Part shown: one piece after another, positions 1-38,415 of the stretch
Layout: each line of letters begins with the position of its first letter
How positions within the stretch are numbered: the first letter of the stretch is position 1
From: Flavobacteriales bacterium
Lineage (GTDB): Bacteria > Bacteroidota > Bacteroidia > Flavobacteriales > BACL11
Assembly: GCA_014381465.1 (NCBI GenBank)
Contig: JACNLP010000025.1
Location: forward strand, 1 to 38,415
Reading direction: 5' to 3'
DNA length: 38,415 bases
Translations under genes and position numbers: made by a program
The notes under the pieces: model-generated
Told to the model about the DNA's origin: nothing
The model's input: the letters and a program-made list of their open reading frames with translations, nothing else
Database searches by the model: none

Positions 1-355
1 TATAAGAACAATCTAATTCATATAATACTGAATTAGAGCTAAGATCTAAAGTTGACAGTTGATTATTATTACAATAAAGCCAGTATAAATCTGCAAAATC
101 TTCAATACCTGTTAAGTCTGAAATATTTTGATTATTTACATCTAATGATGTAATAGTATTGATGTTTGCAGTTAGCACCATACCATTATTTGCAACACCA
201 TCACCCATGGTATTTGGCCATGTTGAAGTATTTCCATTTGCATCATGTGTTTCCAGATAAGCTTCAAAATTTGCATCTGGTATTGATGTTGTTTGTGCAA
301 AAATTTGTGTTGTTGCTATTAGCACAACAGTAGTTAAGAGTAATAATTTTTTCAT
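1..355 (-). CDS. Secreted leucine-rich-repeat protein (3' part outside window)
   Basis: The gene reads leftward from the ATG at 353-355 and runs off the window, so only the first 118 residues are seen. They begin with a signal peptide (MKKLLLLTTVVLIATTQIFAQ, cleavage after the Ala before Gln). Next comes the segment IPDANFEAYLETHDANGN, which is common at the start of Bacteroidota leucine-rich-repeat proteins, and then LRR units of the LxxLxCxxNxLxxLDLSxN type from about residue 85. Such proteins are exported and often carry a T9SS tail, but the C-terminus is not visible here. A -7 box (TAAGTTTG) lies at 385-392 and a paired direct repeat lies further upstream. The binding target is unknown. 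I am confident of the family, not of a function. Confidence 0.8.
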   Translation of the reverse strand, partial: MKKLLLLTTVVLIATTQIFAQTTSIPDANFEAYLETHDANGNTSTWPNTMGDGVANNGMVLTANINTITSLDVNNQNISDLTGIEDFADLYWLYCNNNQLSTLDLSSNSVLYELDCSY

Positions 356-384
356 AATAATTTATTTTTAGAATTAATAGAATA

Positions 385-392
385 CAAACTTA
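385..392 (-). promoter_or_regulatory. Bacteroidota -7 box for the LRR gene
   Basis: The minus strand reads TAAGTTTG, matching TAnnTTTG, 29 bases before the ATG. No TTG is found at the usual -33 distance (about 412-416), which suggests dependence on an activator. Confidence 0.5.
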
Positions 393-421
393 CTCAGTAA
401 TGTTTGTGTAAATGAACTCAA

Positions 422-454
422 TCATTATTCGGTTGGTATGAGTCATTATTCGGT
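422..454. promoter_or_regulatory. Paired 12-bp direct repeat, likely regulator site
   Basis: TCATTATTCGGT occurs twice without mismatch, at 422-433 and 443-454, in the same orientation. The 21-bp period equals two helical turns. The pair lies between two divergent genes and ends 30 bp upstream of the LRR gene's -7 box, roughly positions -41 to -73 of that promoter. Tandem sites of this period are typical of regulators such as LytTR-type proteins; which regulator acts here is inference. Confidence 0.5.
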
Positions 455-561
455 AAAAAGATAAAACCCTACAAATTATAGAAACAGTTCAAATCCTCTT
501 CAAAAAAGTTCGAAATTTGGTCAGATAGTTCCACCAAAAAAAACAGGTTTTTTATTTTTCG

Positions 562-569
562 CATATTTG
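562..569 (+). promoter_or_regulatory. Probable -7 box directly before the M43 protease gene
   Basis: CATATTTG matches TAnnTTTG except for the first base. It ends only four bases before the ATG at 574, so the transcript would be almost leaderless. It is weaker than the exact matches elsewhere in the window. Confidence 0.35.
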
Positions 570-573
570 TAGC

Positions 574-1734
574 ATGAAAAAAATATTACTTTTCCTTTTC
601 TTGATTCCTCAAATTTTGTTTGCACAATATAATTGGTGCGGAACAGCTGATAAAATGCTTACTAACTCGCCTACTGAAAAAGAGCAAAGTTTGATGCAAA
701 AAATTAGAACTACTATTGCAAATAGTAGCAACAGTAAAAGCCAAGATTCTTTGCTGATTATCCCAACTGTAGTGCATATTGTTCACTTTAATGGAAATGG
801 TAATATTACGGATTTACAAGTGCAAGATGGGATGCGAGTTGTAAATGAAGATTTTAGAAGACAGAATGCCGATACCATTAACGGAAACCCTCTTTTTTAT
901 CCTTTTGCTGCTGATTGCAAAATTGAATTCCGTTTGGCAAAACTAGATCCCAATGGCGATTCCACAACAGGAATTACCAGAACAGACACCTCCATTTATC
1001 CACACCCAGAACCAACAAATGCAAATTTTAACAATGTAAAATATATTGTAAGCTGGCCACCAAATATGTACTTTAACATTTGGCTAGTGCGTCATATTTC
1101 AGGAGGAGCCTTAGGTTATGCACAATATCCTGGCACTGCCTTTACTTATGGCGGACCTTGGGAAACTTATGGACCTACTATTCGCTCTTATGAATGGGGA
1201 ACCATTGGAACATCAAATTCTGATGGAAGAGTAGGTACACACGAAATTGGGCATTGCTTAGGGCTTTATCATACTTTTCTTAGTTTCTCTACTGGCTGTG
1301 GAGCAGAATGCGACACTACTGGAGATCAGGTGTGCGACACCCCACCCACCACTCCTACTTACGATTGTGACACAAGCAATTTGTGTGCTAATGATTTGTT
1401 AGGGCCATCTGCTTTTACTGTGGATATGCCCGACCAATTGGAGAATTACATGAGTTATAACGATTGCCAGAATTTATTTACACTAGGACAAAAAACGAGA
1501 ATGAGAGGATTCCTAACCACTTTAGATACGCTTAACGGATTGTATTTGGATGATAACCTTATTGCAACAGGACTGATGCAAACAACCGCAATTACTGAAC
1601 TACCTAATACTAAAAACAGAAAACTCCTGAAAATAGTTGATATTTTAGGAAGAGAAACTTTACCTAAAAGAAATACAACTCTTTTTTATATTTATAATGA
1701 TGGAACGGTAGAGAAAAGTATTGTTGTTGAGTAA
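574..1734 (+). CDS. Secreted M43 (pappalysin-type) zinc metalloprotease with T9SS-like tail
   Basis: This is a 386-residue exported endopeptidase. Residues 1-18 form a signal peptide ending FAQ. The catalytic zinc site is HEIGHCLGLYH, giving His223, Glu224, His227 and His233 in the HExxHxxGxxH pattern of the metzincin clan. The Met-turn is at YMSY (292-295). Several cysteines between 242 and 298 probably form disulfides, as in the family. The last ~35 residues (KIVDILGRE... FYIYNDGTVEKSIVVE) resemble the short C-terminal tails that send Bacteroidota proteins through the type IX secretion system. The product is therefore probably secreted or surface-attached and digests extracellular protein. 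The gene stands alone, divergent from the LRR gene. The substrate cannot be inferred. Family assignment is firm; export by T9SS is likely. Confidence 0.9.
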   Translation: MKKILLFLFLIPQILFAQYNWCGTADKMLTNSPTEKEQSLMQKIRTTIANSSNSKSQDSLLIIPTVVHIVHFNGNGNITDLQVQDGMRVVNEDFRRQNADTINGNPLFYPFAADCKIEFRLAKLDPNGDSTTGITRTDTSIYPHPEPTNANFNNVKYIVSWPPNMYFNIWLVRHISGGALGYAQYPGTAFTYGGPWETYGPTIRSYEWGTIGTSNSDGRVGTHEIGHCLGLYHTFLSFSTGCGAECDTTGDQVCDTPPTTPTYDCDTSNLCANDLLGPSAFTVDMPDQLENYMSYNDCQNLFTLGQKTRMRGFLTTLDTLNGLYLDDNLIATGLMQTTAITELPNTKNRKLLKIVDILGRETLPKRNTTLFYIYNDGTVEKSIVVE

Positions 1735-4047
<2,313 letters not shown>

Positions 4048-4060
4048 AAATAGTTGGTAG

Positions 4061-4193
4061 TTTGTGGTTATCAGCAGCACTAAAAACTACAAACCAATAA
4101 CCACAAACCAATAACTACAAACCAATAACTACAAACCAATAACCACAAACCAATAACCACAAACCAATAACTACAAACCAATAACCACAAACA
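4061..4193. repeat. 14-bp tandem repeat array (about 7.5 copies) with one inverted partial copy
   Basis: Seven full units of ACAAACCAATAACY start at 4089, 4103, 4117, 4131, 4145, 4159 and 4173, followed by a half unit to 4193. Only the last base of the unit varies (C or T). An 11-base inverted copy, TTTGTGGTTAT, lies at 4061-4071, so the array could fold back into a hairpin with any unit ending in C. The array fills nearly the whole gap between gyrB and mdh. The 14-bp period is not a multiple of three and no reading frame is conserved, so it is not coding. Confidence 0.9.
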
Positions 4194-4205
4194 AAAAATA
4201 AAAAA

Positions 4206-5144
4206 ATGAAAGTAACAGTAGTAGGAGCAGGGGCAGTGGGGGCAAGTTGTGCCGAATACATTGCCATTAAAAATTTCGCATCAGAAGTAGTATTAGTAGA
4301 TATTAAAGAAAATTTTGCAGAAGGAAAGGCAATGGACTTGATGCAAACTGCTGCTTTAAACGGATTTGACACCAAAATAACAGGAACCACAGGGGATTAT
4401 TCCAAAACAGCTGGAAGCACTGTTGCAGTTATTACTTCCGGAATTCCAAGAAAACCAGGAATGACTCGTGAAGAATTAATTGGAATAAATGCTGGTATTG
4501 TAAAGTCCGTTTCAGAGCAATTAATAAAACATTCTCCTGATGTAATTCTAATTATTGTAAGCAACCCAATGGATACCATGACTTACCTTACGCATAAAAC
4601 TTTGGGTTTGCCGAAAAATAGAATCATAGGAATGGGCGGTGCATTGGATAGTGCCAGATTCAAATTCCGATTGGCAGAGGCAATTGGTTGTCCAAGCTCG
4701 GATGTTGATGGAATGGTAATTGGCGGACATTCCGATAAAGGCATGGTTCCATTAACGCGTTTGGCAAGCAGAAACAGTGTAAGAGTAAGCGAGTTTTTAT
4801 CAGAAGAAAGATTACAACAAGTTTTGGAAGACACAAAAGTAGGAGGGGCAACCCTTACTGGGATGTTAGGTACTTCTGCTTGGTATGCGCCAGGGGCAGC
4901 AGTTTCGGCTTTGGTGCAATCCATAGTTTGCGATCAACATAAAATGTTTCCTTGCTCAGTACTTTTAGATGGGGAATACGGACTTTCTGACCTCTGTATT
5001 GGCGTTCCTGTTTTGCTTGGAAAAAACGGTATCGAGAAAATTGTGGAAATTGATTTGAATGATTTGGAGAAAGAAAAATTAGCAACTTCTGCTGAGGGTG
5101 TGAAAAAAACCAACGCACTTTTAACTGAGATTGGGGCACTTTAA
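4206..5144 (+). CDS. mdh: Malate dehydrogenase
   Basis: The enzyme interconverts malate and oxaloacetate with NAD in the cytosolic TCA cycle. The dinucleotide-binding loop GAGAVG is at residues 7-12, with the NAD-selective Asp in VLVDIKE near 32. Substrate and catalytic residues are visible: Arg82 and Arg88 in IPRKPGMTREE, the Asp148/Arg151 pair in GGALDSARF, and the proton-acceptor His175 in GGHSDKGMVP. The 312-residue length and the residues around Arg82 favour the LDH-like malate dehydrogenase group over lactate dehydrogenase, in which Arg82 would be Gln. The ATG follows an A-rich leader with no clear Shine-Dalgarno sequence, normal for the phylum. I see no own promoter between the tandem repeat and the start, so it may be cotranscribed with gyrB. 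Confidence 0.94.
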   Translation: MKVTVVGAGAVGASCAEYIAIKNFASEVVLVDIKENFAEGKAMDLMQTAALNGFDTKITGTTGDYSKTAGSTVAVITSGIPRKPGMTREELIGINAGIVKSVSEQLIKHSPDVILIIVSNPMDTMTYLTHKTLGLPKNRIIGMGGALDSARFKFRLAEAIGCPSSDVDGMVIGGHSDKGMVPLTRLASRNSVRVSEFLSEERLQQVLEDTKVGGATLTGMLGTSAWYAPGAAVSALVQSIVCDQHKMFPCSVLLDGEYGLSDLCIGVPVLLGKNGIEKIVEIDLNDLEKEKLATSAEGVKKTNALLTEIGAL

Positions 5145-5196
5145 GATTTTTTCTGAATACATAAGATTTTCCTCTCTTTCTGACTAATGTCATATT

Positions 5197-5223
5197 TTGG
5201 ACAAAAAATTTTATTTAAGTTTG
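5197..5223 (+). promoter_or_regulatory. Promoter of the MbnP/MbnH-like pair
   Basis: TAAGTTTG at 5216-5223 is an exact -7 box, 27 bases before the ATG at 5251. TTG at 5197-5199 may be the -33 element, with a rather short 16-bp spacer. Confidence 0.5.
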
Positions 5224-5250
5224 CCGATATATTAATCAATAACAAAAAAT

Positions 5251-6063
5251 ATGAAACGGATAATTATTGCTTTACTAGGAATCTCCTTAGTTTTTACTTC
5301 TTGTAAGAAAGGGAAGGTAGAGATTTCTGGCTGTACAGATTCATCAGCATTAAACTTTGACCCACTAGCTACAATTGATGATAGTAGCTGTATATATCCT
5401 GTTAATACAAGCTTAACCATTAATTTTTCGCAAACTGTAGATGGAGTAGACTTGACTACTGATACTATGATTTACACCAATTCGGCAGGTGAGGACTATA
5501 GTATTCAAACATTAAAATATTTAATCTCAGATATTACCTTACATAAAGATGACAGTACTTCAATCTTATTAAAAGAAGTACATTTTGTAGACATTAGAAA
5601 TGCTTCTACTCTAAGTGTTGATTTTGGAGAATTGCAGGATGGAAATTACACTTCTATTTCCTTTACTATGGGTTTAGATACTGCAAAAAATATTAGCAAC
5701 CGATATGTAAATGAAGATTTTCATGCAACTATGTTTTGGCCTGAACCAAATGGTGGAGGGTATCATTATATGAAATTAGAAGGAGCTTACACTAATGATT
5801 CTACCTTCTATAATACCCATACTGGCGGGACTATGGGTGGTGATTACTCATTTAACAATAACTCTTCTATTTTATTAAATGTTAATAACGACATGGGTGA
5901 TGTAATTATTGATATTAATATGGAGATTAATAATTGGTATCAAACACCAAATGAAATTGCTTTCTCTACTTATGGTATGGGTATAATGATGAATATGCAA
6001 AAACAAATGGAATTGAAACAGAACGGAATGACAGATATTTTTTCTGTTTCTGTAAATCAGTAA
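5251..6063 (+). CDS. MbnP-like copper-binding lipoprotein
   Basis: This is a 270-residue lipoprotein. The lipobox FTSC puts the lipidated Cys at 18, so the mature protein sits on a membrane facing the periplasm or surface. Residues 28-47 form a Cys-bounded acidic motif (CTDSSALNFDPLATIDDSSC) often seen in Bacteroidota exported proteins. The rest resembles the MbnP family: the LKYLISDITL strand (88-97), FTMGLD (138-143), and the core ATMFWPEPNGGGYHYMKLEG (159-178), with Trp163 and Trp229. In the studied methanotroph pair, the diheme partner oxidises a Trp of MbnP to kynurenine, creating a copper site. The next gene encodes such a diheme protein four bases downstream, which strongly supports the assignment. 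No methanobactin genes are nearby, so the physiological role here is open. Confidence 0.75.
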   Translation: MKRIIIALLGISLVFTSCKKGKVEISGCTDSSALNFDPLATIDDSSCIYPVNTSLTINFSQTVDGVDLTTDTMIYTNSAGEDYSIQTLKYLISDITLHKDDSTSILLKEVHFVDIRNASTLSVDFGELQDGNYTSISFTMGLDTAKNISNRYVNEDFHATMFWPEPNGGGYHYMKLEGAYTNDSTFYNTHTGGTMGGDYSFNNNSSILLNVNNDMGDVIIDINMEINNWYQTPNEIAFSTYGMGIMMNMQKQMELKQNGMTDIFSVSVNQ

Positions 6064-6067
6064 TGCA

Positions 6068-7105
6068 ATGAAAAAAGCACTATATTTCTTTATAGTTTTA
6101 GTACTTCTTTTTTCCTGCAAAAAAGAAGTGGTTGAAACTACAATTCCTCACCAAACAAGCCCTTACACTATAAGCACCCCTCTTGGATTTCCTACAATGC
6201 AAATTCCAGATAATAATCCTATGACAGTGGAGGGAGTGACACTTGGCAAAAAACTTTTTCATGACAAGATATTGAGTGCAGACGGCACACAATCTTGCGC
6301 TTCTTGCCATTTTCAAGCGGCTGGTTTTTCTGATACAAACCGTTTTAGTGAAGGAATTGATGGCTCTTTTGGCGATAGGAATGCTTCCACTATTGTAAAT
6401 GCTGGCTGGAATACTTCCAATTTTTGGGATGGGAGAGCAACCACTTTGGAAGATCAAGCTTTTGGTCCTGTTGTCAATCCAATTGAAATGAATAATAGTT
6501 GGCAAAATGTAGAAAATACGCTCAATGCAAATACAACTTATAAGGATTTGTTCAAAAAGACATTTAATATAGATGATATTGATTCTACTCATGTAGTGAT
6601 GGCTATTGCACAATTTGAGAGAACTTTAATTTCAGCTAATTCAAAATATGATAAGTATTTGAGAAATGAAATACAACTTTCTCCTTCCGAGCTAAATGGT
6701 TTGGTAATTTTCAATACAGAAAAAGGGGATTGTTTTCATTGTCATAGCACAGATATGTTTATCGATAATTTGTTTCATAATAATGGTTTAGATGCTGAGC
6801 CATTTACGGATTTAGGTTTGGCAAAAGTAACTGGCATAGATTCTGATAATGGAAAGTTCAAAACCCCAACGCTTAGAAATATTGAGTTTTCAGCACCATA
6901 TATGCATGATGGTAGATTCTCTACTTTGGAGCAGGTTGTTGAGCATTATAATAGTGGAGGAAAATACTCCACAACTGTTGATCCTTTAATGAAAAAATTA
7001 GGAGTTGGCTTACAGCTTACTGAGCAAGAAAAACAGGATTTAATAGCTTTTTTGAAAACACTATCTGATACAGAATTTCTAAACAATCCAGATTTTACTC
7101 CTTAA
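6068..7105 (+). CDS. Diheme cytochrome c peroxidase family lipoprotein (MbnH-like)
   Basis: This 345-residue lipoprotein (lipobox FSC, Cys17) has two c-type heme sites: CASCH at 77-81 and CFHCH at 222-226. It belongs to the bacterial cytochrome c peroxidase/MauG/MbnH superfamily. Other family signatures are GKKLFHDKILS (60-70), NFWDGRA (118-124) and APYMHDGRF (276-284). Members either reduce hydrogen peroxide or, as MauG and MbnH do, use high-valent hemes to oxidise residues of a partner protein. The gene begins four bases after an MbnP-like gene, which favours a partner-modifying role over simple peroxide removal. Its 3' end overlaps the convergent FG-GAP gene by 11 bp. Diheme identity is certain; the substrate is inference. 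Confidence 0.88.
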   Translation: MKKALYFFIVLVLLFSCKKEVVETTIPHQTSPYTISTPLGFPTMQIPDNNPMTVEGVTLGKKLFHDKILSADGTQSCASCHFQAAGFSDTNRFSEGIDGSFGDRNASTIVNAGWNTSNFWDGRATTLEDQAFGPVVNPIEMNNSWQNVENTLNANTTYKDLFKKTFNIDDIDSTHVVMAIAQFERTLISANSKYDKYLRNEIQLSPSELNGLVIFNTEKGDCFHCHSTDMFIDNLFHNNGLDAEPFTDLGLAKVTGIDSDNGKFKTPTLRNIEFSAPYMHDGRFSTLEQVVEHYNSGGKYSTTVDPLMKKLGVGLQLTEQEKQDLIAFLKTLSDTEFLNNPDFTP

Positions 7106-9278
7106 CAAATTTTAAAGTAGAATTTTCTAATTTAATAATGTAAATTCCACTAGGAAGACTGCTCACATTTAGTTTGTGATTTTCGGTGGATTTTTCTTCT
7201 CTTATAATAAGTTCGCCTAAAATGTTAAAAAGGTTTATTTCACCATTAATTTCACTTTGAATAAATAGATTTTCATTAGCTGGATTTGGGTAAATTAAAA
7301 ACAGATTTGAAGAATAAATTTCATTCATATTAGTAGTAACTGTATCTCCAGAAAAATAACTTAACCCTCCACAATAATTTCCAATTATCATATCAGGAAT
7401 TTGGTCGTTATTTATATCCTTGATACATAAAGCTGTTTTGCTTCCTTCTTTAATATTCTGTTCGGTATTACTAATAAGGTTAAAATTTCCACTTAAGTTT
7501 CCATCTATATTATTGTAATGGTAAATTCCTCCGTAATTGGAGCCAATATACAAATGATATTCTCCATTAATATCAACCAAAAAAGGAGCACTATAACCAG
7601 TGCTTATGTACAAAGAATCCACATCAATTCCTCCAAAATTAGAGACAATACTATCAAATACAGCTGTATTTAAAGTTCCTTTATTTGGAAAATAAGTGAT
7701 TGTTCCCATCATGTTACCAATGAGTAAATCCAATAATCCATCTCGATTTACATCCACCAGTTGAGGTGTAGCAAAATAGCCCACATCAATATGCTCGTAA
7801 TTAGCCACAGAAAGTGAGAAATTGGATGGCGTTCCTCCATTATTTGTGAAATAATGCAGGTTTCCATCAGCATCTCCAATTATCATATCTTTATCGTTAT
7901 CTCCATCTAAATCTCCAAAAGTGGGATAAATGTTTTTGGCTGGAATATTTAGAATCATATTCAAATTTATTGTAGAAATCCCAGCAAAATCTCTCGTAAC
8001 TAAATCAAAAGTTGGTAAAGAAGGTGTTCCTGTATTCTTAAAAAGAGCAAGTCCAGAAACATCATTTCCATTTATATCATGGTAGCCGTAATTTCCAACA
8101 ATTATATCTTGTAAACTATCATTATTATAATCAAAAAAAACAGGATAAGCTCCTTCTCCTAAATCAATCATATCTTCTTGTAAAAACGATTTGCTAACAA
8201 AATTAAAATCAGGTAAATTATTAGTTCCATTATTAGCATAAAGCCATACACTTTCAAAATTTTCGGAGTTGGCTTGGCTATTAGTTGTAACTACCAAATC
8301 TTTTACACCATCATGGGTTACATCCAAATAAAAAGGAGTAGGAAATAAGTGTAAGTTGGTAGCAATAGTATTGGTATTATTTGCAGGAAAAATACTATCT
8401 ACTGCTATTATATTTGCATTTTGATTGTTGCCACCATTTATAAGTAAGTTTAAATTATTAAAACTCACATCTCCTAACACTAAATCTTTATCGCTATCAT
8501 TATCTACATCAATTGCCAAAAGGGTTGAGCCAGAATGTTTTTGTTTGCTATTTGCATTGTTTGGAACAAAAGCTGGGGTGCAACTATTTACATTGCAAGC
8601 TGTGCAATTGATAAAATAGCTATTTAGTCCTTCAAAAAAATTACCCCAACAAGATTCGTTAAACTCAAAAGCTAAAGTGTCGCAATTTCCGTAATTTTCC
8701 ATTGCCATATTTTTATGAAATTCTACAAAACCACCAGTAATTGCAAAAGTTAAAATATCCAAATCACCATCATTATCTATATCTGAAATTGCAGGCAAAT
8801 CTACACTGCTTACAAATAAATTAAAATTATTAGCTCCATAATCCGATAGTAAAAGTGAGGTAACTAAAGTAAAGGAAAGTGAAGATGTTGAAGTATTTTC
8901 GTAAACCTCAATCCCCCCTGAAGAGTACGCAAAAATATCTTGTTTCCCATCACAATTATAGTCCTCTAAAAGTACCCAATCGTGCAAATTTGGGAAAGCA
9001 GAGCGGTACTCTGGAGCAAAAATATACTCCCCATTTATGCTTAAAAAAGGAGTAATTTTATTTCCTGTTCTATCAAAAATAATAAGATCATTTACGCCAT
9101 CCAAATTTAAATCAATCTCTGATGGTTGTGCTGCATTTATACCTCCAACCCAACTATGTTTAAAATCAAATCCATTTTCTTGAACAGAAATAGAGGTATC
9201 TCTATTAAAATATATTTGAGCAGAAACGGCTGAAACAATCCAAAGAGTTGTAAATAAAATGCCAATTATTTTTTTCAT
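7095..9278 (-). CDS. Secreted FG-GAP/VCBS-repeat protein with T9SS sorting domain
   Basis: This is a 727-residue exported protein with a signal peptide (residues 1-20, ending SAQ). At least nine calcium-binding-type loops of the DxNxDGxxDL kind are spread along it, for example DLNLDGVNDL, DIDNDGDLDIL, DLDGDNDKDM, DVNRDGLLDLL and DINNDQIPDM. Such repeats build a beta-propeller like that of integrin alpha chains. The C-terminal ~75 residues (IYPNPANENLFIQ ... LPSGIYIIKLENSTLKFVKE) are a clear type A T9SS sorting domain, so the protein passes the outer membrane and is surface-attached or released. It is monocistronic, and its last 11 bases overlap the end of the convergent diheme gene. The role is probably adhesion or ligand binding; nothing in it is catalytic. 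Confidence 0.9.
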   Translation of the reverse strand: MKKIIGILFTTLWIVSAVSAQIYFNRDTSISVQENGFDFKHSWVGGINAAQPSEIDLNLDGVNDLIIFDRTGNKITPFLSINGEYIFAPEYRSAFPNLHDWVLLEDYNCDGKQDIFAYSSGGIEVYENTSTSSLSFTLVTSLLLSDYGANNFNLFVSSVDLPAISDIDNDGDLDILTFAITGGFVEFHKNMAMENYGNCDTLAFEFNESCWGNFFEGLNSYFINCTACNVNSCTPAFVPNNANSKQKHSGSTLLAIDVDNDSDKDLVLGDVSFNNLNLLINGGNNQNANIIAVDSIFPANNTNTIATNLHLFPTPFYLDVTHDGVKDLVVTTNSQANSENFESVWLYANNGTNNLPDFNFVSKSFLQEDMIDLGEGAYPVFFDYNNDSLQDIIVGNYGYHDINGNDVSGLALFKNTGTPSLPTFDLVTRDFAGISTINLNMILNIPAKNIYPTFGDLDGDNDKDMIIGDADGNLHYFTNNGGTPSNFSLSVANYEHIDVGYFATPQLVDVNRDGLLDLLIGNMMGTITYFPNKGTLNTAVFDSIVSNFGGIDVDSLYISTGYSAPFLVDINGEYHLYIGSNYGGIYHYNNIDGNLSGNFNLISNTEQNIKEGSKTALCIKDINNDQIPDMIIGNYCGGLSYFSGDTVTTNMNEIYSSNLFLIYPNPANENLFIQSEINGEINLFNILGELIIREEKSTENHKLNVSSLPSGIYIIKLENSTLKFVKE

Positions 9279-9378
9279 TTTTTTAATTAAAATAAGTACA
9301 AATTACGCTAATTAAAACGAGAAAATCGCTTTCAAAAAAAGCAATCTTACGGCTTCAAATAAAAGCCCTATTGTTTTA

Positions 9379-9409
9379 TTGTTTATATAAGAATGAAGTT
9401 CTATATTTG
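9379..9409 (+). promoter_or_regulatory. secDF promoter (TTG-N20-TATATTTG)
   Basis: TTG at 9379-9381 and TATATTTG at 9402-9409 are separated by 20 bp, close to the Bacteroidota consensus. The leader to the ATG at 9450 would be about 35 bases. Confidence 0.65.
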
Positions 9410-9449
9410 CCGCTCAAAAATATCAGCAAAAAATTAAATAAAAGAAATA

Positions 9450-12400
9450 ATGCAAAACAGAAATGTAATTAAAATATTCGCAATCTTATTCGCTTTAGTT
9501 TGTTTGTATCAACTCTCATTTACATGGGTAGCTAGAGGAGTACAAGATGACGCTTTAGAATACGCCAACACTTATATTGAAAGTAATAATGATGAAATAA
9601 TTTCTGAACTCAAGAAAAACAATAATGACTCTGTGCTTGATTCTACTTTAATTATTGAGCACCTTGAAGTAGTTAAAGCTACAAAAGAGAAATATTATTT
9701 GGATTCTATTGGAAGTGAAAAAGTGTATAACATGCTGTTAAAGGATTATACTTACAAAGAGTGCGTAGAAAGAGAAATTAATTTAGGGCTTGACCTTAAA
9801 GGAGGGATGAATGTAACTTTAGAAGTATCGGTTATTGATGTAATTAAGGCATTATCCAACTATAGTGAAGATGAGGTTTTTAATCAAGCAATTGCTGATG
9901 CTGTTGCTATGCAAAGAAAATCTCAAGAAGATTTTGTAACACTTTTTGCTACTGCTTATGAGGGTTTAGCTCCAGCAAGTGGTAAAGGTCTTGCAGCTAT
10001 TTTTAGCACTCCTGATTTAAGAGAGAAAATCCAATTCTCATCTTCTAATAAAGATGTTATAAAAGTAGTAAGAGCTGAGGTAGAAGATGCTATAAGTAGA
10101 TCGTTTAATATCTTACGATCAAGAATTGATAGATTTGGGGTTACTCAACCAAACATACAAAGATTAGAAACTTCTGGTAGAATTTTGGTAGAACTTCCGG
10201 GTATTAAAGAGCCAGAAAGAGCTAGAAGATTGTTACAATCCACTGCCAAATTGGAGTTTTGGGAAACTTATGAATATGCAGAATTGTTGCCAAGCTTGGA
10301 AGATGCCAACAAATATTTAAGAGAGCAAGCTGAGCTTAACGATACCATAAAACAAGAAGTTGATGAGGTTTTGGCATCTGCTGATGAGGATAAAACCAAG
10401 CAAATAGCAGAAACAGAAATAACAGAAGAAATAGAAGAAGATACAAGCGTAAATTCCTTACTAAGCAAATTAGAAGGTGATTCAGCAGTTTCGGATACTT
10501 CTAGTTCTCAACTTTCTTTTGAAGAATTTGCAGCCGAAAACCCTTTGTATGCAGTGCTTTATCCTAATGTAAATCAGGAAAATGGACAGGTAAATCCTGG
10601 TCCTGTTGTAGGTTTCTGTGCGGTGAAAGATACAGCTGCACTTAACAAATATTTGACTGACCCTGAGGTAATGAAAAACTTTCCTTTAGATGTAAAATTT
10701 GCATATACCGTAAAGCCATACGATCAAGATGGAAAATTTATGCAGCTTATTGGATTAAAGGTAAGTGGGCGTGATGCAAAGGCATCAATGGAAGGAGATG
10801 TTGTAACGGATGCAAGGCAAGATTTTGGACAGTTCAATGCCAATCCAGAAGTTTCTATGACTATGAACTCGGAAGGAGCAAAGCAGTGGAAACGCCTAAC
10901 AGCAGAAAATATTGGCAAAAGTGTTGCTATTGTATTAGATGGATTTGTGTATTCTTACCCAACAGTGCAGAGTGAAATTTCAGGAGGTCGTTCTCAAATC
11001 ACAGGAAATTTTACAATCAATGAGGCGAAAGATTTAGCCAATATTTTAAAATCAGGAAAATTACCAGCTCCAGCTAGAATTATTGAGGAGGCAATTGTAG
11101 GTCCTTCACTTGGAGAGGAAGCTATTAATGCTGGATTGAAATCTTTTATTATAGCTTTACTTATTGTATTAGCATATATGATTTTTTATTATTCAGGTGC
11201 GGGTATGATTTCTAGTATTGCACTACTTGCAAATATCTTTTTCATTTTTGGAGTGCTTTCCTCCATTGGTGCTGTGCTTACGCTTCCTGGTATTGCAGGT
11301 ATCGTTCTTACTATTGGTATGTCGGTGGATGCCAATGTGCTTATATATGAAAGAATTAGGGAGGAACTAACTGGCGGAAAAGGAATTCGATTGGCGATAA
11401 AAGATGGTTATAACAATGCTTATAATGCCATTATTGATGCCAATGTAACTACACTTCTTACTGGTATTATTCTCTACACTTTTGGCACTGGGCCAATTAA
11501 AGGCTTTGCTACTACACTTATTATTGGTATTTTAACTTCTCTTTTCTCGGCAATCTTTATTACCCGACTTTTGATTTCTAGAAGGTTAAATAAAAACAAA
11601 GAATTAAAATTTGCTACTAAACTTACGGATGGTGCTTTTAAAAATACCAATATTGATTTTATTGGAAAAAGAAAAAAATTCTATATCCTTTCTGGGATTA
11701 TTATACTTTTAGGAATTGGGTCATTAGTAACTAAGGGTTTGAATTATGGAGTGGATTTTGTTGGGGGGAGAACTTATGTTGTAAGATTTGATGATGCAGT
11801 AGATAATGAAGCACTTAGAACTGAATTAACGGCTGTATTTACAGATGAAGAAGGTTTAAAACATGCTCCACAGGTAAAAACTTTTGGAGATGAAAATCAA
11901 GTGAAGATTACTACCAAATTTATGATTGATAATAATACAACAACTGCTGATGAAGTAGTAGAATCAAAACTTAATAATGGTTTATCAAAAATGGGAATGA
12001 GTTATGAGGTGATGAGTTCACAAAAAGTAGGGCCTACTATTGCAGATGATATTAAAGATGCTGCTGTATGGTCGGTATTTTTCTCTTTACTTGTAATTTT
12101 CCTTTATATATTAATAAGATTTAAGAGGTGGCAATTTAGTTTGGGTGCTGTTGCGGCAGTTTTTCATGATGTACTTATTGTACTTGCTATTTTCTCTGTT
12201 TTTTATGGAATTCTGCCTTTCTCTTTAGAAATTGACCAAGCATTTATTGCAGCAATTTTAACTATTATTGGTTATTCGCTTAACGATACGGTGGTGGTGT
12301 TCGATAGGGTAAGGGAATACATGGGGATGTATAAAAAACAAGAAATTGGAACGGTAATGAATAAGGCACTAAATAGTACCCTTAGCCGTACTATTAATAC

Positions 12401-12572
12401 CTCTATGACTACCTTCTTTGTGCTTTTGGTAATCTTCCTATTTGGTGGAGAAGTAATTAGGGGCTTTATGTTTGCTTTAATGGTGGGGGTTGTAGTTGGT
12501 ACTTATTCTTCCCTTTTTGTAGCATCTCCTATTATGTTAGATACACTTAAAAGAAAGGAAGAGAAAAGATAA
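9450..12572 (+). CDS. secDF: Protein translocase SecDF (fused SecD and SecF)
   Basis: This 1040-residue inner-membrane protein uses the proton gradient to pull proteins from the SecYEG channel on the periplasmic side. SecD and SecF are fused, as is usual in Bacteroidota. The SecD half has an N-terminal membrane helix (about 8-27), the conserved LGLDLKGGMNVTLEV strand (about 112-126), the large periplasmic P1 region and five helices between about 565 and 740. The SecF half starts with the helix near 755, then YGVDFVGGRTYVVRF (about 767-781) and five further helices from about 870 to the end. An acidic, low-complexity insert (about 305-355) lies in the periplasmic P1 head. YajC is encoded separately at 27422. 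The gene is monocistronic with a good promoter. Confidence 0.95.
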   Translation: MQNRNVIKIFAILFALVCLYQLSFTWVARGVQDDALEYANTYIESNNDEIISELKKNNNDSVLDSTLIIEHLEVVKATKEKYYLDSIGSEKVYNMLLKDYTYKECVEREINLGLDLKGGMNVTLEVSVIDVIKALSNYSEDEVFNQAIADAVAMQRKSQEDFVTLFATAYEGLAPASGKGLAAIFSTPDLREKIQFSSSNKDVIKVVRAEVEDAISRSFNILRSRIDRFGVTQPNIQRLETSGRILVELPGIKEPERARRLLQSTAKLEFWETYEYAELLPSLEDANKYLREQAELNDTIKQEVDEVLASADEDKTKQIAETEITEEIEEDTSVNSLLSKLEGDSAVSDTSSSQLSFEEFAAENPLYAVLYPNVNQENGQVNPGPVVGFCAVKDTAALNKYLTDPEVMKNFPLDVKFAYTVKPYDQDGKFMQLIGLKVSGRDAKASMEGDVVTDARQDFGQFNANPEVSMTMNSEGAKQWKRLTAENIGKSVAIVLDGFVYSYPTVQSEISGGRSQITGNFTINEAKDLANILKSGKLPAPARIIEEAIVGPSLGEEAINAGLKSFIIALLIVLAYMIFYYSGAGMISSIALLANIFFIFGVLSSIGAVLTLPGIAGIVLTIGMSVDANVLIYERIREELTGGKGIRLAIKDGYNNAYNAIIDANVTTLLTGIILYTFGTGPIKGFATTLIIGILTSLFSAIFITRLLISRRLNKNKELKFATKLTDGAFKNTNIDFIGKRKKFYILSGIIILLGIGSLVTKGLNYGVDFVGGRTYVVRFDDAVDNEALRTELTAVFTDEEGLKHAPQVKTFGDENQVKITTKFMIDNNTTTADEVVESKLNNGLSKMGMSYEVMSSQKVGPTIADDIKDAAVWSVFFSLLVIFLYILIRFKRWQFSLGAVAAVFHDVLIVLAIFSVFYGILPFSLEIDQAFIAAILTIIGYSLNDTVVVFDRVREYMGMYKKQEIGTVMNKALNSTLSRTINTSMTTFFVLLVIFLFGGEVIRGFMFALMVGVVVGTYSSLFVASPIMLDTLKRKEEKR

Positions 12573-12892
12573 ATATTAGAGGATAGAGCAAAAGATAATT
12601 AAATAAAGTAGCAATGAATCAATTTGGTGATGTGCTAAAAGAAGGGAAGCAAAAAAAAACAATATAAAAAAGGAAAAAACTCTTTGCGGCTATGAAGATT
12701 AATTATTAACCAAAAAAACTTAAAACTAAATTATATCCTACACCAAAAGAGCAAACAATAGTGCTTGCCTAATTTAAAAAAATAACAAAATAAAAAAACC
12801 AGATTGCTTCAAAATAAATTTTTCGGAAATGGACAAGCAAAAAAGCCCCACCAAATTGGCAGGGCTTTAAATCAATTTATTTTAGAGTTTAA
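12573..12892. other. 320-bp AT-rich spacer between secDF and rplI
   Basis: No intact gene is visible. On the minus strand, 12706-12778 could encode ASTIVCSFGVGYNLVLSFFG and a stop, reminiscent of the last strands of an outer-membrane barrel, but it is far too short to claim. The right end holds the rplI terminator. No secDF terminator hairpin stands out. Confidence 0.4.
12839..12868 (-). terminator. Intrinsic terminator of rpsF-rpsR-rplI
   Basis: On the minus strand AAAGCCC (12868-12862) pairs with GGGCTTT, and the inner bases extend the stem through two G-T pairs and CC/GG. A run of six T follows (12844-12839). It lies 25 bases past the rplI stop. Confidence 0.85.
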
Positions 12893-13336
12893 TTATTCGG
12901 CAACAACCTGAAAAGGTACTGTTACACTCACATTTCTATGTAAGCGAACTTCTGCTTCATACTTCCCTATTTCCTTAATTGTAGTCAGTTTTACAAATCG
13001 TTTGTCAATTTCATGACCAAGCACTTGTAATGCCTCAGTAAACTGAACAGTAGTCACCGAGCCAAAAAGCTTTTGTCCGTCTTCTGCTACTTTTGCCTTT
13101 ACTTTTATATCCAGTCCAGAAATTACTTCTGCAATATTATTAGCATCTGCAACTACTTTTTCTTCCTTACCTGATTGTTGTCTTAGTTTTTCTTCTAAAA
13201 CCTTAACAGCAGATTCGCTAGCGATAACGGCTTTTCCTTTTGGAATTAAAAAATTTCTGGCAAAGCCATTTTTTACCTTTACAATTTCATCTGCAAAGCC
13301 CAATTTTTCGATATTTTCTTTTAATATAATTTTCAT
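12893..13336 (-). CDS. rplI: Ribosomal protein bL9
   Basis: This 147-residue protein binds 23S rRNA at the base of the L1 stalk. The N-terminal RNA-binding signature is complete: MKIILKENIEKLG, then the DEIVKVKNGFARNFLIPKGKA region (16-36). A long central helix rich in Lys and Glu (about 41-75) leads to the C-terminal lobe with KLFGSVTTVQF and the RLHRNVSVTVPFQVV ending. It is the last gene of the rpsF-rpsR-rplI set, eight bases after rpsR, and is followed by a strong terminator. Length and motifs are normal, and nothing is unusual. Confidence 0.97.
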   Translation of the reverse strand: MKIILKENIEKLGFADEIVKVKNGFARNFLIPKGKAVIASESAVKVLEEKLRQQSGKEEKVVADANNIAEVISGLDIKVKAKVAEDGQKLFGSVTTVQFTEALQVLGHEIDKRFVKLTTIKEIGKYEAEVRLHRNVSVTVPFQVVAE

Positions 13337-13344
13337 AGCTCTTA

Positions 13345-13626
13345 TTATTTTAATAAATCGCCAACATAAGGCAACAATGCAATTTGTCTTGCTCTTTTTA
13401 CTGCAACCGATAATCTTCTCTGGAATTTCAGTGAGGTTCCTGTAAGTCGTCTTGGCAAAATTTTACCTTGCTCATTCAAAAATCGCATTAAAAAGTCAGG
13501 GTCTTTATAATCAATATACTTGATTCCCATTTTTTTGAAACGACAATATTTATCTCTATTTCTTTTATCGATATCAACTGGAGAAAGATATCTTATTTCC
13601 GATTTTGATTTGTTAAATTTACTCAT
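13345..13626 (-). CDS. rpsR: Ribosomal protein bS18
   Basis: This 93-residue small-subunit protein assembles with bS6 on the 16S rRNA platform. The family core is present: [20 protein letters not shown] (about 13-32), [19 protein letters not shown] (about 38-56), then [31 protein letters not shown]. The ATG overlaps the rpsF stop by four bases, which couples translation of the two partners. There is a short extra N-terminal tail ([10 protein letters not shown]) compared with the 75-residue E. coli protein. Confidence 0.97.
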
Positions 13627-13985
13627 GATTTGGCTTCCTCCTTTTTAGTTTTGTTATCACTTAGTCTCTTTCTTCTTCTATCAGCATATGCTATGGAAAA
13701 TTTATCCAAACGAACGGTTAACCATCTCATCACTCTTTCATCTCTTTTAAATAGAATTTCCAAATCAGCAATAGTTGTGCCTTCTGCCTCAAATTCTATG
13801 AAGTAGTAAAATCCTGTATTCTTTTTTTGGATAGTGTACTTCAATTTTTTCAACCCCCAATATTCTTCATTGCCAATTTTGGCTTTATGATCTTTTAGGG
13901 TTTTTGTAAACTGTTTTACCGTTTCCCTCATCTGTTCTTCAGATAAGACGGGATTCATAATGAAAACGGTTTCATAATTGTTCAT
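13623..13985 (-). CDS. rpsF: Ribosomal protein bS6
   Basis: This 120-residue small-subunit protein forms a dimer with bS18. The start [18 protein letters not shown] and the central [25 protein letters not shown] strand pair are typical. The family's [14 protein letters not shown] motif follows, and the tail is basic. It is the first gene of the minus-strand set, directly downstream of a good promoter at 14022-14051, divergent from dnaX. In many bacteria the ssb gene lies between rpsF and rpsR; here it does not, which is normal for Bacteroidota. Confidence 0.97.
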
Positions 13986-14021
13986 TTTTTCCTTTTTTGA
14001 TTAATAATAAATTTCGGGCTG

Positions 14022-14051
14022 CAAATCTAATAAAACTAATTAAATCAGCAA
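14022..14051 (-). promoter_or_regulatory. rpsF promoter (TTG-N19-TAGATTTG)
   Basis: On the minus strand TTG (14051-14049) and TAGATTTG (14029-14022) are 19 bp apart, an excellent match to the Bacteroidota consensus. The leader would be about 30 bases. Confidence 0.7.
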
Positions 14052-14097
14052 GGCAGAGTTTCTAATAATTTTTTACTCTTTTATTCGTTAGAAATGT

Positions 14098-14105
14098 TAC
14101 TTTTG
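14098..14105 (+). promoter_or_regulatory. -7 box of dnaX
   Basis: TACTTTTG matches TAnnTTTG, 27 bases before the ATG at 14133. No good -33 TTG is seen. It lies back to back with the rpsF promoter. Confidence 0.5.
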
Positions 14106-14132
14106 TTTTTTTAAAAATTTGTGCAATTATCA

Positions 14133-15845
14133 ATGGGAAATTTTATTGTTTCGGCTAGAAAATATCGCCCTACTACATTCTTAGAAGTAGTGGGGCAGTC
14201 ATCTATTACTGCAACTCTTACAAATGCAATTTTGGATAATCATTTGGCACAATCTTTTCTTTTTTGTGGCCCAAGAGGAGTGGGAAAAACTACTTGTGCT
14301 CGTATTCTAGCAAAGACTATTAATTGTCAAAATATCAGTAAAAAAGTAGAACCATGTGATAAATGCGAATCCTGCACTTCTTTTAATGAGTCGCACTCTT
14401 TTAATATTCATGAATTGGATGCCGCATCCAATAATTCGGTGGATGATATTCGGAATTTGGTGGATCAAGTTCGCTTTGCACCACAAGTTGGGGATTATAA
14501 TATTTACATAATTGATGAGGTGCACATGCTTTCTGCTTCTGCTTTTAATGCTTTTTTAAAAACTTTGGAAGAACCTCCAAGCCATGCTATTTTTATTTTA
14601 GCCACCACAGAAAAACATAAAATAATCCCAACTATTTTATCTAGATGCCAGATTTTTGATTTTATGCGAATTGGAATGGATGATATTGTAAATCATTTGG
14701 TTTTTGTGGCTGAAAAAGAGGGGATAAAAGTAGAGCAAGATGCCCTACATATTATAGCGCAAAAATCAGATGGCTCACTTAGAGATGCCCTTTCTATTTT
14801 TGATAGGCTGGCAAGTTTTTCAGATGGAATAACTTATAAATCAGTAATTGATAATTTGAATATTTTGGATCATGATTATTATTTCAAAATCACAACTTCC
14901 ATTTTGCAGCAAGATATTTCAAAAGTACTTTTAATTTTTAATGAAATTATTAATAATGGCTTTGATGGGCATCATTTTATTAATGGTTTGGCTTCTCATT
15001 TTAGAGATTTATTGGTCTCGCAAGATAAGGAAACACTTGTGCTTTTAGAAAAAGGAGAATCCTTAAAAGAGCAATATCTTACTCAATCTCAAATGTCTCA
15101 GCAATCCTTTCTGCTTAAAGCATTAGATATTTGCAACAGTTGTGATGTACAATATAAAACAAGTAAAAATCAGCTGCTTTTAGTGGAGCTAACCCTCATG
15201 AAGCTGTGTAGCCTTACTCATAGCGAATCAAAAAAAAAAACAAATAGTATAAACCTTCCAAAGCAAGAGACAAAACAAGAAAAAGAAGTAGAAAATTCCA
15301 TAATGGAATTAAAAAAAGAGGAGGTAAATAGAAAAAATGTTGTAGAAAAACCAATAGAAAAAAATAATGCAGATAATGTAAATGCCAAAAATAAAACAGC
15401 ACAGCTTATTTCTATTTCTGATTTAGAGGAAGAAGAACAGGAAAAGGAAGAAAAAACAACTGAAAAAAGAAATGAAGAATTAAAAAAGGAAGATTTACAG
15501 GAAGTTTGGAAAGAATATATTGTTCTTCAAAAAGAAAAAGGAAAGGCGAATTTTGCAACAACTCTAGATATGAATGAGCCCAATTTGTTATCGGATTTTA
15601 AGATAGAAGTTTTAATTTCAAACAAATCGCAAGAAGTAGTAATTGAAAAAGAAAAAATAGATTTGCATGAATTTTTAAGAAATAAATTACAGAATGATTT
15701 TATAGAAATAACAACTAAAATTCAAGAAAAAACAGCTGAAGAAAGAGTACCTTATACTAACAAAGACAAATATGAACAAATGGCAAAAGAGAATACTAAC
15801 TTAAAAAACTTAAAAGAAAAGTTAGGACTTGATTTTGACTTTTAA
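14133..15845 (+). CDS. dnaX: DNA polymerase III subunit tau/gamma
   Basis: This is the clamp-loader ATPase of the replisome. From the ATG at 14133, MGNFIVSARKYRPTTF is the usual start; a GTG four codons upstream is less likely. The AAA+ domain has Walker A in CGPRGVGKTT (about 46-55), a four-Cys zinc site (NCQN, then CDKCESC), Walker B DEVHML and sensor 1 TTEKHK. After about residue 365 comes a long Lys/Glu-rich linker (about 370-460), then a tau-specific C-terminal domain. An uninterrupted run of 11 A at 15230-15240 sits exactly at the start of this linker. Gain or loss of one A there leads to a stop within a few codons, which would give a gamma-like short form of about 370 residues. The total length is 570. 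The next gene starts 12 bases downstream. Confidence 0.95.
   Translation: MGNFIVSARKYRPTTFLEVVGQSSITATLTNAILDNHLAQSFLFCGPRGVGKTTCARILAKTINCQNISKKVEPCDKCESCTSFNESHSFNIHELDAASNNSVDDIRNLVDQVRFAPQVGDYNIYIIDEVHMLSASAFNAFLKTLEEPPSHAIFILATTEKHKIIPTILSRCQIFDFMRIGMDDIVNHLVFVAEKEGIKVEQDALHIIAQKSDGSLRDALSIFDRLASFSDGITYKSVIDNLNILDHDYYFKITTSILQQDISKVLLIFNEIINNGFDGHHFINGLASHFRDLLVSQDKETLVLLEKGESLKEQYLTQSQMSQQSFLLKALDICNSCDVQYKTSKNQLLLVELTLMKLCSLTHSESKKKTNSINLPKQETKQEKEVENSIMELKKEEVNRKNVVEKPIEKNNADNVNAKNKTAQLISISDLEEEEQEKEEKTTEKRNEELKKEDLQEVWKEYIVLQKEKGKANFATTLDMNEPNLLSDFKIEVLISNKSQEVVIEKEKIDLHEFLRNKLQNDFIEITTKIQEKTAEERVPYTNKDKYEQMAKENTNLKNLKEKLGLDFDF
15230..15240 (+). other. A11 slippage run inside dnaX
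   Basis: Eleven consecutive A encode the end of Ser and three Lys at the end of the ATPase part. With one extra A the frame stops at TAG 15245-15247. With one fewer it stops at TAA 15250-15252. Thermus dnaX is known to use an A9 run for transcriptional slippage giving tau and gamma. Confidence 0.65.
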
Positions 15846-15857
15846 AAACCAAAAAAA

Positions 15858-18785
15858 ATGAACAAAAAAACACTAACTATTATTTTAATCGGTATTGCAT
15901 TTGCACTACTAATTACTAACCAACTAAAAAAGATGAACAAACTAGAAAATCAATACGAAACAGCAAAAAATGATCCTTTAAAAGCTAGAATCTATACGCT
16001 TGATAATGGGCTTAAAGTTTACTTAACTTCTTATGCTGATGCTCCTAGAGTTCAAACAAATATTGCAGTTCGTGCAGGAAGTAAAAATGATCCTTCTGAT
16101 GCAACAGGTTTAGCTCATTATTTAGAGCACATGCTTTTTAAAGGAACTGATATTTATGGTAGTTTAGATTTTGAGAAAGAAGCTCCAATGTTAGATAAAA
16201 TTGAAGCGCTTTATGAAGAATACCGTTCTTATGATATGGCGGATACTGAAAATAGAGATAGAATTTGGAGACAAATAGATTCTATTTCTGGTGAGGCTGC
16301 AAAATTTGCTATTGCTAATGAATACGATAAAATGGTTAGTGGATTAGGTGCAAAAGGAACGAATGCTTATACATCTAATGAAAAAACTGTTTATATTAAT
16401 GATATTCCTTCTAATCAAATTGAAAAATGGTTAAAATTAGAAGCAGAGCGTTTCCGTTATCCTGTTTTTAGATTGTTCCATACAGAGTTAGAAGCAGTAT
16501 ATGAAGAAAAAAACATAAGTTTAGATAATGACGGGCGTAAAATGTTTGAAGCATTATTTGATGGTTTGTTCCCAACTCATCAATACGGACAACAAACTAC
16601 AATTGGAACAGTTGAACATTTAAAAAACCCTTCTTTAACAGAGATTAGAAAGTACTTTAACAAATATTATGTGCCAAATAACATGGCTATTTGCCTTTCA
16701 GGTGATTTTGATTATGACGAAACAATTGAGTTGATTAATAAATATTGGGGAAGTTTTGAAAGAAAAGATGATCCTACTTTTGAAGTTATTAAAGAATCTT
16801 CAATTGCTGAACCAGTTTATAAAGAAGTTTACGGGCCTGAGGCTGAAAGATTGTACTTAGGATTCCGTTTTGATGGTGCAAATACTGAGGATGCAAAAAT
16901 GCTAACTATGGTAGATATGGTGCTTTCCAATTCATCAGCAGGGCTTATTGATTTGAACTTAAACCAAGCGCAAGAATTGATTGGAGGAGGATGTTTCCCT
17001 TATGTATTAGAAGATTATTCTATGCATGGATTCTATGGTAGTCCAAAGCAAGGGCAATCTTTAGAAGAGGTGAAAGATTTATTATTAGCTCAAATTGAAG
17101 AGGTAAAAGCTGGTAATTTTCCTGACTGGTTAGTGGCTGCAATTATTTCTGATTTGAAACTAAATCAAATTAAGAAATTAGAAAGTAATAGTGGTAGAGC
17201 AAATGAGTTTGTAGATGCTTTTACTTTGGGAATTTCATGGGAGGATCATCAAAATGAAATGGCTGAATTAGAGAAGATAACTAAACAGGATATTATTGAT
17301 TTTGCAAATGCTAGGTATGCTGATAATTATGTGGTGGTTTACAAAAGAGCTGGTGAAGATAAATCAGTTATTAAAGTAACAAAACCTGCTATTACTCCAG
17401 TGTCAGTTAATCGTGAAGATCAGTCTCCATTTTTAGCAAACCTTTTAGCAGAAGAGGTTGCTGATGTTGAGCCAGTATTTTTAAATTTTGAGAAAGATAT
17501 TCAAAAATCAAATGTAGGAGATGTTGAACTTATTTACAAAGAAAATACAGAGAACGAAAGATTTAAGTTAAACTATATTTTAGATATGGGTAAAGACCAT
17601 GATGTTAAATTAAAATTAGCAGTAGATTACTTAAAGTATTTAGGTACGGATGCAATGTCTCCTTCTCAAAAAGAGGAGGAATTCTATAAGTTAGGTTGTG
17701 ATTTGTCCGTAAATTGTAGTGCTGATAAAACTACTATAACTTTAAGTGGTTTGGCTAATAACTTTAACGAATCGGTAGCACTTTTTGAAACAATACTTGC
17801 TGGGGCGGTTGCTGATAAAGAGGCGCTTGTTGATTTGAAAATGAGTGTATTGAAAAAGAGGGGGGATGCTAAATTAAACAAGCAAATTATCCTTTGGAGA
17901 GCAATGGGAAGTTATGCTAAATATGGTGATAATTCTTCTTTCAGAAATATTTTATCAGAAGAAGATTTGAATAATGTTACTTCAGCAGAATTGGTTGATT
18001 TGATTCATAATTTAACTTCTTACCAGCATAAAGTATTGTATTATGGACCAGAATCAATCTCTAAGGTTGCTTCTGACTTAGAGAAATTGCATGCAAATAA
18101 ATCAGACTTAAAAACGATTCCTGCTAAAAAGGAATTTGTTGAACAGCCAATGGATAAACCAATGGTTTTTGTTGTGGATTATGATATGAAACAAGCGGAA
18201 GTGATGATGCTCGCAAAAGGAGCTAAGTTAAACATGAATGAGTATCCTCAAATCAGATTTCATAATGAGTATTTTGGTGGAGGAATGAGTTCTATTGTAT
18301 TTCAAGAAATGAGAGAGTCTAAGGCTTTAGCTTATTCAGTTTATAGTACTTATACTATACCAAATGATAAAGATGATTCTCATTATTTGATGAGTTATAT
18401 TGGAACTCAATCTGATAAGTTAGGAGAAGCTATGGTTGGTATGACTGAACTTCTGGAAACTATGCCTGAGGCTGAAACAAATATGGCTAATGCAAAAGAG
18501 GCTATTGAACAAAAAATCAGAACAGAAAGATTGACTAAATCAAGAGTTCTATCAGAGTATGTCAAAGCAGAAAAGATTGGTGTAAGTCATGATATTAGAA
18601 AAGATATGTATGATGCATTACCATCTTTTGATATGAATACTTTAACTGAGTTCCATAATTCTCATATTGCAGGAACTACAAGAATTGTTATGGTTTTAGG
18701 ATCAAAAGAAGATTTAGATTTAGATGTATTAAAACAATATGGTGAAATAGTTCACTTGACATTAGAAGATGTATTTGGGTACTAA
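15858..18785 (+). CDS. M16 family zinc metallopeptidase (pitrilysin-like)
   Basis: This 975-residue protein is probably membrane-anchored or periplasmic. Residues 5-21 are a hydrophobic helix (LTIILIGIAFALLITN) with no lipobox. The inverted zinc motif HxxEH is HYLEH at 87-91, and the distal ligand is Glu217 in the ELEAVYEE stretch (210-217). The first M16 domain is active. The second half keeps the fold without the motif and has the late RESKALAYSVYSTYT segment (about 815-830) that helps bind substrate. The two-domain length matches pitrilysin or insulysin relatives that clear short peptides. It begins 12 bases after dnaX and lies 49 bases before icd, so the three may share transcripts. The substrate is unknown. 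Confidence 0.92.
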   Translation: MNKKTLTIILIGIAFALLITNQLKKMNKLENQYETAKNDPLKARIYTLDNGLKVYLTSYADAPRVQTNIAVRAGSKNDPSDATGLAHYLEHMLFKGTDIYGSLDFEKEAPMLDKIEALYEEYRSYDMADTENRDRIWRQIDSISGEAAKFAIANEYDKMVSGLGAKGTNAYTSNEKTVYINDIPSNQIEKWLKLEAERFRYPVFRLFHTELEAVYEEKNISLDNDGRKMFEALFDGLFPTHQYGQQTTIGTVEHLKNPSLTEIRKYFNKYYVPNNMAICLSGDFDYDETIELINKYWGSFERKDDPTFEVIKESSIAEPVYKEVYGPEAERLYLGFRFDGANTEDAKMLTMVDMVLSNSSAGLIDLNLNQAQELIGGGCFPYVLEDYSMHGFYGSPKQGQSLEEVKDLLLAQIEEVKAGNFPDWLVAAIISDLKLNQIKKLESNSGRANEFVDAFTLGISWEDHQNEMAELEKITKQDIIDFANARYADNYVVVYKRAGEDKSVIKVTKPAITPVSVNREDQSPFLANLLAEEVADVEPVFLNFEKDIQKSNVGDVELIYKENTENERFKLNYILDMGKDHDVKLKLAVDYLKYLGTDAMSPSQKEEEFYKLGCDLSVNCSADKTTITLSGLANNFNESVALFETILAGAVADKEALVDLKMSVLKKRGDAKLNKQIILWRAMGSYAKYGDNSSFRNILSEEDLNNVTSAELVDLIHNLTSYQHKVLYYGPESISKVASDLEKLHANKSDLKTIPAKKEFVEQPMDKPMVFVVDYDMKQAEVMMLAKGAKLNMNEYPQIRFHNEYFGGGMSSIVFQEMRESKALAYSVYSTYTIPNDKDDSHYLMSYIGTQSDKLGEAMVGMTELLETMPEAETNMANAKEAIEQKIRTERLTKSRVLSEYVKAEKIGVSHDIRKDMYDALPSFDMNTLTEFHNSHIAGTTRIVMVLGSKEDLDLDVLKQYGEIVHLTLEDVFGY

Positions 18786-18831
18786 TAGATGATAGTTGTT
18801 AGTTTTTAGAAAAATAAAAAGAATGAGATAA

Positions 18832-21063
<2,232 letters not shown>

Positions 21064-21085
21064 AAAGAGTAGTTAGATACTAGAT

Positions 21086-21115
21086 AAAAGCCGAGCAAAT
21101 GCTCGGCTTTTCTTT
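21086..21115 (+). terminator. Intrinsic terminator of icd
   Basis: AAAAGCCGAGC (21086-21096) pairs perfectly over 11 bases with GCTCGGCTTTT (21101-21111) around an AAAT loop. T-rich sequence follows. Confidence 0.92.
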
Positions 21116-21116
21116 T

Positions 21117-21215
21117 ACCCACCCCTTTGCCCCTCCCAAGAGGGGATTTGAGAAAATGCGAATAATCCTCCTCCGGAGGAGTTAGATGCGGCTCTATTGT
21201 TTTGTCCTCCTGAAC
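21117..21215. repeat. Interspersed intergenic repeat, copy A
   Basis: The left part (ACCCACCCC, then CCTCCCAAGAGGGGA and AAAATGCGAATA) matches 28756-28830. The right part (GGAGTTAGA, then CTATTGTTTTGTC, CCTGAAC) matches 28988-29027. It contains small inverted repeats (CCCCT/AGGGG and CTCC/GGAG). Elements of this kind are frequent between Bacteroidota genes; their origin is unknown. Confidence 0.75.
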
Positions 21216-21483
21216 TTGATTAACTTTGTTGAACCTAAAGGTTTCAGGAACTAAATAGAAAAATAGATTCCAAATCAAGGCATTGAAGAACTCATCTTCC
21301 TTTATCTTCTTGTTTATTTCCTTTTGTCCTTTGTAGTCTTTTACAACTTCTTTGTAAAGATGTTGGTATTGCTGGGTTTTGGCTAGTTAGTGTATCTAGT
21401 AGTAATATTACATCCAATTCCCTATTTAAAGATGTATGAAGTATTTTTTGTAATATTGGGCCGACCTAAAAAAACCTTTCTAA

Positions 21484-22416
21484 ATGAAAAACATACTCAA
21501 AAAGATAAGATATAATTTTTATATCTCCACAGTTTTAAAAATGATACTTGTTCCAATTTATAAAATTTGTGCGTTCTTTATTTTCAGAATTGCAAGACAT
21601 GTTTTGATTAATGGCGGGCTTGTTAAATATGATAACTGTAAACTTTTCTTTCCAAGGGATTTAGGAGTTAATTATATAAGTAGTATTTTTTGGAGTGGTG
21701 ATGATGGTTTTGAAAAAGATGTTTGGAAAACATTAAAGCCATTAATTCTTAAGAGTAATTATTTTTTTGATATTGGTTCTAATATTGGGTTTTATTCAGT
21801 TTTAGCTAAAAAAGCTAATCCAAATATAAAGGTTACTGCTTTTGAGCCAATTGAATCAATTTACAAAAAAAACTTAATATTTCATAAGGCGAATAATATT
21901 CAGACTAATGATATTAAGAATATAGCTATTTCAGATAAAGATGGAACAACAGAAATTTATTTACCAGATTCATTAGATAATGAAGAGGAAACAACAGCAA
22001 CTTTAGATAAAGACTCATGGCAACATAGTAGCAAGCATATTCGTTTTTCTGTAAAAACTCGTAAGTTAGATTCTTTTGTAAAAGATATGAATTTATCAAT
22101 AAAGGAAAAAGTGGTTATTAAAATTGATATTGAAGGTTTTGAATTATATGCTTTAAAAGGTGCAAAAGAAATGATAACAACACATAAACCATATATAGTA
22201 TGTGAGGTTTTATCAAGGAAGGATGCTGATTTAGAGACTTTTAAATTTATGGAAAATTTGGGTTATCAAACATTTGCAATCACAGCAGATGGTTTGTTTA
22301 AAATCCAATTAGATGAAACTTTAATGCCAAGAAACTTTCGTGACTTCCTATTTGCACCTCAAGAACTAAAAGGTAATTATCATCATTATTCCAAGCTCAC
22401 ACATTTTGTAGCTTAG
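21484..22416 (+). CDS. FkbM family SAM-dependent methyltransferase
   Basis: This 310-residue protein transfers a methyl group from S-adenosylmethionine. The SAM-binding loop is FDIGSNIGFYS (95-105), with the acidic end of strand 2 at FEP (120-122). The family's C-terminal signature, VVIKIDIEGFELYALKGA, falls near 215-232. Residues 13-40 are hydrophobic and could associate with the membrane. FkbM enzymes usually O-methylate sugars or other small molecules, often in surface glycan clusters. Here the gene is alone, flanked on both sides by strong terminators and preceded by a repeat and a gene-like remnant. It therefore looks like an isolated insertion into a conserved region. The substrate is unknown. 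Confidence 0.88.
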   Translation: MKNILKKIRYNFYISTVLKMILVPIYKICAFFIFRIARHVLINGGLVKYDNCKLFFPRDLGVNYISSIFWSGDDGFEKDVWKTLKPLILKSNYFFDIGSNIGFYSVLAKKANPNIKVTAFEPIESIYKKNLIFHKANNIQTNDIKNIAISDKDGTTEIYLPDSLDNEEETTATLDKDSWQHSSKHIRFSVKTRKLDSFVKDMNLSIKEKVVIKIDIEGFELYALKGAKEMITTHKPYIVCEVLSRKDADLETFKFMENLGYQTFAITADGLFKIQLDETLMPRNFRDFLFAPQELKGNYHHYSKLTHFVA

Positions 22417-22428
22417 TGCAGATAAAAT

Positions 22429-22457
22429 AAAAACAGCCCGTAAATGGGCTGTTTTTT
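22429..22457. terminator. Bidirectional intrinsic terminator
   Basis: AAAAACAGCCC (22429-22439) pairs with GGGCTGTTTTT around GTAAAT. There are T runs on both strands, so it can end both the FkbM gene (+) and the DUF3276 gene (-), which converge here. Confidence 0.9.
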
Positions 22458-22504
22458 GTTGCGTAAGTATCTGTTTTGGGGTTTGTAAATCTACTTACTC
22501 AAAC

Positions 22505-22927
22505 TTAATCTTTATTTTCTTTTTTGTCATCTTCATCTTTTTCTGTTTCCTCATTTCCTAAGTCATCAAAACTTACCTCTGTAAAATCAGTAGTCTGTTC
22601 TTTTTCCTCTTTCTTTTCTTCAACAGCTTTTTCTTCTTCTTTGTTTTGGCTTTTATTTAGAGAGATTATTTCTTCTCCTTTCTCTTTTATTACATAATCA
22701 GTAAGTTCAGCTAAAGCATCTTTAAAATTCACAAAATCCTCCTTATAAAGATAAAGTTTATGTTTTCGGTAAAATGGAGTTCCATCCTCATTAAAATCCC
22801 TTTTACTTTCAGTAATTGTTAAGTAGTAATCTCCAGCTCTTGTAGAGCGAACATCAAAAAAGTAAGTTCTTCTTCCTGCCCTTACTGCTTTGGAAAATAT
22901 TTCTTCAATTTCTCTTTTTTCTCCCAT
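22505..22927 (-). CDS. PUR family DNA/RNA-binding protein (DUF3276)
   Basis: This is a 140-residue small basic domain followed by an acidic tail. Residues 1-90 match the Bacteroidota DUF3276 family, a bacterial relative of PUR-alpha that binds single-stranded nucleic acid. Visible family features are EEIFSKAVRAGRRTYFFDVR (about 8-27), then STRAGDYYLTITESK, and KHKLYLYKEDFVNFKDAL. From about residue 95 the sequence becomes low-complexity Lys/Glu/Asp and ends in DDKKENKD, probably disordered. A -7 box (TAGATTTG, 22966-22959) sits 31 bases before the ATG, so it can be transcribed apart from the ABC gene 61 bp upstream. The cellular role of the family is not well defined. Confidence 0.9.
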   Translation of the reverse strand: MGEKREIEEIFSKAVRAGRRTYFFDVRSTRAGDYYLTITESKRDFNEDGTPFYRKHKLYLYKEDFVNFKDALAELTDYVIKEKGEEIISLNKSQNKEEEKAVEEKKEEKEQTTDFTEVSFDDLGNEETEKDEDDKKENKD

Positions 22928-22958
22928 CTTTTTTCCTTTTTAAGTTTTAAATATCTTA

Positions 22959-22966
22959 CAAATCTA
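22959..22966 (-). promoter_or_regulatory. -7 box of the DUF3276 gene
   Basis: The minus strand reads TAGATTTG, an exact TAnnTTTG. No -33 TTG is found at the usual distance. Confidence 0.45.
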
Positions 22967-22988
22967 TAAAATTATTTTTAAATGCTTT

Positions 22989-24740
22989 TTAGCTCTCTTT
23001 TTTATTTTGCTTTTTATAGATGTTAGCATAGAATTTTTTGTTGCTTAATAATGTTTGATGATTGCCTATTTCACTAATTTCTCCATCCTCCAAAACAATT
23101 ATTTTATCTGAATTTTTTATAGCTGAAATTCTATGACTTATAATAATAGTCGTTCTTTTGTTTGTTTCATTTTTTAGCTTTGAAAGAATTTTCTGTTCTT
23201 TAGTAGAATCTACTGCCGAAAGACAATCATCAAAAATAAAAATGGTGGGTGATTTGTAAATTGCTCTTGCAATAGCAATTCTCTGTCTTTGTCCGCCAGA
23301 GAGTTGCACGCCTCTCTCTCCAACAATAGTTTTATATTTGTTTGTAAAGTTTAAAATATCTGATGTTATTTCGGAAGTTTCAGCTACTTCTTTTATTTTG
23401 TTTTCATCTATATTATCATCTCCAAATGAAATATTATCTTCAATAGTTCCTGAAAAAAGATAACCATCTTGAGGCACATATCCAATTGATTTTCGGAGTA
23501 AATTAAGATTCAAATTTTTCAATTTGTTTCCTCCTAAATAAATGTTGCCATTTTCAGCATCATACATTCTGCAAATAAGGTTAGCAATGGTTGATTTTCC
23601 ACTACCGGTTTTCCCAAATACTCCTAAAGTACTTCCTTCTTTAATTGTAAAATTAATATTTTTTAAAGCTTTAATCCCTGTATCAGGATAAGTAAAAGTT
23701 ACATTTTTAAATTCTATATCTCCCTTTATAGGGGTTTGCACATTTGTATAGTTCTTAATTTCTGATTTTGTATGTAGAAATTCGTTTATTCTTTGCTGAG
23801 AAGCAGCAGCTCTTTGAATCAAAGAAGTTACCCAGCCAACTGAAGCAACTGGCAATGAAAGCATATTTACATAAATAATAAATTCGGCAATATTCCCTGT
23901 TGTAATATTCCCCATTATTGCTTGTTTTCCTCCAAAATAAACTGTCATAATTGTACTAAGCCCAATCATAAAAATAATAAGTGGAAAGAAAAGAGCGTCT
24001 ACTTTTACAAGTTTTAGATTTCTTGAAGTATATTCCTTACAATGCTCATCAAATTTGTAAGCAGAATTTTTTTCATTTCTAAATGACTTTAAAATATTTA
24101 TTCCGGAGAAAGTTTCTTGTGAAAAAGTAGTAAGTGTTGATAATTGCTCTTGTACTTTTTCACTTCTTTTATTCATGGTATTACTTACAAAATACACTGA
24201 AACTGCTAAAAATGGCAGAGGAAGTAATACATAAAGAGTTAGAGCGGGACTTATGTTAATCATTGTAGTAATTACAAGAGTAAAAAGTGTAACCAAATTT
24301 ATAGCGTACATAAGTGCAGGGCCTAAATACATTCGTACTCTGCTTACATCTTCTGTAATCCGATTCATCATATCTCCTGTATCATTTTTTTTGTAAAAAG
24401 AAATACTTAAATTTTGATATTGTTGATATATTTCGTTTTTCAAATCATATTCTATCTTTCGGGACATTACAATGATAGTCTGTCGCATAAAAAACATAAA
24501 AATGCCTTTTAAAATAGCAAAGAGTATAATTAGTCCTCCAAATTTCAATAAAATATCAGCATAATCGCCATTTGAAATTTGATTTTTTGAGAGTAATACT
24601 TTTATACTATCAAATGATTTTCTTACAAATTCAGCAGGGTAAAGAGAAAATATATTGGAAATAAAAATAAATACAAAACCTAATGAAAAACGATATCGGT
24701 ATTTCCAAAAGTATTTATTAAGGTAAGCTAAATGCTTCAA
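22989..24740 (-). CDS. ABC exporter half-transporter (MdlA/MsbA-like)
   Basis: This 583-residue half-transporter has an N-terminal six-helix membrane domain (about 15-310) fused to an ATPase domain. Walker A is GKTGSGKST (376-384), the Q-loop is in YVPQDGYLFSGT (421-432), the signature is LSGGQRQR (480-487) and Walker B is IFIFDDCLSAVD (500-511). The residue after the Walker B Asp is Asp505 where catalytically competent sites have Glu. That is typical of the weak half of heterodimeric exporters such as MdlA, whose motif is also DDxLSAVD. No partner gene is adjacent. The substrate is unknown; lipid or drug export is the usual role. It is divergent from leucine dehydrogenase. Confidence 0.9.
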   Translation of the reverse strand: MKHLAYLNKYFWKYRYRFSLGFVFIFISNIFSLYPAEFVRKSFDSIKVLLSKNQISNGDYADILLKFGGLIILFAILKGIFMFFMRQTIIVMSRKIEYDLKNEIYQQYQNLSISFYKKNDTGDMMNRITEDVSRVRMYLGPALMYAINLVTLFTLVITTMINISPALTLYVLLPLPFLAVSVYFVSNTMNKRSEKVQEQLSTLTTFSQETFSGINILKSFRNEKNSAYKFDEHCKEYTSRNLKLVKVDALFFPLIIFMIGLSTIMTVYFGGKQAIMGNITTGNIAEFIIYVNMLSLPVASVGWVTSLIQRAAASQQRINEFLHTKSEIKNYTNVQTPIKGDIEFKNVTFTYPDTGIKALKNINFTIKEGSTLGVFGKTGSGKSTIANLICRMYDAENGNIYLGGNKLKNLNLNLLRKSIGYVPQDGYLFSGTIEDNISFGDDNIDENKIKEVAETSEITSDILNFTNKYKTIVGERGVQLSGGQRQRIAIARAIYKSPTIFIFDDCLSAVDSTKEQKILSKLKNETNKRTTIIISHRISAIKNSDKIIVLEDGEISEIGNHQTLLSNKKFYANIYKKQNKKES

Positions 24741-24779
24741 GTTTAGTTGATTTAATTTTTATATATGGAAAGAAAACAG

Positions 24780-24787
24780 TACTTTTG
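24780..24787 (+). promoter_or_regulatory. -7 box of leucine dehydrogenase
   Basis: TACTTTTG matches TAnnTTTG, giving a leader of about 75 bases. No good -33 TTG is seen. Confidence 0.45.
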
Positions 24788-24866
24788 CAAGCCGTTTTTC
24801 TACTGGTCAAAAGTAGAAATTATCTGTAAATAGAACGGAGTTTGAATAAAAAAAACCATAAAAAAA

Positions 24867-25958
24867 ATGATTGAACTAAATGGATTAGATGTAAATGAGA
24901 AAGAAAGAAGTATTATTATTGATAAAATGGATAAAATGGGACATGAGCAAGTGGTGTTCTGCAGAGATAAGGAAACAGGGCTAAAAGCAATAATAGCAAT
25001 TCACGATACTACAATGGGACCAGCTTTAGGGGGAACCAGAATGTGGAATTATAAAAATGAAATAGATGCACTAAATGATGTATTACGACTTTCAAGAGGA
25101 ATGACTTATAAAGCAGCTATTACTGGACTAGAATTAGGCGGAGGAAAAGCTGTAATTATTGGAGATGCCCGATATGATAAGTCAGAAGCATTACTTAGAA
25201 GATTTGGGCAGTTTGTTGAAAGTTTAGGCGGAAAATATATTACTGCTGAAGATGTTGGAATGAGTACAAAAGACATGGAATACATCAGAATGGAGACAAG
25301 ACATGTAACTGGTACAGCAGAGGAATTAGGTGGAAGTGGAGATCCTTCACCCGTTACTGCTTATGGTGTGTATATGGGAATTAAGGCAGCTACAATGTAT
25401 CGTTGGGGCGATAATAGCTTGGAAGGAAAAACTATTTTGGTGCAAGGAATTGGGCATGTTGGTGAGCATCTAGTAAAGCACTTAACAAATGAAAAAGCAA
25501 ATATTTTGATTAATGATATAAATAAGGAAAGATTAAAAATTATATCAAAAAAGTATGGTGCAAAAATAGTGGAAGGTGATAGTATTTACGATTTAGATAT
25601 GGATATTTATTCTCCTTGTGCTTTGGGCGCAACCCTTAATACCGATACCATTAGCAGATTAAAATGTGAGATTGTTGCAGGAGCAGCAAATAACCAGTTA
25701 GAAGATGAAGATGTTCATGCCCATCAACTTTTAGAAAAGGGGATAATTTATGCTCCTGATTTTTTGATAAATGCTGGAGGGTTGATTAATGTTTACTCTG
25801 AAATAAAGAGGTTTTCAAGAGAACAGTCTTTAGAAAAAACCGAAAATATTTACAATACCACTTTAGAGATTTTAAACAAGGCGGAGGAAGATGGAATAAC
25901 TACAAATAAGGCAGCAATAAGTATTGCAGAACAAAGGTTAAGCGAAAATATAAAATAA
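24867..25958 (+). CDS. ldh: Leucine (branched-chain amino acid) dehydrogenase
   Basis: This 363-residue enzyme reversibly deaminates leucine, valine or isoleucine to the keto acid with NAD. The Glu/Leu/Phe/Val dehydrogenase signature is clear: MGPALGGTRMW (50-60), YKAAITGLELGGGKAVI (81-97) with Lys82 and the catalytic Lys94, then YITAEDVGMS (124-133). The NAD loop is VQGIGHVGEHL (192-202). Its length and the GGTRMW segment fit leucine dehydrogenase better than glutamate dehydrogenase (~450). It is followed by nusB 15 bases downstream, the usual neighbour in Bacteroidota, so it probably heads this transcript. It may support branched-chain fatty acid precursors or amino acid catabolism. Confidence 0.92.
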   Translation: MIELNGLDVNEKERSIIIDKMDKMGHEQVVFCRDKETGLKAIIAIHDTTMGPALGGTRMWNYKNEIDALNDVLRLSRGMTYKAAITGLELGGGKAVIIGDARYDKSEALLRRFGQFVESLGGKYITAEDVGMSTKDMEYIRMETRHVTGTAEELGGSGDPSPVTAYGVYMGIKAATMYRWGDNSLEGKTILVQGIGHVGEHLVKHLTNEKANILINDINKERLKIISKKYGAKIVEGDSIYDLDMDIYSPCALGATLNTDTISRLKCEIVAGAANNQLEDEDVHAHQLLEKGIIYAPDFLINAGGLINVYSEIKRFSREQSLEKTENIYNTTLEILNKAEEDGITTNKAAISIAEQRLSENIK

Positions 25959-25973
25959 AGTTAAGTTCTTTTT

Positions 25974-26921
25974 ATGATAAACAGGAGGCACATTCGGCTG
26001 AAAGTAATGCAATCGGTATATGCGTACTTTACATCTAAAAATCAAGATTTGGATAATGCAATAAAGCAGATGATAAGGCAAACTGAAAGCATTTCTCATC
26101 TTTACCTTCTTTTAACCTCTTTGCCAATTGCTTTGGCACAGTTTTCAAAAATATTTCTGGAAGAACAAAAAAACAAACATCTACCTACCGATTTAGATAA
26201 AAATCCTAGTGAAAACTTTGCAAATAATCAAATTATACAATTGATTGCTGAAGATGAAATTTTAATAGGTAAGATTAATAAAGTTACAGGACTTTGGTTT
26301 AATAATGACCATAATTTTATTCAGAAATTATTTGTGAAGATATGGAAGTCTGATTTGTATAAAGAATATACAACTTCCAATCAATCTTCATTTTTACAAG
26401 ATAAAGATTTTTTGCTTTCCATTTTTGATAAATTTATTGTTGAAGATGAATTGTTGCATCATATTTTGGAGGAAGAAAGCATTTTTTGGCTTGATGATTT
26501 GCCTTTTGTGGCAAATATAGTTTATAGTCAGATTAAAAATGTAAAGCAAGGGGCGGAGGCTTACTCTTTTTCAACTTCTACATTTAAAAATAATGATGAT
26601 AAAACCTTTGCCAAAAAACTTTTTACTACTACTATTAATCATCATAAAGAATTTGAAAAAATAATAACTAAAAAAGCAAAAAACTGGGATTTAGATAGAA
26701 TTGCAAAAATGGATCAAATTCTAATAATGATGGCATTATGCGAGCTGATGTATTTTGATGAAATTCCTATAAAGGTTACGCTTAACGAGTATATTGAGGT
26801 AGCAAAATATTATAGTACAAACAAAAGTAAAGGTTTTATTAATGGCATTCTGGATAAGGTAATCTCTGAGTATAAAAAATCAGGAAAAATTAAAAAAGTA
26901 GGAAGAGGACTTGTAGAATAA
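25974..26921 (+). CDS. nusB: Transcription antitermination factor NusB (long form)
   Basis: This 315-residue protein is the RNA-binding partner of NusE in rRNA antitermination. The N-terminal family start is INRRHIRLKVMQSVYAYF. The conserved C-terminal helices carry WDLDRIAKMDQILIMMALCEL (about 240-260) and the closing FINGILDKVI. Typical NusB is about 140 residues. Bacteroidota proteins carry a ~170-residue insertion between these parts, as here, so the length is normal for the phylum. It follows leucine dehydrogenase by 15 bases, and a further promoter for the next gene lies at its end. Confidence 0.93.
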   Translation: MINRRHIRLKVMQSVYAYFTSKNQDLDNAIKQMIRQTESISHLYLLLTSLPIALAQFSKIFLEEQKNKHLPTDLDKNPSENFANNQIIQLIAEDEILIGKINKVTGLWFNNDHNFIQKLFVKIWKSDLYKEYTTSNQSSFLQDKDFLLSIFDKFIVEDELLHHILEEESIFWLDDLPFVANIVYSQIKNVKQGAEAYSFSTSTFKNNDDKTFAKKLFTTTINHHKEFEKIITKKAKNWDLDRIAKMDQILIMMALCELMYFDEIPIKVTLNEYIEVAKYYSTNKSKGFINGILDKVISEYKKSGKIKKVGRGLVE

Positions 26922-26925
26922 TTTA

Positions 26926-26933
26926 TAAATTTG
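26926..26933 (+). promoter_or_regulatory. -7 box just before the DUF1573 gene
   Basis: TAAATTTG is an exact TAnnTTTG ending four bases before the ATG at 26938, so transcripts would be leaderless or nearly so. Confidence 0.4.
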
Positions 26934-26937
26934 CAAA

Positions 26938-27420
26938 ATGAAAACACTAAAAATTTTATTATGCTTTGCTGTTGTTACAAATTTTGCTTGTAATGATTTG
27001 GCAAAAAAAGAAGAAACAAAAAAGAAAGAGAAAATTTCAGCAAAACTTGTAAATAATCCAATTACAGCACAAAAAATAAAGCAAAATAATTTACTTCCTG
27101 AGCTTTCTTTTGAAAATCTGGAACATAATTTTGGTAAAATTAATCAAGGAGAATCAGTTTCTCACAAGTTTACTTTTGTTAATTCTGGGAAAGGAGATTT
27201 AGTTATTAGTCAGGCAAAAGGAAGCTGTGGTTGCACAGTGCCCCAGTGGCCAAAAGGTGCAGTTGCTCCTGGAGAATCAGCTGAAATAGAGGTAACTTTT
27301 AATAGTGCAGGGAAATCAGGCAAACAAAATAAAACGATAACATTAGTTAGCAATGCTATACCAAACACAACAGTATTAACAATCTATGCACAAATATTAG
27401 TGCTAGAAAACAACAAATAA
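26938..27420 (+). CDS. DUF1573 exported protein
   Basis: This is a 160-residue exported protein. An N-terminal hydrophobic stretch ends in NFAC, a weak lipobox with Cys18, so it may be a lipoprotein. A Lys/Glu-rich linker (about 24-40) leads to an Ig-like DUF1573 domain with the markers FGKINQGESVSHKFTFVNSG, then SQAKGSCGCTVPQWPKGAVA and EVTFNSAGKSGKQ. This is an ASPM/SPD-2/Hydin-type beta sandwich with a characteristic Cys-Gly-Cys. The function is not known; the gene is a regular companion of nusB and yajC in the phylum, which suggests an envelope role. One base separates it from yajC. Confidence 0.88.
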   Translation: MKTLKILLCFAVVTNFACNDLAKKEETKKKEKISAKLVNNPITAQKIKQNNLLPELSFENLEHNFGKINQGESVSHKFTFVNSGKGDLVISQAKGSCGCTVPQWPKGAVAPGESAEIEVTFNSAGKSGKQNKTITLVSNAIPNTTVLTIYAQILVLENNK

Positions 27421-27421
27421 T

Positions 27422-27715
27422 ATGATATTATTACAATCAGCAAGTGGAGGAACATCTTTAATTTTTTTCGGATTAATTTTTGCAGTAATGTATTTTTTTA
27501 TGATTCGTCCGCAAATGAAAAAACAAAAGAAAGAAGCATCTTTTCGAGAGGCGTTGCAGATTGGGGAAAAGGTAGTAACTATAGGAGGGATACATGGGAA
27601 GATTTCAGAATTAGGAAAAACTACTGTAGTACTTGAGATACATAATTCTGGAAAATTGAAAGTAGAAAGATCGGCCATCTCAATGCTTGCGCAAACCGAA
27701 ATACAACAAAATTAG
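27422..27715 (+). CDS. yajC: Preprotein translocase accessory subunit YajC
   Basis: This 97-residue single-pass inner-membrane protein associates with SecDF and SecYEG. The membrane helix is IFFGLIFAVMYFFMI (about 14-28), directly followed by RPQMKKQKKEASFREAL, the conserved cytosolic signature. GEKVVTIGGIHGKI and the TVVLEI strand complete the domain. It starts one base after the DUF1573 stop and is followed one base later by the YbbR-like gene, so the three are probably translated together. Its partner SecDF is encoded at 9450, in a separate operon. Confidence 0.95.
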   Translation: MILLQSASGGTSLIFFGLIFAVMYFFMIRPQMKKQKKEASFREALQIGEKVVTIGGIHGKISELGKTTVVLEIHNSGKLKVERSAISMLAQTEIQQN

Positions 27716-27716
27716 A

Positions 27717-28700
27717 ATGATTGGTAAATTGCAGGGATTTTTTCTAGGAATCGTAAAATTCTTGCATTTGAATAAAGCCATAAGTAGATACTTTGTTTTT
27801 TTGCTTGTTTCCCTTTCGTTTTGGTTTTTAACGGTAATGAGTAAGGAGTACGAAACCATTATATTTATCCCAATAATATATACGGATTTCCCTGAGAGCA
27901 AACAGTTAATAAATAAACCTGAAAACAGTTTAGAATTAAAAGTGAAATCGCATGGGTTTTATCTCTTAAGTAATAATCTTTTCAAAACAAAAACGCTTAC
28001 TATTTCGGTAAAAGATTTAGCAGAAGTAAAAGCAAATAATTATAGCCAAAAACATTGGGTAGTAAAAAGAAATTACAAAAAAATAAACAAACACCTTGCT
28101 TCAGATATTAGGATTTTAAGCGTAAACCCAGATACTTTATTTATTCGATTTCAGCAAAAAGAAAGTAAAAAAGTACCTATTGTTTTTAACGGAGAACTGG
28201 ATTTTTTAGCTCAAATCCGATTAAAAGATAAAATAAATATTTTTCCTGATAGTATTTTTGTTTTTGGAACAAAAGAAAATCTTTCTGAAATTGAATTTGT
28301 GAAAACTAAGAGTATTGTTTTTAACAAGGTGGAAAAATCTACAAAGCAAGAAGTAGAATTAAGTGAGATTGAAGGAATATCTTTTACTAATAAAAAGGTT
28401 AAAATATCTTTTGAAGTAGAAAAATTTACAGAAAAAATAATAGAAATACCATTGTCTTCAAAGAATGTGCCTGAAGGTTACAAGATAAAATTTTACCCTT
28501 CAAAAGTAGAAATTGTTACAACAGTTGCTTTTGCTTATTACGACAAGTTAATCTCATCATTATTTCTTGCAGAAGTGGATGCTTCTGATTTAAATGGGGA
28601 AAAGAGATTAGATGTAGTTTTAAGTAAGCACCCTTCATTTGCTAATATTCTAAAAGTAAAACCAAGTAGAGTTGAGTTTTTATTGATAAGAGAGAAATAA
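27717..28700 (+). CDS. YbbR/CdaR-like membrane-anchored protein
   Basis: From the ATG at 27717 (327 residues), one base after yajC, the protein has a single N-terminal membrane helix (YFVFLLVSLSFWFLTVM, about 23-39). The rest is extracytoplasmic beta-rich sequence of the YbbR type, with repeated patterns such as PIVFNGELDFLAQIRLKDKI, PDSIFVFGTKENLSEIE and PLSSKNVPEGYKIKFYPSKV. An upstream TTG at 27687 overlaps yajC and is less likely. In Firmicutes the related CdaR regulates a cyclic di-AMP synthase; here the role is unknown. The last ~60 bases of the gene are repeated at 29132-29186. The usual next gene, coaE, is absent. Confidence 0.85.
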   Translation: MIGKLQGFFLGIVKFLHLNKAISRYFVFLLVSLSFWFLTVMSKEYETIIFIPIIYTDFPESKQLINKPENSLELKVKSHGFYLLSNNLFKTKTLTISVKDLAEVKANNYSQKHWVVKRNYKKINKHLASDIRILSVNPDTLFIRFQQKESKKVPIVFNGELDFLAQIRLKDKINIFPDSIFVFGTKENLSEIEFVKTKSIVFNKVEKSTKQEVELSEIEGISFTNKKVKISFEVEKFTEKIIEIPLSSKNVPEGYKIKFYPSKVEIVTTVAFAYYDKLISSLFLAEVDASDLNGEKRLDVVLSKHPSFANILKVKPSRVEFLLIREK

Positions 28701-29131
28701 GGAAAGTCCGTGTTCTGTCATTGCGAAAACAAGGTTTTAGAAGCAAACTATAGTTACCCACCCCTTAATCCCCTCCCAAGAGGGGAATTGATAAAATGCG
28801 AATAGTTCTCCTCCTTGGAGGAGGTAGAGGTGGGTTGCTTTGGAGTTTTGTCATTGCGAATAAGATGAAGCAAGCTGTATTTACACACCCCTTTACCCCT
28901 TACTTTACACACCCCCAACCCCTTACTTCACATGCGTTCAGCACATGCTTTTAGAGGGGAGGTAATTAACTGCTAATATTGTTTTTTCAGGAGTTAGAGT
29001 CAGTTCTATTGTTTTGTCATCCTGAACAAATGTGAAGGATCTCTCTTTTCTATTCCTTTCATTGTGAATAAGATGAAGCAAGCTGTATTTACACACCCCC
29101 AACCCCTCTTGTTAGAGGGGAGTTTTGTCAT

Positions 29132-29186
29132 TGCTAATATTCTAAAAGTAAAACCAAGTAGAGTTTTTATTGATAAGAGAGAAATA
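29132..29186 (+). pseudogene. Partial duplicate of the YbbR gene 3' end
   Basis: These 55 bases match 28640-28699 of the YbbR gene without mismatch, apart from loss of five bases. The source has GAGTTGAGTT and the copy has a single GAGTT, as expected from slippage. The copy carries no start codon and is not expressed as a protein. Confidence 0.85.
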
Positions 29187-29204
29187 GGGTGTTTTGTAAT
29201 CCTC

Positions 29205-29237
29205 TTGAATCAAGTTATCTAAAATCTAATATCTTTG
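29205..29237 (+). promoter_or_regulatory. recG promoter (TTG-N22-TATCTTTG)
   Basis: TATCTTTG at 29230-29237 is an exact -7 box, with TTG at 29205-29207 as -33. It ends four bases before the ATG at 29242, so the message would start at or next to the start codon. Confidence 0.5.
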
Positions 29238-29241
29238 CTTT

Positions 29242-31338
29242 ATGCATTTTTTAGAAACACCAATTGAATATTTGAAAGGCGTTGGGCCAATGCGAGCAGA
29301 GCTCCTGAAGAAAGAATTACATATTTTTACTTTTTATGATTTATTATACCATTTTCCTTTTCGCTATACCGATAGGAGTGTTATTCATAAAGTTGCTGAT
29401 TTAAATGCCAATATGCCCTATATTCAGTTAAAAGGAAAAATTGTTCGCTTTGAAGAAAAGGGACAAAAAAGAGCAAAACGATTGCTTGCTCATTTTCAAG
29501 ATGAAACGGGAGTAACCCAATTGATTTGGTTTAAAGGAATCAGATGGATAAAAAGAAGCATAAAAATAAATACGGAATATTTAGTTTTTGGAAAGCCATC
29601 TGCTTATCAAAATAAAGTAAATATTGTGCATCCAGAAATGGATTTTTTTGAAAAACAACAATCTGTTTCTTCCTCTTTGCAATCAGTATATCATTCAACA
29701 GAGAAGCTAAGCGGAAAAGGATTAAATAGTAGAGGGATAAGAAAGCTAGTTAAAGCATTACTTCTGCAAATAAATGATAAAATTGATGAAACATTATCCG
29801 ATTCTTTACTTAGTAAATTAAAACTTCCTAAAAGGGAAGAAGCTCTTGTAAATATTCATTTTCCTGCCGATACAAATAAGTTAGAAAGGGCACAAAAAAG
29901 ATTAAAATTTGAAGAACTCTTTTTCTTACAATTTCACCTTTTGAAAATGAAACTAACAAGAACAAAGAAATCCAAGGGATTTGTTCTTGAAAAAGTGGAC
30001 AATCATTTTGATAATTATTTTAAGAATCATTTGAAGTTTGAACTTACAAATGCACAAAAGAAAGTGCTAAAAGAAATTCGAATAGATGTAAAAAAAGGCA
30101 ATCAAATGAATCGGCTTTTACAAGGAGATGTTGGTAGTGGAAAAACATTAGTAGCTCTACTTTCAATGTTAATGTCGGTGGATAATAATTTTCAATCTTG
30201 TATGATGGTTCCAACAGAAATTCTGGCTCAGCAACATTTTAAAAATATTTCAAGTGAGTTAAAAGAATTAGATATAAAAGTAGCAATTTTAACGGGTTCA
30301 AGTAAAATGAAAGAACGAAAGAAACTACATGAGAAATTAGAAAATGGAGAGATTGATATATTAATTGGAACTCATGCACTTTTGGAAGATAAGGTTGTTT
30401 TTAAAAACCTAGCTTTTGTAGTAATAGATGAGCAGCACCGCTTTGGGGTAGCTCAAAGGGCAAAACTCTGGAAGAAAAACATAACTCCCCCACATATTTT
30501 AGTAATGACGGCAACTCCAATTCCTAGAACACTTTCTATGACGCTTTATGGAGATTTAGATGTTTCCATTATTGATGAGTTGCCCCCAGGAAGAAAGGAG
30601 ATAAAAACTCTTTGGCGATCAGATAGTAGCCGATTGAAAGTAAATAAATTCATGCATGAGCAGATTGCTTTAGGTAGGCAAATTTATATTGTATATCCGC
30701 TTATTCAAGAAAGTGAAAAGTTAGACTACAAAGATTTAATGGATGGCTACAAAGCAATTTCAGCAGAATTTCCTATGCCAGATTTTCAAGTGAGTGTTGT
30801 TCACGGACAAATGAAATCAGAAGATAAACAGTATGAAATGAAACGCTTTGTAGAAGGAATAACCAACATAATGGTGGCGACAACTGTTATTGAGGTTGGA
30901 GTGGATGTGCCTAATGCAAGCGTAATGGTCATTGAAAGTGCAGAACGATTCGGACTTTCACAATTACACCAACTCAGAGGGAGAGTTGGTAGAGGGGCAG
31001 AGCAATCTTATTGCATTTTGCTAAGCGGACAAAAAATTAGTAATGAAGGGCGTTTGCGACTGGAAACCATGTCAAAGACCAATGATGGATTCAAAATTGC
31101 AGAAGTAGATTTAAAATTAAGAGGTCCTGGCGATATGATGGGGACAAAACAAAGTGGAATACTTAATTTTAAGATTGCTGACCTTTTAAGAGATGGGAAA
31201 ATATTAGAATTTGCGAGAAAGGAGGCAATTGCTTTATTAAAAGATGATGAAAATTTGGAGAAAGCAGATAATATAAATATTGCAGCTGCATACATGCCTT
31301 ACGCTAAAGAAAGAATGGGGTGGAGTAGAATAAGTTAA
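29242..31338 (+). CDS. recG: ATP-dependent DNA helicase RecG
   Basis: This 698-residue helicase reverses stalled forks and unwinds branched DNA. The N-terminal wedge domain starts with IEYLKGVGPMRAELLKKEL (about 8-26) and contains an OB fold (about 60-145). The superfamily 2 motor has Walker A GDVGSGKT (about 295-302), the DEQHRFGV box (about 396-403), TATPIPRTL, and the late motifs ATTVIEVGVDVPNA and QLRGRVGRG (about 577-585). The TRG region follows with FKIAEVDLKLRGPGDMMGT. Length is normal. It is convergent with the beta-helix gene, 22 bases from its end. Confidence 0.96.
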   Translation: MHFLETPIEYLKGVGPMRAELLKKELHIFTFYDLLYHFPFRYTDRSVIHKVADLNANMPYIQLKGKIVRFEEKGQKRAKRLLAHFQDETGVTQLIWFKGIRWIKRSIKINTEYLVFGKPSAYQNKVNIVHPEMDFFEKQQSVSSSLQSVYHSTEKLSGKGLNSRGIRKLVKALLLQINDKIDETLSDSLLSKLKLPKREEALVNIHFPADTNKLERAQKRLKFEELFFLQFHLLKMKLTRTKKSKGFVLEKVDNHFDNYFKNHLKFELTNAQKKVLKEIRIDVKKGNQMNRLLQGDVGSGKTLVALLSMLMSVDNNFQSCMMVPTEILAQQHFKNISSELKELDIKVAILTGSSKMKERKKLHEKLENGEIDILIGTHALLEDKVVFKNLAFVVIDEQHRFGVAQRAKLWKKNITPPHILVMTATPIPRTLSMTLYGDLDVSIIDELPPGRKEIKTLWRSDSSRLKVNKFMHEQIALGRQIYIVYPLIQESEKLDYKDLMDGYKAISAEFPMPDFQVSVVHGQMKSEDKQYEMKRFVEGITNIMVATTVIEVGVDVPNASVMVIESAERFGLSQLHQLRGRVGRGAEQSYCILLSGQKISNEGRLRLETMSKTNDGFKIAEVDLKLRGPGDMMGTKQSGILNFKIADLLRDGKILEFARKEAIALLKDDENLEKADNINIAAAYMPYAKERMGWSRIS

Positions 31339-31360
31339 TTGTTTTGATGTGAATGTATTA

Positions 31361-32821
31361 TTAGAACTCTCCAATAAACTCATAAGCCCCAATATCAGGA
31401 ATGCTCCTAGAATTTCCTTCAATATCTGTAAAGATAGAAGTGCTTGTTCCAGCATCAATACAAGGCGAACTTTCTGTTAAATGAAAATCTCTTTTTGTTT
31501 TATCCTCAAAATCAGGATTTTCATTTTTAATAATATTAATATAATTTGAGGTATTTGTATTTGTGTTTGGGTCAATTTTAATAAGGCAATGCTCAAAAGT
31601 ATAATTAAAGTTACCAATGCTATTTTCCTGAAATTCAATTTCAGTAGTTAAACTTCCATCAATAATACAATTGATAAAATTGGCTTTTTGTAAATCTCTA
31701 ATATGAGTTATTCCATTTAGATCTTCAAAAAAATTATTTAAAAGAATAGATGGAGTACTTCTAGTATTCAAATTCCAATAATTTGCAAAAGTACAATGAG
31801 TAAATTTGTATTCCCCACCAATATTACAAACCACAGTATATTGGCCACAATTGCTTACAATAGAGTTATTTGCCTCTAAATTTGTTCCTTGTCCCAATAT
31901 GCCAATGGCGGACATATTTTCAATAATACAATTATTTATTGTGGCTGTTGGATTGCTATTTCCTATCGTATCGGCATGAATTCCAATTGTTCCTTCTTTT
32001 ATTATGGCGTAATTAAACTCATTATTAATACTTCCTGGCATTAGCCAAATTCTATCCCATTGCCCAGGAGAATCATCATACCAAGAATCTAATCTGTCCC
32101 CTTGAAAAACCACTTCATTTCCTAAGCTCCCATTTACTTTTATTGTTCCCCCAGAAATTGTTGAGAATGGATTCCCAACAATAATTCCAGAATTTTCATG
32201 TAAATAAACTTTTGTGCCTTCATTTATTGTAAGCTGACAGCCAGGATCTACCATTACATAACCATAAATTACATGTGGCTTATCGTTATTCCAAATCTCA
32301 TTGCAAGCCAATTCATGATACCAAAAGCGCAATGTATCATCTTCATCTACTATTTCTCCAAAAGTATTAGCAGTATGAAAATAAACATCTTGTCCGTAGG
32401 CGACTAAATCCACTTTTTGTACTTTTCCGCCAGTGTTAAACTCCAGATTAGCACTAGTTAGTAAAGGAGAATTTTGATTGCTTGGGTCAATCCTTACTTC
32501 CACAAAAATAAAAATACTATCATTTGCAGGAATCTCTACATCTTTAGCTTCACTTCCAGAAATCCCATCTACATTTATGGCATAAAATTGCATGTCCTCT
32601 CCTGTGATTTTAATATCCGTTTTTACAGCAAAATCATTTTTGTTATATACCTTCAAATGATGGGTGATGGAGCCAACAGTAGTAAAAACTGTATCAAAAA
32701 GTATAGTGTCATTTGAAAAGTGTAAACTAGCTTTTCCTTCTGATAAAATGGCTTCTTTCTTGCAGGAAAATAAGCAAATAAGCAGTAAAATAACGATACT
32801 AAATAGTTTTGTTTTCTTCAT
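31361..32821 (-). CDS. Right-handed beta-helix lipoprotein
   Basis: This 486-residue lipoprotein has a clear lipobox (LFSC, Cys20). The first part (about 30-130) is an Ig-like region with repeated DxxIFVEVRI-type strands. From about 185 to 460 the sequence has short Asn- and Gly-rich beta-strand turns (VNGSLGNEVVFQGDRL, ATINNCIIENMSAIGILGQG) typical of a parallel beta-helix like that of pectate lyase-type folds. It ends DIGAYEFIGEF, a common finish of the choice-of-anchor Q type. No catalytic residues can be identified. It is probably a surface or periplasmic binding protein. A -7 box lies directly before the start. Confidence 0.82.
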   Translation of the reverse strand: MKKTKLFSIVILLLICLFSCKKEAILSEGKASLHFSNDTILFDTVFTTVGSITHHLKVYNKNDFAVKTDIKITGEDMQFYAINVDGISGSEAKDVEIPANDSIFIFVEVRIDPSNQNSPLLTSANLEFNTGGKVQKVDLVAYGQDVYFHTANTFGEIVDEDDTLRFWYHELACNEIWNNDKPHVIYGYVMVDPGCQLTINEGTKVYLHENSGIIVGNPFSTISGGTIKVNGSLGNEVVFQGDRLDSWYDDSPGQWDRIWLMPGSINNEFNYAIIKEGTIGIHADTIGNSNPTATINNCIIENMSAIGILGQGTNLEANNSIVSNCGQYTVVCNIGGEYKFTHCTFANYWNLNTRSTPSILLNNFFEDLNGITHIRDLQKANFINCIIDGSLTTEIEFQENSIGNFNYTFEHCLIKIDPNTNTNTSNYINIIKNENPDFEDKTKRDFHLTESSPCIDAGTSTSIFTDIEGNSRSIPDIGAYEFIGEF

Positions 32822-32826
32822 TTTGG

Positions 32827-32834
32827 CAAAGATA
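32827..32834 (-). promoter_or_regulatory. -7 box of the beta-helix gene
   Basis: The minus strand reads TATCTTTG, an exact TAnnTTTG, five bases before the ATG. A nearly leaderless transcript is expected. Confidence 0.45.
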
Positions 32835-32910
32835 ATTAGTTAATTTAAAATTCATTTGTCTTATCAAACAAAAAATATAATATTTAATTATGTTTTTTAA
32901 GTAAAATTTT

Positions 32911-32918
32911 TAATTTTG
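32911..32918 (+). promoter_or_regulatory. -7 box of rpmE2
   Basis: TAATTTTG is an exact TAnnTTTG, 23 bases before the ATG at 32942. No clear -33 TTG is found. Confidence 0.5.
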
Positions 32919-32941
32919 CAGCCCAAATAATTTTTAAAAAA

Positions 32942-33196
32942 ATGAAAAAAGGAATACACCCAGATAATTACAGATTAGTCGTTTTTAAGGATATGTCAGA
33001 TGATTTTGCTTTTTTAACGCGTTCTTGTGCTCCAGCAAAAGACACTATAAAATGGGAAGATGGGAATGAATATCCACTTATAAAAATGGAAATTTCTTCT
33101 GCTTCACATCCATTTTATACTGGTAAAATGAAACTAGTAGATACAGCTGGTAGAATTGATAAATTTAAAAACAGATACAAGCACCTAAAGAAATAA
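32942..33196 (+). CDS. rpmE2: Ribosomal protein bL31, type B
   Basis: This 84-residue large-subunit protein starts [20 protein letters not shown] and ends [10 protein letters not shown]. It is the zinc-free type B form: the Cys pairs of type A are missing, and only one Cys (in [10 protein letters not shown]) is present. The [20 protein letters not shown] core is typical. In many bacteria type B replaces type A when zinc is scarce, but in Bacteroidota it is commonly the only form. A good terminator follows, then the GlmU-like gene, which is its usual neighbour in the phylum. Confidence 0.96.
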
Positions 33197-33217
33197 GTTG
33201 CTTTTTTGATACTTTTT

Positions 33218-33250
33218 AAAAACCCTGCACAATTTGTGTGGGGTTTTTCT
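33218..33250 (+). terminator. Intrinsic terminator of rpmE2
   Basis: AAAAACCC (33218-33225) pairs with GGGTTTTT (33241-33248), continued inward by two G-T pairs and CACA/TGTG around a short ATT loop. It ends in a T run. Confidence 0.85.
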
Positions 33251-33251
33251 T

Positions 33252-33259
33252 TACATTTG
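33252..33259 (+). promoter_or_regulatory. -7 box of the GlmU-like gene
   Basis: TACATTTG is an exact TAnnTTTG directly after the rpmE2 terminator, 17 bases before the ATG at 33277. Confidence 0.5.
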
Positions 33260-33276
33260 TATTTTATTATTTTTAG

Positions 33277-34434
33277 ATGAATACCATACTTTTTGACTAT
33301 AACAGAGAGGCATTTTTTCCGCTTAGCTTTACTCGCCCAATAGCCGACTTACGAATAGGGATTACTACCATTAAAGAAAAATGGGAGTGTTATTTTGATA
33401 CCGTTAGTGTAAAAACAGAAGATTATTTGGCTTCTAAATTCCCTATGAATATTAGCAGTGAAAACCTCTGGATTAATGCCTGTGTTTTTCCAAATCAAGA
33501 ACTTGTTGATGAGATTAAAGTACTGCAAAAAGGAGAAATTTTAGCAAAAGGCGATATTCCTATTGCTTTTTTTGGTGAGCAATTCGACTTTGAATCTTTA
33601 CCAAAAAAAGAAGTAAGAACTGCTTTTACGCTACTTACTCATATCTGGGAGATTTTCAGTTTAAATGGAGAGGAAATAAAAAATGATTTTGATAGAATTA
33701 CAAAAGGAAGAAAATCGCAAGAGCTAGATGAACTAAGTATAAAAGTAGGCGATTATCCACTTTTTATTGAACAAGGCGCAAAGGTAGAATGTGCTTTTAT
33801 AAATTGCAAGGAAGGTCCTGTTTATATTGGAAAAAATGCAGAAATTATGGAATGCTGCATCATTAGAGGGCCATTTGCAATGGGAGAAGGGGCAGTGCTA
33901 AAAATGGGTGCTAAAATTTATAGTAATACCACTTTGGGTCCTTTTTGCAAAGTAGGAGGTGAGGTAAATAATGTAGTTTTTATGGGCTACTGCAATAAAG
34001 GGCATGATGGATTTTTAGGAAATTCCGTAATTGGGGAATGGTGCAATTTGGGTGCTGATAGCAATAACTCTAATCTTAAAAATAACTATGCAGAGGTTAA
34101 ACTTTGGAATTATGAAACAGAACGCTTCAAAAAGACTGGCTTGCAGTTTTGTGGTTTAATTATGGGCGACCATAGCAAATGTGGCATCAATACCATGTTT
34201 AATACAGGAACTGTAGTTGGGGTAAGTGCGAATATTTTTGGAGCTGGTTTCCCTAGAAATTTTATTCCTTCTTTTTCTTGGGGTGGTGCTTCAGGTTTTT
34301 CTACTTATAATACCGATAAAGCTTTTGAAGTAGCAGAAATTGTGATGCAAAGAAGAAATAAATACTTTGATGATATAGAAAAAAGCATTTTGTCTTATGT
34401 TTTTGAGCTAACTAAAGCTTATAGAAAGGACTAA
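33277..34434 (+). CDS. GlmU-like sugar nucleotidyltransferase/acetyltransferase (alternative Bacteroidota form)
   Basis: This 385-residue protein probably makes UDP-N-acetylglucosamine for cell-wall and lipopolysaccharide synthesis. It starts with TILFDYNREAFFPLSFTRPI, the hallmark of the alternative Bacteroidota GlmU family, in which the usual glycine-rich nucleotidyltransferase loop is absent. From about residue 160 it has left-handed beta-helix hexapeptide repeats (GPVYIGKNAEIMECCIIRGP, then GEGAVLKMGAKIYSNTTLGP and GTVVGVSANIFGAGFPRNF) as in acyltransferases. It sits 80 bases after rpmE2, its typical partner. The assignment rests on family resemblance; substrate details were not tested here. 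Confidence 0.85.
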   Translation: MNTILFDYNREAFFPLSFTRPIADLRIGITTIKEKWECYFDTVSVKTEDYLASKFPMNISSENLWINACVFPNQELVDEIKVLQKGEILAKGDIPIAFFGEQFDFESLPKKEVRTAFTLLTHIWEIFSLNGEEIKNDFDRITKGRKSQELDELSIKVGDYPLFIEQGAKVECAFINCKEGPVYIGKNAEIMECCIIRGPFAMGEGAVLKMGAKIYSNTTLGPFCKVGGEVNNVVFMGYCNKGHDGFLGNSVIGEWCNLGADSNNSNLKNNYAEVKLWNYETERFKKTGLQFCGLIMGDHSKCGINTMFNTGTVVGVSANIFGAGFPRNFIPSFSWGGASGFSTYNTDKAFEVAEIVMQRRNKYFDDIEKSILSYVFELTKAYRKD

Positions 34435-34463
34435 ATTTCTGCCAATTTTGAATAAGATTTCTC

Positions 34464-34479
34464 TGGCACACTCTTTGCA
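34464..34479 (+). promoter_or_regulatory. Sigma-54 type promoter of lon
   Basis: TGGCAC-N5-TTGCA matches the -24/-12 consensus TGGCACGNNNNTTGCW except for A in place of the G after TGGCAC. The GG and GC centres are 12 bases apart as required. The start would fall near 34490, giving a leader of about 47 bases. No TAnnTTTG box is seen in this interval. Confidence 0.7.
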
Positions 34480-34536
34480 ACAGTATATAAATAGTAAATT
34501 AAAGTATTTCACTGACATATTGTCAAAACAAAAATT

Positions 34537-36957
34537 ATGAATAAAGACAAATTAAGATTTAACACTTTATCCTTATCAGAACTTATTGAAGAAGAATCAG
34601 ATTATTTTCCACTTCTAAGTAGGGAAGATGAGGATAAAATAGATAAAGAAAAAACACCCAAAACTCTACCGATTCTACCACTTAGAAATACGGTTCTCTT
34701 TCCAGGAGTTATTATCCCAATTACAATTGGTAGAGATCGCTCTATTAAACTGATTAAAGATACTTATAAAGGAAACAGAACTATTGGCGTTTTGGCACAA
34801 AAAGATCCAAATATTGAAACTCCTAAAAAAGAGGATTTAAACAGAGTAGGAACTGTTGCCCACATACTAAAAATGCTTAGGATGCCAGATGGAAATATAA
34901 CAGCAATTATTCAAGGCAGAAAAAGGTTTGAGATTGAAGAATTTGTGCAAACAGACCCTTATTTTAAGGCGAAAGTAAATCGTTTGAATGAAAAAAAACC
35001 ATTGAATAATGATAAGGAATTTAGTGCTTTGGTTGATTCTGTCAAGGATTTAGCCCTTCAAATAATTGAGGAATCGCCCAATATCCCAACAGAAGCAACA
35101 ATGGCTATCAAAAACATTGAAAGTCCTTCTTTTGTTATCAATTTTGTGGCTTCTAATATGAATATCAGTTTAAATGAAAAGCAAGGATTACTAGAAGAAA
35201 TTGATTTAAAAATTAGAGCCAGTAATTCATTAGAGTTTTTAACCAAAGAATTGCAAATGTTGGAGATGAAAAATGAAATTCAATCCAAAGTTCGGACTGA
35301 TTTAGACAATCAACAAAGAGAGTACTTCCTGCATCAACAAATGAAGGCAATTCAAGAAGAATTAGGTGGAACTGGTTCAGAGCAGGAAATAGAAGAAATG
35401 CGTACAAAGGCACAAAATAAAAAATGGAATAAAGATGTGGCTGAATCTTTTGAAAAAGATTTAAAAAAACTACAAAGAATGAACCCCGGTATGGCTGATT
35501 ATTCTGTACATAGAAGTTATTTGGAACTGCTTTTAGATTTACCTTGGAATGAGTTTTCAAAAGATAAATTTGACTTAAAAAAAGCCAAAAAGATTTTAGA
35601 TAGAGATCATTTTGGATTGGAAAAAGTAAAGGAAAGAATCATTGAATTCTTAGCTGTTTTGAAGCTAAAAGGAGATATGAAATCACCAATACTTTGCCTT
35701 AGTGGTCCTCCAGGAGTTGGAAAAACATCTCTAGGAAAATCGGTAGCAGAAGCTTTGGGTAGAAAATATGTAAGAGTATCTTTAGGAGGATTGCGTGATG
35801 AGGCTGAAATAAGAGGGCATAGAAAAACTTATATTGGTGCTATGCCTGGTAGAATCATCAAATCCATCAAAAAGGCAGAAACTTCCAATCCTGTTTTTGT
35901 TCTTGATGAAATTGATAAGGTAACAAGAGATGCACATGGCGACCCTTCTTCCGCACTTTTGGAGGTGCTCGATCCTGAACAAAACGAAAGTTTCCATGAC
36001 AATTATTTAGAATTGGGCTATGATTTATCAAAAATATTATTTATCGCAACAGCCAATTCTTTAAATACCATTCAGCCAGCATTACTCGATAGAATGGAAA
36101 TTATTGAAATGAGTGGTTATACCGTAGAAGAAAAAGTTTCAATTGCTAAAAAACACCTTCTTCCAAAACAATTAAAAGAGCATGGGCTTAGCAGAAAAGA
36201 TTTGCAACTATCAGATAAAGTGTTAGAGAAAATAGTAGATGGATACACTAGAGAATCAGGTGTTAGAGGTTTGGAAAAAACAATTAGTAAAGTTATTCGA
36301 TTTGCTGCAAAATCCATTGCTATGGAACAAGAATACCAAACGAAAGTAAGCATTTCAGATATAGAAAAAATATTGGGGCCTATTAAATTTGATAGAGATC
36401 AACTTCTAAACAATGATGTAGCAGGGGTTGCAACTGGTTTAGCTTGGACAAGAGTTGGAGGCGATATCCTTTTTATTGAATCAAGTTTGAGCAGGGGAAA
36501 AGGGAATTTAACCATTACTGGAAATCTAGGTAATGTGATGAAAGAATCCGCAACCATTGCTTTAGAATACTTAAAATCTCATGCAAAAGATTACAAATTG
36601 GATGCTGATATTTTTCAAAAGTGGAATGTACATATTCATGTTCCAGAGGGGGCTACTCCAAAAGATGGTCCTTCTGCTGGTATTACCATGTTTTCGGCTT
36701 TGGTTTCTGCTTTTACTGGAAAAAAAGTAAATAATAAATTGGCCATGACGGGCGAAATTACATTAAGAGGAAAAGTACTTCCTGTGGGAGGAATAAAAGA
36801 AAAAATATTAGCTGCCAAACGCTCAGGAATCAAAGAGATTATTTTGTCCAAAAACAACAAAAAAGATATAGGTGAAATTAAAGCATCTTATTTGAAAGGG
36901 CTTAAATTTCATTATGTGAGCAGTATGAAAGAAGTAACTGATATTGCGCTTTTTTAA
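34537..36957 (+). CDS. lon: ATP-dependent protease Lon
   Basis: This 806-residue cytosolic protease destroys damaged and regulatory proteins. The N-terminal substrate-binding LON domain is at about 40-235 ([20 protein letters not shown]). The AAA+ motor has Walker A GPPGVGKT (about 390-397), Walker [10 protein letters not shown] and the sensor-2 region ESGVRGLEK. The C-terminal protease has the catalytic dyad Ser713 in [11 protein letters not shown] and Lys754 in VGGIKEKIL. Length and motifs are those of a normal LonA. The gene stands alone and the upstream 102 bases carry a sigma-54 type promoter instead of the usual box, which points to stress or nitrogen-type control through an enhancer-binding protein encoded elsewhere. 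Confidence 0.96.
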
Positions 36958-36998
36958 ATAAGATATTTTTTTTACAGGAGAGCTTTGGATAAAAAAAT

Positions 36999-37099
36999 AA
37001 GGGTAAGCTACTTATATCGCACCGCTACAACCTATTACCCTTGCTGCATTCCTGCCCTGGGGGAGTTCATAGGGAGCTGGTCGTACAAGACTTACCCTT
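36999..37099 (-). ncRNA. ffs: Signal recognition particle RNA (bacterial small type)
   Basis: The minus strand from 37099 to 36999 folds as one long hairpin: AAGGGTAAG at the 5' end pairs perfectly with CTTACCCTT at the 3' end. The apical part carries CCCAGGGCAGGAATGCAGCA, the conserved GGAA-type tetraloop region that binds Ffh. Length (about 101 nt) fits the small bacterial class. A -7 box lies at 37105-37112 and a T-rich tract (TTATTTTTTT) follows the closing stem. The RNA works with Ffh and FtsY to target nascent membrane proteins. It lies antisense between lon and the DUF4199 gene. Confidence 0.93.
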
Positions 37100-37104
37100 G
37101 GCGG

Positions 37105-37112
37105 CAAAAATA
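37105..37112 (-). promoter_or_regulatory. -7 box of the SRP RNA
   Basis: The minus strand reads TATTTTTG, an exact TAnnTTTG ending five bases before the inferred 5' end at 37099, the expected spacing. Confidence 0.6.
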
Positions 37113-37159
37113 AGATTATTCTTAAAATGCAGTAAGTAATTCTGTAAATCTATTTTGTT

Positions 37160-37167
37160 TATATTTG
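37160..37167 (+). promoter_or_regulatory. -7 box of the DUF4199 gene
   Basis: TATATTTG is an exact TAnnTTTG, 27 bases before the ATG at 37195. It also excludes the upstream in-frame start at 37165. Confidence 0.55.
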
Positions 37168-37194
37168 CCTGTTTTAATTTTAATAAATTTAAGA

Positions 37195-37716
37195 ATGAAT
37201 TCAAGAAAATTTGCAATGAACTATGGTGCTGTTTTAGGGTTGTGCCTTGTTGCTATTGCCTCTGTAATGTGGAGTTTTGGAGTAGATAAAAGTGGCTCAA
37301 TGCTGCCAACAATTTTAAATAATGGATTGATAATTGCTGCTATCTCATATTCAATTATTCAGTTTCGAGATACTGAAAATGAAGGGTTTCTTTCTTATGG
37401 AGATTCCTTAAAGCTAGGAACATCAATTGCTTTTTTCTCTTCTGTGATTTTAGCTTTTTACACTTTTATATTTGTTAGCTATATAGAGCCAAATACTCTA
37501 ACCGAATTAATGCAACAAACAGAGCAAGCTGTTTTAGAATCAAACCCTGAGATTTCTGATGAAGAATTAGATTTAGCTTTAGAGATGACTGCTAAATTTA
37601 TGCAGCCTCATTGGATGCTGATTTTAGGAATGCTAAGTGGAACCTTTATGGGTTTTCTCTATTCATTAGTGATTTCTATTTTCACTAAAAAAGACAATCC
37701 AAACTCAATAGCATAA
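37195..37716 (+). CDS. DUF4199 membrane protein
   Basis: From the ATG at 37195 this is a 173-residue integral membrane protein with four predicted helices: about 8-24 (YGAVLGLCLVAIASVMW), 40-54 (GLIIAAISYSIIQF), 75-98 (GTSIAFFSSVILAFYTFIFV) and 145-165 (LILGMLSGTFMGFLYSLVISI). The EGFLSYGDSLKLGT segment between helices two and three is the family hallmark. A soluble acidic loop rich in Glu lies at about 105-135. The function is unknown. It precedes a family 2 glycosyltransferase by two bases, a frequent pairing in Bacteroidota, which suggests a role in membrane lipid or glycan work. Confidence 0.85.
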   Translation: MNSRKFAMNYGAVLGLCLVAIASVMWSFGVDKSGSMLPTILNNGLIIAAISYSIIQFRDTENEGFLSYGDSLKLGTSIAFFSSVILAFYTFIFVSYIEPNTLTELMQQTEQAVLESNPEISDEELDLALEMTAKFMQPHWMLILGMLSGTFMGFLYSLVISIFTKKDNPNSIA

Positions 37717-37718
37717 TA

Positions 37719-38415
37719 ATGAATATATCAGTAGTAGTACCTTTATTTAATGAGGAAGAATCATTGCCAGAATTATGTGCTTGGATTGATAAAGTAATGC
37801 AAAAAAATAACTTCACTTATGAAGTTTTACTTATTGATGATGGAAGTAAAGATAAATCATGGGAAGTTGTAGAAAAAATTTCTGCTGAAAACTCAAATGT
37901 AAAAGGAATAAAATTCAGAAGAAATTATGGGAAATCAGCTGCTTTAAATGTTGGTTTTGCAAAAGCAATAGGTGATGTTGTAATTACTATGGATGCTGAT
38001 TTGCAGGATAGTCCAGAGGAAATTCCTGCATTATATAATAAAATTGCAGTTGGGGGCTTTGATTTAGTTTCAGGTTGGAAAGCAAAGCGTTATGATCCTC
38101 TAACTAAAACGATTCCTACAAAACTCTTTAATTGGGCAGCTCGTAAAGCTTCAGGTATTTATTTACATGATTTTAATTGCGGACTTAAATCCTATAAAAA
38201 CACAGTTGTGAAATCAGTTGAGGTACATGGTGAAATGCATAGGTATATTCCTGTGTTGGCTAAGTGGGCAGGTTTTTCTAATATTACCGAACAGGTAGTG
38301 GAACATCAAAGCCGTAAATATGGCGTTACAAAATTTGGTTTGGAGCGTTTTGTAAATGGATTTTTGGATTTGCTTACAATTACTTTTGTTTCTCGTTTTG
38401 GTAAAAAGCCTATGC
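37719..38415 (+). CDS. Family 2 glycosyltransferase (3' part outside window)
   Basis: The first 232 residues are present; the gene runs off the right edge. The GT-A fold is clear: ISVVVPLFNEEESLPEL (3-19), the nucleotide-binding LLIDDGSKDKS (37-47) and the DAD metal site in VITMDADLQDSPEEI (88-102). The segment FNCGLKSYKN and the RYIPVLAKWAGF stretch resemble DPM1/ArnC-type enzymes that move sugars to polyprenyl phosphate. Such members often end in two or more membrane helices, which would lie beyond the edge. It starts two bases after the DUF4199 stop and is probably cotranscribed with it. Confidence 0.9.
   Translation, partial: MNISVVVPLFNEEESLPELCAWIDKVMQKNNFTYEVLLIDDGSKDKSWEVVEKISAENSNVKGIKFRRNYGKSAALNVGFAKAIGDVVITMDADLQDSPEEIPALYNKIAVGGFDLVSGWKAKRYDPLTKTIPTKLFNWAARKASGIYLHDFNCGLKSYKNTVVKSVEVHGEMHRYIPVLAKWAGFSNITEQVVEHQSRKYGVTKFGLERFVNGFLDLLTITFVSRFGKKPM

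Follow-up and report, generated by a model that had tools for sequence, protein, structure and literature searches.

An MbnP/MbnH-type lipoprotein and dihaem pair with an altered tryptophan motif in a marine Flavobacteriales bacterium

What might a gene pair resembling MbnP and MbnH do in a marine bacterium that lacks the methanobactin context? The question arises in a Flavobacteriales bacterium, on a window of 38,415 nucleotides (the whole stretch of DNA analysed here) that is a single contig of a 1.98 Mb genome, 97% complete. An initial annotation, made from the sequence alone, had described an MbnP-like lipoprotein gene followed by a dihaem gene and proposed a copper-handling or protein-oxidation system with another purpose. 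Overall, its observation is confirmed and its interpretation is partly supported. The gene coordinates, the four-base gap (positions 6064-6067, both genes on the + strand), Trp163, Trp229, Cys28, Cys47 and the CxxCH motifs at residues 77-81 and 222-226 were all reproduced (Table 1). Its emphasis on the missing methanobactin context holds in that the MbnB family (PF05114) found no match across this 97% complete genome, while the same search was positive in two control genomes, but it is not new: conservation of the MbnP/MbnH pair in organisms well outside the methanobactin producers has been described (PMC3621798), and MbnPH-like genes occur in other copper-related, copper-responsive operons (PMC9426467). 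What sets the window protein apart, and was overlooked, is the loss of a second tryptophan together with the gain of His172 and Met174.

Table 1. Features of the lipoprotein-dihaem locus, in window positions
Feature	Position	Strand	Basis
MbnP-family lipoprotein, 270 aa	5251..6063	+	PF20243 match, fold match 7L6G
Cys28-Cys47 'GCTDxxAxNF..DDSSC' module, behind the lipid-attachment Cys	5329..5394	+	Genome-wide motif count
Trp163 codon, first Trp of WxW, predicted kynurenine site; second Trp replaced by Glu165	5737..5739	+	Alignment
His172 and Met174, candidate copper ligands	5764..5772	+	Invariant in subfamily, absent from WxW types
His190, candidate copper ligand	5818..5820	+	Conserved in nearly whole family
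Trp229	5935..5937	+	Subfamily-only conservation
MbnH-family di-haem lipoprotein, 345 aa	6068..7105	+	TIGR04039 best family, 6E1C nearest structure, tree
First haem motif CASCH, residues 77-81	6296..6310	+	
Second haem motif CFHCH, residues 222-226	6731..6745	+	
Tyr294, column of the MauG axial tyrosine	6947..6949	+	Met in bacterial peroxidases

Identity of the two proteins

Families, folds and trees all back the MbnP/MbnH-like identity given in the initial annotation. The lipoprotein matches the Pfam MbnP family PF20243 at 106.4 bits (cut-off 27; E 2e-30) and the dihaem matches CCP_MauG at E 2e-61, so that neither assignment is due to chance. An AlphaFold2 model of the lipoprotein (pLDDT 93) retrieved Methylosinus trichosporium MbnP (7L6G) at Z 16.6, with an rmsd of 3.0 over 205 residues, the next structure reaching Z 6.1; placement outside MbnP, which had been named as an outcome that would overturn the reading, is thus not what we found. 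Searches of the PDB with the single lipoprotein sequence and with a first profile returned no MbnP, and a broader profile recovered 7L6G. Against the MbnP equivalog TIGR04052 the lipoprotein scores 21.5 bits, under the curated cut-off of 140, but across 395 genomes of the class no match attains this cut-off, while 260 have one at E 0.001 or better, and the shortfall is therefore general to the class. TIGR04052 was formerly named for a four-Cys motif; the cysteines of the window protein are confined to positions 18, 28 and 47, with none inside the MbnP domain. The view that both proteins are lipoproteins is supported by their putative lipid-attachment residues, Cys18 being invariant among 67 MbnP relatives and Cys17 of the dihaem at least 90% conserved among 47.

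For the dihaem, the NCBIfam ranking places MbnH (TIGR04039) first at 285.9 bits, below its curated cut-off of 362.85, and MauG (TIGR03791) next at 208.9 bits, below 443.85. Sequence (E 4e-57) and predicted structure alike point to MbnH 6E1C as the nearest solved chain, the structural match reaching Z 36.7 where the best peroxidase reaches 31.8. A tree built from 100 dihaems separates the MbnP partners and 6E1C from four peroxidases with 99% SH-aLRT; a position of the dihaem gene among ordinary peroxidases, which the initial annotation had named as a refutation, is not what the tree shows. A tyrosine at the axial position, in place of Met or His, marks MauG-type enzymes (PMC7567364), and the Tyr294 column holds Tyr in 53 of 53 subfamily partners and Met in the three reference peroxidases in which this column is occupied. 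Like MauG, a di-haem enzyme with an axial tyrosine whose targets for oxidation are Trp residues in a partner protein, the window dihaem would act on its neighbour; it differs in scoring closer to MbnH. Trp120, Gln130 and Glu140 show no variation across 47 aligned partners, an alignment that omits a few more divergent partners that have lost Gln130 or Glu140. Four Cyclobacteriaceae dihaems (loci L073, L074, L076 and L077) have a haem-motif spacing of 127 residues rather than about 145, and the one from L073 has a gap over the catalytic Gln-Glu stretch, yet all four have a partner MbnP of the window type.

The acidic segment between Cys28 and Cys47 had been singled out as a feature added to this system, a view that we reject. 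Its starting motif occurs in 41 copies on 11 contigs of the genome (reversed control, 0), and among relatives the copy number ranges over 0-2 for MbnP and 0-3 for MbnH. The segment is a module put to repeated use after the lipid anchor, and in relatives it comes and goes in both partners. Pfam matched no family to the module within the window protein. Dense clusters of GCTDxxAxN[YF] on contigs C35 and C75 (16 and 9 copies) probably belong to large repeat proteins.

A subfamily with an altered motif around the target tryptophan

Trp163 and Trp229 are the sole tryptophans of the lipoprotein, and both had been called conserved. For Trp163 this holds throughout: it is invariant across 40 aligned MbnP proteins, WxW types included. 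Trp229 is present in at least 90% of the subfamily alignment, where Met224 and Met246 are likewise conserved, but not in WxW-type members. The window motif reads M161-F-W163-P-E165-P-N-G-G-G-Y171-H172-Y-M174, against M-x-W-x-W..G-Y/R-x-F in 7L6G and in WxW-type Bacteroidota proteins, so that of the two tryptophans of WxW one is kept and Glu165 stands in the second position. The conserved Met two residues upstream and the eight-residue spacing to Tyr171, both shared with WxW members such as MHWSWNPAAGYKF, place Trp163 opposite the first Trp of this motif in 7L6G. In published work on M. trichosporium, the first Trp of WxW is reportedly the residue converted to kynurenine. Members with W-N-W-P (Aequorivita and others) suggested that Trp163 might instead be the second Trp; we rejected this on the Met position and the Tyr171 spacing, the additional Trp of these members occupying the conserved Met position in the same alignment. 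In a neighbouring family, the MbnP relatives at L023 and L030 have W-x-M in place of W-x-W (TFWAMQ and TYWPML), which is another route to the loss of the second Trp.

The window protein belongs to a newly recognised, well-supported MbnP subfamily that has another residue in place of the second WxW Trp and, in the partner dihaem, a Met308 to match. All 78 sequences with [GA]-Y-H-[YF]-M lie together on the same side of a branch supported by 100% SH-aLRT, and this branch is recovered when the motif columns are omitted from the tree. Trp163, His172, Met174 and His190 are invariant in 67 sequences; the retrieval pattern limited position 172 to His or Ile and position 174 to Met, Val or Ile, so that invariance at these two positions is partly selected, while that of His190, Trp163, Met246 and others is independent of it. 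Met308 is found in 53 of 53 window-type partners and 16 of 18 W-N-W-P partners, compared with 1 of 20 WxW partners. The dihaem thus changes together with its proposed substrate, a pattern that shared descent alone could also produce. In the limited literature searched, we found no paper treating the G-Y-H subfamily.

With the M. trichosporium OB3b pair (7L6G, 6E1C) the window pair has in common both folds, gene adjacency, the target Trp, the dihaem architecture and the axial Tyr. It differs in having no methanobactin genes, no second WxW Trp and no Cys in the MbnP domain, in the added His172 and Met174, and in that both partners are predicted lipoproteins that score below the curated TIGR cut-offs. 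WxW-type Bacteroidota pairs resemble it in their Pfam MbnP match, the M-x-W start of the motif, His190 and the adjacent dihaem, but they keep M-x-W-x-W..GYxF and have dihaems without Met308, where the window type has M-x-W-P-x..GGGYHYM. A further parallel is offered by MopE/SACCP and CorA/CorB of methanotrophs, which hold a Trp-derived kynurenine in a copper(I) site; in MopE and CorA this site consists of two His and the kynurenine, beside a co-transcribed dihaem (PMC3423442, PMC3912023), and the window protein offers one Trp and two candidate His. MbnP has no marked similarity to MopE or CorA (PMC3621798), and both were absent from our sequence and fold search results, the fold-search absence being no evidence against a likeness.

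Genomic neighbourhood of the pair

This genome holds one MbnP-domain gene and two MbnH-family dihaem genes. Adjacency and order of the pair are preserved in 75 of 80 related loci, one of the remaining five stopping at a contig edge. Within the window's genus the pair is flanked by mdh and a convergent gene for a type IX-secreted FG-GAP protein (7095-9278, - strand, in the window), while in most of the window's own family it adjoins a divergently oriented gene encoding about 814 aa, which by eye we take to be priA, and precedes M43 peptidases. Nine distant loci (L084, L087, L092, L096, L098, L100, L102, L104 and L109), a Chlorobiota MAG among them, have FG-GAP homologues (about 500 bits or more) on the strand of the dihaem gene, either directly 3' of it or overlapping it, and a tenth locus has a looser arrangement. 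The second dihaem of the genome (G000:C63:38688-39722; L212:4689-5723) is MbnH-like at 235 bits; its catalytic Gln and Glu are replaced, it has no MbnP partner, and two M43-type peptidase genes flank it.

Within the window, the pair has no copper gene as a neighbour, and no methylamine dehydrogenase gene was recognised. In 16 loci from several Bacteroidota lineages, of both the WxW and the window type, the MbnP/MbnH genes adjoin a gene for a predicted outer-membrane barrel (for example L083:6906-7949, L063:6866-7792, L112:6146-7144, L157:299-1378 and L146:364-1344, among others). The mature N-terminus of this family is CDxC (CxxC type), with CCG and His-rich loops in L145-L147; Pfam matched no family to the two members checked individually (L083 and L063), and the family was not detected in this genome. 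It is possible that the barrel is a third component serving copper passage.

Proposed function and its alternatives

Taking the family, fold, pairing, target Trp, conserved catalytic and axial residues of the dihaem and altered motif as directly established, we propose, as the probable reading and with moderate confidence, a pair of the MbnP/MbnH kind in which the dihaem oxidises Trp163, most likely to kynurenine, and the lipoprotein binds copper(I). The two proteins would form a membrane-anchored maturation pair, probably facing the periplasm. With peroxide or oxygen the dihaem would reach a high-valent di-haem state and act on Trp163 of its neighbour; the matured lipoprotein may then bind one copper(I) through His190, His172 and perhaps Met174 beside the presumed kynurenine, and might serve copper handling by scavenging, storage or delivery. 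This reading is favoured by the MbnP domain and fold, MbnH as nearest family and structure, the separation from peroxidases in the tree, the invariant Trp163, the conserved dihaem residues and the pairing. It is favoured also by the invariance of His172, Met174 and His190, the parallel with MopE and CorA, the copper-responsive operons of MbnPH-like genes elsewhere and the barrel neighbour; the scores of both proteins below the TIGR cut-offs, the missing second Trp, the lack of an adjacent copper gene in the window and the failure to find the barrel in the genome all count against the proposal.

It could be that the dihaem does oxidise the lipoprotein, but that the product is another Trp modification or a crosslink, and that the metal or purpose differs. 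We regard this as unlikely, if worth serious attention: no subfamily member keeps the WxW-type surroundings of Trp163, the second Trp being lost and His172 and Met174 gained, Trp229, Met224 and Met246 are conserved in the subfamily, and the dihaem changes in step at Met308, yet the target Trp, His190 and the dihaem catalytic residues are all kept, and conserved chemistry is the simplest reading. That the dihaem is an ordinary cytochrome c peroxidase reducing hydrogen peroxide, with the lipoprotein as an unmodified accessory or electron partner, would agree with its matches to the general CCP_MauG family and to bacterial peroxidase structures. This seems to us improbable given the better scores of MbnH by sequence and structure, the separation of MbnP partners from peroxidases in the tree, Tyr294 in place of the peroxidase Met and the strict pairing with MbnP. 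We give even less credence to a role unrelated to copper, in which the pair would mature or serve type IX-secreted proteins encoded nearby (the FG-GAP protein or M43 peptidases). Such a role could be read from the same-strand FG-GAP homologues in nine distant loci, from the M43 peptidase gene that most loci of the window's own family have after the pair and from the second dihaem, which sits between two M43-type peptidases and is without MbnP; but most genomes of the family carry the FG-GAP gene far away from the pair (beside secDF where looked at), and many loci have neither neighbour.

Returning to kynurenine formation and copper binding, we suggest tentatively, at somewhat less than even confidence, that in a Bacteroidota/Chlorobiota branch of MbnP the copper site has been remodelled, with a predicted set of kynurenine-163, His190, His172 and Met174, and that the dihaem has co-evolved with it (Met308, His237). 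If so, these organisms, distant from methanotrophs, would possess a differently ligated kynurenine-copper protein; very few proteins are known to have a kynurenine in a metal site. A large and clearly bounded subfamily that keeps the target Trp but changes its surroundings would separate the MbnP residues needed for oxidation from those needed for copper. A close variant is present in cultured relatives (Aequorivita strains), which makes the proposal testable, and the subfamily would carry kynurenine chemistry into marine and sediment Bacteroidota.
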